Shown here piece after piece: positions 1 through 56,872 of a stretch of DNA of 56,872 bases (positions are counted from its first letter, which is position 1; each line of letters begins with the position of its first letter). The translations under genes and the position numbers were made by a program. The stretch is from assembly GCA_024401455.1 (NCBI GenBank), contig JAKSLA010000018.1, forward strand, positions 1-56,872, given 5' to 3'. This stretch comes from Paludibacteraceae bacterium (GTDB lineage: Bacteria > Bacteroidota > Bacteroidia > Bacteroidales > Paludibacteraceae). The notes beneath the pieces are model-generated. The model was not told where the DNA came from. It made no database searches and worked only from the letters and a program-made list of their open reading frames with translations.

Positions 1-224
1 CGTTGAAGGCCCTTTCCGACGAAGGTCTCGCAGAAAACTTTGGCTATAGAAGGGGGGTGGCCGAAGGCGAAATCAAAGGCGAAATCAAAGGCGAAATCAA
101 AGGTAGAGCAGAAGAGAAGATCGAAACCGTAAAGATGCTTTTGGCAAATGGTGTAGATATAAACATCATTGCTAAATGTTGTAGGCTCTCTGTCGAGGAG
201 GTGCTTAAACTGAAAGAGGAGTAG
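1..224 (+). CDS. Rpn-family PD-(D/E)XK nuclease/transposase, 3' end only
   Basis: The reading frame is open at the left edge, so only the last ~74 residues of a longer protein are visible. The sequence is the low-complexity tail typical of Rpn/PD-(D/E)XK transposase-nucleases: an acidic/alanine stretch, three GEIK repeats encoded by a 12-base direct repeat (about 67-102), then a short helical end with ANGVDINIIAKCC and LSVEEVLKLKEE. Family members use an N-terminal nuclease domain, which lies outside the window. A near copy of this tail follows directly at 250-588. The family assignment rests on the tail only. Confidence 0.6.
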   Translation, partial: LKALSDEGLAENFGYRRGVAEGEIKGEIKGEIKGRAEEKIETVKMLLANGVDINIIAKCCRLSVEEVLKLKEE

Positions 225-249
225 GAGCATCATCAAAAATTTAGGACGT

Positions 250-588
250 ATGGACACTATAGACGAAACGATTATCGCCAACGCCGACGAGGGACTTCTT
301 CATTTGATAGAGAAGGCCAAGGTTGCCGCCCTTTCCAAAGAGGAGTACGCCGAATATGAGGCATCGTTGAAGGCACTTTCTGACGAAGGCCTCGCAGAAA
401 ACTTTGGTTATAGAAGGGGGAGGTATGAAGGCAAAGCAGAAGGCAAAGCAGAAGGTAAAGCAGAAGGTAGAGCAGAAGAGAAGAGCGAAACCGTAAAGAT
501 GCTTTTGGCAAATGGTGTGGATATAAACATCATTGCTAAATGTTGTAGGCTCTCCATCAAGGAGGTGCTTAAACTGAAAGAGGAGTAG
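250..588 (+). CDS. Duplicated, N-terminally truncated Rpn-family nuclease tail
   Basis: 112 residues starting at ATG 250 (MDTIDETIIANADEG). Residues 39-112 repeat the tail of the preceding partial gene almost exactly, except that the internal repeat is now GKAE (12-base units, about 430-478) rather than GEIK. No nuclease core is present, so this is most likely the product of a tandem duplication of the 3' end and not a working enzyme; it could still be expressed as a small protein. A third, shorter and degenerate copy of the start of this unit is visible at about 593-640 (TTGATGGAGAAGGC then CCAAAGAAGAG). Confidence 0.5.
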   Translation: MDTIDETIIANADEGLLHLIEKAKVAALSKEEYAEYEASLKALSDEGLAENFGYRRGRYEGKAEGKAEGKAEGRAEEKSETVKMLLANGVDINIIAKCCRLSIKEVLKLKEE

Positions 589-592
589 GGCT

Positions 593-640
593 GATTTGAT
601 GGAGAAGGCTTCTCCCAAAGAAGAGAGTGGAGAAGAACCG
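593..640 (+). pseudogene. Third degenerate remnant of the Rpn tail repeat
   Basis: The bases around 597-632 match the 303-345 part of the copy at 250-588 (LIEKA followed by SKEE) with a short internal deletion. It has no long reading frame. It supports repeated unequal duplication of this 3' segment. Confidence 0.4.
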
Positions 641-659
641 AATTCCATAGTGAATGCAA

Positions 660-1030
660 ATGCGTGTCGAAAACATCCCATTACGAATTTAATGCGGCCT
701 TTTATTGTTAATAAATCTTAATGGCATGTGCGATTGTGGATTTATTCTACAACTGAAGTCCTCAGAATAGTTGAAATTTGCAGTGTTGAAAATGAGTTCA
801 ACAATTAGAGTGGTTATACAAAAAATACAGGTTTTTAGCTACCCTCTCTTTTAAAGATGATTATAGTTTTTATTGTGTGATATATTATAAATAAGCTAAT
901 GTTTAATGAGGCGAAGTCTCTTTGTTTTGCTTTGCATCGGGCTTAGAGATGAGAATTGATAGTTTTAGATTGTCGATCAATCTTTAAGTGAAAAAGGATT
1001 GGAAATCATTTGATTTCCGGTCCTTTTTTT
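660..1030. other. AT-rich gene-free stretch
   Basis: No credible gene is visible. A 15-codon reading frame starts at ATG 899 and ends at a TAG before 950, and an inverted repeat ATTGAT/ATCAAT surrounds about 956-982, but neither is convincing alone. The stretch ends in the hairpin at about 997-1031. Confidence 0.4.
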
Positions 1031-1031
1031 T
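997..1031 (-). terminator. Terminator, probably bidirectional
   Basis: Stem AGGATTGGAAATCA / TGATTTCCGGTCCT (one G-U pair) with loop TT and T runs on both sides. It lies 34 bases past the stop of the minus-strand gene at 1065-1643. Confidence 0.65.
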
Positions 1032-1064
1032 GGATGCCAGTGGTTTGATAAGCAGAAAAGATGC

Positions 1065-1643
1065 TTAATCCATGTCCAGTAAGCATTCGTGAAGCGAGGC
1101 GTATGTGTTGTTCTCTTCTTCGTAGTCGAGGAGTGCGTTGCGAAGTTCGGGGAGATTGTTGGCCTCTATGCCAAGGTTATGCTTGGCCCATTGACAAGCT
1201 TCTGCTATTGTGTCAAAAAACTCTTCATCCATATACTCTGTGGCAATTCCGTAACGAGTGCGAAATACCTCACCGTTTACATCGTTTGTTTCCATCACGC
1301 CATCGTCGTCTGGGTCTGTAAAGTATAGGATTTTGAGGGAGGGGAAGCGGTGACGGATAAGATTGTGAAGTTCAAATGGCGCACGCCATGCCGACTCTGT
1401 TGAAATCCAAAGGACCTTTTCTGAGTCCAATTCGAAATGGCAAATTTGCCCACGCAAATCTATTGCGGGCACTTCCTCACATAACTCTTCGAGAAAGTGC
1501 CTAAACGACATGCGACCATAATATTCAGCGTCGCGTATAAAAGCGTCCGGGTGATTTATTACTCTGTTCATGATGTCATGTAACATCTTGATTTCTTTCT
1601 CATCACCAGAGATATGGTGAGATGTGTAAGCGTAGTTAGGCAT
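1065..1643 (-). CDS. YubB/Api92-like ferredoxin-like-fold protein
   Basis: 192 residues. The opening MPNYAYTSHHISGDEKEI matches the usual N-terminus of Api92-like/YubB (DUF1281-type) proteins, which begin MPNW-x(4)-hydrophobic-G and are common on plasmids, phages and in accessory islands. The C-terminal half carries an acidic loop (FTDPDDDGVMETND, residues ~108-121). No catalytic motif is recognisable, and no biochemical role is known to me for this family. It is transcribed away from the 76-residue gene at 1807, and a hairpin terminator follows its stop. The upstream region has three TAGATC repeats (1667-1710). Family call is moderate; function unknown. Confidence 0.55.
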   Translation of the reverse strand: MPNYAYTSHHISGDEKEIKMLHDIMNRVINHPDAFIRDAEYYGRMSFRHFLEELCEEVPAIDLRGQICHFELDSEKVLWISTESAWRAPFELHNLIRHRFPSLKILYFTDPDDDGVMETNDVNGEVFRTRYGIATEYMDEEFFDTIAEACQWAKHNLGIEANNLPELRNALLDYEEENNTYASLHECLLDMD

Positions 1644-1666
1644 AATCTTTTTTGAAGTAAAGGTCG

Positions 1667-1778
1667 TAGATCATTGTGAAACAGACAAATTATTTAGATC
1701 ATGTTAGATCTTGGGGTGGGGAAGTTAAGAAAAATTAGGATGAAGTTGTTGTTTCTATTTCTGATCTGTTTTGATCAG
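1667..1778. promoter_or_regulatory. GATC-rich divergent intergenic region
   Basis: Five GATC tetramers fall at 1669, 1697, 1707, 1763 and 1773. The last two form an inverted repeat CTGATC / GATCAG (1761-1766 and 1773-1778) overlapping the TTG of a promoter for the next gene; 1697 and 1707 are spaced by 10 bp within TTAGATC repeats. GATC is the predicted target of the methylases encoded at 2611 and 4337, so methylation-dependent control is possible but inferred. Confidence 0.4.
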
Positions 1779-1798
1779 TAAATAATTTAGTATTTTTG
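1771..1798 (+). promoter_or_regulatory. Bacteroidetes-type promoter
   Basis: TTG at 1771-1773, 17 bp, then TATTTTTG at 1791-1798 (TAnnTTTG consensus). The start codon of the next gene is at 1807, so the transcript would be nearly leaderless. Confidence 0.5.
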
Positions 1799-1806
1799 TA
1801 AGTGTT

Positions 1807-2037
1807 ATGGCTCAACTTGCAATCATTAATTACGAAGTGGCTTCGATAGATATAATAAATTTATCTGAAGCAATTGAAAGAGAATACGCTGATGATTATG
1901 ATCGATTGGTATATGGTAAGATGGGATATAAAACATCTTCTGTTTACTATATGATTGCGGAAAATATCAGTGTTCGTCAGATTGAAGAATATGCTATAAA
2001 AAATGCCCAAGAGCATCCTTATGGCAAAAAACTATAG
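1807..2037 (+). CDS. Hypothetical small protein (76 residues)
   Basis: I do not recognise this protein. It begins MAQLAIINYEVASIDIINLSE and is predicted helical and mildly acidic, with a conserved-looking end (EEYAIKNAQEHPYGKKL). No signal peptide, membrane segment, metal motif or clear helix-turn-helix is visible. A good -7 box ends 8 bases before the ATG, which supports it as a real gene. It sits between a YubB-like gene and the candidate structured RNA preceding a GATC restriction operon, so it is probably an accessory gene; no toxin partner is visible. Confidence 0.5.
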   Translation: MAQLAIINYEVASIDIINLSEAIEREYADDYDRLVYGKMGYKTSSVYYMIAENISVRQIEEYAIKNAQEHPYGKKL

Positions 2038-2052
2038 GAGCGTCACATATTG

Positions 2053-2315
2053 AAAAAGCGTCATTGACCGCTTGTTTTTGATCGATTGAAACTTCCACAT
2101 TCAAAGAGTTGTCGGAAACAAAGCAGGAAGTGATGCCTATGGGTATGCTAATCACGCATCCTGTGTGTGCAGAAGGTCTCTCGTAAGACTTTCATGCACA
2201 CTTTGGGGTTGTGTTTGTATACTTCACGTAGGTATCGCTCTGCTAATTCTCAACTCAAGGCTGTGGAAGGCCCCAATCGAAGAATGAGCAGAAGTGAATA
2301 CCTACGCTTTTTTTT
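2053..2315 (+). ncRNA. Candidate structured non-coding RNA
   Basis: About 265 bases with several strong stems and no good reading frame. Possible closing stem AAAAAGCGT (2053-2061) with ACGCTTTTT (2304-2312). Hairpin A: CAGGA/TCCTG (2124-2128, 2159-2163) enclosing GTGAT/ATCAC and ATGCC/GGTAT. Hairpin B: GTGTGCA+GAAGGTCT (2165-2179) with AGACTTTC+TGCACAC (2186-2201), 15 pairs with one bulge. Hairpin C: CGTAGGTAT (2227-2235) with ATACCTACG (2298-2306), followed by eight T (2308-2315), a terminator shape. I cannot match it to 6S RNA, tmRNA, RNase P RNA, SRP RNA or a known riboswitch. The 5' end is uncertain. Confidence 0.45.
2227..2315 (+). terminator. Intrinsic terminator of the candidate ncRNA
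   Basis: Nine-pair stem CGTAGGTAT/ATACCTACG, extended after an internal loop by TCTGCT/AGCAGA, then a run of eight T. Confidence 0.55.
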
Positions 2316-2398
2316 GTATAACATTGATAATAAAATGTCTGTTTTAGGTATTGGCGGATTCAACATAATAGATCAAATAGATAAAAATCTCGTACATC

Positions 2399-2456
2399 AT
2401 TGCCGTTACTGATAATCCAGAATTAGCACCTCAGAATTAGCATCAGTACATTTACG
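2399..2456 (+). repeat. Imperfect hairpin with an internal direct repeat
   Basis: Arms ACTGAT and ATCAGT, with outer CCGT and ACGG (2403-2456), enclose two direct copies of CAGAATTAGCA (about 2418 and 2432). It lies in the gene-free stretch between the candidate ncRNA and the dam gene; purpose unknown. Confidence 0.35.
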
Positions 2457-2551
2457 GAAACGATGTTTACGCTTCTTCATAAGGGCGTGAACTGAATTTT
2501 TGTTGTCTGATGCTGGCCGTGCTAAGCCATGGATTAACCTCAAATCTTCTT

Positions 2552-2590
2552 TCATGCCCTTTTCTAAAATTTGGAGAAGGGCATTTTTAC
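2552..2590 (+). terminator. Intrinsic terminator just upstream of the Dam gene
   Basis: Stem TGCCCTT/AAGGGCA extended by G-U pairs (TGCCCTTTTCT with GGAGAAGGGCA), then TTTTTA. It ends about 20 bases before ATG 2611. It insulates the restriction operon from upstream transcription and implies a transcript ending here. Confidence 0.6.
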
Positions 2591-2610
2591 TAGGTCTTGC
2601 AATATTTATC

Positions 2611-3495
2611 ATGAGAGCAAAACCTTTTATTAAGTGGGTTGGGGGTAAATCACAACTTATAGAACAATTGGATGCTCAGTTACCTACAGATTTTGGTGAT
2701 TGGGAAAATGTTACCTACATCGAGCCTTTTGTGGGTGGAGGGGCGATGCTTTTCTATATGCTTCAGCGCTATCACAATATTCAGCATGCTGTCATTAATG
2801 ATATTAATCCTGACCTTGTCTGCTGTTATAAGACGGTTCGTGACCAAGTGGAAATGCTTATCGAATCGCTTCGAAATTATGAACAATTATATTTAGCGTT
2901 GCAGACGGAAGAGGATCGAAAAGATTTTTATATGTCTGCTCGTAGTCGCTATAATGAGAAGAGTTTGGATTCGATAGAAAACACCACTTTGTTTTTCTTC
3001 CTTAATCGTACCTGTTTCAATGGTTTGTATAGAGTTAATAAGAGTGGACTTTTCAATGTGCCATTCGGGAAGTATGCTAATCCAACCATATGCGACCCTG
3101 ATACGCTTCGTTTGGATAGTGAGTTGTTGCAACGAGTTGAGATTGCGAATGGTGATTTTGCAGAAACTTTTCAATATGCGCAAGGCAATACTCTTTTCTA
3201 TTTTGACCCTCCATATCGTCCTTTAAGTGATACTTCAAGTTTTAATGACTATACAAAGGAGGCTTTTAATGATAAAGCGCAGATACGACTGAAAGAGTAT
3301 TGTGATCGTATTCATGCTGCTGGTTATCATTTTATGCTCAGTAACTCGGATTGTAAAGGGAAGAATGAAGCAGATAACTTCTTTGATATATTGTATGAAG
3401 CATATCATATAGAGCGTGTATGGGCTTCGCGTAATATTAATGCTATTGCATCGAAACGGGGTAAACTCACAGAAATACTTGTTCGTAACTATTAA
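2611..3495 (+). CDS. dpnM: DNA adenine methyltransferase, Dam/DpnM type (GATC)
   Basis: 294 residues; transfers a methyl group from S-adenosylmethionine to N6 of adenine, most probably in GATC. It has the D12/Dam-class order: KWVGGKSQL at residues 8-16, the SAM motif EPFVGGGAM at 38-46 and the catalytic DPPY at ~199-202. ATG 2611 is chosen because the family begins MxxKPFIKWVGGK; the frame extends upstream to 2500 but through the terminator hairpin. It is the first gene of a three-gene operon with a DpnII-like endonuclease 4 bases downstream and a second methylase after that, and so protects host DNA from that nuclease. Confidence 0.9.
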   Translation: MRAKPFIKWVGGKSQLIEQLDAQLPTDFGDWENVTYIEPFVGGGAMLFYMLQRYHNIQHAVINDINPDLVCCYKTVRDQVEMLIESLRNYEQLYLALQTEEDRKDFYMSARSRYNEKSLDSIENTTLFFFLNRTCFNGLYRVNKSGLFNVPFGKYANPTICDPDTLRLDSELLQRVEIANGDFAETFQYAQGNTLFYFDPPYRPLSDTSSFNDYTKEAFNDKAQIRLKEYCDRIHAAGYHFMLSNSDCKGKNEADNFFDILYEAYHIERVWASRNINAIASKRGKLTEILVRNY

Positions 3496-3499
3496 AAAT

Positions 3500-4327
3500 A
3501 TGGAGAAAGATTTCAATAAATTCATGTCTCAACTTCAAGAGACAAATCAAACACTTGACTTTTTCTGTGATTTCGATAAAATCGCAAAGAATGTAGAGGA
3601 TATAAAACTCAGTTTATGCATACTTAATAGCCTTTTAGGAGCGGCGGATATGCGTAAGGCAGTTGAAACAATATGGAAGCGAGATAAAAGTGCATTTAAT
3701 GTTATGGATATCCTTATTGCTGTTCGCAGTGAAGGTCATAAAAAGGTGTTAAACTCATTAGGAGAATGCGTAGTTATAGACTCATTGTTCAAGTCTGTGG
3801 ATGGGGTAATGGAGTATCTTGACAATACAGGTCTTACTGAAATTTTCCAGCAAAATAAGATAAAAGATTTGGTGGACTATGTATTTGGTATAGAGACTGG
3901 ATTGGATTCAAATGCCAGGAAGAATCGAAGCGGTCATGTAATGGAAGGTGTGGTGGCTCGTATATTTGAAGAAGCGGAGGTTGAGTATCGTCAAGAAGTC
4001 TATTCAAGAGAATGGCCTTCCGTCTCAAAGGCATTGGGTAGTGATGAGAAGCGTTTTGATTTTGTCGTGAAAACAAAGTCTAAGACTTATCTTATGGAGG
4101 TAAATTTCTATAGTGGAGGGGGCTCAAAACTGAATGAAGTGGCACGTTCCTATTCTGATATTGCGCCTAAGATCAACAATGTTCAAGGCTTTGAGTTCGT
4201 ATGGATTACTGATGGTGTTGGTTGGAAGAGTGCACGGAATAAGCTACAAGAGGCGTATAACATTATACCAAGTATTTATAATCTGACTGACATTGTTGAT
4301 TTTGTCAAAATGATAAAAAACGAATAA
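3500..4327 (+). CDS. dpnII: DpnII-family type II restriction endonuclease (GATC)
   Basis: 275 residues, close to the ~288 of R.DpnII. It should cut unmethylated GATC. The PD-(D/E)XK-like core is visible as RFDFVVK (Asp ~187) followed by YLMEVNFY (Glu ~200, Asn ~202), then a GGGSKLNE loop, the arrangement of the DpnII group. ATG 3500 (MEKDFNKFMSQLQE) begins four bases after the dam stop codon; the longer upstream frame overlaps dam and is not needed. It is flanked by two methylase genes. No truncation or missing core residue is evident. Confidence 0.88.
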   Translation: MEKDFNKFMSQLQETNQTLDFFCDFDKIAKNVEDIKLSLCILNSLLGAADMRKAVETIWKRDKSAFNVMDILIAVRSEGHKKVLNSLGECVVIDSLFKSVDGVMEYLDNTGLTEIFQQNKIKDLVDYVFGIETGLDSNARKNRSGHVMEGVVARIFEEAEVEYRQEVYSREWPSVSKALGSDEKRFDFVVKTKSKTYLMEVNFYSGGGSKLNEVARSYSDIAPKINNVQGFEFVWITDGVGWKSARNKLQEAYNIIPSIYNLTDIVDFVKMIKNE

Positions 4328-4336
4328 CCTCAAATT

Positions 4337-5257
4337 ATGATTGAAGCCTACTATAAATCATCCAACAATGATTTTCTTCTTGCTTATGGAGATACATTCC
4401 AATTATTGAAGAATTTCTCTTTCAAGTTTGATATGATATTTGCAGACCCTCCATATTTCCTTTCCAATGGAGGTATTAGTCTTCAAAGTGGCAAGGTTGT
4501 GTGTGTGAATAAAGGAGATTGGGATAAGGGAAAAACTCCGGAAGAAATGAACGAATTCAACCTGGAGTGGCTTCGTTTGTGTCGAGATAAATTAAAGGAT
4601 AATGGTACTATATGGGTTTCTGGTACTTACCATAATATTTTTTCAGTAGCAAATTGTCTTACAAAACTCGGATATAAGATTCTTAATGTAATAACATGGC
4701 AGAAAACTAATCCTCCAATTAATATATCGTGTCGTTTTTTTACCTATTCAACAGAATTTATTGTTTGGGCAAGAAAAAATCAGAAAGTATCTCATAAGTA
4801 TAATTATGAATTGATGAAACGATTAAATGATAACAAACAAATGACAGATGTTTGGCGTCTCCCTGCTATTGGACGTTGGGAAAAGTCATGTGGCAAACAC
4901 CCCACACAAAAGCCTCTTTCGTTATTGACTCGTATCATTTTGGCCTGCACTGATAAGGGAGATTGGATTTTTGATCCTTTTAGTGGTAGTTCAACTACTG
5001 GAATAGCTGCAAACTTGTGCAATAGGAAATTTGCAGGAATAGAACAATCTGAAGAGTTTTGTGCTATGAGCAAAGCCAGAAGGGAAGAGATTGAGGATGT
5101 TAGACAAAGAATGAATCTAATGCATCATATTGTTGACTTTAAAACTTTGGAAGCAAATAAGCAATTCAGTTTGTTTGACGATGTGAATGGTAATACGTCA
5201 TGTGAGGGTGACTATGGCCTGTATGGAGACCTTCCCTTTGATACGAAACCAGAGTAG
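4337..5257 (+). CDS. dpnA: Second adenine methyltransferase, DpnA type
   Basis: 306 residues, N6-adenine methylase of the beta type: the catalytic motif FADPPYF comes first (residues 35-41) and the SAM motif FDPFSGSSTTG near residue 212, the reverse order of Dam. In DpnII systems this second enzyme (DpnA) can methylate single-stranded DNA and helps establish the system in new cells. It starts 9 bases after the endonuclease gene. Here the gene order is methylase, nuclease, second methylase, unlike the dpnM-dpnA-dpnB order of Streptococcus pneumoniae. The C-terminal tail (NTSCEGDYGLYGDLPFD) is unremarkable. Confidence 0.85.
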   Translation: MIEAYYKSSNNDFLLAYGDTFQLLKNFSFKFDMIFADPPYFLSNGGISLQSGKVVCVNKGDWDKGKTPEEMNEFNLEWLRLCRDKLKDNGTIWVSGTYHNIFSVANCLTKLGYKILNVITWQKTNPPINISCRFFTYSTEFIVWARKNQKVSHKYNYELMKRLNDNKQMTDVWRLPAIGRWEKSCGKHPTQKPLSLLTRIILACTDKGDWIFDPFSGSSTTGIAANLCNRKFAGIEQSEEFCAMSKARREEIEDVRQRMNLMHHIVDFKTLEANKQFSLFDDVNGNTSCEGDYGLYGDLPFDTKPE

Positions 5258-5296
5258 TGTCCTGGAAGCGGCCTCCCTCTTAACCTCGTCTTTAAA

Positions 5297-5335
5297 CAAA
5301 AAAAGCGAAACAGTCTCCCGTTTCGCCTTTATTTT
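5297..5335 (-). terminator. Bidirectional terminator between dpnA and ispG
   Basis: Perfect 7-pair stem GCGAAAC / GTTTCGC with flanking A and T runs; seven T follow on the minus strand, ending ispG, and TTTATTTTT follows on the plus strand. Confidence 0.75.
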
Positions 5336-5351
5336 TATGGCTGTTTCGTCT

Positions 5352-7208
5352 TTATTTTTCTTTCCAGTCACCATTGTCCTTGATGAGTTGGATGAGTTTT
5401 TCGACGGCTTCGCTTTCTGGAACTAACTTCTCTACGCAAGTTTGACCTTTGTAGAGGTTTACTTTGCCTTTCGCTGAGCCTACATATCCGTAATCGGCGT
5501 CGGCCATTTCGCCTGGTCCGTTTACGATGCAGCCCATAATGCCGATTTTAAGCCCCTTTAGATGCGATGTCTTGGCTTTTATGTCGGCTATGGTACTCTG
5601 CATATTGTAGAGGGTTCGACCGCAACTTGGACAGGAAATGTACTCCGTCTTGCTGACTCTTGCTCTTGCTGCCTGCAAAATGCCGAATGCGATGGAGAGC
5701 GTCTTTGCGTGTTCGATGTTTGGATTTTCAATCCAAAGTCCGTCGCCCAAACCGTCAATGAAGAACATGCCGGCGTCTGCGCCTGCCATGATTTGTAACT
5801 TCTGGTTGTCCTTCTCTTCGTAACTGCGTTTGATGACAACTGGATTTTTGATGCCTTTGCTTAAAAGAAGGTGGAAGAATGCCTTCTGCTCTCCGACACC
5901 ATTGATGTGGTTGGTCTCGATGATGAAAACGCATTGGTCGTCGATGAGTTGAAGCAACTTGTCGTCTGCCTCCGAATAGTTGATCTGGAGAAATTTGACG
6001 TTGCATGAGACCTCTTTTATCTTTTCAGCATTTTGTGCGGAAAAGAGAGGGTAGGTCTCTTCTTTGCCATCCCATGCCTCAAATCTTAGAATGCTGCGTA
6101 TTCCTTGCTTCGCTTGGCCGTCTGCGCAATAAACGTAGTCGGCTACCAGTCCTTGGTGCGCTTCCGCTTGGTTGGCTATGACGATGGGCAGTTTTAAGCC
6201 TCCGATATTTTCAATGCAGAGGGTCTCCCTTTTGCGATAAACGAATGGGTTGACTTTTTGGCTGTCTTTGCCGTTGATGTGAGGGTGGTTGGCTCTTTGT
6301 GTTACGTATTGAGCCAAGAATTGGGCCACTGGAATTTCGCATTCGGGTGCTTCGCTCAATGAAACACGAATCGTGTCGCCAATGCCGTCGTTAAGCAACG
6401 CACCGATACCTACGGCTGATTTGATTCGGCCGTCTTCTCCGTCTCCTGCTTCTGTTACGCCAAGGTGTAGCGGGAAGTTCATTCCCTCTTCTTTCATCGT
6501 GGCTGCCAATAGGCGAACGGTCTGCACCATGATGACGGTGTTAGACGCTTTGATGGAGATGACGATGTTGGAGAAGTTCTCCTCGCGACAGATGCGGAGA
6601 AACTCCATGCACGACTCCACCATGCCTTGGGATGTGTCGCCGTAACGGCTGAGAATGCGGTCGGAGAGAGAACCGTGGTTTACGCCTATACGGATAGCCG
6701 TTTTGTTCTCTTTGCAGATGTTGAGAAACGGAATGAGTCGAGTGCGGATCTTTTCAATCTCTTGTTGATATTCTTCGTCTGTATATTCAAATCTTTTGTT
6801 GGTGTGTACGCTGTCAACAAAGTTGCCTGGGTTGATGCGGACTTTCTCCACGTGTTGGGCGGCAACGTCGGCTGCGTTGGGGTTGAAGTGGATGTCGGCC
6901 ACTAATGGGGTGGTGAATCCTTTGGCATGAAGTCCGCTGTGGATTTCCTTCAAATTGGTCGCCTCTTTCACACCTTGGGCGGTGAAGCGGACTAATTCGC
7001 CACCTGCCTCGATGATGCGGATGCTTTGTTCGATGCTGGGTTCCGTATCGTTGGTGTTGGTATTGGCCATTGATTGGATGCGGATAGGAGCGTCGCTGCC
7101 TAATGTGAGGGCACCGATGAAAACTTTGCTTGAGTTTCTACGCTTGTAGTTGAAAAGTGCATCCGCCGATTCGTCCTGCAGATGCGTCTTATATGTTTCT
7201 ATTCCCAT
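5352..7208 (-). CDS. ispG: 4-hydroxy-3-methylbut-2-enyl diphosphate synthase (long form)
   Basis: Makes HMBPP from methylerythritol cyclodiphosphate in the non-mevalonate isoprenoid pathway, using a 4Fe-4S cluster. About 618 residues, the long form with a large insert between the TIM barrel and the C-terminal reductase-like domain, as in plants and Bacteroidetes. The cluster ligands are visible in CPSCGRT and MGCIVNGPGEM near the C-terminus. I chose ATG 7208 (MGIETYKTHLQ): the in-frame GTG at 7226 abuts the -7 box TATATTTG (on the minus strand, about 7225-7232) and would lie at or before the transcription start. Single gene, ended by the hairpin at 5297. Confidence 0.93.
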   Translation of the reverse strand: MGIETYKTHLQDESADALFNYKRRNSSKVFIGALTLGSDAPIRIQSMANTNTNDTEPSIEQSIRIIEAGGELVRFTAQGVKEATNLKEIHSGLHAKGFTTPLVADIHFNPNAADVAAQHVEKVRINPGNFVDSVHTNKRFEYTDEEYQQEIEKIRTRLIPFLNICKENKTAIRIGVNHGSLSDRILSRYGDTSQGMVESCMEFLRICREENFSNIVISIKASNTVIMVQTVRLLAATMKEEGMNFPLHLGVTEAGDGEDGRIKSAVGIGALLNDGIGDTIRVSLSEAPECEIPVAQFLAQYVTQRANHPHINGKDSQKVNPFVYRKRETLCIENIGGLKLPIVIANQAEAHQGLVADYVYCADGQAKQGIRSILRFEAWDGKEETYPLFSAQNAEKIKEVSCNVKFLQINYSEADDKLLQLIDDQCVFIIETNHINGVGEQKAFFHLLLSKGIKNPVVIKRSYEEKDNQKLQIMAGADAGMFFIDGLGDGLWIENPNIEHAKTLSIAFGILQAARARVSKTEYISCPSCGRTLYNMQSTIADIKAKTSHLKGLKIGIMGCIVNGPGEMADADYGYVGSAKGKVNLYKGQTCVEKLVPESEAVEKLIQLIKDNGDWKEK

Positions 7209-7267
7209 GTCAGTATTTGTTTTCACAAATATACAAATTGGTGTTGTATTAGTTTAAATGCGGACAT

Positions 7268-7302
7268 AAAAAAAAGGTCGCCGTTAAGCGACCTTTTTTA
7301 TG
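7268..7302 (-). terminator. Terminator of secDF
   Basis: Stem AGGTCGC / GCGACCT with loop around CGTTAA, flanked by A8 and T6; works in both directions, lying between ispG's promoter and the secDF stop. Confidence 0.8.
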
Positions 7303-7315
7303 ATTGATTAGGTTG

Positions 7316-10300
7316 TTAAGCCTCTTGAGCAGGAGCAACTGCCTTCTTCTCTCTCTTAGACAAGATGTCATAAGCGATAGGTGCAGCCACACAGATTGTA
7401 GAGTATGTACCCTCGATAACACCGATCAAGATAGCGAAGATGAAACCTCTGATTGTCTCGCCACCGAACAAGAAGATGATGACCAATACCACGAATGTAC
7501 TCATTGATGTACTGAAGGTACGGCTCAAAGTAGAGCAGAGTGAGTGGTTGATAACATCCTTGGTGTCCATTGTTGGATGCAAGTTTCTGTTCTCACGGAT
7601 ACGGTCGAAGATGACCACAGTATCGTTGATTGAGTAACCGATGACAGTCAAGATGGCTGCGATGAACGATTGGTCAATCTCCAATGAGAATGGCATGATT
7701 GCGTAAAGCAATGAGTAGCATCCGAGGATGAACACAGTATCGTGAGCCAAAGCGGCAACGGCACCTGCACTAAATGCAATGTTTCTGAATCGAATGAAGA
7801 TGTAGAGAGCGATTACGATAAGCGCAAAGACTACTGCGTAATATGCAGACTCCTTGATGTCGTCGGCCATTGTAGGACCTACCTTTTGTGAACTTTGAAT
7901 ACCGAATGTCTCAGTGTGGTCGCCAGCGGCAACTGCGGTTCCGTTTTCGATAGCGAAACGGTTAGAGAACATATCCAAAGAGATGTCGTGCTTGTACATA
8001 GACTTCAAGTTCTCGTACAAAATGCTTTCGATTTCAGCATCAACATCCTTGCTCTCGTCTTCGATCTTGTAGTTTGTAGAGATACGTACTTGGTTAGCGT
8101 CACCGATGGTGATGACCGATGCGTGGTCTTCGCCAAACTTACCGTTCAATTTCTCAGCGATCTCAGAAGTGTTAACAGCCTCTTCGAAGCGAACGATGTA
8201 GTTACGTCCACCACTGAAGTCGATGCCTTGCTTCAAACCGTTAGTCGTCAAAGAGACGATAGAGATGAGCATGAATGCTGCAGAAACGATGTAGAAGAGC
8301 TTTCTCTTTCCAATGAAATCGATCTTGATGTTCTGGAACAAGTTCTTTGTTACACTTGTTGTGAAAGTCAAGTCTTGGCACTTGTCCTTATCCATCAACC
8401 ATGAGAAGATGAGGCGAGTGATAAAGATAGCGGTGAAGAATGAACAGATGATACCGATGATCAATGTGGTGGCAAATCCACGGATAGGACCTGTACCGAA
8501 CATGAACAAGATGATACCAGTGAGGATAGTAGTGACGTTAGAGTCGATGATGGCGCTTGAAGCATTGCTGTAACCATCTGTGATGGCTTGCTTAAGAGCC
8601 TTGCCGCTCTTCAACTCCTCGCGGATACGCTCGAATATCAATACGTTTGCATCGACGGCCATACCCAAAGTGAGGACGATACCAGCGATACCAGGCAAGG
8701 TCAAAACGGCCTTGTAGGAAGCAAGCACACCGAAGATGAAGAATACGTTGGCCAAAAGTGCAAAGTCTGCGATCAAACCAGGAACAAGTCCGTAGTAGAG
8801 GATCATGTAGAGAAGCACTACGCAGAATGCTGCGATGAAGGAGATGAGACCGTTGTTGATAGCCTCTTGACCCAAAGATGGACCAACAACGTCCTCTTGG
8901 ATGATTCTTGCAGGAGCAGGCATCTTACCAGACTTCAAGATGTTGGCCAAGTCCTTTGCCTCCTCTACCGTGAAGTTACCTGTGATTTCAGAGCGTCCAC
9001 CCGTAATCTCAGTGTTTACACGAGGGTAAGAACATACATAACCGTCCAATACGATGGCGATTTGTCTGTTGATATTGTCTCTTGTTAGACGAGCCCAAGC
9101 CTTAGCACCTTCTGGGTTCATCTCCATGTTTACGTTTGCATAAGCTGAGTTTTGGCTGAAGTCAGCCTTCGCCTCAGTGATGACGCTACCTGTCAAAGGA
9201 GCCTTGCCGTCTCTACGCTTTGATTGGAGAGCAACCAATTCGAAGATGTTCTCGCCTTTTCCGATACCCTTTGATGTCCAAGTAGGGTAGATGTTAGAAG
9301 GGAAGATGTTCTTCTCTTTAGCCATGCGGAAGTATTTGGCGATCTTAGCCGTATCCTTAGCCTCGGCTCTACCGATTGTAGCACCTGGGTAAGGGTTGCC
9401 TTGAGGGTCAGCATTCATAGAAAGAATGGCATAGAGCGGATATTGCTTTGCGTAAGCCGCTGCGTCAGCGCTTTTTGCCGTTGTGTCTTGCTCAGAAATC
9501 TTTGCAAGCAGGCTGTCGGTAGCGTTGGCAGCAACCTCTTCCTTCGCTTTTGTTTCTTCCTTCTCTTGCGTTGATGACAAAGCCACATACTCTCTTGCCA
9601 TGTTGTTTACTGCAGCGACGCTGGCGATAATCTCGCTCAACTCGGCAGTTTCCCAGAACTCGAGGTTTGCAGAACCTTGAAGCAACTTACGAACACGCTC
9701 TGGCTCTTTGATACCTGGCATCTCAATCAAGATACGACCGGCGATTTCCAATTGTTGGATGTTGGGTTGTACGACACCGAAACGGTCGATACGAGAACGC
9801 AACACATTGAATGAATTGTCAACTGCACTCTTTACCTCTCCCTTGAGAACGGCAACTACCTCAGCGTCAGTTTTTGAACCATCGACAAGGTCCTTCAACT
9901 CAAGAGTGGAGAATACAGAGTTCAATGGCGCACCTGTTTTTGCGAATGCCTCGGCAAAGAGGTCAACGAAATCAGCTTGCTTGCTCTTTTGCATCTCCTT
10001 TGCGTCAGCAATTGCCTTTACAAAGTTCGGATTTGATGCTTGAGATCCAGCCAATGATTTGAGAACGTCAGGAACGGATACTTCCATAACGACGTTCATT
10101 CCACCCTTCAAGTCGAGACCAAGGTTCAACTCTTGCTCACGACACTCTTTCAACGTGTACCCTAACCATACCTTCTCTCCGGCAAGGGAGTCGAGGTAGC
10201 CGCTTTGCTTATCTAAATCGTTAGCATATAATTCCTCAGCCTTGTTGTTGTAGTGGCTGGTAACCATGCTAAATGATAGATAAAAAAGACACACTAAGGT

Positions 10301-10342
10301 AAGTAGTACAGAAAACAACTTAACAATTCCTTTGTTTTGCAT
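7316..10342 (-). CDS. secDF: Protein translocase subunit SecDF (fused)
   Basis: 1008 residues, joining SecD and SecF as is usual in Bacteroidetes. It sits in the inner membrane and uses the proton gradient to help SecYEG export proteins. Visible are the first membrane helix (residues ~8-28), the SecD signature LGLDLKGGMNVVMEV near residue 75, the large periplasmic P1 region, the membrane block with TLGMAVDANVLIFERIREE, and the SecF half starting with GIDFSGGRNYIVRFEE and ending with VIGYSINDTVVIFDRIRENR. A -7 box TATATTTG lies on the minus strand at 10404-10411, giving a ~55 base leader. Monocistronic between two terminators or gaps. Confidence 0.96.
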   Translation of the reverse strand: MQNKGIVKLFSVLLTLVCLFYLSFSMVTSHYNNKAEELYANDLDKQSGYLDSLAGEKVWLGYTLKECREQELNLGLDLKGGMNVVMEVSVPDVLKSLAGSQASNPNFVKAIADAKEMQKSKQADFVDLFAEAFAKTGAPLNSVFSTLELKDLVDGSKTDAEVVAVLKGEVKSAVDNSFNVLRSRIDRFGVVQPNIQQLEIAGRILIEMPGIKEPERVRKLLQGSANLEFWETAELSEIIASVAAVNNMAREYVALSSTQEKEETKAKEEVAANATDSLLAKISEQDTTAKSADAAAYAKQYPLYAILSMNADPQGNPYPGATIGRAEAKDTAKIAKYFRMAKEKNIFPSNIYPTWTSKGIGKGENIFELVALQSKRRDGKAPLTGSVITEAKADFSQNSAYANVNMEMNPEGAKAWARLTRDNINRQIAIVLDGYVCSYPRVNTEITGGRSEITGNFTVEEAKDLANILKSGKMPAPARIIQEDVVGPSLGQEAINNGLISFIAAFCVVLLYMILYYGLVPGLIADFALLANVFFIFGVLASYKAVLTLPGIAGIVLTLGMAVDANVLIFERIREELKSGKALKQAITDGYSNASSAIIDSNVTTILTGIILFMFGTGPIRGFATTLIIGIICSFFTAIFITRLIFSWLMDKDKCQDLTFTTSVTKNLFQNIKIDFIGKRKLFYIVSAAFMLISIVSLTTNGLKQGIDFSGGRNYIVRFEEAVNTSEIAEKLNGKFGEDHASVITIGDANQVRISTNYKIEDESKDVDAEIESILYENLKSMYKHDISLDMFSNRFAIENGTAVAAGDHTETFGIQSSQKVGPTMADDIKESAYYAVVFALIVIALYIFIRFRNIAFSAGAVAALAHDTVFILGCYSLLYAIMPFSLEIDQSFIAAILTVIGYSINDTVVIFDRIRENRNLHPTMDTKDVINHSLCSTLSRTFSTSMSTFVVLVIIFLFGGETIRGFIFAILIGVIEGTYSTICVAAPIAYDILSKREKKAVAPAQEA

Positions 10343-10493
10343 TTCTTTGTTACTTTATTAATGAAATCTTTTTGTTATAATTCTTTAATATTTATTCAAG
10401 CCGCAAATATAGGCATTTTTTTGATATATGCCATCCTTTGCAATAATCTTTTTAAACGATGTGTTTTTGTGGAGTCTAAGGCTCGCATCCTGT

Positions 10494-10982
10494 TCATTCG
10501 AGGATTAACTCGTTGATTTCTGCATTGCTGCATTGTATTAAATCGTTGGGTGAGGCCTTTATTTGCAACCCTCTTTGCCCTGCGCTTACAAATATATAAT
10601 CGTAGTCGGTTGCCGTTTTGTGGAAATAGGTGGGGTAATTCTTCTTCATCCCTAATGGGGAACATCCGCCTCTGATATATCCCGTCAATCCTAAAATCTC
10701 TTTCATCGGCACCAAGTCACAGTTTTTGTTGCCCGAAACTTTCGCCGCAAGTTTTAGGTCCACTTCCTCTCCGCCGGGTATGACGCAGACGAATATGCCT
10801 GTTTTGTTCCCTCGCAAGACGAGCGTTTTGAATACCCTTTCGATGGGTTGCCCCAGTTGGGCTGCAACATGGACGGCACTCAAGTCGCTTTCGTCCACTT
10901 CGTATGGAATTAATTCGTATGCGACCTTCTTGCTGTCGAGAATTCTTGCCGCATTGGTCTTGTTGATTTTCGTGGCTGACAT
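10494..10982 (-). CDS. ybaK: Cys-tRNA(Pro)/Cys-tRNA(Cys) deacylase YbaK
   Basis: 162 residues, the single-domain YbaK/EbsC fold that hydrolyses Cys mischarged onto tRNA-Pro. Diagnostic elements are VFKTLVL (the conserved lysine of the family), VIPGGEEVDLKLAAK, and YIRGGCSPLGMKK. It lies 16 bases after the NlpC/P60 gene and looks like the last gene of the pepT operon. No clear terminator is visible downstream in the 150 bases before secDF. Confidence 0.93.
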   Translation of the reverse strand: MSATKINKTNAARILDSKKVAYELIPYEVDESDLSAVHVAAQLGQPIERVFKTLVLRGNKTGIFVCVIPGGEEVDLKLAAKVSGNKNCDLVPMKEILGLTGYIRGGCSPLGMKKNYPTYFHKTATDYDYIFVSAGQRGLQIKASPNDLIQCSNAEINELILE

Positions 10983-10998
10983 TTTTTTTATCGTTTTT

Positions 10999-11754
10999 TT
11001 ATTTTATAATCAATTCTTGCCCTAATGTAAGGGTGTTGTCTTTCAAGTTGTTCCACTTCTTTATCTCTTCGACGCTGCATCCATATCGTTTGGATATGTT
11101 GTAGAGTGTGTCTCCTTTCGAGATGGTGTGTGTGCGTGGCTTGCTCTCCTTCTGTTTCTTCGGCTCTTCTTTTTGAACGGGGTTCGTCTCGGCCTTTTCG
11201 GAAAGTTCCTTCTTTGATTCTTTCATCTCTTTTTTGAAGTGTTTCCGTGCCTTCCGAATGTCTCTGTCGCTTGTGATTCGTCTGGCCTTTTTGTATCTCT
11301 TTTTGAAATACTTGGTCTCACTGTCTTCAATCATGATTCCTCGTGATGTGGAGGCATGGATGAAGTCGTACTTCTTTCCTCCTCTTTTTCGGTAAACGAT
11401 TCCGACGTGGCCGACGCCGCGCCCTTTGGACCCTTTGAAGAAGACAAGGTCGCCTTCCTTCAAATGTCTTCTGAATCGAATTTTCTTCCCTTGCTTGGGT
11501 TGGTCTTTGGACGAACGGTTGAGGGAGATGCCTAATCGCTTGTAGCAGTAGCGGGTAAAACCGGAACAGTCGAAGGCGTTGGGACCTTCTGCTCCGTGAC
11601 GATAGGGCTTGCCTTGTTGCTTGGCGGCAAACTGCAACATCTCTTCAATGGATTCGAACTCGGGTGCCGAAGTGATTTCTTCTTTGCCTCCTGCTTGGAT
11701 GGTCCATTGGCAAAAGAGTAGTAAGGCGATGAATATTAGTCGTTTTGCTTTCAT
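10999..11754 (-). CDS. NlpC/P60 peptidoglycan endopeptidase with LysM domain
   Basis: 251 residues, exported cell-wall hydrolase. An N-terminal signal peptide (MKAKRLIFIALLLF, cut after IQA) leads to an NlpC/P60 domain with the catalytic Cys in NAFDCSGFTRYCY, His in GVGHVGIVY and the later His in FIHASTSRG. A lysine/glutamate-rich linker (~residues 165-205) follows, then one LysM domain at the C-terminus (HTISKGDTLYNISKRYGCS) that would bind glycan strands. ATG 11754 is preferred because it overlaps the stop of the radical SAM gene as ATGA, a sign of coupled translation. The domain order, catalytic domain before LysM, is the reverse of the commonest arrangement. Confidence 0.9.
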   Translation of the reverse strand: MKAKRLIFIALLLFCQWTIQAGGKEEITSAPEFESIEEMLQFAAKQQGKPYRHGAEGPNAFDCSGFTRYCYKRLGISLNRSSKDQPKQGKKIRFRRHLKEGDLVFFKGSKGRGVGHVGIVYRKRGGKKYDFIHASTSRGIMIEDSETKYFKKRYKKARRITSDRDIRKARKHFKKEMKESKKELSEKAETNPVQKEEPKKQKESKPRTHTISKGDTLYNISKRYGCSVEEIKKWNNLKDNTLTLGQELIIK

Positions 11755-13604
11755 TTCTGTTTGCTGTTGTTCCAAATTTGAGTTTCGTTTTTGTTGGGTT
11801 TCGGCACTTTGACGGAGAACCAGCGGTAAACGGGCGTGTCAAGACCGATGCTGTGCATATAGTTATAGGTGGCGAGGTTGAGACCGTCGCCAATAGCCTC
11901 TATGTCGTAATCGAGTTTCTCGTCGAAATCTACTTCGTTGTTGGCAAAGGGGTTCTTCTCTTCGGTGATACGTTTGACGTTGAACTTCTCAGGGTTTTTC
12001 CCGGATGGGCTGTGCTCCGTCATGGCATATCTGTGCCAGAAGGCCGATTGAATCAACCCTTCGTTGAAGAGTTGGCGGACTACATCGAGTGCGTTGATCG
12101 TCTCCTGCAAGGTCTCGGTTGGGAACCCGTACATGAGGTATGTATGGACCATAATGCCGGATTGCGTGAAATGGCGGGCGGCACTTGCGGCTTGCTGGAT
12201 GCTGACGCCTTTGTTCATTAGTTTTAGAAGACGGTCGGACGCCACTTCCAATCCACCAGAAACGGCAACGCAGCCGGCGTCGGAAAGTAAGTCGCACAAC
12301 TCTTGGGTGTAAGACTTCTCAAAACGTACGTTGCCCCAGAAACTCACGACCAATTTTCTGCGGATGATCTCTTCGGCCACCTCTTTCAATAGTTTAGGAG
12401 GAAGTGCCTCGTCGGTAAAGTGGAACCCGGTCTCTCCTGTTTGGGCAATGATGCTCTCCATTCGATCGACAACCAGTGCGGCCTTGGGTGCGTCATAGCG
12501 ACAGATGTAGTCGATGGTCGTGTCGCAGAAAGCGCATTTGGCCCAATAGCAACCGTGAGCCATGACCATTTTGTTCCATTTCCCGCAACTCCATAGCTTG
12601 TGCATCGGATTGACCATGTCTGTCATGGACAAATACAAGTCCATTTTTAAACCGCTAAAGTCGGGCGTCCCGTTTTCTGAGAAGGATATGTTTGCGTCGT
12701 CGTTCTGACTATATACAAGTTCTCCGTTGTCTATGTAATAAGTGCGGATTAGTTCTTCTTTGGAACATTTCCCTTCTATAAATTCAGCGATTTTATGCGT
12801 CGGCAACTCTCCGTCGTCCAATGAAATGAAATCGACGTATTGGAAGATTCTTTTGTCGCTCAAGTGCCTTAGTTCTGTGTTGGGGAACCCTCCTCCCATT
12901 GTGACTTTTATGTTTGGGTGCCTCTCCTTTATATATTGTCCGCAGCGGAGGGCGGCATAGAGGCAGCCCGGAAATGGTACGGATAGCCCAACCAGTTCGG
13001 CGCCAGATTCTTGAATTTTCTCTTCAAGAAGAGCGAAGGTTTCGATGTCTATTAAGTTGGGTTTCGCGGAAATGGCCTCTTCTATGTTGTCGAATGTTGG
13101 CGCATACGAAGACAGGCTTTCGGCGTATTTGATCAAGTCGAAGTAGGGCGAAATCGTTTCTCTGATGTAATCGGCGATGTCTTCGACGAATAGCGTTGCT
13201 ATGTATCGCGCTTTGTCTTCGATGCCGGACACGCCGAATGCCCATTCCATGTCGGCCATGTTGTCAAACCTCGGACCCTCTGGAAATAGCGAACGGTTGG
13301 CAATGCGAGGGGACAAAGAGTTGTCCTTTCCTTGTAGGAATCGGATGGCTGCTTCTACACAATTGATGTAGCGTTCCCTTTCGTTGAAGATGCGCATCAT
13401 CTTTTTGGGGATACTACGTTTGGCCGTCTCGTCGAAGATTTTTTGCAGAAATTTTTTCGTGTAAATTCGACAAATCAGTTCTATGCCTAAGTCGGATTGG
13501 AAGACGGTATGCCCTTTGGTGTTTAGGTACCCTTTCAGCACAGTGGTGGAAGGGTAGGCCGTGTTCAACTGCGTTAAAGGCGGTATGGTTAGTAGTATCC
13601 TCAT
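11751..13604 (-). CDS. Cobalamin-binding radical SAM protein
   Basis: 617 residues. The N-terminal part (MRILLTIPPLTQLNTAYPS, later VGLSVPFPGCLYAALRCGQYIK and VTMGGGFPNTELR) resembles B12-binding Rossmann domains of class B radical SAM enzymes, though without the usual DxHxxG. The cluster motif reads GCYWAKCAFCD, that is C-x4-C-x2-C instead of the canonical C-x3-C-x2-C. The C-terminal part has MYGFPTETLQETINAL, as in this class. The substrate is unknown; known relatives methylate or rearrange unactivated carbons. It is in an operon between pepT (13-base gap) and an NlpC/P60 gene (4-base overlap). Confidence 0.82.
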   Translation of the reverse strand: MRILLTIPPLTQLNTAYPSTTVLKGYLNTKGHTVFQSDLGIELICRIYTKKFLQKIFDETAKRSIPKKMMRIFNERERYINCVEAAIRFLQGKDNSLSPRIANRSLFPEGPRFDNMADMEWAFGVSGIEDKARYIATLFVEDIADYIRETISPYFDLIKYAESLSSYAPTFDNIEEAISAKPNLIDIETFALLEEKIQESGAELVGLSVPFPGCLYAALRCGQYIKERHPNIKVTMGGGFPNTELRHLSDKRIFQYVDFISLDDGELPTHKIAEFIEGKCSKEELIRTYYIDNGELVYSQNDDANISFSENGTPDFSGLKMDLYLSMTDMVNPMHKLWSCGKWNKMVMAHGCYWAKCAFCDTTIDYICRYDAPKAALVVDRMESIIAQTGETGFHFTDEALPPKLLKEVAEEIIRRKLVVSFWGNVRFEKSYTQELCDLLSDAGCVAVSGGLEVASDRLLKLMNKGVSIQQAASAARHFTQSGIMVHTYLMYGFPTETLQETINALDVVRQLFNEGLIQSAFWHRYAMTEHSPSGKNPEKFNVKRITEEKNPFANNEVDFDEKLDYDIEAIGDGLNLATYNYMHSIGLDTPVYRWFSVKVPKPNKNETQIWNNSKQK

Positions 13605-13617
13605 CGTTTTTGATCTT

Positions 13618-14844
13618 TTATCGGTTGGCTACAATTTCGCAGATGCGAATGATGACGGAAACGGCTGCTTCCATAGAGGGAACGGGTACGTATTCGAATC
13701 TGCCGTGGAAGTTATGGCCTCCAGCAAAGATGTTAGGGCATGGGAGCCCTTCGAACGAGAGACGTGCACCGTCGGTTCCTCCTCTGATGGGACTGATTTT
13801 AGGTTGTACACCACAATCTTCCATCGCTTGCTTCGCAATGTCAACGACGTGCATGACTGGCGTAATCTTCTCCAACATGTTATAATATTGGTCTTTGAGA
13901 GCCAGGTTGACAACCTCGTCCCCGTATTTTTGTTTGAGTTGCGAAGCGATGTTCTGCATCGTTTGTTTACGTTGTTCGAAGGTTGCTCTGTCATGGTCGC
14001 GGATGATGTAGTGAAGTTCACTCTTCTCCACGTTTCCTTCCATTTGGTTTAGGTGGAAGAAACCTTCTCTGCCTTCCGTTTTTTCAGGCACTTCGTCGCT
14101 TGGTAATGCTTGTGCAAATTCCATTGCGATGCTAATGGCGTTGAGCATTTTGTCTTTGGCGTAGCCGGGGTGGATGTTCCTTCCGTTGATGGTGACGGTA
14201 GCCGCGGCCGCATTAAAGTTCTCGTATTCAAGTTCACCGATTTCTCCTCCGTCCATTGTGTAGGCCCATTCTGCATTGAATGAATGGACGTCAAAATGGT
14301 CAACGCCGCAGCCAATCTCCTCATCGGCCGTGAAGGCTATTCTTATTGTGCCGTGTTTTATTTCGGGATGTGCGATTAGGTGTTCGATGGCCGTTAAAAT
14401 CTCGGCCACACCGGCTTTGTCGTCGGCTCCCAAAAGGGTGGTGCCATCGGTTACTATGATGTTTTGCCCGATATATTTGTTGAGTTCGGGGAATTCTGTG
14501 GCAGAGAGCACGATGTTTTGCTCCTCATTCAAGAGAATGTCTCCTCCCGTATGGAGGACGGTGCGGGCCTTTATGTTTTCGCCGGAAGCGTCGGGGCTGG
14601 TGTCGATATGGGCGATGAAGCCGATGTTAGGGATCGCTTTGTCTGTGTTGGCCGGAAGTTCGGCCGTGATGTAACCTTGTTCGGTATGGTCGCACACTTG
14701 ACTAAGTCCCATCTCCCTCAATTCTTCCAAAAGCACTTTGAAGAAAACGGTTTGCTCTGGCGAAGAAGGTGTCAGTCCTGAGTTCTCGTCAGAGGTGGTC
14801 TTGTATTGTATGTATCTGTAAAAACGGTCGTCTACTCTTTCCAT
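13618..14844 (-). CDS. pepT: Peptidase T (tripeptide aminopeptidase)
   Basis: 408 residues, the normal PepT length; a dinuclear zinc M20 peptidase that removes the N-terminal residue from tripeptides in the cytoplasm. Metal and catalytic motifs are present: FIAHIDTSPD, LLGADDKAG, FTADEEIGCGVDHFD, YTMDGGEIG and the C-terminal GGHNFHGRFEYV. The long upstream frame is an artefact; MERVDDRFYRYIQYKT at ATG 14844 fits the family, and a -7 box TACCTTTG lies on the minus strand at 14885-14892. First gene of a probable four-gene operon with the radical SAM, NlpC/P60 and ybaK genes. Confidence 0.95.
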   Translation of the reverse strand: MERVDDRFYRYIQYKTTSDENSGLTPSSPEQTVFFKVLLEELREMGLSQVCDHTEQGYITAELPANTDKAIPNIGFIAHIDTSPDASGENIKARTVLHTGGDILLNEEQNIVLSATEFPELNKYIGQNIIVTDGTTLLGADDKAGVAEILTAIEHLIAHPEIKHGTIRIAFTADEEIGCGVDHFDVHSFNAEWAYTMDGGEIGELEYENFNAAAATVTINGRNIHPGYAKDKMLNAISIAMEFAQALPSDEVPEKTEGREGFFHLNQMEGNVEKSELHYIIRDHDRATFEQRKQTMQNIASQLKQKYGDEVVNLALKDQYYNMLEKITPVMHVVDIAKQAMEDCGVQPKISPIRGGTDGARLSFEGLPCPNIFAGGHNFHGRFEYVPVPSMEAAVSVIIRICEIVANR

Positions 14845-15115
14845 GGCTGTTTTTGATGTTTTGAAAAGGGCATAACGCCCATTCAAAGGTACGATAAAAA
14901 AGAGAAATTGGGAAAAGAAATTTTTGCGAAACAGTTTCTTGGATTTTGTTCGCAGGGAGATTCGAGTGACTAATAGGGCAAATGATGAGCAATTTTTGAA
15001 TAAAAACAAAACGGCAAATAAAAAATGCCTACCTTTGTCGCTTGTTTTCTGCAGGTCTTTTCGGTCTTGGAGAAGAAAGAAAGTGTTGAAATGTAAATGG
15101 TTTAAAATCAATAAA

Positions 15116-15484
15116 ATGAAAGGCTTATACACAATTTTGCTTTTAATCGGGTCCAATATCTTTATGACGTTGGCATGGTATGGACATTTGAAGTTGCAAC
15201 AGGCTAAGATAAGTGATTCGTGGCCGTTGATTCTTGTGATTGTTTTTTCGTGGGCTATTGCATTGTTCGAATATTCGTTGCAGGTACCTGCCAATCGAAT
15301 TGGATTCGAAGAGAATGGTGGCCCCTTCTCGTTGGTGCAACTTAAGGTGATTCAAGAGGTCATCTCGTTGATTATCTTTGCTGTCGTCGCAATGGTGATG
15401 TTTCAGGGTGTGGAATTGAAGTGGAACCATATCGCGGCATTCGGATGTTTGGTGATGGCGGTCTATTTTGTCTTTATGAAGTAA
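15116..15484 (+). CDS. DUF486 / DMT-like four-helix membrane protein
   Basis: 122 residues with four predicted membrane helices and the DUF486 signature: an opening GLYTILLLIGSNIFMTLAWYG, then FSWAIALFEYSLQVPANRIG and FSLVQLKVIQEVISL. The family resembles half of a drug/metabolite transporter, but its substrate is unknown. ATG 15116 gives the family's usual length; the upstream frame is spurious. A -7 box TACCTTTG is at 15030-15037. The next gene starts four bases after the stop codon, so the two are co-transcribed. Confidence 0.85.
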   Translation: MKGLYTILLLIGSNIFMTLAWYGHLKLQQAKISDSWPLILVIVFSWAIALFEYSLQVPANRIGFEENGGPFSLVQLKVIQEVISLIIFAVVAMVMFQGVELKWNHIAAFGCLVMAVYFVFMK

Positions 15485-15487
15485 GCG

Positions 15488-16006
15488 ATGGAGGCAAAAA
15501 GGATAGAAGAATTGAATAGAGAGCAGTTGCTGGAACTGTTGCAAATCTATTCTAAAAATATGTTGGCGCTTGATGGCGTTTGGTTTCAGTCTGTTGAGTC
15601 GGCATTGGGTATGGAGGCAGCAATGGAGCACGACCGGAATGCTTGGCGTCGTTATACGGTTTCTGAGGCGAGACGAATAAAGGCATTCTTGCAGTTGCCC
15701 GAAAGGGCAGGCGTGGAAGGGTTGAAAAGAGCTTTGTCTTTCCGTTTTTATGCTGCGTTGAATGGCGATGAATTTATTGAAGAGGACAATGTGCTGATAT
15801 ATAGAACGATTTCGTGCCGTGTGCAGGACGCACGAAAGCGAAAAGGTATGCCTTTACATCCTTGTAAATCGGTCGGTATATTGGAGTACGGATATTTTGC
15901 CAAGGAGATAGATGACCGTTTTGAATGCGAAGCGTTGAGTTGTTTCCCCGATGTGACGGATGACACTTGCGCGTGTTCCTGGAAATTTACGTTGAAACAA
16001 TCGTAG
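15488..16006 (+). CDS. DUF6125 family protein
   Basis: 172 residues. The opening (RIEELNREQLLELLQIYSKNMLALDGVWFQ) and GMEAAMEHDRNAWRR match DUF6125 proteins of anaerobic bacteria. The C-terminal half is cysteine-rich (SCRVQ, HPCKS, FECEALSCFPDVTDDTCACSW), which suggests metal or cluster binding, but no function is established. It is soluble and co-transcribed with the DUF486 gene. The stop codon lies inside a GC-rich palindrome (16003-16031). Confidence 0.7.
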   Translation: MEAKRIEELNREQLLELLQIYSKNMLALDGVWFQSVESALGMEAAMEHDRNAWRRYTVSEARRIKAFLQLPERAGVEGLKRALSFRFYAALNGDEFIEEDNVLIYRTISCRVQDARKRKGMPLHPCKSVGILEYGYFAKEIDDRFECEALSCFPDVTDDTCACSWKFTLKQS

Positions 16007-16031
16007 GGGCGGGCACAAGGCTCGCCCCTAC
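16003..16031. repeat. GC-rich palindrome, REP-like
   Basis: Perfect 9-pair arms GTAGGGGCG / CGCCCCTAC with an 11-base loop. It overlaps the stop codon of the DUF6125 gene and separates it from the convergent thrC gene. There is no T run, so it acts either as a barrier hairpin for both mRNAs or as a dispersed repeat. Confidence 0.6.
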
Positions 16032-16044
16032 TACCGTTTCGTGA

Positions 16045-17346
16045 TTACTTGGTCAGCAAGTATGCTTTGAAAGTTTCGAAATCCTTAGGAAGTTCGATGC
16101 TTTGCTTCTCTCCCTTCATGAACTCTTGCAATTTTTGAGGAATGCTGACAGGCTCGTTGATGATGCCTTCTACCGTGTCTTTGAATTTGGCAGGGTGGGC
16201 AGTCTCCAAGAATACGCCGACCTCATTCTCCTTCAATTGCTCGCACAATGCACGGTAGCCCACTGCACCGTGAGGATCCAATAGGTACTTGTGCTTCTTG
16301 TAGCAGTCGTTGAGTGTCTCCTTGATTTGCTCGTCGGTGTAAGTGCATCCTGAAATTTCGCTTGAAATCTCTTTGTGAGACTTGCCGTAGAGGTCGAGGA
16401 TGCGGGCAAAGTTGCTTGGGTCGCCCACGTCCATGGCGTTGGCGATGGTTTGAACCGATGGCTTAGGCGAATAAACGCCTGTTTGGAGATAGTTGAAGAA
16501 AATGTCGTTCTTGTTGTTGGCGGCTATGAAGCGGCTAACGGGCATGCCCATACGTTTGCCGAACAAGCCTGCGGTGATGTTTCCGAAATTTCCGGACGGA
16601 ACGCAGATGACGATGTTGTCCTTTTTGCCCATTTTGTGGAGTTGAGCAACGGCGTAGAAGTAATAGAACGCCTGAGGAAGGAATCGGGCCACATTGATGG
16701 AGTTGGCCGATGTGAGTTTCATGTGCTTGTTCAAGTCGGCATCCATGAAGGCAGACTTAACGAGTGCTTGACAATCGTCGAATACACCGTCGATCTCCAA
16801 TGCCGTGATGTTTTGGCCAAGCGTTGTGAACTGACACTCTTGGATAGGGCTGACTTTGCCTTTAGGGTAGAGTACGAACACGCGGATGCCTTTGACACCC
16901 AAGAATCCGTTGGCAACGGCAGAACCGGTGTCTCCAGAAGTGGCAACGAGTACGTTCACCTCTTCTTTGCCTTCTTTGGCAATGAAGTAGCCCAACAATC
17001 TTGACATGAAACGGGCGCCGACGTCCTTGAATGCCAATGTCGGACCGTGGTACAACTCAAGGCTGTAGATGTTGTCGTTGACGTGGACAAGAGGAACGTC
17101 GAAGTTCAAAGTGTCATAAACGATTTTTTTGAGAGATTCAGCGTCCACATCTTCACCAAAGAATGCGTCTGCTACCGTGTAGGCGATCTCTTGGAAGGAC
17201 ATGTCCTTCATTTTCTCGAAGAAAGAACTTGGCAATTGCTTGATGACTTCAGGCATGAATAGACCTTTGTCGGAAGCCAATCCTTTAACGACGGCTTCTT
17301 GCAACGTCGCCTTGTCTGCTTTCCCGTTGGTGCTGTAATATTTCAT
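16045..17346 (-). CDS. thrC: Threonine synthase
   Basis: 433 residues; PLP enzyme converting O-phosphohomoserine to threonine. The PLP lysine is in GPTLAFKDVGARFMSR, the phosphate loop in SGDTGSAVANGF, and the serine/asparagine region in SGNFGNITAGLFGK. ATG 17346 (MKYYSTNGKADKATLQEAV) matches the family start; the long upstream extension is not coding. In Bacteroides relatives thrC commonly follows thrA and an apgM-like gene; here it is alone, 33 kb from them and on the other strand. The leader is ~200 bases and AT-rich; I see no threonine-rich leader peptide. Confidence 0.95.
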   Translation of the reverse strand: MKYYSTNGKADKATLQEAVVKGLASDKGLFMPEVIKQLPSSFFEKMKDMSFQEIAYTVADAFFGEDVDAESLKKIVYDTLNFDVPLVHVNDNIYSLELYHGPTLAFKDVGARFMSRLLGYFIAKEGKEEVNVLVATSGDTGSAVANGFLGVKGIRVFVLYPKGKVSPIQECQFTTLGQNITALEIDGVFDDCQALVKSAFMDADLNKHMKLTSANSINVARFLPQAFYYFYAVAQLHKMGKKDNIVICVPSGNFGNITAGLFGKRMGMPVSRFIAANNKNDIFFNYLQTGVYSPKPSVQTIANAMDVGDPSNFARILDLYGKSHKEISSEISGCTYTDEQIKETLNDCYKKHKYLLDPHGAVGYRALCEQLKENEVGVFLETAHPAKFKDTVEGIINEPVSIPQKLQEFMKGEKQSIELPKDFETFKAYLLTK

Positions 17347-17539
17347 TGTCTTATTTGTTTGTTTCTTTTTTTTGTTCCTGACCTTTTTTGTGAAAATCAG
17401 GTGTGGTTGCATTTCATTCTGCAAAAATAATAAAAAAACTCCATGCTTTTTGTTTGAATAGAAGAAGATTGAGGGTAAATTAAGAGGATGAAAATAAAAA
17501 AGGATGATTTTTCCTTTGATTGCAAAATTGCAAAGATTA

Positions 17540-17581
17540 AATTTCGACAAACAGTTTTTTTTCTTTATTTTTGTCGAAATT
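17540..17581. promoter_or_regulatory. Inverted repeat in the thrC / dedA divergent region
   Basis: Perfect 12-base arms AATTTCGACAAA (17540-17551) and TTTGTCGAAATT (17570-17581), 18-base spacer. The right arm overlaps a -7 box TATTTTTG (17566-17573) reading toward the DedA gene, so a dimeric repressor could act here. Operator role is inferred. Confidence 0.5.
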
Positions 17582-17731
17582 AAGTGTATTCGTGTGGTTT
17601 TTGAACTTGATTGCCGAAAGATACGGAAAAATTCGAAGACTATATGAGACGGCGAGAGGTTTAGGATGCGTTTCTTTCCCTCTTGGACGGAGTTAAGAAC
17701 AATAAGAAACAGATAGCAGATTAAAATAGAC

Positions 17732-18349
17732 ATGGAATCGTTGGTGCAATTTTGCTTGGAGAATCTCAACTACTGGTGGGTGGCTTTTTTTATGATGATA
17801 GAGAGTTCATTCGTCCCTTTCCCTTCAGAAGTGGTGGTTCCTCCGGCTGCGTATAAGGCTGCAGGCGGTGAGTTGAATGTCTTTTTAGTGGTTCTTTCTG
17901 CAACGGCAGGTGCAACGGTCGGCGCGATAATCAATTATTTGTTGGCTTATTTCTTGGGTCGTCCGTTCGTTTATGCTTTTGTAAACAGTCGTTTGGGCCG
18001 AATATGCTTGCTGGACCAAAAGAAGATGGAGGTGGCCGAGAAGTATTTTGCTGATCACGGTGCGCTTTCCACTTTGGTAGGGCGTTTGATGCCTGCCGTC
18101 CGTCAGTTGATTTCTATCCCTGCGGGCCTTTTCAAGATGAACTTCTTGATGTTTTTGCTTTATACGGCGATAGGTGCAGGACTGTGGAATTCGGTTTTGG
18201 CGGCGATAGGATATTCTCTTCATTCTGTCATTCCGCAAGAGGAGTTGCTGGATAAGGTGAGGGAGTATAGTCATTCCATATCATTGGCGTTCCTTGCTTT
18301 GGGTGCCGTTGTGATTGGTTATCTTGTCTTTAAGGCAAAGAAGAAATGA
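17732..18349 (+). CDS. DedA family membrane protein
   Basis: 205 residues with about five hydrophobic segments. DedA-family signatures are visible: ESSFVPFPSEVVVPPAAY near the N-terminus, then GATVGAIINYLLAYFLGRP, and FADHGALSTLVGRLMPAVRQLISIPAGLFKM with the conserved Gly-Arg and Pro-x2-Arg residues. Members act as undecaprenyl phosphate or phospholipid flippases/scramblases in the inner membrane. A 160-base leader follows the promoter at 17566, and a short gap (35 bases) precedes the nitroreductase-like lipoprotein gene. Confidence 0.9.
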   Translation: MESLVQFCLENLNYWWVAFFMMIESSFVPFPSEVVVPPAAYKAAGGELNVFLVVLSATAGATVGAIINYLLAYFLGRPFVYAFVNSRLGRICLLDQKKMEVAEKYFADHGALSTLVGRLMPAVRQLISIPAGLFKMNFLMFLLYTAIGAGLWNSVLAAIGYSLHSVIPQEELLDKVREYSHSISLAFLALGAVVIGYLVFKAKKK

Positions 18350-18384
18350 TTTAGAATTAAGGAAAATATAAAATTAGGAATATT

Positions 18385-19113
18385 ATGAACAAATATCGTA
18401 TGTTGTGCGCAGCGATGTTTATTACCGTAGGCGCTTCGCTTTTTAGTTGTACTGGTACCCAAGAGCCTGTCGGAAATACATCAGCATCTGCTTCCGTGGA
18501 CAAAAGACAGGTGTCTTATATATTGGAGTCAACCACTAAGGACAGTTTCGACTTGCCTTATCCTGCAGTTGTGGGAGGTATGCCTTTGCAGGAGGCTCTC
18601 GCAGCGCGTGCGACAGGTCGCGAGTTCTCTAATAAACCGCTTTCAGATCAACAGATTTCAGACATTTTGTGGTCTGCCAATGGCGTGAATCGTAAAGAGT
18701 CGCTTATGCGTACGGCTCCTTCTGCTCGTAATTTCCAAGAGATAGACATCTATCTTTTCGTGAAGTCGGGTATCTATAAATATGATGCAGTAAGAAATTA
18801 TTTGTTCTTGGTGAAGGCAGGCGACCACCGAAGAGAGGCGGGTAATGCAGCGTTCTTCAAGACGGCTCCGGTCGCTTTGGTTTATGCAGCCGATTTTGAG
18901 AGAATGGAGTATGACCAGGCAGCAAAAGATTTTTATTCTGCTACAGATGTCGGCTTCGTTAGTCAAAATGTTTATTTGTACTGTGCTTCAAATAAATTGT
19001 CAACATGCGTTTGCGGATATATTGACCGCGAGTCGTTGCGTCTTCGTGTTGGAGCTTTGAATGGAAAGGTTCTTTTGACGCAGGCTATCGGTTACCCTGT
19101 AGGTGCGGAATGA
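18385..19113 (+). CDS. Nitroreductase-family lipoprotein (SagB/ThcOx-like)
   Basis: 242 residues. The N-terminus is a lipoprotein signal ending LFSC (Cys ~22), so it is exported and lipid-anchored. The rest is a compact FMN nitroreductase domain: MPLQEALAARATGREFSNKPLSDQQISDILWSANGVNR, then RTAPSARNFQEI, and at the end CVCGYIDRESLRLRVGALNGKVLLTQAIGYPVG. SagB-type members oxidise azolines or reduce small nitro compounds, but the periplasmic substrate of this lipoprotein branch is unknown. It follows the DedA gene closely and may share its transcript. Confidence 0.78.
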   Translation: MNKYRMLCAAMFITVGASLFSCTGTQEPVGNTSASASVDKRQVSYILESTTKDSFDLPYPAVVGGMPLQEALAARATGREFSNKPLSDQQISDILWSANGVNRKESLMRTAPSARNFQEIDIYLFVKSGIYKYDAVRNYLFLVKAGDHRREAGNAAFFKTAPVALVYAADFERMEYDQAAKDFYSATDVGFVSQNVYLYCASNKLSTCVCGYIDRESLRLRVGALNGKVLLTQAIGYPVGAE

Positions 19114-19161
19114 TGAGTTTGAACGAGAAAATGTTTTTAAATTATTACATATTTATATAGA

Positions 19162-19956
19162 ATGAATTTTAGAAATTGTCTTTTGCTTATTTTTGGTGTG
19201 CTTATATTTGCGTCATGTGGGTCTAGTAAGAAGATTGCATATTTGCAGGACGCTGAGACTTTTCAAGACACGACGTCGCATGAGTTGTATGATGCTCGCA
19301 TAAAGCCCAAGGATTTGTTGACGATTACCGTCAGCACTTTTGACCGTGATGTGGCTATGCCTTTTAATCTTTTGATGCCTCGACTTTCTGCTAAAAACGA
19401 TTTGTCTTTGACTTCTACACCGGTGTTGCAGACTTATTTGGTGGATAACGATGGCTATATTGATTTCCCTGTTTTGGGAAAGATCGTAGTAGGAGGCATG
19501 ACAAAGTGCGAAGTCGAGTCTATGCTGAAGATGAAATTGAAGGATTACATCAAGGAAGAGCCTTTGGTCAATGTAAGAATGGTCAATTATAAAATCACAG
19601 TTTTGGGAGAGGTGGCTCGCCCAAGTACCTTCACGGTGGCTAACGAAAAAATTAATATATACGAGGCGTTGGCAATGGCTGGAGATATGACCATATACGG
19701 TAAGCGTGAAAATGTTAAGTTGATAAGGGAGGAACCTAACGGAGGAAGAACAATTGTCGTTTTGGATTTGAGGGATAAGAATTTGATGGCTTCTCCATAT
19801 TTTTATCTACAACAGAACGATGTGATTTATGTTGAACCTAATAAGGCGAAAGCGAGAAACAGTAGTTACAGTTCGACGTTCTCTTTGTGGTTCACGGCAA
19901 CTTCTGTCCTTATTTCTTTGACGAGTTTGATTGTGACAATAAAAAGAACAAATTGA
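19162..19956 (+). CDS. Wza-like polysaccharide export lipoprotein
   Basis: 264 residues; outer-membrane export channel subunit for surface polysaccharide. A lipoprotein signal ends FASC (Cys ~19). It is followed by the Poly_export domain (YDARIKPKDLLTITVSTFD), a second conserved block (VLQTYLVDNDGYIDFPVLGKIVVGGMT) and an SLBB-like domain (VTVLGEVARPSTF, INIYEALAMAGDMTIYGKR). A short C-terminal membrane helix ends the protein (LWFTATSVLISLTSLIVTI). Its natural partner, the Wzc-like kinase, begins 224 bases downstream after an unusual spacer. Confidence 0.88.
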   Translation: MNFRNCLLLIFGVLIFASCGSSKKIAYLQDAETFQDTTSHELYDARIKPKDLLTITVSTFDRDVAMPFNLLMPRLSAKNDLSLTSTPVLQTYLVDNDGYIDFPVLGKIVVGGMTKCEVESMLKMKLKDYIKEEPLVNVRMVNYKITVLGEVARPSTFTVANEKINIYEALAMAGDMTIYGKRENVKLIREEPNGGRTIVVLDLRDKNLMASPYFYLQQNDVIYVEPNKAKARNSSYSSTFSLWFTATSVLISLTSLIVTIKRTN

Positions 19957-19962
19957 TATTTA

Positions 19963-20174
19963 AAGGAGCTTCCGTAAAGGGTCCCCGATTTCTAATGTTA
20001 AATATATAGGCGCTGTCTGAAGTCTTTTGCGCACTTTTGAAATTTTGTCGTCCTCTTGATGATTCTTCGATTGGTCTCAGTCTCCGCACTGCTTCTCCTT
20101 TTTTAAGACATCAATCTGATTGGCAACCGCTTCAAAATCTTGGCAAAGTGAATTTTGGAAGCCCCTTAAAATAA
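19963..20174. mobile_element. Candidate MITE or insertion-sequence remnant
   Basis: The spacer between the two export genes is bounded by imperfect inverted repeats, TTTAAAGGAGCTTCC on the left (about 19963) and GGAAGCCCCTTAAAA on the right (ending about 20174), 12 of 15 matching. Inside, the minus strand keeps short open stretches but no complete gene. No target duplication is obvious. The size (~210 bp), terminal repeats and lack of a gene fit a MITE or a decayed IS; this is inference. Confidence 0.35.
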
Positions 20175-20180
20175 TTTGGT

Positions 20181-22556
20181 ATGGCTGATTTTTCAAAGCA
20201 AAATGTGCAGGTCGTCAATAATAATGACGAACTCGATATAAAGGAGCTATTGCTTAAATATATCGTTTATTGGAAATGGTTCGTTATTTCTGTCGTCCTT
20301 TGTCTTGTTGGAGCGTTCCTCTATCTTAAGACCGTAATGCCAGTTTATAATGTCGCCTCTTCCATCATGATAAAAGATGAGTCGAAAGGTGGTTCTATTG
20401 CTTCTGAGTTGACGTTGATGAAAGGCGTTGACTTGATGGGAAATAGTATGACGGAGAACGAGATGGAGGTGCTTATGTCTAAATCGTTGGTCCGTGATGT
20501 TGTGAAAGCAATCAATGGTAACATCATCTATATAATGGAAGGAATGATGTCTAAACGTGATGTCTATGACCAATCTCCAATTGTTTTTGACCAAACACAG
20601 TTCCGTGCTGATGAATTAGGTGGTGGCTATCTGTTTGAATTGACGGCCATCGATTCATTGTCCTTTGATATGAAAATGGTCTCTATGGGTGAGGTCGTGA
20701 AGGAGGAAAAGGTGACGTCGCTGCCTTACGTTGTTGAAACGGATCAAGGTAAATTGACGTTGAACCTTCGTGAAGGTCATTCTTTGGGAGAATTTAAGAA
20801 GTTGGATGTCACGGTGGCCAATCCAATCGCTATGGCGCGTTCGTTCTTGGGTAAACTCTCTGTCGCTCCAGCCAGCAAGATATCAGCGGTGTTGAAATTG
20901 TCCATAAAGGAGACGAATCCTAAGCGTGGTGTCGATTTCTTGGACAAGTTGGTCGAGTTGTACAACTTGAATGCCATCGAAGACAAGAATAAGGTGGCGA
21001 TGAACACGGCTATTTTCATAGAGGAAAGAATAAAAATCATTAGCAAGGAGTTGGGCTCTTCTGAGCGTGCAATTGAAAATTATAAGAAACGTGAGGGTTT
21101 GACCGATATCTCTTCTAATGCAAGCCTCTTTATGCATGAGGGAACCAATTATGAGAGAAAGCAGGTGGAAAACGAAACGCAGTTGAAGTTGATTCGTTTC
21201 TTGCGTGAATATATGAGTGAGGAGAATAAGGTGCTTCCTACGAATATCGGAATTACCGATGCCGCTTTGTTGTCGCAAATTGGCAAGTATAACGAGTTGC
21301 TTTTGGACAGAAACCGTTTGCTTCGCACGACTTCCGATAATAACCCTGTCGTGTTGAGCCAAAATGCGATGATCGAGGCTTTGCACGAAAACATTCAAAC
21401 TTTGATTGCCAATTTGGAAGATGGTATTCTTATCGCTCAGAAGGATTTGGATAAGCAGACACAAAAATATAAGGAACAAGTCGGTAATGTCCCTACCCAG
21501 GAGCGCCGATATATAGAGATCGACCGTCAACGTCAAATCCAATCCTCGTTGTTCTTGATCCTTTTGCAGAAAAGGGAAGAGAATGCGTTGGCGATGGCTG
21601 CAACGACAAACAAGGCTAAGATTATAGATGAGTCGTTGGCCGATCCTTTCCCAATTGCCCCAAAGACAAAGATAATTTATTTGGTGGCTTTGATTTTGGG
21701 TCTTGCAATACCAGTGGCAATACTTTATATTAGAGAGATGTTTAATGTGACATTCTCTTCAAGTGCCGACTTGGAACGTATGAGATTGACCTCTTTACCG
21801 GTCTTGGCGGAGTTGCCTGATTTCAAAAAACTGAAGAATGTGAGGGAGGAGGACCAACGGGAGGCATTCCGATTGTTGCGTACAAACGTGCGTTTCATGT
21901 TGGATGAAAATCGTAAAGTCGTTCTGATTACCTCTTCTATTTTTGGTGAGGGTAAAACTTTCGTCTCGTCTAATCTTGCCCTTAGTTTCTCTATGTTGGG
22001 TAAGAAGACATTGCTGGTAGGAGGTGACTTGCGTAATCCTCGTTTGGGAGAAATTTTCAAGAAGACGAAGGAAGAGGGCTTGTCCTCTTATTTGTCAGGC
22101 GGAGAAAAGGATATTCATGCATTGATTACTCATGTTGAGGACAATTCAAATTTGGATGTGTTGTTTGCTGGTCCTATACCACCAAACTCGGCTGAATTGT
22201 TGTCAAGAGATACAATGGATACGCTGATGGAGCAACTACGGTCTGAATATGATTATATCATATTTGATACGGCTCCTGTAGGTTTGGTTACAGATGCTTT
22301 GGTGCTTAGCCGCGTGGCTGATGTCACATTGTATGTGACTCGTGCTGATTATACGAACAAGCAATATTTGTCTATCGTTAATCAGTTGGCTGCAGAAGAA
22401 AAGTTCCCTAACGTGTCGTTGCTCGTCAACTCTGTTGACCAAGAGAGCAAGCGTTACGGCTATGGCCGTTACGGCTATGGCTATGGCCATTATGGAAATT
22501 ATGGCTATGGTTATGGAAATTATAGCTACTCTTCGTCAGCCTCAGAAGGAAAGTAA
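20181..22556 (+). CDS. Wzc-like polysaccharide copolymerase / BY-kinase
   Basis: 791 residues; inner-membrane tyrosine autokinase controlling polysaccharide chain length and export. N-terminal Wzz domain with membrane helix near residues 34-52, a periplasmic coiled-coil region (~280-460), a second membrane helix near 495-515, and a cytoplasmic kinase domain. Walker A is FGEGKTFVSSN (~588), Walker A' reads VGGDLRNPRL (usually D-x-D-x-R), Walker B YIIFDTAPVG (~690). The C-terminal ~28 residues are a Tyr/Gly cluster with repeated YGYG, the autophosphorylation tail. It is followed 68 bases later by rfbB. Confidence 0.93.
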   Translation: MADFSKQNVQVVNNNDELDIKELLLKYIVYWKWFVISVVLCLVGAFLYLKTVMPVYNVASSIMIKDESKGGSIASELTLMKGVDLMGNSMTENEMEVLMSKSLVRDVVKAINGNIIYIMEGMMSKRDVYDQSPIVFDQTQFRADELGGGYLFELTAIDSLSFDMKMVSMGEVVKEEKVTSLPYVVETDQGKLTLNLREGHSLGEFKKLDVTVANPIAMARSFLGKLSVAPASKISAVLKLSIKETNPKRGVDFLDKLVELYNLNAIEDKNKVAMNTAIFIEERIKIISKELGSSERAIENYKKREGLTDISSNASLFMHEGTNYERKQVENETQLKLIRFLREYMSEENKVLPTNIGITDAALLSQIGKYNELLLDRNRLLRTTSDNNPVVLSQNAMIEALHENIQTLIANLEDGILIAQKDLDKQTQKYKEQVGNVPTQERRYIEIDRQRQIQSSLFLILLQKREENALAMAATTNKAKIIDESLADPFPIAPKTKIIYLVALILGLAIPVAILYIREMFNVTFSSSADLERMRLTSLPVLAELPDFKKLKNVREEDQREAFRLLRTNVRFMLDENRKVVLITSSIFGEGKTFVSSNLALSFSMLGKKTLLVGGDLRNPRLGEIFKKTKEEGLSSYLSGGEKDIHALITHVEDNSNLDVLFAGPIPPNSAELLSRDTMDTLMEQLRSEYDYIIFDTAPVGLVTDALVLSRVADVTLYVTRADYTNKQYLSIVNQLAAEEKFPNVSLLVNSVDQESKRYGYGRYGYGYGHYGNYGYGYGNYSYSSSASEGK

Positions 22557-22624
22557 TAAAAACAGGAAGAAAGAGGTTGCCGATTCTGTTTCGGGGCTTT
22601 TTTATGTTTCAGTAATATACGCTT

Positions 22625-23761
22625 ATGTCGCAATTTAAGAGAAATATATTGATTACAGGTGGAGCTGGTTTCATCGGCTCTCATGTGGTAAGATTGTTCG
22701 TTACGAAATACCCAGAGTACCGTATCGTCAACTTGGATAAGTTGACCTATGCTGGTAATTTGGCTAATCTGAAAGATATCGAGAACCAGCCCAATTATAC
22801 TTTTGTCAAGGCTGACATCTGTGATTTTGAGTTGATGCTTGACATCTTTAAGAAATACGATATTGACGGTGTGATTCACTTGGCTGCAGAAAGCCACGTT
22901 GACCGCAGTATTCGTGACCCGTTCACGTTTGCGAAGACGAATGTGCTCGGTACGCTATCTTTGCTTCAAGCCGCAAAACTATATTGGGATGGAAACTATA
23001 AGGGAAAGCGCTTCTACCATATCTCAACAGATGAGGTCTATGGTGCGTTGGAAATGACAAACCCGGAAGGCGTTGAGCCTCCATTTACAACCAAGGCTTC
23101 CTCTGGTAAGCATCATGAGGCTTATGGTTCCGAGTTTTTCTTGGAGACGACAAAGTACAATCCTCACTCTCCATATTCGGCTTCAAAGGCTTCGTCTGAC
23201 CACTTTGTCAGAGCGTTCCATGATACTTATGGTATGCCGACTATTGTCACGAATTGCTCGAACAATTATGGACCATACCAATTCCCGGAGAAATTGATTC
23301 CGTTGTTCATTAATAATATCCGTCATCGTAAGCCATTGCCGGTTTACGGAAAGGGCGAAAATGTGCGTGATTGGCTTTATGTGGTTGACCATGCTCGTGC
23401 AATTGATGTGATATTCCACAAAGGAAAGGTGGCTGAGACTTATAATATTGGTGGTTTCAATGAGTGGAAGAACATTGACATTATTAAGGTGGTGATTAAC
23501 ACCGTTGACCGTCTTCTCGGAAGGAAAGAGGGCGAGGATATGAACCTTATCACCTACGTTACCGATCGTTTGGGCCACGATGCTCGTTATGCAATTGACT
23601 CTCGAAAACTTCAGGCAGAATTAGGCTGGGAGCCAAGCCTTCAGTTTGAGGAAGGAATTGAGAAAACGGTTAAATGGTATCTTGATAATCAAGAGTGGAT
23701 GGATAACATCACGTCGGGAGAATACGAAAAGTATTACGAAATGATGTATGATAAGCGATAA
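22625..23761 (+). CDS. rfbB: dTDP-glucose 4,6-dehydratase
   Basis: 378 residues; makes dTDP-4-keto-6-deoxyglucose, precursor of dTDP-rhamnose and related sugars. Extended SDR fold with the NAD loop TGGAGFIGSHVV (residues ~11-22), the catalytic region STDEVYGALE, and the YSASKASSDH tyrosine/lysine pair. Substrate region CSNNYGPYQFPEKLIPL is intact. No other rhamnose genes (rfbA, rfbC, rfbD) lie next to it. It follows the Wzc-like gene in the same direction and is probably co-transcribed. Confidence 0.95.
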   Translation: MSQFKRNILITGGAGFIGSHVVRLFVTKYPEYRIVNLDKLTYAGNLANLKDIENQPNYTFVKADICDFELMLDIFKKYDIDGVIHLAAESHVDRSIRDPFTFAKTNVLGTLSLLQAAKLYWDGNYKGKRFYHISTDEVYGALEMTNPEGVEPPFTTKASSGKHHEAYGSEFFLETTKYNPHSPYSASKASSDHFVRAFHDTYGMPTIVTNCSNNYGPYQFPEKLIPLFINNIRHRKPLPVYGKGENVRDWLYVVDHARAIDVIFHKGKVAETYNIGGFNEWKNIDIIKVVINTVDRLLGRKEGEDMNLITYVTDRLGHDARYAIDSRKLQAELGWEPSLQFEEGIEKTVKWYLDNQEWMDNITSGEYEKYYEMMYDKR

Positions 23762-23808
23762 GTCATTGCCATACGTGGTTTTGACTGTTTTATTTAATGA
23801 ATATTGTT

Positions 23809-23841
23809 CTATTCAAAAAAAGCACTTCTTTTTTTGAATAG
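23809..23841. terminator. Perfect AT-rich inverted repeat after rfbB
   Basis: Arms CTATTCAAAAAAAG and CTTTTTTTGAATAG, 14 of 14 paired, loop CACTT. The T run inside the right arm would allow weak termination of the export operon; it could instead be an operator for the MORN gene, whose -7 box TATATTTG is at 23868-23875. Confidence 0.45.
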
Positions 23842-23939
23842 AATGTGATATTTAACAATAGTTTTATTATATTTGTGCGTTTAAGGGAGGCATTGCGCCC
23901 CTGCATGAATGAACGAAAAAGAAAATAAAATATACACTT

Positions 23940-24407
23940 ATGAAGATAAAACTTTTGATTTGTGCTGCAGCATTGGTTTTTGCTGGTACAAGTGCATCTG
24001 CTCAATGTAAGGGAAAGTGCAGAAATGGAAAAGGTGTTTACACATTTGAGGATGGTGAACAATATGACGGTACTTTCGTAGAGGGTAAATTCCACGGAAA
24101 GGGTACTTACAAATATAAGTCAGGTGCTAAGTATGTTGGCGAATTCAAGGAAGGAAAAAGAGAGGGTAAGGGTACTTATTCTTTCCCAACTGGAGATATC
24201 TATACAGGTGACTTCGTGGCTGGCAAGCCAGATGGCAAGGGTGTTTATACATTTGCTACAGGTGACCGTTTCGAGGGCGAATTCAAGGAAGGAAGACGTC
24301 ACGGACAAGGTGTTTACATTTTCGCAAGTGGTACTAAGCAGACTGGTATTTTTGAAAATGGTATCTTGATTGAGGAAATCAGCATCGAAAGACCTAAGAA
24401 GAAATAA
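23940..24407 (+). CDS. Secreted MORN-repeat protein
   Basis: 155 residues. A signal peptide (MKIKLLICAAALVFAGTSASA) is cut before QCKG; four to five MORN repeats of ~23 residues follow, each of the form YxGxFxxGxxxGKGxYxF, the last degenerate (TKQTGIFENGILIEE). MORN repeats form elongated beta sheets used as binding scaffolds; the partner is unknown. It is a single gene with its own -7 box (23868-23875) and a strong terminator. Confidence 0.88.
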   Translation: MKIKLLICAAALVFAGTSASAQCKGKCRNGKGVYTFEDGEQYDGTFVEGKFHGKGTYKYKSGAKYVGEFKEGKREGKGTYSFPTGDIYTGDFVAGKPDGKGVYTFATGDRFEGEFKEGRRHGQGVYIFASGTKQTGIFENGILIEEISIERPKKK

Positions 24408-24429
24408 CGGATAGGTTTATTTAACTCTA

Positions 24430-24466
24430 TAACTCCGAATTTCAGCAATGAAGTTCGGAGTTTTTT
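24430..24466 (+). terminator. Terminator of the MORN gene
   Basis: Stem AACTCCGAA / TTCGGAGTT, loop of 14 bases, then six T. Confidence 0.8.
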
Positions 24467-24540
24467 CTTTTGAAGATGGCGCTTTTTGAACAGATGTTTT
24501 TATCTTTGTTGTGTTGTCTAAAAAAATAAACGAAGAGACT

Positions 24541-25269
24541 ATGCTTACGAGGAAACTATTTACTTATGCTTTATGTGCTTCTCTGTTTCTCGGACTGCCT
24601 TCTTCTTGTATAGATTGGGAGGATGATCCTGAAGATACTGAAAAAGGAAACTCAAAAGAGGAAGGAGAAAATCATGGAAGCAAGAACGATGAGACTCAGA
24701 AGGGCGATGACCCAAATCAAAAAGAGGAGGATAAATCAGAGGAGAATTCGTCTAACCTTTCTCTTACTAAACAATGTGCTCAACTGATCAATGAAATCCG
24801 AAAAGATCCGCAGGCCTATGGCCGTAAGGTGGGTATCGATTTGGAGTATGTCCAACCAATGCCTGCTTTGAAGTGGAACGATATGTTGGCGTCGGTGGCG
24901 CAAAGTAAGGCGCAAGATATGGCAGACAGAAATTACTTTGACCATGTCGATTTGGAGGGCTATGGCATTAATATACGTATAAACGAGGCAGGTTATGAGT
25001 TAGAGCCCTCTTGGTATTCGTCAAAACATTTGAATTATTTTGAGTCGCTTCATGCGGGAACTAATAGTACGGATCCGGCCTATGTGGTTTATGATTTGAT
25101 ACTTGATAAGTCCATTTCTGATGTTGCAGAGAAAGGCCATCGAAATCATCTTTTAGGTATAACAGACTGGAATTCGTCGCTTTATGATATTGGCGTCGGA
25201 CATGGTTACTCCCAGAGAAGTACCTATAAACATTATTGGTCAATTATCATAGCGAAGCATTCGTGGTGA
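24541..25269 (+). CDS. CAP/SCP-domain lipoprotein
   Basis: 242 residues from ATG 24541. A lipoprotein signal ends LPSSC (Cys ~23); then a charged, low-complexity spacer of ~45 residues rich in Glu, Asp, Lys and Asn; then a CAP domain with INEIRKDPQAYGRKVG, the metal-site histidine in NYFDHVDLEGYGINIRINEAGY, and the late GHRNHLLGITDW. Bacterial CAP proteins are secreted and of mostly unknown activity. A -7 box TATCTTTG sits at 24501-24508. The spacer would hold the domain away from the membrane. Confidence 0.85.
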   Translation: MLTRKLFTYALCASLFLGLPSSCIDWEDDPEDTEKGNSKEEGENHGSKNDETQKGDDPNQKEEDKSEENSSNLSLTKQCAQLINEIRKDPQAYGRKVGIDLEYVQPMPALKWNDMLASVAQSKAQDMADRNYFDHVDLEGYGINIRINEAGYELEPSWYSSKHLNYFESLHAGTNSTDPAYVVYDLILDKSISDVAEKGHRNHLLGITDWNSSLYDIGVGHGYSQRSTYKHYWSIIIAKHSW

Positions 25270-25336
25270 TTGACTGGCGAATATCTCGGTCCACGACAGT
25301 GTATTAGTTTGCCCTTGGAATGGACTGTCACAATTT

Positions 25337-25375
25337 TTGGCAAGATAAGTCGGGGCATTGCTCCGACTTTGCCAA
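25337..25375. terminator. Strong hairpin between convergent CAP and hrpB genes
   Basis: Arms TTGGCAA / TTGCCAA outside and AAGTCGG / CCGACTT inside, with a three-base bulge and GC-ATT-GC at the tip. AAAAATTG follows on the minus strand side. It probably stops transcripts in both directions. Confidence 0.6.
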
Positions 25376-25403
25376 GAAAAGTGCTTCTTCCTGTGAACCC
25401 TTA

Positions 25404-27913
25404 TTACGCCTTCTTTTTTACGCCACGGACGGCTTCTGCCTCTAATGGGTTGTCTGGCCAGCAATGCTTCGGGTAGCGGCGGCGAAGCTCTTTTCTGACT
25501 TCGAAGTACGTGTTGGTCCAAAAACTTCGTAGGTCTTGGGTGAGTTGTACGGGCTTGAATCCAGGCGAAAGAAGTTCCATCAGGATGGGTTGTTTGCCGT
25601 CGTTTATGCAAGGCGTGTCCGTCAGCCCAAAGCACTCTTGTAGGCGAACACTGATGACAGGGGCTTCTGCTCCTTGCCGGTAATCTACTCGGATATGGCT
25701 GCCTGTGGGAACCGTAATGGTAGAAGGCGCTAAACGCTCAACCTCTTGTTGCTGTTCGTAAGTCAAAAGAGTCCAAAGGGCGCTGCAAAGGTCTATCTTC
25801 TTCATCTCGTTACTTGTCGATATTAATTGACCGTTGGACTCAAGGAAGAAGGGAAGCCAATCTTCTGCATGAGAAAAGGCAGCCTCTGTGCTCAAGTCGG
25901 GCAACTCTAATTCTGGATGCCAATGGGCGACGCAGGCTACTCTACGTTGCAGTAGGGTTACTTTGTCATTGATGTCGAACATGCTTAATGCATATTTTTG
26001 AGCGGCTTCGCAAATGACTTTTATTACCGAATGTTTGTCTATGTCGTGGATGGGTTTTGAATGGAGCAGAAGACCTCCTATTCGTTGCTCTTTGGCTGCA
26101 ATGACGCCTCCTCGTTTATTGTCCCACGAAATATTCTCTCTGGGTGTACTTAAATGTATTATCTTCTCCTTGTTTAGAGGGGCGGCTAAAAACACCTTAC
26201 CGCTTGAGGCATTTAATGAGGCAATTGCCATCCAATCACAAGACGAAAGTGCGTCGTTTTTAGCGACGAAAGCATTCTCTCCATTGGCCAGTCTGAAATT
26301 TCCGCATTGGTCTATAGCCATAGCAATCCGTTCGGGATAGGCAGACGCAATGAGTGTGCCTATTTTCTCGTAGTCGGGTGTTCCGTTGTCTTCTGTTATT
26401 CGAGCCAATTTGTCGTATTCTTTGGCAATACGGGCGATGCGATTCCATTTTCCTTCGGTTCTGCTCTTTCTGGCATTGCGTAACATTACTATTCGTGTGC
26501 TGATGTCAGCGTCGTTATCGCTTTCGTTTAATGGGTCTTTCTCTTCTATTAGGGCGGCGATGTCGGCAGCCAGAGCTTTTGTCGGGTCGTCTTCTGCGGA
26601 AACCAACATTTTGGAGATGCGTGGATGGCATGGAAGTGCGGCCATGGATTTGCCGAGCGAAGTGATTTTCTTGTCCGAGTCGGTTGCTCCCAATAAAGTC
26701 AATAGTTTGACGGCTTGGACAATGTTGCTTGTGGGCGGCATAGTAAGCCAAGGCAAGCGAGTGGCATCGCTTTCTCCCCAAGCGGCAATGTCTAAAATGG
26801 TAGGGGCAAGGTCGGCGGTCATTATTTCTGGCTCGCGACAATCTTCCATTCTGTGCTCGGTGGCAACAGACCAAATTCGGTAGCATACGCCTGGCGCAAC
26901 ACGACCTGCACGTCCTGTACGCTGAGTTGCCATATCTTTGCTAATTCGAGTGGTGACGAGGTGGCTAAGACCATTCCTCGCATCGTAAACCATGCTTCGG
27001 CATAGTCCTGAATCGACTACGATTCTTACCCCCTCGATGGTTAGAGAAGTCTCTGCAATGGATGTGGCGAGCACGACCTTGCGTTTGCCTTCGCGTGAAG
27101 GCATGATGGCACGTCTTTGATCTTGGGGAGATAGTTGACCATATAGAGGGACTACTTCCGTATCGGAGAGTGAAGTCCCTAATAGTTCTTGGCAACGTAG
27201 GATTTCCCCTTGTCCGGGAAGGAAGGCGAGAATGTCGCCGTCGTGCGCTTTGTGTGCTTTGAGAATCGTGTGGGCAACGCTCTCTGAAACATTGTCGTTG
27301 TTCGCCTCGTCTTGCGTGTGGAAGATTTCAACGGGGAACATTTTACCTTGACTCTCTATGACGGGGGCTTTCAGTTCCTCGCTGATGGAAGTGGCGTCTA
27401 TCGTAGCAGACATTAGGATGATGCGAAGGTCGGGACGAACTACTTGTTGGGCTTCGCGGGTAAGTGCCAAGGCAACATCGGAAGGAAGGCTTCGTTCATG
27501 AAATTCGTCAAAGATGACGGCAGAGATGCCCTCCAACATCGGGTCGTTTACTAACATTCGAGTGAGGATCCCTTCGGTCAGAACTTCTATTCGCGTCTTT
27601 TCGGAAACTTTTTTCTCAAAACGGACACGGTAGCCTATCGTTTCGCCAACTTCTTCGTGAAGCAGTTCTGCCATTCGTTCGGCTATCTGTTTGGCGGCGA
27701 TACGGCGTGGCTCCAGCATGAGAATTTCCCTCCGTTTTCCAACCCATTCATTATGGTCAAGGGGAGCAGCGTGGATTTTCCGGCTCCTGGGGCAGCCGTG
27801 ATGATGAGTCTGTTTTGATTGTTTAGACTTTGGTTTACTGCCTCAGCAATATTGAGGGCGGGTAGGTGTTTGACCTTCTCGATGTCAATGTTTTTTGTTT
27901 CCGATAATGCCAT
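25404..27913 (-). pseudogene. hrpB: ATP-dependent helicase HrpB, one-base frameshift
   Basis: DEAH-type helicase of the HrpB group. The N-terminal part starts at ATG 27913 (MALSETKNIDIEKVKHLPA) and holds Walker A APGAGKST, reading to about 27725. The rest is in another frame from MLEPRRIAAKQ at 27719 with DEFHERS, MSATID, ATSIAETSLTIEGV and QRTGRAGRV, and a normal HrpB C-terminus. The join is at an AAA run (27725-27727 on the plus strand as TTT): one more A would restore GGKILMLEPRR. Either a recent pseudogene, an assembly error, or slippage at the run. A -7 box TACCTTTG lies at 27929-27936. Confidence 0.85.
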
Positions 27914-27961
27914 AAGACTGTGTTTGTGCAAAGGTACAAAAATAGGCGGAGTTGGAAACGA

Positions 27962-27998
27962 AAAAGCCACCCCAACAATAAGTTGAGATGGCTTGTGC
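27962..27998 (-). terminator. Terminator of the beta-barrel gene
   Basis: Stem AGCCATCTCAAC with GTTGGGGTGGCT (G-U pairs), loop TTATT, then TTTTTC on the minus strand. Confidence 0.7.
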
Positions 27999-28015
27999 GG
28001 TTTTGCCTGTCTTTT

Positions 28016-28594
28016 TCAGAACATAAATCCGATGCCGGCAGAGTAAGCAGCGTTTTTGAGCGAGCGTTGCTCTTTGTCTTTGTTCAAGTTGAGAAGGCCC
28101 CATTCGGCATCTATGGTAATGTAGAATGGCATGAAGATGAACTTGGTGCCGGCTGCCAAACCGACATCCAAACTGTTGAAACGGCCGTCTGAACCGAAGA
28201 GGTCGCCGTCCGCTCCTTCTATGTCACTCTTATATTTTCCGAAGAGACCGTAGCCAGCATACGGACCGGCATTGATTCGCCAATCCATTTCTCCCTCCAG
28301 TGGAATCGAGAAACTAAGTTTTAGTGGTATCTCTACATAAATTGGATTGGTGGTTGCTCCTGTGTTCTTCTCTTTGTGACCTTTCATTGCCAACTCCAAC
28401 ATGGGTTGAAATGTAAGATAGTCACCTAATGGGACGTCGCAGCCGCCGGCAATTCGACCTCCGAATCGATACTCGTTGTCATTGACTGTCATGGTTGTGT
28501 AACTGACGCCACCTTCTACAAGGAATTGTATTTGTCCGAATACATTTGTCGTTAATATTCCCAGTAGGAAAAGTAATAGTAATCTTTTCTTCAT
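28016..28594 (-). CDS. PorT-like outer-membrane beta-barrel protein
   Basis: 192 residues. A signal peptide (MKKRLLLLFLLGILTTNVFG) is followed by alternating amphipathic strands typical of an eight-strand barrel: FLVEGGVSYTTMTV, FGGRIAGGCDVPLGDYLTFQP, INAGPYAGYGLFGKY, SLDVGLAAGTKFIF and the terminal SAGIGFMF ending in Phe. This is the outer-membrane beta-barrel (PorT-like) group found in many copies in Bacteroidetes; no specific ligand can be inferred. A -7 box TACCTTTG lies on the minus strand at 28736-28743, giving a ~135 base leader. Confidence 0.82.
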   Translation of the reverse strand: MKKRLLLLFLLGILTTNVFGQIQFLVEGGVSYTTMTVNDNEYRFGGRIAGGCDVPLGDYLTFQPMLELAMKGHKEKNTGATTNPIYVEIPLKLSFSIPLEGEMDWRINAGPYAGYGLFGKYKSDIEGADGDLFGSDGRFNSLDVGLAAGTKFIFMPFYITIDAEWGLLNLNKDKEQRSLKNAAYSAGIGFMF

Positions 28595-28799
28595 TGTAAT
28601 AAGTCTTTTTATTGGTTCTGTATGGGGTTGGCTTAAAAACAGGGTGCGTATGTCTGTTTCATGGTTTTGTAGTCGTCCTGTTCATCACCACGGAATACAT
28701 ATTCCTAAACGGAAAAGTATTCGTCCTCCCTATTACAAAGGTATATAAATTATTTGAAAGAATAGGCCATTTGAGCCTTTTTCCGTGCTTACAATTCCG

Positions 28800-29843
28800 T
28801 CAGTTTTCGGGCGAATAATCCAGATTTTCTGCTTTTTTACGCCACCTCTCTTTGGCGTAAAGTTGCATGTCTATCAAAACGTCGCTCTCGTCTGTGATTT
28901 CCAGTCCGAGAATGGTCTCCAAAACATCCTCCATGGTGGCGATGCCCTCTAAGCCTCCATATTCGTCGATGACAAGGGCTATGAGTTCTTTCTTGGTAAT
29001 CATCAAATCGTAGAACTTTGGGATGGTGGTGTTCTCATAGCAGACAATGATGTGTCTGCGTATGTCTTTTAATTTGATGCCTTTCTTGTCGTTGGCCAAG
29101 TGGAGAAGAATGTCCGATTTGAGTACGAAGCCTGTGATGTTGTCTATCGTGTCTTTATAGATGGGGATTCGTGAATATCGGAGGAACTCCTTGTTGTTGA
29201 AGAACTCTTCCAATGTGATGTCTTCTTGAGCAGCCAGGACGACGGTTCTTGGTGTCATGATGGCCCTTATCTTTGTTGATTTGAGGCGGATGAGGTTAGT
29301 GATGATCTTGCTCTCGTTGGATTCGAACACGCCCTCTTTTTCTCCGATGTTAGTCAGGACGACGATTTCCTCGCGGCTGACGGTTTGTGTCTGCTTCTTG
29401 GAGATGAGTTTCGTAAGCAGTTCTGATATGACAACGAAAGGGTAAGCAATGTAAATGGCCCCTTGGATAAAGTAGGCGAGAGGTGCAGCCAATGTCCTCC
29501 AATAGTTCGTTCCTATGGTTTTGGGGATAATTTCGGAAAAGACGAGCACGAGGAGAGTGAGTGTAAGCGAGGCCAATCCAAAATATTCGTTTCCGAATAC
29601 TTCTACGGCTTGCGCTCCGACACCGGCGGCTCCCATGGTGTTGGCGAGTGTGTTGAGGGAGAGGATGGCGGCTATGGAGCGGTCGGTGTCCTCCTTCAAC
29701 TTTTTCATGATTTTGCCGCCCTTACTTTTTTCTGCTATTGTTTCTATGTAGGAGGCAGAAGAGGATAGCATCACCGATTCCATGATGGAGCAAAGGAATG
29801 ATGTGCCTATGGTGAATATTAAGTATGCGATTAGTAATCCCAT
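28800..29843 (-). CDS. CNNM/DUF21 and CBS-domain membrane protein
   Basis: 347 residues from ATG 29843 (MGLLIAYLIFTIGTSFLCS). An N-terminal DUF21/CNNM membrane domain with three to four helices (including SEIIPKTIGTNYWRTLAAPLAYFIQ) is followed by a CBS pair (IMTPRTVVLAAQEDITLEEF, RIPIYKDTIDNITGFVLKSDILL, LVIDEYGGLEGIATMEDVLETILG). The C-terminal CorC/HlyC transporter-associated domain of larger relatives is absent. Such proteins are linked to magnesium or other cation efflux, with CBS domains sensing nucleotides. A -7 box TAATTTTG is at 29873-29880; longer upstream starts would lie over it. Confidence 0.88.
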   Translation of the reverse strand: MGLLIAYLIFTIGTSFLCSIMESVMLSSSASYIETIAEKSKGGKIMKKLKEDTDRSIAAILSLNTLANTMGAAGVGAQAVEVFGNEYFGLASLTLTLLVLVFSEIIPKTIGTNYWRTLAAPLAYFIQGAIYIAYPFVVISELLTKLISKKQTQTVSREEIVVLTNIGEKEGVFESNESKIITNLIRLKSTKIRAIMTPRTVVLAAQEDITLEEFFNNKEFLRYSRIPIYKDTIDNITGFVLKSDILLHLANDKKGIKLKDIRRHIIVCYENTTIPKFYDLMITKKELIALVIDEYGGLEGIATMEDVLETILGLEITDESDVLIDMQLYAKERWRKKAENLDYSPEN

Positions 29844-29938
29844 TGATTCAATTGTTTGTCTATTGCTAAATGCAAAATTAACGCATATTCCCTTACAAGA
29901 AAACAATACTTGCTAATTATCTGATTTGTGGAAACGAA

Positions 29939-29966
29939 AAAAGGCGTGCATTTGCACGCCTTTTCC
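29939..29966 (-). terminator. Terminator of pnp
   Basis: Stem AAGGCGTGCA / TGCACGCCTT with loop AA(T)T and six T on the minus strand; also T4 on the plus side. Confidence 0.8.
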
Positions 29967-29985
29967 TCTGTATGAAGAACAATGA

Positions 29986-32136
29986 TTATTTTTCTTCTTT
30001 CTTTTCTTCTCTTGCTGGCTTAGGAAGAAGTGCCTTGTGAGACAACTTGAACTTGCCAGACTTAGGGTCGATGTCAAGCAACTTGACTGAAATCATGTCG
30101 CCTTCCTTCAAACCTGTTTGCTCCATGGTTTCGAAGCGCTTCCACTCGATTTCAGAGATGTGGAGCAAGCCCTCCTTGCCAGGCATGAACTCTACGAATG
30201 CACCGTAAGGCATGATTGACTTAACTTTAGCGTCGTAAGTCTCTCCAACCTCAGGCACAGCAACGATAGCCTTGATACGAGAAAGTGCAGCATCCAAAGA
30301 TTCTTTGTTTGTTGCAGCCACCTCTACGTGACCCTTGCCGTCTGCCTCCTCGATAGAAACAGTTGCACCCGACTTCTCTTGGATGTCTTGGATGATCTTT
30401 CCACCAGGGCCGATGATTGCACCGATCATTTCCTTTGGAACGTCGAGAGTGACGATGCGTGGAGCGTGTGGCTTCAAGTCCTCGCGAGGTTGTGCGATTG
30501 TCTCTGTAATCTTGCCGAGGATGTGAAGACGACCCTCTTTGGCTTGATTCAAAGCCTTCTCCAAAATCTCGTATGACAAACCGTCAACCTTGATATCCAT
30601 TTGAGTGGCAGTGATACCATCCTTAGTACCTGTTACCTTGAAGTCCATATCACCCAAGTGGTCCTCGTCGCCCAAAATGTCGGAAAGTACCGAGTACTTA
30701 ACGTTGCCCTTGTCTGTGATAAGACCCATAGCGATACCAGAAACTGGCTTCTTGATTTGGACACCAGCGTCCATCAATGCCAATGTGCCGGCACAAACTG
30801 TGGCCATTGAAGAAGAACCGTTAGACTCCATGATGTCAGAAACGACACGAACGCAATATGGATAGTTTGCAGGAATCATGCCTTTCAATGCACGCCAAGC
30901 CAAGTGGCCGTGACCAATCTCACGACGACCTACACCACGTTGAGCCTTTGCCTCTCCAGTTGAGAATGGAGGGAAGTTGTAGTGGAGCAAGAAACGCTCT
31001 TTCCCGTGAGTCAACACCTCGTCAACCAACTTCTCGTCTTGCTTAGTACCCAAAGTACAAGTTGTCAATGATTGAGTTTCACCACGAGTGAAGATAGATG
31101 ATCCGTGAGGGCCAGGCAAATAGCCGACCTCGCACCAGATAGGACGGATCTCAGTTGTCTTACGACCGTCAAGACGCTTGCCCTCGTCCAAGATAGAACG
31201 GCGCATAGCCTCTTTCTCTACAGCGTGGTAGTAGCGGTCGATCATGCCGGCCTTTGCTTCCAATTCCTCGTCGCTCAAGTTCAAAGAAGCGATGTATTCC
31301 TCTTTTACGCCGCTGAACTTAGCCTCGCGGTCGTGTTTGTCTGTGTTTGCAGAAGTAGCCAAAGCGTAAGCCTTGTCGTAGCACTTAGCCCAAACGTCTT
31401 TCTCGAGTTCCTCGTCATTTTCCTCGTGGCAGTATTCACGCTTAGTCTCCTTGCCGACTTCCTTCATCAACTCTTTTTGAACCAAACACATAGGCTTGAT
31501 AGCCTCGTGAGCAGCCTTCAAAGCGTTCAAAAGGTCAGTCTCAGAAACCTCGTCCATCTCACCTTCCACCATCATGATGTTCTCGTAAGTGGCACCTACC
31601 ATCAAGTCCATGTCAGCCTTAGCCAATTGCTCGAATGTAGGGTCGATGACGAATTGACCGTCAACGCGAGCCACGCGAACCTCGGAAATAGGTCCGTTGA
31701 ATGGAATGTCTGATACGGCAAGCGCAGCAGATGCAGCCAAACCGGCCAACGCATCTGGTTGGTCAACGCCGTCTGCAGAAATCATCAATACGTTAACAAA
31801 AGTCTCAGCGTGATAGTTATCTGGGAATAGAGGACGAAGAGCACGGTCGATAAGACGAGCAGTCAAAATCTCGTAGTCGGAAGCCTTTCCCTCTCTCTTG
31901 GTGAAACCACCAGGGAAACGTCCGTATGCACCGAATTTCTCTTTGTACTCTACAGTTAGTGGCATAAAGTCAGTTCCGGGAACTGCGTCTTTTGCGGAAC
32001 AAACTGTGGCAAGCAACATGGTGTTGCCCATGCGTACCACAACCGATCCGTCAGCCTGCTTGGCCAATTTCCCGGTTTCGATCGAGATGGTTCTTCCATC
32101 TGGCAATGCGACCGTTTTTGTAATTACATTCATCAT
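29986..32136 (-). CDS. pnp: Polyribonucleotide nucleotidyltransferase
   Basis: 716 residues; phosphate-dependent 3'-5' exoribonuclease and RNA degradosome component. Two RNase PH-like domains (first: [27 protein letters not shown]; second: [44 protein letters not shown]), then a KH domain ([21 protein letters not shown]) and an S1 domain ([17 protein letters not shown]...[10 protein letters not shown]), ending in a lysine/glutamate tail. I take ATG 32136 ([14 protein letters not shown]), which aligns with the usual start; the upstream TTG at 32169 lies at the transcription start after the -7 box TATATTTG (32174-32181). Confidence 0.96.
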
Positions 32137-32182
32137 TTCTTTTATTTTACTTTCGTCATTAAATATCAATATACAAATATAA

Positions 32183-32447
32183 AGATTATTTCATAAAATA
32201 ACGGTTGAATGGCTTTTTTTTGACTTCTAATCCTCTATTTCTTTTTGCCTGCTTTATAATGTGCCGTTGAAATCGTGCTTCTTTGCCTCTTGCTTGTACT
32301 ATTGAGCCTTATTGCCTTGTCTTTTATCTGTTTGTAAATCAATTCTGTTTCTACTCTATTGAAGATGGATTAGCAGTCTCTCCAAAATTTCTGATGTTTG
32401 TCTCACTCTTTTTCTCGTAAATGTGTTTTGATTTCTTATTTCTTGTT
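32183..32447. other. Gene-free T-rich spacer
   Basis: Between the divergent pnp and speA-like genes. I see no gene, tRNA or strong hairpin here; the promoter for the decarboxylase lies at its right end. Confidence 0.5.
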
Positions 32448-32455
32448 TATTTTTG
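32428..32455 (+). promoter_or_regulatory. Promoter of the speA-like gene
   Basis: TTG at 32428-32430, 17 bp, TATTTTTG at 32448-32455. The leader to ATG 32572 is about 110 bases. Confidence 0.55.
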
Positions 32456-32486
32456 TAACTGAATTTTCATCGGGAGAAATGAACAT

Positions 32487-32536
32487 ATCCGAGTGAGTCG
32501 GATGACTGAATTTCGAACGATGTAAGTGAGTCGGAT
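32487..32536 (+). repeat. Repeated GTGAGTCGGAT element in the speA leader
   Basis: GTGAGTCGGAT occurs at 32493-32503 and again at 32526-32536, a 33-base period. The first copy is part of a small palindrome ATCCGA-GTGAG-TCGGAT (32487-32503). Both lie within the untranslated leader, so an RNA-level control element is possible. Confidence 0.45.
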
Positions 32537-32571
32537 TCTAAATTTTTATTGTTTATAGATAGTCGAAAGAA

Positions 32572-33963
32572 ATGAAGAACAAGTACATTGATTTGATTGA
32601 GCAGTCATTTGAGTTCCCTAACGATGAGTTTACTGTAGTAGATGAGGAACTTTATTGGTGTGGAGTCCCTTTGATGGATTTGATCAAACAATATGGAACG
32701 CCTTTGCGTATCTCTTACTTGCCGAAAATTGCTCAAAACATTCAGAAGGCCAAGCGTTTGTTTAATGTGGCTATGGCAAAGGTGGACTATAGCGCAGATT
32801 ATAATTATTGCTATTGTACGAAAAGTTCACACTTCTCTTTCGTTATGGAAGAGGTGTTGAAGCATGATGTTAATTTGGAGACATCTTCTGCTTTCGATAT
32901 TAATTTGTTGGAGGCTCTCCACGAACAAGGTCTTTTGTCGAAGGATCGTTTTGTGTTGTGTAACGGTTTCAAGCGCCCTCAATATGTGGAGAACATCAAA
33001 CGATTGATGGATCTCGGCTTTGAAAATGTGATTCCGATTCTTGATAACAAATTCGAGTTGGATCTCTTTATGGATGGATACGACAAGAAGTTTAAGGTGG
33101 GAATGCGTATCGCATCGGAGGAAGAGCCTAAGTTCGACTTCTATACTTCTCGTTTGGGTATCCGCTACAAGGACATCATCCCTTACTATCGCGAGAAGAT
33201 TAAGAACAATCCTCAAGTTGAGTTGAAAATGCTCCACTTCTTTATTAATACGGGCATTCGTGACACTTCTTATTATTGGAATGAGTTGAACAAAGGTGTC
33301 AATATGTATTGCGAATTGAAGAAGGAGTGCCCTGAATTGGATAGTTTGAACATCGGTGGCGGACTTCCAATCCAGACGCACATGGATTTCTCTTATGATT
33401 ATGAATATATGATAGAGGAGATTGTTGCACAGGTGAAGAACGCTTGTACGCAAGCAGGTGTGCCTGAGCCTCACATTTTCTCTGAGTTCGGTTCTTACAC
33501 GGTAGGTGAGAGTGGCGCCATCCTTTATTCTATTGTCAACCAAAAGCAGCAGAACGATAGAGAGTTGTGGAATATGATTGATAGTTCGTTTATTACGACC
33601 ATGCCGGATACATGGGCGATTAATCAGCGCTTCCCGTTCTTGGCTATTAACAACTGGAAATCAGAGTACGAACGTGTCCATTTGGGTGGCTTGACTTGTG
33701 ATAGCGAGGATTTCTATAATGCGGAAGTTCACTCCAACGCTATCTTCTTGCCGAAGATGCAACCGGGACGTGAGCAGTACATCGGTTTCTTCCACATGGG
33801 TGCTTATCAGGAGTCTTTGAGTGGGTTCGGTGGCATTCAGCACTGTTTGATCCCTGCGCCTAAATTGGTCGTGGTTGATAAGGATGAAAACGGTGAATAT
33901 ACAACTAAGTTGTTCGCTAAGGAGCAGAGTTATAAGTCAATGCTCAAGATTTTAGGTTATTAA
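32572..33963 (+). CDS. speA: SpeA-type PLP decarboxylase (arginine decarboxylase-like)
   Basis: 463 residues, alanine-racemase-fold (type III) PLP decarboxylase. The PLP lysine is in YCTKSSHFSFV (~residue 85); the phosphate-binding glycines in SLNIGGGLPI; the active-site Cys/Asp motif in GLTCDSEDFYNAEV; and GAYQESLSGFGGIQHC near the C-terminus. It is shorter than E. coli SpeA (~630 residues) because it lacks the insert domain, as in the Bacteroides form annotated as arginine decarboxylase. It would start polyamine synthesis. Substrate could be another basic amino acid (carboxynorspermidine or lysine-type relatives), so the symbol is tentative. Confidence 0.8.
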   Translation: MKNKYIDLIEQSFEFPNDEFTVVDEELYWCGVPLMDLIKQYGTPLRISYLPKIAQNIQKAKRLFNVAMAKVDYSADYNYCYCTKSSHFSFVMEEVLKHDVNLETSSAFDINLLEALHEQGLLSKDRFVLCNGFKRPQYVENIKRLMDLGFENVIPILDNKFELDLFMDGYDKKFKVGMRIASEEEPKFDFYTSRLGIRYKDIIPYYREKIKNNPQVELKMLHFFINTGIRDTSYYWNELNKGVNMYCELKKECPELDSLNIGGGLPIQTHMDFSYDYEYMIEEIVAQVKNACTQAGVPEPHIFSEFGSYTVGESGAILYSIVNQKQQNDRELWNMIDSSFITTMPDTWAINQRFPFLAINNWKSEYERVHLGGLTCDSEDFYNAEVHSNAIFLPKMQPGREQYIGFFHMGAYQESLSGFGGIQHCLIPAPKLVVVDKDENGEYTTKLFAKEQSYKSMLKILGY

Positions 33964-33988
33964 TTTCCGAAAAAATAAAAGAAGGATT

Positions 33989-34027
33989 TGAAAGTCGCTC
34001 GCTAATTATGGTGGGCGACTTTTTTTT
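33989..34027 (+). terminator. Terminator of the speA-like gene
   Basis: Stem AAAGTCGC / GCGACTTT, extended with mismatches, then eight T. Confidence 0.75.
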
Positions 34028-34087
34028 CGCGTAAATCTATTCCTGTTTTTTTTATCTTTGTAAGCAGAGGTAAATAGTTTTGCTCTA

Positions 34088-34636
34088 ATGCAAGAAAAAC
34101 AAAATAAAGTAATAACACTTCTTTTGTTGGCGTGCGCAATTTTTTGTTCGTGTGCCGCCCAAACAGAAAAAATAAATAGAGAAAATATGGTAGTGGTTTA
34201 TTTTTCAGCCACGGCAACGACTCAGAGTGTGGCAAAGAAGATCGCCTTGGCTGCAGGGGCAGAATTGAAGGAGATTATCCCTATGGAAATCTATACGTCG
34301 GCAGATTTGAACTGGCGTGACAGCCAAAGCCGTAGTAGTGTGGAAATGCATGACGAGAAGTCTCGTCCATCTATTCAACCAGTTGATGTGAAGGATGCAA
34401 AGGTAATATACCTCGGCTATCCTATTTGGTGGGATTTGGCTCCCCGTGTGGTGAATACATTCTTGGAAAGCGTTGATTTGAAAGGCAAGATGATCATCCC
34501 ATTTGCTACATCTGGCAGTGGTCCGATTACGAATAGTGTCAAAGTCTTGAAGGCACAGTATCCGGAGGCAAATTGGAAAGAGGGCAAGTTGCTCAATGGC
34601 GCTTCGGAGAAGACAATCAACGATTTCGTGAAGTAG
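34088..34636 (+). CDS. Flavodoxin-like lipoprotein
   Basis: 182 residues. The N-terminus is hydrophobic and ends FCSC (Cys ~22), a lipoprotein-type signal, followed directly by a flavodoxin fold: MVVVYFSATATTQSVAKKIALAAGAEL (FMN phosphate loop), VIYLGYPIWWDLAPRVVNTFLE and IIPFATSGSGPITNSV. It matches the Flavodoxin_4 group, often a periplasmic or surface oxidoreductase partner. A -7 box TATCTTTG lies at 34053-34060. No redox partner gene is adjacent. Confidence 0.85.
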   Translation: MQEKQNKVITLLLLACAIFCSCAAQTEKINRENMVVVYFSATATTQSVAKKIALAAGAELKEIIPMEIYTSADLNWRDSQSRSSVEMHDEKSRPSIQPVDVKDAKVIYLGYPIWWDLAPRVVNTFLESVDLKGKMIIPFATSGSGPITNSVKVLKAQYPEANWKEGKLLNGASEKTINDFVK

Positions 34637-34889
34637 AAACGTCCCCATAGGGCGTCTCGTTGCGAAGAGAATGGAAAACGAATAAAGTATAAGTGATGAT
34701 TAGGGGAATAAAGTCCCGGCAGAAGCCCATTTGACGGTTGAGGTGATTGTTGAGAACGTATTGAGATGACAATGCGAATGATTCATAAGTTGGGAGCAAA
34801 AGAGAACCTCTTTTGTCCCCAACTGTAAGTCCAACAGATTCAGAAAGATAGAATGATTTAGAATCAGCCTTCGGGCTGATTTTGTTGTT
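34637..34889 (+). other. Gene-free stretch with two strong hairpins
   Basis: Holds a long hairpin at 34788-34824 (AGTTGGGAGCAAAAGAG paired with CTCTTTTGTCCCCAACT, 15 of 17) and a UUCG-capped terminator at 34862-34889. No gene is visible. It may be the 3' end of the flavodoxin mRNA or a separate small RNA. Confidence 0.4.
34862..34889 (+). terminator. UUCG tetraloop terminator
   Basis: Perfect stem AATCAGCC / GGCTGATT around TTCG, then TTTTGTTGTTTT. Confidence 0.85.
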
Positions 34890-34914
34890 TTATGGCGTTT
34901 GGATACTATATTTG
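34885..34914 (+). promoter_or_regulatory. Promoter of the 298-residue membrane protein
   Basis: TTG at 34885-34887, 19 bp, TATATTTG at 34907-34914; overlaps the tail of the preceding terminator. Confidence 0.6.
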
Positions 34915-34969
34915 TAGCTGTAATTAATGTGTTTGGTGTTTACCTTTCAAAATAGGATGTTAAAGAAAG

Positions 34970-35866
34970 ATGAGTAAAAAGCAAAAAATAGAAACGGGCA
35001 GCCTTTGGTATTCTTCTATATTGGGGGAGATCTTGGCTTTCTCCAGTTTGGGATTAAGTATTCTCCTATTTGCTACATCTTGCGTATTTATTATTCATAA
35101 TATCGTATTTATAGATGTGGATAGAGGAAGGTTTGTGGGCATACAAAATGTTAATAATGACATCAAATTATTACTGCAAGAAGGGAACTATAACTCTTAC
35201 TTAATAAAGGATCCAATTGATTCTCTTGACTTTAAGGATTTGAAAGACGAATTTGTTAATGTCGCTTATATTGAGTGGCAGGGCAGAACATTCCACTTTC
35301 GAGAATTAATTGAAATTCAAAATGACAGAGGTGAATCATTACCTAAAAAAGCTCCATACTATTATTCTTACATGAATAAATGTTTGATATTGTATTTTGT
35401 GTCATTCCTTGTAATTATATCTTCATTGATATATTCTTATCTGTATTTTTCAAATGCAGTAGCCTTTTGTGACAGATTGAAAAACAAACGAAATTCTTTT
35501 TTTTTAAAACTTAACAAAAGGATAAATGCGAAACTCAGAACCTATCAAGAGGTACAAGGTAGATATAAGGGATGGCATTACGGAGTTTTTGTTAAAGTTT
35601 TAAATGCGGAATATCAAATGGAGCTGACGTTCTCTTTTTGTGATGTAAAAAGAGATGATAAATGGGAAAGTAGCTTTGTTGTTAATAGTATAAAATTAAA
35701 AAGCAGAGATGGAATAAAACTCCTTACCGATAGTATTCTTCAAAAGGCAGCTTTGCCACATGAAAAAAAGTGTGCTTTAGAAGAAACCAAAGGTGCATGG
35801 TTATATGTAAATTCGGCATTAGATGAAATTGACGAGGTAATAAAAATAGGGGGACTAATAAAATGA
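34970..35866 (+). CDS. Hypothetical membrane protein (298 residues)
   Basis: I do not recognise this protein. Two hydrophobic segments flank a ~75-residue likely extracytoplasmic loop: the first at residues ~18-48 (LGLSILLFATSCVFIIHNIVF), the second at ~137-160 (CLILYFVSFLVIISSLIYSYLYF). The C-terminal ~135 residues are soluble, basic then mixed (YKGWHYGVFVKVLNAEYQMELTF). Its DNA is more AT-rich than the neighbours, and an ISL3 transposase fragment lies just downstream, both consistent with acquired DNA. The good promoter supports expression. Confidence 0.55.
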   Translation: MSKKQKIETGSLWYSSILGEILAFSSLGLSILLFATSCVFIIHNIVFIDVDRGRFVGIQNVNNDIKLLLQEGNYNSYLIKDPIDSLDFKDLKDEFVNVAYIEWQGRTFHFRELIEIQNDRGESLPKKAPYYYSYMNKCLILYFVSFLVIISSLIYSYLYFSNAVAFCDRLKNKRNSFFLKLNKRINAKLRTYQEVQGRYKGWHYGVFVKVLNAEYQMELTFSFCDVKRDDKWESSFVVNSIKLKSRDGIKLLTDSILQKAALPHEKKCALEETKGAWLYVNSALDEIDEVIKIGGLIK

Positions 35867-35884
35867 AGCAAAAATATAATGACA

Positions 35885-36115
35885 AAGACTGATTGCCAAT
35901 AATGGGTCGGCGGATTTTCCCGGTTGGCAGGACTGACCAATCGGGAATAAAGGGTAGCCAGTCTGAACGTGAAGAACTTGATGTCGCCGACGCCTCTGAA
36001 CTGCGTTCTGAATGCTTTGATCTTGGCGTTGAATGATTCGGCAGAAGCATTGGTGAGGTTATGATTCTCGAAATGGCATGTAGGACGCTTGCCGCCCTTC
36101 TTTTTTTTGCCAGAC
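35885..36115 (-). mobile_element. ISL3-family transposase C-terminal stub
   Basis: The minus strand encodes the end of an ISL3-type transposase: NASAESFNAKIKAFRTQF then RGVGDIKFFTFRLATLYS, the conserved last block with the catalytic glutamate (AES). The upstream part of the gene is missing, cut off near 36115 beside the tRNA terminator, and the frame runs on past the expected stop into the spacer. It cannot move on its own. Confidence 0.75.
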
Positions 36116-36125
36116 CCCTAAACAC

Positions 36126-36157
36126 AAAAAAGCCGAATCGTTTCCGACTCGGCTTTC
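36126..36157 (-). terminator. Terminator of the tRNA-Asn operon
   Basis: Stem AAAGCCGAGTCGG / CGATTCGGCTTT with loop AAA and six T on the minus strand, directly after the second tRNA. Confidence 0.75.
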
Positions 36158-36159
36158 TG

Positions 36160-36233
36160 CTCTCCCTCTTGGACTTGAACCAAGGACCCCCTGATTAACA
36201 GTCAGATGCTCTAACCGACTGAGCTAAGGAAGA
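36160..36233 (-). tRNA. tRNA-Asn (GTT), downstream copy
   Basis: 74 bases. Acceptor TCTTCCT / AGGGAGA (one G-U), D arm GCTC-AGTCGGTTA-GAGC, anticodon loop CTGTTAA with GTT, T arm CTTGG-TTCAAGT-CCAAG, discriminator G. CCA is not encoded. Identical to the copy at 36276 and co-transcribed with it. Confidence 0.95.
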
Positions 36234-36275
36234 ATGCACTTTGGAACTATTTAGAGTGTTGTTCCGCCACTTTTG

Positions 36276-36349
36276 CTCTCCCTCTTGGACTTGAACCAAG
36301 GACCCCCTGATTAACAGTCAGATGCTCTAACCGACTGAGCTAAGGAAGA
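36276..36349 (-). tRNA. tRNA-Asn (GTT), upstream copy
   Basis: 74 bases, identical in sequence to the copy at 36160; the two are separated by 42 bases. First gene of the minus-strand tRNA operon, with a consensus promoter 28 bases upstream. Confidence 0.95.
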
Positions 36350-36377
36350 ATGCACAACTCATTTCCGAATTGCGTTG

Positions 36378-36408
36378 CAAAGGTATGCTATTTTTGGGTA
36401 GCATACAA
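36378..36408 (-). promoter_or_regulatory. tRNA-Asn promoter with palindromic spacer
   Basis: On the minus strand TTG (36406-36408), 20 bp, TACCTTTG (36378-36385). The spacer contains the perfect inverted repeat GTATGCTA / TAGCATAC (36383-36390, 36399-36406), which touches both promoter boxes. Confidence 0.7.
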
Positions 36409-36640
36409 GAAAAAGGGAGAAAAAAATCGTCTGAAAGATGAATAAAATTATAATCGGCTTTTTATTAGGGGTTTACAAATAGCATTTTAGCGCGCTTGAG
36501 GGGGCTTGATTAGAGATGTTGCCTTCTTGGTGAAAAAGATTGTTCTGTTTTTATGGAGGAGACGGAGAAATGAGCTTCTTTTTTGTATTTTTGCTGATGT
36601 TTAAAAATCCGGGGATTTATGCCCCTAATAAAGAAACTTT

Positions 36641-37618
36641 ATGAAGAAAATAGTAGGTTTTGGAAATGCCTTGGTGGATGTCTTGGCAGTAATGGAGAGT
36701 GACAAGTTGTTGGCTGACTTCGGATTGCCAAAGGGTAGTATGCAGTTGGTGGATCGCATGGTTTCGGATAAGATTGTCAATGCTATCAAGAATCAGGATT
36801 GTGCGATGGTGACTGGCGGTTCTGCCAACAATACGATATATGGCTTGGCGAAGTTGGGCGTTGAGACTGGCTTTGTCGGTAAGATCGGAGAGGATCGTTT
36901 CGGAAATTTCTTTGAGGCTGATTCTGTTAAGAACGGAGTTAAGACGAACTTGATCAAGAGTGAAAATCCTTCGGGCATCTGCGCTTCGTTGGTCTCTCCT
37001 GATGGTGAGCGTACGATGGCAACCTTTTTGGGTGCGGCAAGCGAGATGTCTGCTTCTGATATAAAGGAGTCGATGTTTGATGGCTATGATTATTGTCACG
37101 TTGAAGGCTATTTGGCGTTCGATCACCAGTTCATCACCACGGTTCTTCGTATGGCGAAGAGCAAAGGGCTGAAAGTTTCTTTTGATTTGGCAAGTTATAA
37201 TCTGGTGGCCGACAATTTGGAATTCATGCGTGATTTGGTAAGCAACTATGTCGATGTGGTGTTTGCCAACGAAGAGGAGGCAAAGGCTTTCACGGGAAAG
37301 GAGGCAGAAGCGGCTCTTGACGAAATGGCGACTATGTGTGAGACGGTTGTCGTTAAAGTAGGAGCGAAGGGCTCTTTCGTAAAAAGAGGCTCGGAAAAGG
37401 TTTTTGTGGCGCCAATTGGTCCTGACCATTGCTTGGACTCGACGGGGGCGGGCGATTTGTATGCGTCGGGCTTCCTTTACGGACAATTGAGGGGCGATTC
37501 GATAGAAATGTCTGGTAAGTATGGCTCTTTGCTTTCTGGTCAGATTGTTCAAATTGTAGGCGCTCGCTTGGGCGAAGAGGCTTGGGCGACTATAAAGAAT
37601 GATATGCGCCGTTTATAA
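36641..37618 (+). CDS. PfkB-family carbohydrate/adenosine kinase
   Basis: 325 residues. Ribokinase-fold kinase with MKKIVGFGNALVDVL at the N-terminus, the substrate-site glycines in TGGSANNTIYGLAKLG, and the catalytic ATP/anion-hole signature DSTGAGDLYASGFLYG with the base Asp. The architecture and length fit the adenosine kinase-like branch often annotated simply as PfkB or sugar kinase; the substrate cannot be fixed here. A -7 box TATTTTTG lies at 36586-36593, and a small hairpin GGGG-ATTTATG-CCCC precedes the start codon. Ends in a strong bidirectional terminator. Confidence 0.88.
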   Translation: MKKIVGFGNALVDVLAVMESDKLLADFGLPKGSMQLVDRMVSDKIVNAIKNQDCAMVTGGSANNTIYGLAKLGVETGFVGKIGEDRFGNFFEADSVKNGVKTNLIKSENPSGICASLVSPDGERTMATFLGAASEMSASDIKESMFDGYDYCHVEGYLAFDHQFITTVLRMAKSKGLKVSFDLASYNLVADNLEFMRDLVSNYVDVVFANEEEAKAFTGKEAEAALDEMATMCETVVVKVGAKGSFVKRGSEKVFVAPIGPDHCLDSTGAGDLYASGFLYGQLRGDSIEMSGKYGSLLSGQIVQIVGARLGEEAWATIKNDMRRL

Positions 37619-37644
37619 TGAACGTCGAATAGAACCTAATAAAA

Positions 37645-37682
37645 GAGGCTCGGAATCGTTCGGTCCCGAGCCTCTCTTTTTC
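37645..37682 (+). terminator. Bidirectional terminator between the PfkB gene and aroE
   Basis: Stem AGAGGCTCGG / CCGAGCCTCT with five T on the plus strand and T4 on the minus strand. Confidence 0.8.
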
Positions 37683-37699
37683 TATGGATTTACGTCGTC

Positions 37700-38437
37700 T
37701 TATTCGTTCCAAATCTTCCAAGAAGCAAGTGCTTGTCCGTAGAGCATGTCCAAGCCTGTCTTTGTGGTGGCACCCTGTTCCTTTCCTTTCTTACTAAAAA
37801 GGGTCTCTTCCGGATTGTAGATCAAGTCGTACAAAAGGTGCTTCTCCGTTATGTATTGGTAAGGGATTTCGGGTGCGGCATCCACCTTCGGGAACATGCC
37901 GACCGGTGTGCTGTTTACGATGACAGTGTATTCTGCCATAACCTCCTGGGTGAGGTCTCCGTAGGTGAAGGAGCCTTCTGCTGCTCTTCTTGATACATAT
38001 TTATATTCTATGCCCAATTTGCCGAGAACGAAGGCAACGGCTTTGGATGCGCCTCCTGTTCCGAGGATCAAGGCTTTCTTGTGGTGCTCCTTTAAAAGAG
38101 GAAGGAGCGAGTCGCGGAATCCGATGACGTCTGTGTTGTAGCCCTTCTTGATGATTTTACCGTTCACGTTTCTGAACTGGATTGTATTTACGGCGCCAAT
38201 CTCTTTGGCTTCTTGGTCTATGTCGTCCAAATATTGGATGACTTGTTCTTTGTATGGAATGGTTACGTTAAGACCGCAGGGCTTCTTTTCAGTGAATAGG
38301 TCTGCAATCATATCGATGTTAGCCAATTCGAACAAGTCGTATTTTGCGTCGATGCTTTCCTTCTCGAATTTCTCGGTGAAGAATCGTTTGGAAAACGAAT
38401 GGCCGAGTTTCTCTCCTATGAGACCGTATTGTTTCAT
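37700..38437 (-). CDS. aroE: Shikimate dehydrogenase
   Basis: 245 residues; reduces 3-dehydroshikimate to shikimate with NADPH. Shikimate-binding SFSK near the N-terminus, catalytic Lys in LNVTIPYKEQV, Asn/Asp in GAVNTIQF and GYNTDVIGF, NADP loop LGTGGASKAVAF, and VNSTPVGMFP. The C-terminal TGLDMLYGQALASWKIW is typical. It is the last gene of a minus-strand operon after a TPR gene and a lipoprotein gene (3-base gap to the latter). Confidence 0.95.
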   Translation of the reverse strand: MKQYGLIGEKLGHSFSKRFFTEKFEKESIDAKYDLFELANIDMIADLFTEKKPCGLNVTIPYKEQVIQYLDDIDQEAKEIGAVNTIQFRNVNGKIIKKGYNTDVIGFRDSLLPLLKEHHKKALILGTGGASKAVAFVLGKLGIEYKYVSRRAAEGSFTYGDLTQEVMAEYTVIVNSTPVGMFPKVDAAPEIPYQYITEKHLLYDLIYNPEETLFSKKGKEQGATTKTGLDMLYGQALASWKIWNE

Positions 38438-38440
38438 GAT

Positions 38441-39217
38441 TTACCGTTTGTTGATAGGGTTGGTCGTGTTGAAAATAGTCTCTTTGATGTTGAGTGTGCA
38501 TTCGTTTGTGCCGAAAGAGAAGAGAGAGTCTTCTCTCGTCAAATTGATGGAACGTGTATAGTCTTTGCCCTCTTTCTTCAACTTCAAAGAGATGGATGAT
38601 AAGCCGCTGAGTAGTTGGAGTCTCTTCTCCTTCTCCTCTTTTTTTGCATTTTCGTTATAAATGTATATGTCGCTGCTTCCTATTGTTGCGGAGTTTTTCC
38701 CTCCGAAGAGCGTGTCCTTTTTGACCTCCGAGTTTAGGAAACAAGTGATGACTACAGAGTCTTGTGTCGAAGAGGTGGCCTTGTAGGTGAAGTCGTTCTG
38801 TTTGCTCAAGATGAAGCATTGGTCGGTCAGTTCCATTGTGTAGTAAGCCGAATCGCCTTTTGCAACGGGTTTGGCGGACCAGTATCCTCTTCGGTTCAGA
38901 TTCTCCGTCATGGACGAAGAGTCCATTGTGTAGGCTAAGAGTGACTTTATCTTGTAGATGGAGGCACTGGTCTCCACATCCCAGATGTCATCACCCGAAA
39001 CGCCGCTTCTTTTGCAAAGTCGAATCGAATCGCCCTTCACCAATGTCATGTAATGGGTGCTATCTTCGTCGTTGATTTGATAAGATACGTGGACGGGTTG
39101 AGTGGTGCTGACTTTTAGGTTGTAGATGTAGTCGTGATGGTCTGTCTCGCACCCCGTGAAAATAAGCGGAAGGAGCGATGAAAACCATAGGGCGCCTTGT
39201 CTTTGAAATAAAGTCAT
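38441..39217 (-). CDS. Hypothetical lipoprotein
   Basis: 258 residues. A signal peptide ends LIFTGC (Cys ~23), so it should be lipid-anchored. The rest is rich in beta strands, serine and threonine with no motif I recognise, ending TLNIKETIFNTTNPINKR. It lies between the TPR gene (12-base gap) and aroE (3-base gap), so it is co-transcribed, but the company does not suggest a function. Confidence 0.6.
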   Translation of the reverse strand: MTLFQRQGALWFSSLLPLIFTGCETDHHDYIYNLKVSTTQPVHVSYQINDEDSTHYMTLVKGDSIRLCKRSGVSGDDIWDVETSASIYKIKSLLAYTMDSSSMTENLNRRGYWSAKPVAKGDSAYYTMELTDQCFILSKQNDFTYKATSSTQDSVVITCFLNSEVKKDTLFGGKNSATIGSSDIYIYNENAKKEEKEKRLQLLSGLSSISLKLKKEGKDYTRSINLTREDSLFSFGTNECTLNIKETIFNTTNPINKR

Positions 39218-39229
39218 TATCTTGCTGTT

Positions 39230-40672
39230 TTATAAGTTCGAAAAATAAGAGTTGATGCCGTTTGCTGCGTTGTCGTCGTTGCTCTCGGCTTTGAAGAGGC
39301 TGATGAAGGCGATGTGCTCTTTTGCCTCCGGACATATTTCGAAGAATATCTCTTTTGATTCCGGAACGCGAAGGACGGCTTCGATAAGGTGGTCGTGCGC
39401 TTGCTCGATTTCTCCTAACTTGAAGTAGGTGATGGCGAAGTAGAGATCTGCCTTTTCTGCTCCTCGATCAATTTCTGCCCCCTTTTTGTAATATTGAAGA
39501 GCCATGGCGTATTCGCCTTTGTCTATGTATATGTTGCCGATGGCAAATAGTGCTTCTGCCATTTCCGGGTCCAGGGAAGCGGCTTTCTTGTAGCAGCGAA
39601 GAGCCTCGTCCGTGTCGTTCAGATTGAGGTGCCCCTCTGCTTTGTAGAGCCAAGCCTCTGCAAGGGTGGGCTCTATCTCTATTGCGCGGTCGATAAACTG
39701 GATTCCCTTTTCGTATTCGTCCTGCTCCATGTGGCAGATGCACATTCCGCAGAGCGCATTGGTGTTGTTTACATCCGTTCTTAGCGCTTCTGTATAGTAA
39801 CTTTTAGCCTTCTCGAACTGACCGGTCTTTTCATAGCACTCGCCGATGAAGACGATGACGAAAGGTGGGCGGCCGTTGTTGTCGGCGTACTCTTGGTAGG
39901 CTTCGATGGCGCTTTGCAACTTCCCGCTTTGGAACAGTGCGTTGCCTTTCTGTAGAAGAGCCTGGTAGTCGTTGCCGACAATGAAGGCGTAATCGAAGGC
40001 CTCTATTGCCTTTTCGAGGTTCTCGTTGAAAAAGTGTATTTGCCCAAGATTGAACCATGCGTCTTTAGAGTATGGGTCTTCGTCGAGCAACTTCTCGTAT
40101 AGATTGATGGATTTCTCCAAATCGTTTCTTTGCTGGTGGCAGTAGGCCATGTCGAACAATACGTCCAACTCGTCCTTTATCGGGTGCAGTTTTATCTCTT
40201 GCTCGAAGTAGAGGAGGGCAGTGTCGTAGTCGAATGTGTCGAAGTAGGCGTAAGCCACATCGTAGGTATAGTCGGCATCTTGTCGGATGACGTCGTCGAA
40301 TAAAACTTTGGCCTCATCCTTCTTGCCTCTGAAAAGCAGCAGTTGTCCGACGAGCACTTTGATGTCGAGGTTGTCCGGTTCTAAAGTCTGCAAGAACGCG
40401 GCGATCTCTTCCGACTCTTTCACGTGCCCGATGAAAAGGTCTATTTTCGCTTGCGCGATTTTCAGGTTGGTGTTGTTGGGGTGGAGCGAGAGCCCAAATT
40501 CCGTGATGGTTTGTGCGGTGGCCACTTGCTCATCCTCCATGTAGTAGTCAATCAAGGCTTCGATGTCGTCCACGTCGAAGTATTCGCTTCTGCCTTCTTG
40601 CAGTGCGCTTTCGTAGCGAAGAACAATTTCTTCCAAACGACTTCCTTTATATGCTTGATCCTTCTTTTTCAT
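39230..40672 (-). CDS. Tetratricopeptide-repeat protein
   Basis: 480 residues with about ten consecutive TPR-type helix pairs, clearest in the middle and C-terminal half: AWFNLGQIHFFNENLEKAIEAFD, ALLQKGNALFQSGKLQSAIEAY and AEALFAIGNIYIDKGEYAMALQYYK. No signal peptide, so probably cytoplasmic and a protein-binding scaffold. The -7 box TATTTTTG (minus strand, 40678-40685) ends only six bases before the ATG, so the mRNA is nearly leaderless. First gene of the TPR / lipoprotein / aroE operon. Confidence 0.88.
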   Translation of the reverse strand: MKKKDQAYKGSRLEEIVLRYESALQEGRSEYFDVDDIEALIDYYMEDEQVATAQTITEFGLSLHPNNTNLKIAQAKIDLFIGHVKESEEIAAFLQTLEPDNLDIKVLVGQLLLFRGKKDEAKVLFDDVIRQDADYTYDVAYAYFDTFDYDTALLYFEQEIKLHPIKDELDVLFDMAYCHQQRNDLEKSINLYEKLLDEDPYSKDAWFNLGQIHFFNENLEKAIEAFDYAFIVGNDYQALLQKGNALFQSGKLQSAIEAYQEYADNNGRPPFVIVFIGECYEKTGQFEKAKSYYTEALRTDVNNTNALCGMCICHMEQDEYEKGIQFIDRAIEIEPTLAEAWLYKAEGHLNLNDTDEALRCYKKAASLDPEMAEALFAIGNIYIDKGEYAMALQYYKKGAEIDRGAEKADLYFAITYFKLGEIEQAHDHLIEAVLRVPESKEIFFEICPEAKEHIAFISLFKAESNDDNAANGINSYFSNL

Positions 40673-40715
40673 CCCTACAAAAATAGTTTAAGACGAAGAA
40701 AGTGGGTGCGGTTTG

Positions 40716-40762
40716 GCCGAAAACTTATTAACATGTTAATAACATTTACGAGGGTTTTCGGC
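40716..40762. repeat. Nested palindromes in the TPR/FGE divergent region
   Basis: An 18-base perfect palindrome TTATTAACATGTTAATAA (40725-40742) sits inside a longer inverted repeat GCCGAAAAC / GTTTTCGGC (40716-40724, 40754-40762), followed by ACCTTTTTTG. Could be a regulator-binding site or a terminator-like structure. Confidence 0.5.
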
Positions 40763-40929
40763 ACCTTTTTTGCATGTATTAGGCGGTAAATAGGCGGATT
40801 TGTTTAGAGAAAACGCAAAAAGTGCCCCGAAAATTTGATGATAAAGGGTAATTTTTATTATTTTGCGATTTGAATTGTTATGTTGATATTGTTGAAGAAA
40901 ATTAATAAAAACAATCATATAAAAATTTC

Positions 40930-42534
40930 ATGAAAAGAAATCGTTTTATAGTGTTGCTGTCGCTTTTATTTCTTGCGGTGACGGCAAGCGGACAAAGTTC
41001 AAATTCAGATGAAGTGAAGACTGGTTCTTTCTCCTGCAAGGCGAAGACAGCCAAGGGAAAGAGCAGTTATCTAATGGACGAGTGCAATGTGGATTTCACC
41101 TACAAGAAAGTGGTGGGTTCTCCGTCTTACACGACAGAGGTGCAGTGGTCTCGTTTGAATGAGTTTACAATGGTGAAAGGTGCGAAAAAATCAACCGTCA
41201 CTTACGCGCAATTGGGCGAATATCCTGATTTGCAAAAGCGTTTTGAGATGATTACTCCAACCAATGCCGTTTTTGATTTCACAATTTTGTTCTATTCTAC
41301 TCAATCAGATGCATACATCGCTTCTGCAAAGTCAAGAATGGAAGTTTCAAGTTTTGGTAAGTCAGGCAATAAGGAGTCATTGTCCATCCCTGTTACAAAG
41401 AAATGGTCGGAAATGTTTACCGATGTAGTTGTAGGTAAGCAAACCAAAGAGAAGATCGGTGTAGTAGTCGCTGACAATGCGTTGGAGGAGTCTTTCAAAG
41501 CCGAGAAGATCATGACCGGCAAGTTGGATCCTACCGTTCGCGGTTATGGACGTTCTATCTCAAGAATTTATACAAGAACAGATCGTATGGAGATGGTTGA
41601 CGTCAACATGGATTTGTATTGGGATGAGAATGATTTTGAATACATCATCGACGAATATAACAGAAGAAAGTCGTTTGACAAACTTTTGGCGGCTGGCGAT
41701 ACGACTAAGGCAATCGCGGCTTACTACGGTAATCGTGATTTCATCCCTGCTGTAAGCGTTAAAAACATGGACTTCTGGAATACCACGACAACGCCTGTCG
41801 AAACGCTTATGGATTATATTGACAAGGCCGATAAGTTCTACGCATCATCTAAGATGGATGAGGCTGCCGTTTATTACAAGAAGGCTGCTGACGCTGATCC
41901 GAAGTTTGCTTATCCAGCAAACAGATTGAAGAAGATCCAAAAATACAAGGAGTTCAAATCTACTCGTAACGTGGGTGGTATTGACTTGGTATTTGTTGAA
42001 GGTTCTGGTTCTGTTAAGTCATTCTACATCGGTAAGACTGAGGTCACTCAAAGACAATGGCGCCGTGTGATGGGTACTAACCCTTCAAACTTTACTGGCT
42101 GCTATGACTGCCCTGTAGAAAACGTCTCTTTCGAGGACGCCATCGCGTTCATCAAGAAGTTGAAGGCTGAGACAGGCATGAACTATCGTTTGCCTAAGAT
42201 GGAGGAGTGGGAGTACGCTGCTAAGGGCGGTGTGAACAAGATGCCTTCTCAATATAGCGGTAGCGACAATATGGACGACATCTCATGGTGTGTTTACAAC
42301 TCTGACGCGAATACTCACCAAGTGGCAACTAAGTCTCCTAACGCTTTGGACATTTATGACATGACAGGTAATGTGAGCGAGTGGGTGTCTGATAGTTATG
42401 ACAACAATACTCGTTATGTGAAGGGTGGTTCTTGGGCTGATGATGCGGTCAACTGTACAATCAAGACAAAAGAGAAGTACAACGTGAAGACTAAGAATAA
42501 TCGTATTGGTTTCCGTTTGTGTCAAGATGAGTAA
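40930..42534 (+). CDS. Secreted protein with C-terminal FGE-sulfatase domain
   Basis: 534 residues. Signal peptide MKRNRFIVLLSLLFLAVTASG. The first ~330 residues are a beta-rich region I do not recognise, with a short TPR-like patch (AAVYYKKAADADPKFAYPANRLKK). From residue ~345 a formylglycine-generating/SUMF1-type domain follows: SFYIGKTEVTQRQWRRVMG, NPSNFTGCYDCPVENVSFEDAIAF, YRLPKMEEWEYAAKGG, DMTGNVSEWVSDSY, YVKGGSWADDA and RIGFRLCQDE. This domain in Bacteroidetes (as in GldK/PorK) is usually structural and not an active sulfatase-modifying enzyme. It is in tandem with a WG-repeat gene. Confidence 0.83.
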   Translation: MKRNRFIVLLSLLFLAVTASGQSSNSDEVKTGSFSCKAKTAKGKSSYLMDECNVDFTYKKVVGSPSYTTEVQWSRLNEFTMVKGAKKSTVTYAQLGEYPDLQKRFEMITPTNAVFDFTILFYSTQSDAYIASAKSRMEVSSFGKSGNKESLSIPVTKKWSEMFTDVVVGKQTKEKIGVVVADNALEESFKAEKIMTGKLDPTVRGYGRSISRIYTRTDRMEMVDVNMDLYWDENDFEYIIDEYNRRKSFDKLLAAGDTTKAIAAYYGNRDFIPAVSVKNMDFWNTTTTPVETLMDYIDKADKFYASSKMDEAAVYYKKAADADPKFAYPANRLKKIQKYKEFKSTRNVGGIDLVFVEGSGSVKSFYIGKTEVTQRQWRRVMGTNPSNFTGCYDCPVENVSFEDAIAFIKKLKAETGMNYRLPKMEEWEYAAKGGVNKMPSQYSGSDNMDDISWCVYNSDANTHQVATKSPNALDIYDMTGNVSEWVSDSYDNNTRYVKGGSWADDAVNCTIKTKEKYNVKTKNNRIGFRLCQDE

Positions 42535-42592
42535 TAGGCCTTTCGAGGTTGTTTTTTAATAATTTAGAAAAGATTAAATTAAATATAAGAAA

Positions 42593-43963
42593 ATGAAGAA
42601 GCTCATTTTTTCAATGATATTGGCGAGTTCGATGACCTCTTCGTTCGCTGCTCCAGCAAATAACGAAGCGCGTGCTCAATCGCTCTATTTCCAAGCTGTA
42701 GAAGAGTTGGACCAAAACAACTATAAGGCAGTTTTGTCTAAGGTGGCTGAAATCACAAAGCTTTTGGGCACCACCAAGCCTCGTTTGTGCTATCTTGCGG
42801 CTAAGGCTCAATACGCACAACAAGATTATGCGGCTACACAGGCTGCTTGTAAGGATTATTTCGCTTCGAATCCTTTGCAAGATGCAGGATATGATGAGAT
42901 GAAAGAGATGGCTGCGGTCGCTGCTTCTGAGTTGGACGCTCAATACCGTCGTCAACGTGAAGATGCCGAGGCTCGTAAGTCGGCAGAGGCAGAGAAGGCA
43001 AGACAAGAGCAAGAGGAGGCTGCCGCTTTTGCCAAGAGAATGAAGGACGGTGCTGACCGCCGTGCACAAGATGTTGAGTTGCAGAAAATGCGCGAGGAGC
43101 GCGAGGCTGCAGAGTATAAGAAGACTCAAGATGCGAATACGAAGTCGGCTTACCAAGATTTCATCTATAAGTTCCCTTCTGGCAAGTTGGCTGCTGAGGC
43201 TAAGGCAGAAATGTTGCGCAAGTGGCCAAGCCCAACTCGTGCGTTGAAGAACAACAAGTATGGCTATGTTGACAAGTCTGGTAAGATGATCATCAAGGCT
43301 GCTTATGATAACGCTTCTGAGTTTAACGAAGGCGTGGCTCGTGTAGGTAAGGGCTCTCGTTACGGCTTCATCAATGAGGAGGGTAAGGTAGTTATTCCTA
43401 TCAACTATGTTTCTGCAAGCAACTTCAGTTATGGTTATGCGGTCGTTAAGCCGGATGTAAACACAGCATTCTTCATCGACAAGAGCGGTGCTGTTTTGGA
43501 CGAGACTTCTTTCAAGGATGCGAAGTCATTCAGCGAAGGCTTGGCTGCTGTTCAAGACGAATATTATATGTACGGCTTTATCAATACCAGCGGACGTGTA
43601 GTTATTGAAAATAAGTTCAATGATGTTTCTTGGTTCCACGAAGGTATCGCTGCTGTAGGTAAGAGCGAAGGTGGTAAGATGTTGTACGGCTATGTTGACA
43701 AGACGGGTGCAATGTTGACTGACTTTGAATTCCAAGAGGCTAAGGACTTCCAAAACGGTGTTGCTCGTGTTAAGAAGGACGGAAAGTTTGGTTTGATAGA
43801 CAAGTTCGGTTGCCCTATCACCAAATGCGAGTTTGACCGTATCTCTGATTTCGGAGCAGACGGTTTGGCGGTTGCTAAGAAAGGCTCTTTTGATGTCCTT
43901 CTTGATGTGGAAGGTCGTCCTTGGGCTCGTGTAAACGGTAAGTTGATCAAGGTGAAATTGTAA
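42593..43963 (+). CDS. Secreted WG-repeat protein
   Basis: 456 residues. Signal peptide MKKLIFSMILASSMTSSFA, then a TPR-like helical part (~30-120), a charged Ala/Glu/Arg coiled-coil (~125-190), and a row of WG repeats from ~220 to the end. Each has the pattern YGYVDKSGKMIIKAAYDNASEF and GVARVG, with five to six copies and some lacking the Trp. WG repeats form a beta-propeller-like fold of unknown role. It starts 58 bases after the FGE-domain gene and ends in a strong terminator, so the pair is probably one operon. Confidence 0.88.
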   Translation: MKKLIFSMILASSMTSSFAAPANNEARAQSLYFQAVEELDQNNYKAVLSKVAEITKLLGTTKPRLCYLAAKAQYAQQDYAATQAACKDYFASNPLQDAGYDEMKEMAAVAASELDAQYRRQREDAEARKSAEAEKARQEQEEAAAFAKRMKDGADRRAQDVELQKMREEREAAEYKKTQDANTKSAYQDFIYKFPSGKLAAEAKAEMLRKWPSPTRALKNNKYGYVDKSGKMIIKAAYDNASEFNEGVARVGKGSRYGFINEEGKVVIPINYVSASNFSYGYAVVKPDVNTAFFIDKSGAVLDETSFKDAKSFSEGLAAVQDEYYMYGFINTSGRVVIENKFNDVSWFHEGIAAVGKSEGGKMLYGYVDKTGAMLTDFEFQEAKDFQNGVARVKKDGKFGLIDKFGCPITKCEFDRISDFGADGLAVAKKGSFDVLLDVEGRPWARVNGKLIKVKL

Positions 43964-44007
43964 TTCGGTAGGGCGCAGGTCGCTCATCTGATAAGAGTTG
44001 AGAGGTT

Positions 44008-44043
44008 GCATCGTTTTCTGATGCAGCCTCTTTCTTTTTTTAC
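44008..44043 (+). terminator. Terminator of the FGE/WG operon
   Basis: Stem AGAGGTTGCATC / GATGCAGCCTCT (one G-U), loop GTTTTCT, then TTTCTTTTTTT. Confidence 0.8.
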
Positions 44044-44194
44044 CTTGCTGAAAATCGTGAAACATGTCACTTTGTACCTTGGACGAAATAACTTTTTTGT
44101 TTCCTTTGTCACTATATATTAAATTCTTCTATAACTTTGTATATATAATGGGTATTCTTCCCGTTCGGGGGGAGTGCCGTTAAAGCGGAATGAT

Positions 44195-46420
44195 ATGGAA
44201 GCAAAGGTACAGATGCCAGAGGAGCAAGAAAACGAGATGATTGAGCGTGAGTATGCGGCGTTGTTGGATGTGTATGTCAATTCAAATCACAGACGAAAGG
44301 TTGATATCATAGAAAAGGCGTTCAGATTTGCACGTCAGGCCCATAATGGGGTGCGTCGTAGGTCAGGTGAGCCTTACATTATGCACCCGATAGCGGTGGC
44401 ACGTATCGTTGCCCAGGAAATAGGATTGGGTTCTACTTCCATTTGTGCCTCTTTACTTCATGATGTCGTTGAAGATACGGATAATACGGTAGAGGACATT
44501 GAGAATATGTTTGGTAAGAAAATCGCTTCCATTGTCGATGGACTTACAAAGATATCGGGCGGTGTCTTCGGCGAGCAGGCTTCTGCGCAGGCAGAGAATT
44601 TCCGTAAACTTCTGCTGACAATGTCGGAGGATATCCGTGTTATCTTGATCAAGATGGCCGACCGCCTTCACAATATGCGTACGTTGGCTTCCATGCCTCA
44701 GGCAAAGCAGTTTAAAATTGCTGGTGAAACACAATACATATATGCACCTTTGGCCAACCGTCTGGGCTTGTATGCCATCAAGACGGAACTGGAGGACTTG
44801 AGTTTCAAGTATGAACACAAGGACAAGTATGAAGAACTCTCCCGTAAATTGGAGAATACGCGTCAGGAGCGTGACGAATTGTTCGCCCTCTTCTCAAAAC
44901 CGATAGTAGAGAAGTTGGAAGAGTTGGGCTACAAGTTTGAAATACATGCCCGTGTGAAGTCCATATACTCCATTTGGCGCAAGATGCAAAATAAGAGCAT
45001 CCCATTTGAAGAGGTGTATGATATTCTCGCCTTGCGTATCATTTTTGATGTGGAGGATGAGAAAAATGAGAAAACTACTTGTTGGGGAATCTATTCTGCC
45101 ATTACGGATCTTTATAAACCGCATCCTGATCGTATTCGCGATTGGGTCAGCACACCGAAGGCTAATGGTTATGAGGCGCTTCACGTAACGGTGATGGGCC
45201 CTTCCGGTCAATGGATTGAAGTCCAAATCCGTAGCCGCCGTATGGATGATATTGCAGAAAAAGGTTTTGCCGCACATTGGAAATATAAGACGGGCGAGAA
45301 GGATGATTCTGAGTTGGAGAAGTGGTTGCAGACCATTAAGGAGTTGCTGGAGAATCCGGAACCGAATGCCATAGACTTCCTCGACACCTTCAAATTGAAC
45401 CTCTTCGCTTCGGAAATATTCGTCTTTACGCCGCATGGTGATATTCGAACCTTGCCACAGGGATCTACGGCGCTCGACTTCGCCTTCTCCCTACATACGG
45501 ATGTGGGTTTGCATTGCATCGGTGCAAAGGTGAATCATAAACTCGTGCCGTTGAGTTACGTCTTGAATAGCGGTGACCAGGTGGAGATCCTTACCTCAAA
45601 GAAGCAAGTGCCTTCTGCCGAGTGGATAAATATCGTTAAGACGGCTCGCGCGCGTACGAAGATTAAGAGCCTTTTCAAGAAAGAATATAAAACCTTCATC
45701 AAGAAGGGAGAACATGATGTTGAGGCTTTCTTTGAAAAGTTGGGACATAAACTTAATACGGAGTTGCTTTCGAAAGTGCTGGACAATTTCCACGAAACGG
45801 AGAAGGACGTCTTGCTCTACAAAATAGGCAAGGGAATCTTGAAATTGGAGGACATCAACAAGTCTGTTGTCTTGCCTAAGACGGAGAGCCGCTGGATGAA
45901 GTATTGGAAATTGCAGTTCGGCAATAATAAGGAGGAGCGTAAAGTGATTGATAGGAAGAGCACGTTGACATTGACGGAAAACGACTCTACTTACCGTATC
46001 GCTGATTGTTGTAAACCAATTCCTGGCGACGACATTTTAGGTTTTGTTGAGGACGATGGAATGGTGGTCGTACACAAGCCTCAATGCCCTGTGGCTATGA
46101 AACTAAAGTCCAATTATGGCGAGCGTATCGTGACGGCCGTTTGGGAGACGCACCGCTTGTTGTGCTTCCCTGCTACCATTGAGATTCGCGGCATCGACAG
46201 AAAGGGTATGTTGGCACAGATAGTAAAGGTCATATCCGATGACCATTCGGTAAATAATGTGAATAAGGTCAATATGGAGACGAAGGATGGCGTCTTTGAA
46301 GGCTTCATTACCGTCTATGTCCACGACTTGGAGGATTTGAATAACTTGTCAATGAATTTGTTGAAGATAAGTGGCGTCAACTCGGTGAATAGGGTTGAGA
46401 CGTCCAAGAGTGGTAGATGA
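44195..46420 (+). CDS. relA: Bifunctional (p)ppGpp synthetase/hydrolase
   Basis: 741 residues from ATG 44195; the in-frame GTG 44174 is less likely. RSH alarmone enzyme with an HD hydrolase domain (YIMHPIAVARIV, SLLHDVVEDT, IKMADRLHNMRTL), a synthetase domain (RVKSIYSIWRKM, YDILALRIIFDVEDE, HVTVMGPSGQWIEVQIRSRRMDDIAEKGFAAHW), TGS (EIFVFTPHGDIRTLPQGSTALDFAFSLHTDVG), a zinc-finger-like region (YRIADCCKPIPGDDILGF) and a C-terminal ACT domain. Hydrolase residues are intact, so it should both make and degrade (p)ppGpp (SpoT-like). A -7 box TAACTTTG lies at 44132-44139. Confidence 0.95.
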   Translation: MEAKVQMPEEQENEMIEREYAALLDVYVNSNHRRKVDIIEKAFRFARQAHNGVRRRSGEPYIMHPIAVARIVAQEIGLGSTSICASLLHDVVEDTDNTVEDIENMFGKKIASIVDGLTKISGGVFGEQASAQAENFRKLLLTMSEDIRVILIKMADRLHNMRTLASMPQAKQFKIAGETQYIYAPLANRLGLYAIKTELEDLSFKYEHKDKYEELSRKLENTRQERDELFALFSKPIVEKLEELGYKFEIHARVKSIYSIWRKMQNKSIPFEEVYDILALRIIFDVEDEKNEKTTCWGIYSAITDLYKPHPDRIRDWVSTPKANGYEALHVTVMGPSGQWIEVQIRSRRMDDIAEKGFAAHWKYKTGEKDDSELEKWLQTIKELLENPEPNAIDFLDTFKLNLFASEIFVFTPHGDIRTLPQGSTALDFAFSLHTDVGLHCIGAKVNHKLVPLSYVLNSGDQVEILTSKKQVPSAEWINIVKTARARTKIKSLFKKEYKTFIKKGEHDVEAFFEKLGHKLNTELLSKVLDNFHETEKDVLLYKIGKGILKLEDINKSVVLPKTESRWMKYWKLQFGNNKEERKVIDRKSTLTLTENDSTYRIADCCKPIPGDDILGFVEDDGMVVVHKPQCPVAMKLKSNYGERIVTAVWETHRLLCFPATIEIRGIDRKGMLAQIVKVISDDHSVNNVNKVNMETKDGVFEGFITVYVHDLEDLNNLSMNLLKISGVNSVNRVETSKSGR

Positions 46421-46441
46421 GACGGTATATAGGCAAAATAG

Positions 46442-46480
46442 AAGAGGACTATCATTTTGATACGTCCTCTTTTGATTTTG
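46442..46480 (+). terminator. Terminator of the relA/spoT gene
   Basis: Stem AAGAGGAC / GTCCTCTT with inner TATCA/TGATA, then TTTTGATTTTG. Confidence 0.75.
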
Positions 46481-46725
46481 TTGTATTTGGGGGTGTAAAT
46501 ATCAAAATGTTTCCGGATTGGTTAAGAAATTCTTGGCTTTAGTTTAAAATGGTTGTATCATTTGCATAAATGTTCGTGGCGAGAGTTTCGAGCGTCGCTG
46601 AGAGTTTTTTTATTTATATTAATAAACTGTAATTCCAAATTATACGATTGCTACATTTAATTGTGTGTAGAATTTGTTTTATTCCCTGTATTTTGTCAAA
46701 ACAGATAAATAATGGGTGCGCCGAA
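46481..46725. other. Gene-free stretch between convergent genes
   Basis: Convergent spacer between the relA/spoT gene and the esterase. A weak hairpin GGCGA/TCGCT followed by seven T lies near 46578-46613. I see no gene. Confidence 0.4.
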
Positions 46726-47418
46726 TTATTCTCTTAAGGCGGAAAGAACCCATGCATAAGCCATTCCTGTCCTTATTTCGGGAAAATTGAAGTGATTGCC
46801 ATCGTTCCAAACTAATGTGGTTTTTCCTTCGCCAAGTTGTTCGACTAATTTTTGGTGTAATCTTTCTATGTTGAAGCCCGACTGTGCCATAACCTGATTC
46901 TTCGTTAGAGGTTCCTGTTTGCCCAAACTAAGATATACAGTTTGAGTTAACATGCGATTTTGTATCGAAAAGTCAAGCCACTTCGGATACCAGACCGAGG
47001 GTGAAGCGGCGGCCACTCCCTTAAATACATCCGTCTGTGTGCTGGCCCAAAGAGCAAAAAGACCACCTAACGAGTAACCACCAATTATAAAGGAGGTGTT
47101 TTCGTTCAGTCCAAAGTGAGATTTCAGTGTGGGAATTAGGCGATGCACCAGATAGTCCAATGTCTCATTGGCTTGACCGAGAAAAGGTTTGTTCCCAAAA
47201 ACGGGAGGTTCTGGCCATGGCGTTAGTTCTGAATTCCAATCATCGATGAGAAGACCGACAAACAAAAAAGATTGACCGTTTCCTTCCTTTTCTATGGTTA
47301 GAAATTCGTCAGCCAGCAAAGGTTGGGTTCGTCTGTCAATCGGTTGAATAAGGCAAAAGGAAGATGGTTGTCCGTACAAAACAACACATCGTCCTTCTAT
47401 AGTGGTTTCGTTTATCAT
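46726..47418 (-). CDS. Alpha/beta-hydrolase esterase (esterase D-like)
   Basis: 230 residues, no signal peptide. The nucleophile elbow is GGYSLGGLFALWAS (Ser ~117), followed by AASPSVWYP and a late His in GNHFNFPEIRTG; the acid is likely in WNDGNHF. The fold and order fit the esterase family PF00756 (esterase D / IroE-like), which cleave esters such as siderophore or acyl esters. The natural substrate is unknown. It follows the PorE-like gene in the same direction, after a hairpin without a T run. Confidence 0.8.
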   Translation of the reverse strand: MINETTIEGRCVVLYGQPSSFCLIQPIDRRTQPLLADEFLTIEKEGNGQSFLFVGLLIDDWNSELTPWPEPPVFGNKPFLGQANETLDYLVHRLIPTLKSHFGLNENTSFIIGGYSLGGLFALWASTQTDVFKGVAAASPSVWYPKWLDFSIQNRMLTQTVYLSLGKQEPLTKNQVMAQSGFNIERLHQKLVEQLGEGKTTLVWNDGNHFNFPEIRTGMAYAWVLSALRE

Positions 47419-47433
47419 TATTTGAAAACGTTT

Positions 47434-47473
47434 CCTTTGTGATTAAGCGTCCAAATTGATATCAATCCTCAAT
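47434..47473 (-). terminator. Perfect hairpin between porE-like and esterase genes
   Basis: Arms AAGCGTCCAAATTGA / TCAATTTGGACGCTT, 15 of 15, loop of nine. On the minus strand it follows the OmpA-family stop but has no T run, so read-through into the esterase gene is possible. Confidence 0.5.
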
Positions 47474-47488
47474 TTGGACGCTTGCCTT

Positions 47489-49426
47489 TTATTTCGCGGT
47501 GATTGTGATCTCTGTGCGGCGGTTGAGGGCGCGGCCCTTGTCTGTATTGTTTGAGGCAATGGGTTTGTCTGGGCCGTATCCTTTGTGCGTGAGACGTTTG
47601 GCGGGGATTCCTTTTTTGATTAGGTAATTATAGGCCACCAAGGCTCTGTTTTCGGATAGCGTGATGTTGTAGTCGTGCTTACCCATGCTGTCGGTGTGAC
47701 CGGACAGTTCGATGCAGACCGTTGGGTTTTCACGCAAAAAGTTGATGAGTCGGTTCAACTCTTGATAAGACTCCTTCTTCAAGGTCGTTTTGTCGAAGTC
47801 GAAGAGGATGTTCTTCAAGATGATTTTCTTTCCCACTTCGATTTTGTCCAAAGAAACGCCCCTCTTTTCGAAGTTCAATGTGTCTCTGTTTGCGAAGTAG
47901 TCGGAGTGGAAGAGATAGCCCTTCTTGCTTACGTGTACGCCGAAGTCTTCGTCTTCTGGTACGCAAGTGACGAATTCGCCGTCCGATTTGTCGGAAACTG
48001 CGCGGAATACGGGTTCGTTGCTCTTGATGCTGAAGATGTCAATTTTCGCTTGCATAGGCTTGTTGGTCTCCGCATCGAGAATCTTTCCCTTCGCATACTT
48101 CATCTTTTTCTTTGGTCGGTAGTTGCCCTCCTTCAAACGAATTTCGTAGATGTCACGACCTCTCTTGACGTTCTCTTGTCCGTTGGATGAGTAGTAGGCT
48201 TTGTCGCCGTTGGCGTTTACGACAAATCCGATTTCGTCTTTGCACGTGTTGATCGGGTGTCCTATGTTGCGTGGCTCTTCCCAGCCGCCACCTTCCTTTT
48301 TGTAGGAGACGAAGATATCGTAGCCACCCATTCCTTTCCTTCCTTTGGATGAGAAGAATAGAGTGTGGTTGTCGGCGTGGATGAAAGGGGAGAACTCGTC
48401 TTCTGGTGTGTTTATGTCGTTGCCCAAGTTGACGGGGTCGGAGAATTTAAGCATGCCGTTTTCCTCGATGGTCACCTTGCATTTCCAAATGTCCGAACCG
48501 CCCTTTCCTCCTGGCCGGTTGCTGGCGAAATAGAGTTCGTCGCCCGTCGGACTGAAACTGGGGCAAGTTTCCCAATACTGTGAGTTGAGGGATTTGCCGG
48601 GGTTGATGGCGTTCGACCAAGAATCACCTTGTCGGATAGAGTAGTAGATGTCGCATCCGCCCAACCCGGAACGACGGTCGCAGGCCACGAAGAAGAGGTA
48701 GCGTCCGTCGAGAGAGAGAGACTGAGCCCCTTCGTTGTTCATCGTGTTCATGGCTTGCCCCGCATTTTTAATCGGTAGCCATTCTCCCTTGTCTTTCTTG
48801 CTGATAAAGATGTCTTCGTGTACGTTCCTTCCAAATTCGGACTCGCCCTCTCGTTTGCCTACTTTCACGGTGGTGGAGAACCAGCCCTCGTCGGCCGTGA
48901 TGCTTGGCCAGTAGTCGTCAAAGTCGGTGTTGATGTTCGTGCCCATGTTTTTGGCTTCAAACGGCACGGGGTTCCTCATAAGTTCCATGGCGTCGTCGCA
49001 TTGAGCGATGCCTTTTTGTGATTTCGTGTAGAACGAAGACTTTGATTCAGGAATGAGTTGATATGTCTGCTTGGCGTTGTCGTAGTCGCAGTTCTCGTGG
49101 TAGGCCGCGGCCAGGCGCATGACGGTGTTTTGATAGCGCGGCGCTTTGTCCTTCGCTATTTTCTTCAAGGTCGCAATTCGCTTCTCTTGGTTGCCCATCT
49201 TGTCGTGAAGTTCGGCAAGCGTCCAGTATGCTTCGACAAACTTGTTGTTTTCGAGCGTTAATTTGTTGAGCATAGGAAGGGCTTCCTTATATTTGCCTTC
49301 GTTTATAAGGATGACGGCTGTCTCGTAGTTTTTTATCTCTTTCTTTGAGGCGTTGGGGTTTTGAGCAACTGCATTCGAGCAAAAAAGAGACAGAAACGTT
49401 AGTAATTGAAAATATTTGAGTTTCAT
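47489..49426 (-). CDS. PorE-like TPR / beta-propeller / OmpA protein
   Basis: 645 residues with the architecture of PorE, a type IX secretion component that links to peptidoglycan: signal peptide (MKLKYFQLLTFLSLFCSNAVAQ), TPR region (~30-150), WD40/PD40-like propeller blades (~160-425: DDYWPSITADEGWFSTT, GAQSLSLDGRYLFFV, YWETCPSFSPTGDELYFAS, DEFSPFIHADNHTLFFSS), a carboxypeptidase-regulatory-like domain (~440-520) and a C-terminal OmpA domain with the peptidoglycan motif IELSGHTDSMGKHDYNITLSENRA. PorE itself is a lipoprotein; here the cysteine lies in LFCSN, a poor lipobox, so signal peptidase I cleavage after VAQ or VA seems likelier. No other por/gld gene is near. Confidence 0.82.
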   Translation of the reverse strand: MKLKYFQLLTFLSLFCSNAVAQNPNASKKEIKNYETAVILINEGKYKEALPMLNKLTLENNKFVEAYWTLAELHDKMGNQEKRIATLKKIAKDKAPRYQNTVMRLAAAYHENCDYDNAKQTYQLIPESKSSFYTKSQKGIAQCDDAMELMRNPVPFEAKNMGTNINTDFDDYWPSITADEGWFSTTVKVGKREGESEFGRNVHEDIFISKKDKGEWLPIKNAGQAMNTMNNEGAQSLSLDGRYLFFVACDRRSGLGGCDIYYSIRQGDSWSNAINPGKSLNSQYWETCPSFSPTGDELYFASNRPGGKGGSDIWKCKVTIEENGMLKFSDPVNLGNDINTPEDEFSPFIHADNHTLFFSSKGRKGMGGYDIFVSYKKEGGGWEEPRNIGHPINTCKDEIGFVVNANGDKAYYSSNGQENVKRGRDIYEIRLKEGNYRPKKKMKYAKGKILDAETNKPMQAKIDIFSIKSNEPVFRAVSDKSDGEFVTCVPEDEDFGVHVSKKGYLFHSDYFANRDTLNFEKRGVSLDKIEVGKKIILKNILFDFDKTTLKKESYQELNRLINFLRENPTVCIELSGHTDSMGKHDYNITLSENRALVAYNYLIKKGIPAKRLTHKGYGPDKPIASNNTDKGRALNRRTEITITAK

Positions 49427-49454
49427 GATGTTCCGTATAAATCTTCTGTTTTTA

Positions 49455-49485
49455 CAAATTTACTAAAAAAAGAGTGCGTCACAAA
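49455..49485 (-). promoter_or_regulatory. Promoter of the PorE-like gene
   Basis: On the minus strand TTTG (49482-49485), 19 bp, TAAATTTG (49455-49462); 28 bases before the start codon. Confidence 0.7.
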
Positions 49486-49486
49486 C

Positions 49487-49516
49487 TTGTATGTCATAAA
49501 AAGTTTATTATCTTTG
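49487..49516 (+). promoter_or_regulatory. Promoter of the HU gene
   Basis: TTG at 49487-49489, 19 bp, TATCTTTG at 49509-49516. The upstream box is one base from that of the divergent PorE-like promoter, so the two share a ~60 bp control zone. Confidence 0.7.
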
Positions 49517-49644
49517 TTCCGTTATTGCAGAGGCGTGAAGAATTTGAAATGATTTTGCGATGCTAATTATGTAAATAATACAAAGCTATGTAAGACATTT
49601 TTCTATTAATTGGAAAACACAAATTCAATTTAAATATATAAATT

Positions 49645-49908
49645 ATGACAAAAGCAGAACTTATTGATGCTATTGCATCACAGTCTGGATTGACTAAGGC
49701 AGATAGCCAAAAGGCTTTGGATGCTACAGTAAAAGCTATCAGTGATTTGTTGAAAGAGGGTGGTAACCTTCAATTGGTAGGTTTCGGTACATTCAGTGTA
49801 GAAGAGCGTGCAGCTCGCGAGGGTCGTAACCCCGCAACAGGCGAGAAGATGCAAATCGCAGCAAAGAAGGTGGCAAAGTGGAAGCCTTCAAAGAGCTTGC
49901 TTGGATAA
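49645..49908 (+). CDS. hup: HU-family DNA-binding protein
   Basis: 87 residues, the standard length; binds and bends DNA as a dimer in the nucleoid. Family signature MTKAELIDAIASQSGLTK, then LVGFGTFSVEERAAREGRNPATGEKMQIAAKKVAKWKP with the GRNPxTG arm. Leader of ~120 bases after the promoter at 49487; own terminator. Confidence 0.96.
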   Translation: MTKAELIDAIASQSGLTKADSQKALDATVKAISDLLKEGGNLQLVGFGTFSVEERAAREGRNPATGEKMQIAAKKVAKWKPSKSLLG

Positions 49909-49933
49909 TCCAGTAGGAAGATTTCGAAAGGCG

Positions 49934-49972
49934 GAATGTTAAGTGTAAACTTAATGTTCCGTTTTTTTTATA
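49934..49972 (+). terminator. Terminator of hup
   Basis: Stem CGGAATGTTAAGT / ACTTAATGTTCCG (11 of 13) with loop GTAA, then eight T. Confidence 0.8.
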
Positions 49973-50157
49973 TGTATGCAATGGAGTCTAATTATAGAAA
50001 TCTCATGTATATAAGAGGGAGTATCTGTCTCATTCCGTTCTTCTGCCTAATTAAAACTTCATAAAATTTATTTAAGTCGCCGTATTTTTCTATCTTTGCA
50101 GATTGAAGTGAGGTGCTTTCGCCTTGCTTGACTAAATTAAATAAATAAAATATTCGT

Positions 50158-52581
50158 ATGAAAGTTTTGAAATTTGATGGAGCGTCCGTAGGCTCCATAA
50201 AGAACTTACAGCAAGTTAAGAGGATTGTAGAGAGTGTTGAAGAGCCCGTAGTGGTGGTTGTTTCTGCCGTAGAAGGCGTGACCGATAAGTTGATAACCAC
50301 ATCCACCCTTGCTGCTACAGGTTCGACAACCTACATTGACGAATATAACGAAATCGTAAATGTTCACAATCATATTATAGAGGGCATCATCCCTTCTTCT
50401 ATGAGGGAGAAGGTGTTGAGCGAGGTGGCTTTGCTTCACGAAGAGTTGAGCAACATTCTCAAGGGCGTCTATTTGATTAAGGATTTGACAGAGCGCACAG
50501 AGAATGTTATCCTTTCGTACGGAGAGCGAATCTCTTCTCTTTTCATCAGCCGTTTCTTGGACGCAGAGTTGTTCGACTCTCGTTCGTTCATCAAGACAAA
50601 CACTTCATTTGTAGGAAGCAATGTCGATATTGAAGCTTCTTACGCTTTAATCAAGGAGGCGTTCCGCTCTTTGCCGAAGCGTTCGGTGACAGCAGGGTTT
50701 ATCGCTACAGAGGCTGATTCTGACGACGTGACTGTTTTGGGCAGACATGGTTCTGACTATACGGCTTCTATCATCGCTTCTGCTCTTAATGCAACGGAGT
50801 TGGTAATATGGAAGAGCGGCGTGGGCTTCATGACGGCTGATCCTTCTGTTATCAGCAAGGCTTATCCTATCGAGAAGATGAGTTACACGGAGGCAATGGA
50901 GTTGTGTAACTTCGGTGCGAATGTCATCTTCCCTCCAACAATTTATCCGGCTTGCAACGCCAACGTGCCTATCCGTATCAAGAATATGTTGGATCCTGAT
51001 TTTGCAGGTACTTATATTTCAAATGACGAGGACTTTGAGGCTAAGACCATCAAAGGTATCTCTTCCATCGACCATACTACCCTGATTACGGTTCAAGGTA
51101 TGGGAATGTTGGGTGTGCAGTCGGTTAACGGCCGCATTTTCGACGCTTTCGATGTTAATGGCATCGAGACCTTCTTCGTTTCGCAAGCATCTTCTGGTTG
51201 CTCTATCTCGATTGGTGTCCGCGATGAGGACGCTAAAACGGCAGTGGATGTGTTGGGCGACGAGTTCGCCGAGGAGATGGCTCAAGGAATCGTCAATTCC
51301 ATTACGGCCGAGAGCAACTTGGCAACTATCGCTATTGTCGGCGATAACATGAAACAGACGACGGGTACGGCTGGCAAGCTTTTCAATGCTTTGGGCCGTA
51401 ACAATATTAATATCATCGCTTTGGCTCAAGGTTCGGTTGAGACGAACATCTCTTGTGTGGTGAAAAGCGAGAATTTGCGTAAGGCGCTTAACTCTATTCA
51501 CGAGTCATTCTTCTTGTCTGAGTATCAGGAGTTGAACTTGTTCGTAGTGGGTACGGGTACCGTAGGTGGTAGCTTGCTTGAGCAGTTGCATACGCAGAAG
51601 GAGTTGTTGATGAACCAAAATGGTTTGAAGGTGAAGGTGATTGGTATTGCCGATGTGGCTAACTTCATCCTTGACCGTGACGGCGTCGATTTGACTTGCT
51701 ATCAGGAGTTGTTGAAGAAGGGTACACCTTCTACTCCGGATGCTTTGAAGCAGGCGTTGATTGACTTGAACATCTACAATTGCGTATTCGTTGACTGTAC
51801 GGCAAGTGGTGCTATCGCAAGCATCTATAAGGATTTATTGCTACACAATATTTCAGTCGTTGCTGCTAATAAGATTGCTGCTTCTGGCGACTATGACAAT
51901 TATATGGAGTTGAAGAGCATCGCTCGTAAGCGTGGCATCAAGTATTTGTATGAGACGAACGTGGGTGCAGGTCTTCCTGTCATCAACACGATCAATGACT
52001 TGATCTTCAGTGGCGACCGTATCGTTAAGATTCAGGCTGTCCTTTCTGGAACATTGAACTTCATCTTCAATACAATCAGCAGCGAAATTCCGTTGAGCAA
52101 GGCTATCCGCATGGCGATGGAGGCTCGTTTCGCTGAGCCTGATCCGCGTATTGACTTGAGCGGTAAGGATGTAATCCGTAAGTTGGTAATCTTGGCTCGT
52201 GAATCAGGTATTCGTGTTGAGCAAGACGATGTTGAGAAGAATCTCTTTATTCCAAATGATTTCTTCGATGGAACGTTGGACGATTTCTGGAAGAAGGTGG
52301 AAGGCTTCGACGCTGAATTTGAGGAGCGCCGCAAATTGTTGGAGAAGGAGAACAAGCGTTGGAGATTCGTGGCTACTTTGGATAATGGTAAGACAAGCGT
52401 GGGCTTGCAGGCGGTTGACAGCCGTCACCCATTCTATGACTTGGAGGGAAGCAACAACTTGATTATCATTAATACGGCTCGCTACAAAGATCCTATGATG
52501 ATTCGTGGTTATGGTGCGGGTGCTGCCGTTACGGCGGCCGGCGTATTCGGCGATATCATCAGCATTGCGAACATTCGATAA
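50158..52581 (+). CDS. thrA: Bifunctional aspartokinase / homoserine dehydrogenase with degenerate kinase site
   Basis: 807 residues. The N-terminal aspartokinase domain has the right order but lost residues: KFDGAS for KFGGTS (~5-10), WKSGVGFMTADPS where the family has WTDVDG...DPR (~222-234), and FGANVIFPP for FGAK (~255). Two ACT-like segments follow (~300-455). The homoserine dehydrogenase half looks intact: VVGTGTVGG, VVAANKIA, YETNVGAGLPVI, SGTLNFIF and AEPDPRIDLSGKDVIRKL with the catalytic Lys/Asp. So it probably still makes homoserine, while its kinase activity is doubtful. -7 box TATCTTTG at 50091-50098. It is followed by the homoserine kinase candidate. Confidence 0.9.
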   Translation: MKVLKFDGASVGSIKNLQQVKRIVESVEEPVVVVVSAVEGVTDKLITTSTLAATGSTTYIDEYNEIVNVHNHIIEGIIPSSMREKVLSEVALLHEELSNILKGVYLIKDLTERTENVILSYGERISSLFISRFLDAELFDSRSFIKTNTSFVGSNVDIEASYALIKEAFRSLPKRSVTAGFIATEADSDDVTVLGRHGSDYTASIIASALNATELVIWKSGVGFMTADPSVISKAYPIEKMSYTEAMELCNFGANVIFPPTIYPACNANVPIRIKNMLDPDFAGTYISNDEDFEAKTIKGISSIDHTTLITVQGMGMLGVQSVNGRIFDAFDVNGIETFFVSQASSGCSISIGVRDEDAKTAVDVLGDEFAEEMAQGIVNSITAESNLATIAIVGDNMKQTTGTAGKLFNALGRNNINIIALAQGSVETNISCVVKSENLRKALNSIHESFFLSEYQELNLFVVGTGTVGGSLLEQLHTQKELLMNQNGLKVKVIGIADVANFILDRDGVDLTCYQELLKKGTPSTPDALKQALIDLNIYNCVFVDCTASGAIASIYKDLLLHNISVVAANKIAASGDYDNYMELKSIARKRGIKYLYETNVGAGLPVINTINDLIFSGDRIVKIQAVLSGTLNFIFNTISSEIPLSKAIRMAMEARFAEPDPRIDLSGKDVIRKLVILARESGIRVEQDDVEKNLFIPNDFFDGTLDDFWKKVEGFDAEFEERRKLLEKENKRWRFVATLDNGKTSVGLQAVDSRHPFYDLEGSNNLIIINTARYKDPMMIRGYGAGAAVTAAGVFGDIISIANIR

Positions 52582-52602
52582 TCTATGCAGTGAAATAGAA
52601 AG

Positions 52603-52636
52603 GGAAGGCTTCGTCTGAGGGCGAAGCCTTTTTCGT
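52603..52636 (+). terminator. Terminator of thrA
   Basis: Stem AAGGCTTCG / CGAAGCCTT with a short loop, then TTTTC. It separates thrA from the next gene, so that gene may have partial independent expression. Confidence 0.7.
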
Positions 52637-52730
52637 ATGTCGTTTTAATTTTCGGTTGATGGCGAAACCGATAATCCGTTTGATTTCACTACTTTTGTAA
52701 CGTAATAGAAGGAAAATAAGAAATAGTGTT

Positions 52731-53939
52731 ATGAAATATTTGATTATTTTGGGTGACGGTATGGCCGACGAGCCTATCGCATCATTGAATAATAAAACAG
52801 TCTTGCAGGCTGCCAACATCCCGACGATGGACAAATTGGCGGCAATGGGTCGTAACGGCTTGCTTGCTACGGTTCCCGACGGGTATCATCCGGGTAGTGA
52901 AATCGCAAACTTGACAGTTCTTGGCTACGATGTCACCAAGGTGTTCGAAGGGCGTGGCTCTTTGGAGGCGGCCAGCATGGGGGTGCCTATTGAAGATGGC
53001 GAGATGGCGATGCGATGTAATATCATCTGCGTCGAAAATGATAAAATAAAGAATCACTCGGCAGGGCATATTTCCAACGAGGAGGCTTATCAATTGATAG
53101 ATGCTTTGAACGAGCAGTTGGGCGATGAGCGTGTGAAGTTTTTCCCCGGCATCTCGTATAGGCATTTGTTGAAGATTAAAGGTGGCGATAAGCATGTTAG
53201 TTGTACTCCGCCTCATGATGTGCCGGGTACGCCATTCCGCGATGTCTTGGTCCGTCCTGATGTGCCAGAGGCAAAGGCAACGGCAGATTTGTTGAACGAT
53301 TTGATTCTTCGTTCCCAGAAGGTGCTTTCAGAGCATCCTGTGAATAAGGCAAGAGTGGCGGCGGGAAAGGATCCAGCCAATAGCATCTGGCCTTGGTCGG
53401 CAGGTTATAGACCACAAATGAAGACGCTTCAGGAAACGTATGGAATCAAAAGCGGCGCTGTGATTTCTGCGGTTGATTTGATTAAGGGGATCGGCGTGTA
53501 TGCAGGCTTGAAGTCGATTGAGGTCGAAGGAGCAACGGGACTTTTTGATACGAACTACGAGGGCAAGATGCAGGCTACGTTGGATGCCTTGAAGGAGAAT
53601 GATTTTGTCTATCTCCACATTGAGGCAAGTGACGAGGCCGGCCACGAGGGCGATGTCGATTTGAAATTGAAAACGGTTGAGTATTTGGAAAATAGAGTGG
53701 TGAAGCCTATCTTCGAGGAAGTGTCGAAGTGGGATGAGCCGGTGGCCATTGCCATACTTCCAGATCATCCTACGCCATGTCGTATCCGTACACACATCTC
53801 TGCTCCTATACCATTCTTGATCTACAAGCCGGGTATGACGCCAGACGCAGTGACCAAGTACGACGAGGAGTCTGCCAAGGCAGGTTCTTATGGCATTTTG
53901 AACGGTGATGAATTTATGAAGGCACTTTTGGCTAAGTAA
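52731..53939 (+). CDS. apgM: ApgM-like phosphoglycerate mutase / proposed homoserine kinase
   Basis: 402 residues, alkaline-phosphatase-fold metalloenzyme of the archaeal-type cofactor-independent phosphoglycerate mutase group. The first metal Asp is in ILGDGMADEP, the catalytic Ser in GYHPGSEIANLTVLGYD (~62), and further metal residues in IEASDEAGHEGDVDLKL and LPDHPTPCR. In Bacteroidetes this branch sits next to thrA and is proposed to be the missing homoserine kinase; the thrA neighbour here supports that over a glycolytic role. The gap of 149 bases after thrA includes a hairpin terminator. Own terminator at 53957. Confidence 0.85.
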   Translation: MKYLIILGDGMADEPIASLNNKTVLQAANIPTMDKLAAMGRNGLLATVPDGYHPGSEIANLTVLGYDVTKVFEGRGSLEAASMGVPIEDGEMAMRCNIICVENDKIKNHSAGHISNEEAYQLIDALNEQLGDERVKFFPGISYRHLLKIKGGDKHVSCTPPHDVPGTPFRDVLVRPDVPEAKATADLLNDLILRSQKVLSEHPVNKARVAAGKDPANSIWPWSAGYRPQMKTLQETYGIKSGAVISAVDLIKGIGVYAGLKSIEVEGATGLFDTNYEGKMQATLDALKENDFVYLHIEASDEAGHEGDVDLKLKTVEYLENRVVKPIFEEVSKWDEPVAIAILPDHPTPCRIRTHISAPIPFLIYKPGMTPDAVTKYDEESAKAGSYGILNGDEFMKALLAK

Positions 53940-53956
53940 ATAGTAAACTTGAATAG

Positions 53957-53995
53957 GAAAAGGCGTTCTCGAAAGGGGACGCCTTTCTTTTTTTT
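53957..53995 (+). terminator. Terminator of the apgM-like gene
   Basis: Stem AAAGGCGT / ACGCCTTT closing TCTCGAAAGGGG, then TCTTTTTTTT. Confidence 0.75.
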
Positions 53996-54165
53996 GTTGA
54001 ATGTGCGGGCGAGAGTTCGTGGGAAAAAAGTTGGCAGAAAAGGAAAAAAGTTGTATCTTTCGCAAATTTTTTGTGGCTTTAAAGTATAGATGATTCAGTT
54101 TCTTGATCTTCAGTGTTTTATGTCGATTTGGAAACTTCGGTTTATGTTAAAGGAAAATTATAAAA

Positions 54166-56872
54166 ATGTATTTGTATATGAGGGTAATTGAAAAACGAAC
54201 GTGGCGGTCTCTATGGGGATTGGCCTTGTTCTCCTTATTTAATGTGGGTTCTATGGAGGCACAGTGTGTCGTCGGAAAGACCAATTTCGATTCTCCTACC
54301 ACATTATTTAATCCATCGCTTAGTGATGACGAGAAAGGATGGTTTAGTGAGGATGTCGCAGATTTATTGGAAGCTGCAGGCTCTGCAAAAGCGACTTATT
54401 ACGATGATGCTATTCATGCCGTACAGTTGGGAATGGCAAATGTCATCTCCACCGATGGAGGAACTGGTAAATCATGGGAAGATTTCGAGTCTTTAGGCAA
54501 CACTTTTGATGCTGGTTTTGTTGGCATCACGGAGAATCCTAAGGTTATGTCTCCATATTTGGGCGAAGGTAGCGGTTCTGCTATGCTTTTATGTATTGCC
54601 AATACACACGAAGCACCTTTCTTCTCCTATTCGGTGAATGGTTTGACGCCTGGCTCAAAGGCTACAATGACGGTGGATTTGTATAATCTATTGGACTTGA
54701 AGCAATTGGAGGCAGCTCTTATGGCGATGAATCAAAAGGCATCTGCCAAAGATGTTATTGACAATATTAAGTTGCCTTGCAACATGACTTTCCAAATGTC
54801 AAAGATGGGTGCTGTCTTGACTGAAGGGTCTGGTCAGATTTATGGAAATAGTGCTGGCATCACCGTCGCAACCGCAACGGAAAACGGCGGTAAGCAACCT
54901 GCTACAATGGGAAGTGTTACAACGCCTGCAACATGGGGATATGGTGCTAAAACAACCATTACCATTTCGACAACTGTTGGTGCAGAGGGATCGGCCACTT
55001 TCTATTTCTTCCGCAAGGGTGGTGCTAATTTCCATCCGATAGGTATTGATAACTTGGAGGTTACGGGCGAAATCGAACCTGAGATTAGATCACAGAAAAG
55101 ACTTCCGGTTTGTCCCGCAAACAAAGTTATGCTTTCCTTGAAGAACGTATATCCAGAGGGAACTAAATATGCATGGACGGCTCCTGGTGGAGTTACGGGT
55201 GAGGGCAAATCGTTTGCTTACGAACCAGCGAAGGCAAATGAAAAGTATATGATCACTTGTGATGTGACTTTGCCTGGTTGTACAAAGCAGTCGGCTAAGT
55301 TCGAATTGACAACGAAGACTTGTTGTTCAATGACAGGTGATGACGGACAAGAGTATCCAATGGCGAAGACAAACATCTTTTATGATGACTTTGGCCGATT
55401 CGTGGGTGCTGCTCCATATCAATATGAATACACGGATGCGAAGGGTAAGGTATATACGGAACCTACTACGGGTATATACGGAGCCGGTGATCAGAAACGT
55501 GCTTCTGTGACCATGCAACCTGGTGCGAAGTTTAATGCTGCTATTAAGCCTTGTTCAGCATCGGGCACTTTGAATGATAGTTATGCTATTACCAATATAA
55601 ATCCTTATAATCCGGGAGTTACAGGTGATGCCTCTGGCGATCCTATGGGTTGTATGTTGGTATTCGACCTCTCTGGTAGCTCTTGTGGAGGTAAGCCGGT
55701 GAAGGATATGGTCGTTTACGAGCGTGAGGTTTGTGGTTTGTGTAAAGGTAAGGAGATTGACTTTAGTGCGAAGTTCGGTGCTATCAATAACCAACCGCCG
55801 GTTGGTGAAATGGCTGTGATTTTGAGAAAAGATAATTCGGCCGGTGAAATTTTGTACGAGAAGTCTGAGAAATTGATGGGTGGTCCAGATTGGATTGAGG
55901 CTGGAACAACCTTTGAAATTACTGACGATAATGTGAATTGTGTCGTGATGCAAGTCGTTAATAAGCAAGCAGAATTCGCCAACTCACAAGGAGACTATGC
56001 AATCGATGATATCGAATTTACTGTATGTACGCCTCCTGATATCGCTGTAGATGCCGAGTTGACAAATGGTACTGATTTGCTCGATTTGTGTACGGATGAG
56101 ATTCTTACTTTGAAGGCTGAGATTTCTTCTACAGCAAAGAATTTCTATGGTTCTACATTGGGTTATTTGTTCCAATATACTTATACGGATCCTGATGTGA
56201 CTCCTGCAGAAGATATTAAGTGGGTTGATTTGGGCCCTATTCAAACTACAAGTGATTTTGTAATTACGAGCCCTGCCTCTCATGATGCCTTCAAGCCTTT
56301 GCTTGATGATCCAGCATTGAAAGGTTTGAACATTTACTTCCGTGTCGTTATTGGAAAGTCGGGCTATTTGTCTGACTCTCGTGATGAATGGTCAACAATG
56401 TATGCCCTTTCTCCATGTCGTGCCATTTCAATCTCTTCTATTCCTATTGTGGCTGCTTTGAATTGTGCCGCTTGTGAGAAGCCAGTGGATCCAAATATTC
56501 AATCGGATGATGATCATAAGGTGGTTAAGAATGCTAAGGGCGAGAAGGAGTTGAATCTTTGTGCGGGAGAAACCGCAAACTTGATTGTTGATGGTATCGA
56601 GCCAATGGACAAAACGGTCATGGGTGTCGCTGATCCTACATCGCCTCACAAATATATCGCTACATGGCATAAGGGAAGTAAGACCGCTGCTGGTGTGAAA
56701 GGCACCGGTTATACGAATGGTGATAAGACTACTAAATTGAGCGTCGATTATGATGCTGCTGATTGGTACTATATAAAATTAGTCGATTTCGATTTCCCTG
56801 GCGCGGATGGTGGTTCTTGTTACAAGTGGGACAGCATCAAGGTGGTAGCCAACCCAGCGCCAACGGAGAAGT
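54166..56872 (+). CDS. Very large secreted PKD-like surface protein, 5' part
   Basis: Open from ATG 54166 (or 54178) to the right edge: ~900 residues with no stop. The N-terminus is signal-like (RSLWGLALFSLFNVGSMEAQC). The body is repeats of beta-sandwich modules with paired cysteines. A PKD-like module at ~305-380 reads CPANKVMLSLKNVYPEGTKY, then AWTAPGGVTGEGKSF and TCDVTLPGCTKQS; later modules contain VYEREVCGLCKGKEIDFS and TPPDIAVDAELTNGTDLLDLC. This looks like a gliding- or adhesin-type T9SS cargo, but the C-terminal sorting domain is off the window. A near-consensus promoter (TTG, 20 bp, TATCTTTC) lies at about 54029-54059. Confidence 0.7.
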   Translation, partial: MYLYMRVIEKRTWRSLWGLALFSLFNVGSMEAQCVVGKTNFDSPTTLFNPSLSDDEKGWFSEDVADLLEAAGSAKATYYDDAIHAVQLGMANVISTDGGTGKSWEDFESLGNTFDAGFVGITENPKVMSPYLGEGSGSAMLLCIANTHEAPFFSYSVNGLTPGSKATMTVDLYNLLDLKQLEAALMAMNQKASAKDVIDNIKLPCNMTFQMSKMGAVLTEGSGQIYGNSAGITVATATENGGKQPATMGSVTTPATWGYGAKTTITISTTVGAEGSATFYFFRKGGANFHPIGIDNLEVTGEIEPEIRSQKRLPVCPANKVMLSLKNVYPEGTKYAWTAPGGVTGEGKSFAYEPAKANEKYMITCDVTLPGCTKQSAKFELTTKTCCSMTGDDGQEYPMAKTNIFYDDFGRFVGAAPYQYEYTDAKGKVYTEPTTGIYGAGDQKRASVTMQPGAKFNAAIKPCSASGTLNDSYAITNINPYNPGVTGDASGDPMGCMLVFDLSGSSCGGKPVKDMVVYEREVCGLCKGKEIDFSAKFGAINNQPPVGEMAVILRKDNSAGEILYEKSEKLMGGPDWIEAGTTFEITDDNVNCVVMQVVNKQAEFANSQGDYAIDDIEFTVCTPPDIAVDAELTNGTDLLDLCTDEILTLKAEISSTAKNFYGSTLGYLFQYTYTDPDVTPAEDIKWVDLGPIQTTSDFVITSPASHDAFKPLLDDPALKGLNIYFRVVIGKSGYLSDSRDEWSTMYALSPCRAISISSIPIVAALNCAACEKPVDPNIQSDDDHKVVKNAKGEKELNLCAGETANLIVDGIEPMDKTVMGVADPTSPHKYIATWHKGSKTAAGVKGTGYTNGDKTTKLSVDYDAADWYYIKLVDFDFPGADGGSCYKWDSIKVVANPAPTEK

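Follow-up and report, generated by a model that had tools for sequence, protein, structure and literature searches.

Restriction systems need the right order and dose of expression, and to our knowledge little is known of how they are controlled in Bacteroidales. The stretch of DNA analysed here (the window, 56,872 nucleotides from a Paludibacteraceae bacterium) raises this question at one locus, where an intergenic sequence has a 76-aa gene on one side and, on the other, an operon encoding a D12 methyltransferase, a DpnII-type endonuclease and an N6/N4 methylase. The first-pass annotation had proposed that this sequence encodes a structured RNA, possibly regulatory or linked to defence. What is this RNA, and what could it do for the genes that follow? 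The structured RNA adjoining the Dam/DpnII operon is confirmed; it is conserved and matches no family in Rfam 15. Judged from its sequence and that of its homologues, it is probably a leader RNA that controls the dam-dpnII-methylase operon in cis by transcription attenuation.

On the plus strand, positions 2053-2315 fold far more stably than expected by chance: the minimum free energy is -108.3 kcal/mol, whereas shuffles average -66.6 (sd 5.1; z = -8.2) and none of 200 folds as well; the minus strand is less extreme (z = -5.7). The stems picked out at first can be assigned to the elements of Table 1. The 15-pair hairpin is P3, the long terminator stem with its eight T is P4 together with the U tract, and the possible closing stem exists as P1c, which covaries in homologues. 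The stems of the compound hairpin described at 2124-2163 are present, and it overlaps P2 plus the antiterminator strand (2130-2161). The mutually exclusive partners of the stems, the hairpin P5 past the T run and a second copy of the core before dam had been missed.

Searches of the whole window against Rfam 15 returned two tRNAs elsewhere and no family at gathering score on the RNA; the first-pass annotation had not matched it to 6S RNA, tmRNA, RNase P, SRP RNA or common riboswitches. A permissive scan of 1640-2660 (E up to 5) gave three weak matches, far under the gathering scores, and scans of 20 homologous loci gave nothing on the RNA and, outside it, one tRNA and one Acido-Lenti-1 match. 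The latter (L101, 255-300, minus strand; 38.3 bits, gathering 37) lies on the opposite strand, upstream of the leader RNA. Like 6S-Flavo RNA (RF01685), the present RNA is a structured RNA of Bacteroidetes; however, neither RF00013 nor RF01685 has a covariance-model match at its place, and 6S RNA was rejected. Elsewhere in the genome, a sub-threshold 6S-Flavo match (L064, C97:11667-11792; 36.9 bits against a cut-off of 85) is possibly the organism's 6S RNA. Retron, TnpB and bridge-type RNAs were considered and set aside, the check consisting of the reading-frame list and six Pfam scans.

The 76-aa gene (1807-2037) ends immediately 5' of the RNA and has no Pfam match; an alignable, partly diverged counterpart occupies the same place in all four other Dam-type loci compared (L019, L038, L097, L099). 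No clear promoter box was seen immediately before the window's RNA. Two observations concern the window at large. At 3-588, two neighbouring similar reading frames carry Lys/Glu/Gly-rich repeats that differ in number and end in a nearly identical C-terminus; the pair looks like a recent duplication, and a Pfam scan of 250-585 gave no match. At 36159-36349 there is a tandem pair of tRNA-Asn (gtt) genes with equal covariance scores.

Table 1. Elements of the leader region and the genes of the operon, in window coordinates.
Feature	Position	Strand	Evidence or remark
Leader RNA, copy 1 (5' domain, terminator hairpin, U tract)	2054-2315	+	Fold z, model R1, covariation in homologues
P1c, 5' strand; closing stem of the 5' domain, proposed anti-antiterminator	2057-2064	+	Pairs with 2130-2137
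P0, small hairpin, alternative to P1c (weak)	2058-2071	+	Permutation
P1b hairpin (2072-2081 with 2112-2121); loop holds strand A	2072-2121	+	Helices 2-3
Strand A (A1 2082-2088, GAAA-type joint, A2 2092-2098)	2082-2098	+	Pairs with B
Antiterminator strand GATGCCTATG, complementary to the terminator 5' arm	2132-2141	+	Permutation
P2 hairpin	2141-2161	+	Helices 4-5: 89.6% and 91.2% of cells paired
P3 hairpin	2163-2201	+	Helix 6: 97.7% of cells paired
P4, putative terminator hairpin (P4a 2227-2236/2296-2306, P4b 2237-2250/2281-2292)	2227-2306	+	T-fold
Strand B, complement of A (B1 2263-2269, B2 2274-2280)	2263-2280	+	A:B tests
U tract of the putative terminator	2308-2315	+	T run
P5 hairpin, whose loop (2344-2354) can pair with the P4a 3' arm	2336-2359	+	Permutation
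Second compact core copy	2413-2588	+	A':B' energy, five-locus alignment, terminator scan
Parts of the second copy	A' 2413-2429; hairpin 2439-2446/2507-2514; B' 2519-2536; terminator-like hairpin 2554-2588	+	
dam-type D12 adenine methyltransferase, operon gene 1	2611-3495	+	PF02086, E 3.5e-61
DpnII-type restriction endonuclease	3500-4327	+	PF04556, E 2.2e-100
Second DNA methylase (N6_N4)	4337-5257	+	PF01555, E 3.2e-58

Homologues were sought from a blastn-type search over 61 genomes, where three genomes besides the window's own had partial matches at 70-85% identity, one genome holding three copies; one match (L005; 32 bases, poor fold) was spurious. With a pattern made from the first homologues, 56 stretches were retrieved from the genome collection; 45 of them hold the RNA or its 5' part, under titles naming Bacteroidales, other Bacteroidetes groups or just a bacterium, many from rumen or gut; the other 11 (L008, L017, L029, L037, L044, L049, L051, L053, L055, L060, L063) carry no sign of the RNA and were dropped. 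Seven loci that are truncated, at a contig end or internally deleted (L014, L021, L023, L030, L032, L045, L046) were kept outside the alignment, and the remaining 38 form with the window a set of 39. Alignment A1 comprises 37 of these (without L031 and L033), and the covariance model R1 was built from 37 sequences. It scores 114.3 bits on 2054-2201 and finds no match in seven control loci that lack the RNA.

R1 has matches in 204 of 358 genomes and 18 of 33 genera of the window's family; at the level of the order, it matches 37 of 393 genomes. The broader model R2, whose source alignment A3 (also that of the covariation count) holds five doubtful weak matches of 21-28 bits on the opposite strand or at another place, extends the order-level count to 82 of the 393 genomes, spread over 55 of the 207 genera sampled. 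In a phylum-wide draw, R2 matched 4 of 395 genomes, namely the window's own, another member of its order and two that share the class but not the order; the loci of the last two (L191, L192) also carry the A:B pairing described below. The RNA is often present in several copies per genome, and five were found in the window's own; such counts are lower bounds, with 7 or 8 candidates scored per genome. A later set of 126 loci includes 10 duplicates and thus 116 distinct loci. Duplicates were removed by test-specific keys for the A:B, antiterminator, P1c and P5 tests and kept in the U-tract and first-gene counts, and the terminator, P5-shuffle, antiterminator and two-fold counts cover loci with A:B at -14 kcal/mol or lower. 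At some loci (L046/L110, L150, L021), copies break off midway or lack P2/P3 and give way to other sequence, possibly through recombination or decay. Around the RNA of L015/L003, where the neighbouring genes on both sides were read by eye, the upstream one is presumably a Y1-transposase-like gene and the downstream one an HxsD-like peptide-maturation gene.

The first-pass annotation had made its case depend on compensatory changes in the stems of homologues, and these are present. In an alignment of 98 matches, 97 of them distinct rows, both sides have changed in 20 of 21 modelled pairs, the modelled helices are paired in 91.8% of cells, and the covariation score is 0.445 against 0.245 in shuffles (0/500), falling to at most 0.128 when the partners are slid by 1-3 columns; this alignment is fitted to the model and so leans toward structure, and in the unfitted alignment A1 only 5 of 21 pairs changed on both sides. 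In P1b, 6 of 7 pairs changed on both sides and its two helices are paired in 95.2% and 90.5% of cells; in P3, all 6 modelled pairs changed on both sides. In the permutation tests, here and below, relatedness among loci remains. For P1c in 110 loci, the RNA's own partner gives -9.2 kcal/mol against -8.0 when permuted (0/20000), and the 33 distinct 5' strands also give 0/20000. P0 reaches 0/20000 on 110 loci and 132/20000 on the 33 distinct 5' strands, and its pairing is nearly absent in L174 and L177; P0 is a weak candidate for a switch partner.

The strongest feature of the RNA, a predicted long-range pairing, lies outside the covariance model. Strand A, with the form A1-GAAA-A2 in the loop of P1b, has its complement, B1-RCC-B2, at the apex of P4, and A:B amounts to -17.2 kcal/mol or lower in 39/39 loci. 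When A is fixed by position in these 39 loci, the pairing is -22.8 kcal/mol within an RNA versus -11.0 between RNAs (0/20000); when the best anchor is allowed for every partner in 113 distinct loci, the values are -22.4 and -14.5 kcal/mol (0/20000). With anchors treated alike, an RNA's own B is the single best partner of its A in 60/113 loci and among the best five in 90/113, and the competitors are, in our reading, usually related copies. Moreover, A and B differ among the copies of one genome and each A matches its own B: in 20 copies from five genomes A with its own B averages -23.1 kcal/mol, and A with the B of another copy from that genome -14.0, in a comparison where the anchor was picked for the own partner and which therefore favours self. 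The same bias applies to an earlier run on 114 loci (-22.4 versus -13.7), in which the anchor was picked by the own B; five loci of this run (L101, L104, L105, L106, L154) had no GAAA-type anchor, and the 113-locus test likewise met five such loci. In one locus of the window's genus (L120, genome G003), A2 and B1 are mismatched and the A and B strands look as if taken from different copies; a gene-conversion chimera or an assembly error is possible.

P4 and the T run after it have the stem and U tract of a predicted intrinsic terminator. The 3' arm of P4 pairs upstream at -6 kcal/mol or lower in 111/115 loci, and a T run of at least five follows P4 in 108/116 loci; among 570 background windows the share is 22.8%. 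A second complement of the P4 5' arm is a strand of the form GATGCC(T/C)AYG between P1 and P2, and in the window the 10-mers GATGCCTATG and CGTAGGTATC pair along their full length. This antiterminator helix has -12.9 kcal/mol with the own partner against -11.9 permuted in 98 loci (0/20000), and -12.3 against -11.1 for 56 distinct arms (0/20000). With two other regions of the RNA the P4 5' arm pairs less (-10.0 and -8.6 against -12.9), and a few loci (L036 for one) have their best partner for the terminator arm elsewhere. The GATGCC strand pairs in addition with the 5' end of the RNA, as P1c. Since both the GATGCC strand and the terminator arm have two partners each, the anatomy is that of an attenuator, and conserved alternative pairing is found for both terminator arms, the 5' arm with the antiterminator strand and the 3' arm with P5.

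A:B nests with the antiterminator helix, and it crosses P1b and P4. In the window, holding the A strand free gives P1c, P1b, P2/P3 and P4 at -94.0 kcal/mol, and holding the terminator 3' arm free gives A:B with the antiterminator at -100.0 kcal/mol. Across 114 loci, the two folds differ by a mean of 6.5 kcal/mol (sd 5.2); folding without constraints comes closer to the antiterminator in 104 of them, and in 100 the constrained T-fold has the terminator arm paired. A factor or the kinetics of folding must therefore favour the terminator if it ever acts. One long hairpin as the sole structure was rejected: the minimum-free-energy fold is nearer the antiterminator, yet P1b and P4 are also conserved. 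Overall, two mutually exclusive predicted folds are supported by compensatory change.

P5 lies about 25-45 nt past the T run in many loci. In 101 distinct loci, unsplit, its pairing with the 3' arm of P4 is -10.9 kcal/mol for self against -8.8 permuted (0/20000). By a split chosen after the data had been seen, in which L131 belongs to genus g32 and not to g21, 76 loci outside the genus g21 give -12.2 against -9.8 (0/20000), and the 27 g21 loci show no signal (-7.2 against -7.4, 13986/20000); in several g21 loci a gene starts directly after the T run. Against dinucleotide shuffles, only 17 of 114 single loci reach 4 or fewer of 200, and the evidence for P5 is thus collective. Because it follows the terminator, P5 cannot decide termination in the same transcript. 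By eye, P5 may pair with the start codon in a few Prevotella-type loci (L010, L011, L040, L050, L056).

That P4 terminates, that the two folds switch and that P5 is a latch are steps we infer from these pairings. In the OFF state, the GAUGCC strand (2132-2141) would stay in P1c with the 5' end of the RNA, P4 and the U tract would form, and transcription would stop at about 2315. In the ON state, the GAUGCC strand would instead pair with the P4 5' arm, and this helix plus the long A:B helix would make up the antiterminator. After read-through, the loop of P5 would catch the freed 3' arm of P4 and so keep the antiterminator fold from reverting. The signal may be a small molecule, a protein or the speed of transcription. 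We know of no described counterpart of a post-terminator latch hairpin such as P5.

By sequence, dam and its operon seem to follow two leaders in series. From the end of the first RNA to dam is about 295 nt, and in between lies the terminator-like hairpin of a second, compact copy of the core. Its A' strand reads TAATCCA and TTAGCAC and its B' strand GTGCTAA and TGGATTA, and A':B' amounts to -24.8 kcal/mol. A further conserved stretch between P5 and dam is common to the window, L019, L038, L097 and L099, of which L097 and L099 are near-identical. In L097 both the A' and B' halves differ and still match, by eye in the alignment of the five loci; also by eye, the second genes of L038, L097 and L099 are DpnII-like.

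By position, the RNA is a presumed 5' leader acting in cis. For the 116 distinct loci, the next frame, called mechanically (ATG, at least 90 codons), is on the same strand in 100 and on the opposite strand in 7; 5 loci have none within 1 kb and 4 were not scored, so that 100 of the 107 loci with a frame within 1 kb have it on the same strand. The downstream frame starts at a median of 334 nt from the start of the RNA, and upstream frames are mixed (43 plus, 30 minus). A regulatory role, one half of what had first been suggested, thus holds in part: by its position the RNA would act as a cis leader.

The other half, a link to defence, also holds in part. Pfam was run on 98 of the 100 first downstream proteins (near duplicates L033 and L105 excluded, the window's gene restarted at 2611); in a tally giving 25 of 93 families, where one protein may match several, 13 of the 98 are D12 and 12 are C5 DNA methyltransferases, followed by N6_Mtase, MBOAT and GtrA (4 each), Eco57I (3), and N6_N4, DegT, TdeIII endonuclease and PAPS reductase domains (2 each). 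The share of loci before restriction genes is not unbiased, because the first 39 came from a pattern of RNAs like the window's. Many other first proteins are, by reading, secreted or lipoproteins, and some belong to surface polysaccharide; the RNA is therefore not confined to defence. The AbiF-associated ncRNA (PMC12373285) likewise lies beside a defence gene, whereas the RNA described here precedes many types of gene. The apparent lack of relation among the downstream genes speaks against one metabolic pathway and in favour of either a global signal or an action on the polymerase.

The same two folds could serve a metabolite or second-messenger riboswitch, in which the 5' domain closed by P1c would be a ligand-binding aptamer. 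SAM-I is an OFF-type transcriptional riboswitch in which closing stem, antiterminator and terminator compete. The present RNA resembles such riboswitches in being a 5' leader whose closing stem competes with an antiterminator and the antiterminator with a terminator, and its occurrence in many copies, its leader location and the two cores in series before dam fit as well. It differs in that strand B, in the apex of the terminator, pairs back to the 5' domain, that P5, past the terminator, pairs with the terminator 3' arm, and that the genes downstream appear unrelated, with no evident common pathway. Further, the invariant letters of A1 in the alignment are partly due to the search pattern, and the broader set shares, by eye, mainly short stretches such as GAAA and RCC. 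An aptamer is possible, though somewhat doubtful.

If the RNA instead modified the polymerase itself, in the manner of put- or EAR-like processive antitermination, it would serve long accessory operons, and its place before variable operons of unrelated content would fit. The epsC/EAR (RF01735) and JUMPstart (RF01707) leader elements of polysaccharide operons are linked to transcription elongation (PMC2864571). The present RNA is likewise a leader element; however, no Rfam match to these families was found in the window or on the RNA in 20 loci, and a simpler switch between terminator and antiterminator explains the paired elements. This explanation appears unlikely.

Recruitment of a NusG-type antiterminator (UpxY, RfaH or LoaP-like) is very improbable. 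According to PMC7819879, UpxY acts on the 5' leaders of Bacteroides fragilis capsule operons, and the likeness lies in Bacteroidales leaders of surface-polysaccharide genes, which some of our loci precede, with premature termination (here predicted). Unlike those leaders, the RNA also precedes restriction and secreted-protein genes, and 12 of 19 RNA-carrying genomes have a single NusG-domain protein, 2 have none and 5 have two or three; seven of the 12 (G161, G164, G195, G217, G082, G017, G590) are 95-99% complete and rich in the RNA. A NusG paralogue in each RNA-carrying genome was not found, and it was rejected as the general trans factor. NusG-domain proteins number two in the window's own genome, where a paralogue could thus still act, and three in four other carriers of the RNA, and the counts are compatible with housekeeping NusG itself.

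There is little to recommend a small RNA that acts in trans and stops at a terminator of its own, for which promoter-like TAnnTTTG boxes upstream in many loci (by eye) and the terminator could speak; its position is tied to the next gene, on the same strand in the 100/107 loci noted above, and each copy has its own A:B pair, as pairing in cis predicts. A DNA element, either a mobile end or a recombination site with merely RNA-like symmetry, is scarcely credible, since the many copies per genome, some cut short (L021, L046/L110, L150), are set against G-U pairs, compensatory changes, a strand-fixed position before genes and a U tract on one strand, and a phage- or plasmid-borne element was rejected, as neither blastn of 2040-2620 against plasmids and phages nor a pattern search of viral contigs gave a match.

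Attenuation by a leader that chooses between terminator and antiterminator, which we prefer, is a known kind of control; the class of RNA, the set of genes it precedes and P5 appear to be new when set against Rfam 15 and the titles and abstract openings of the literature. No leader RNA before restriction genes in Bacteroidales was found in those titles and abstract openings. The analysis gives a name to a recurring intergenic sequence that lacks an Rfam family and offers a testable RNA class of many copies, each keeping its own internal pairings, which links the genes of DNA modification, surface polysaccharide and secreted proteins to one kind of predicted switch; it also gives concrete mutations and read-outs toward finding the signal. 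It is a long shot that a single class of RNA sensor, with its P5 latch, jointly switches DNA modification and restriction and the operons of surface glycans and surface proteins on one intracellular signal. If true, that signal could be, for example, a nucleotide messenger or slowed transcription during infection, and a single sensor class would coordinate what phages meet in Bacteroidales.
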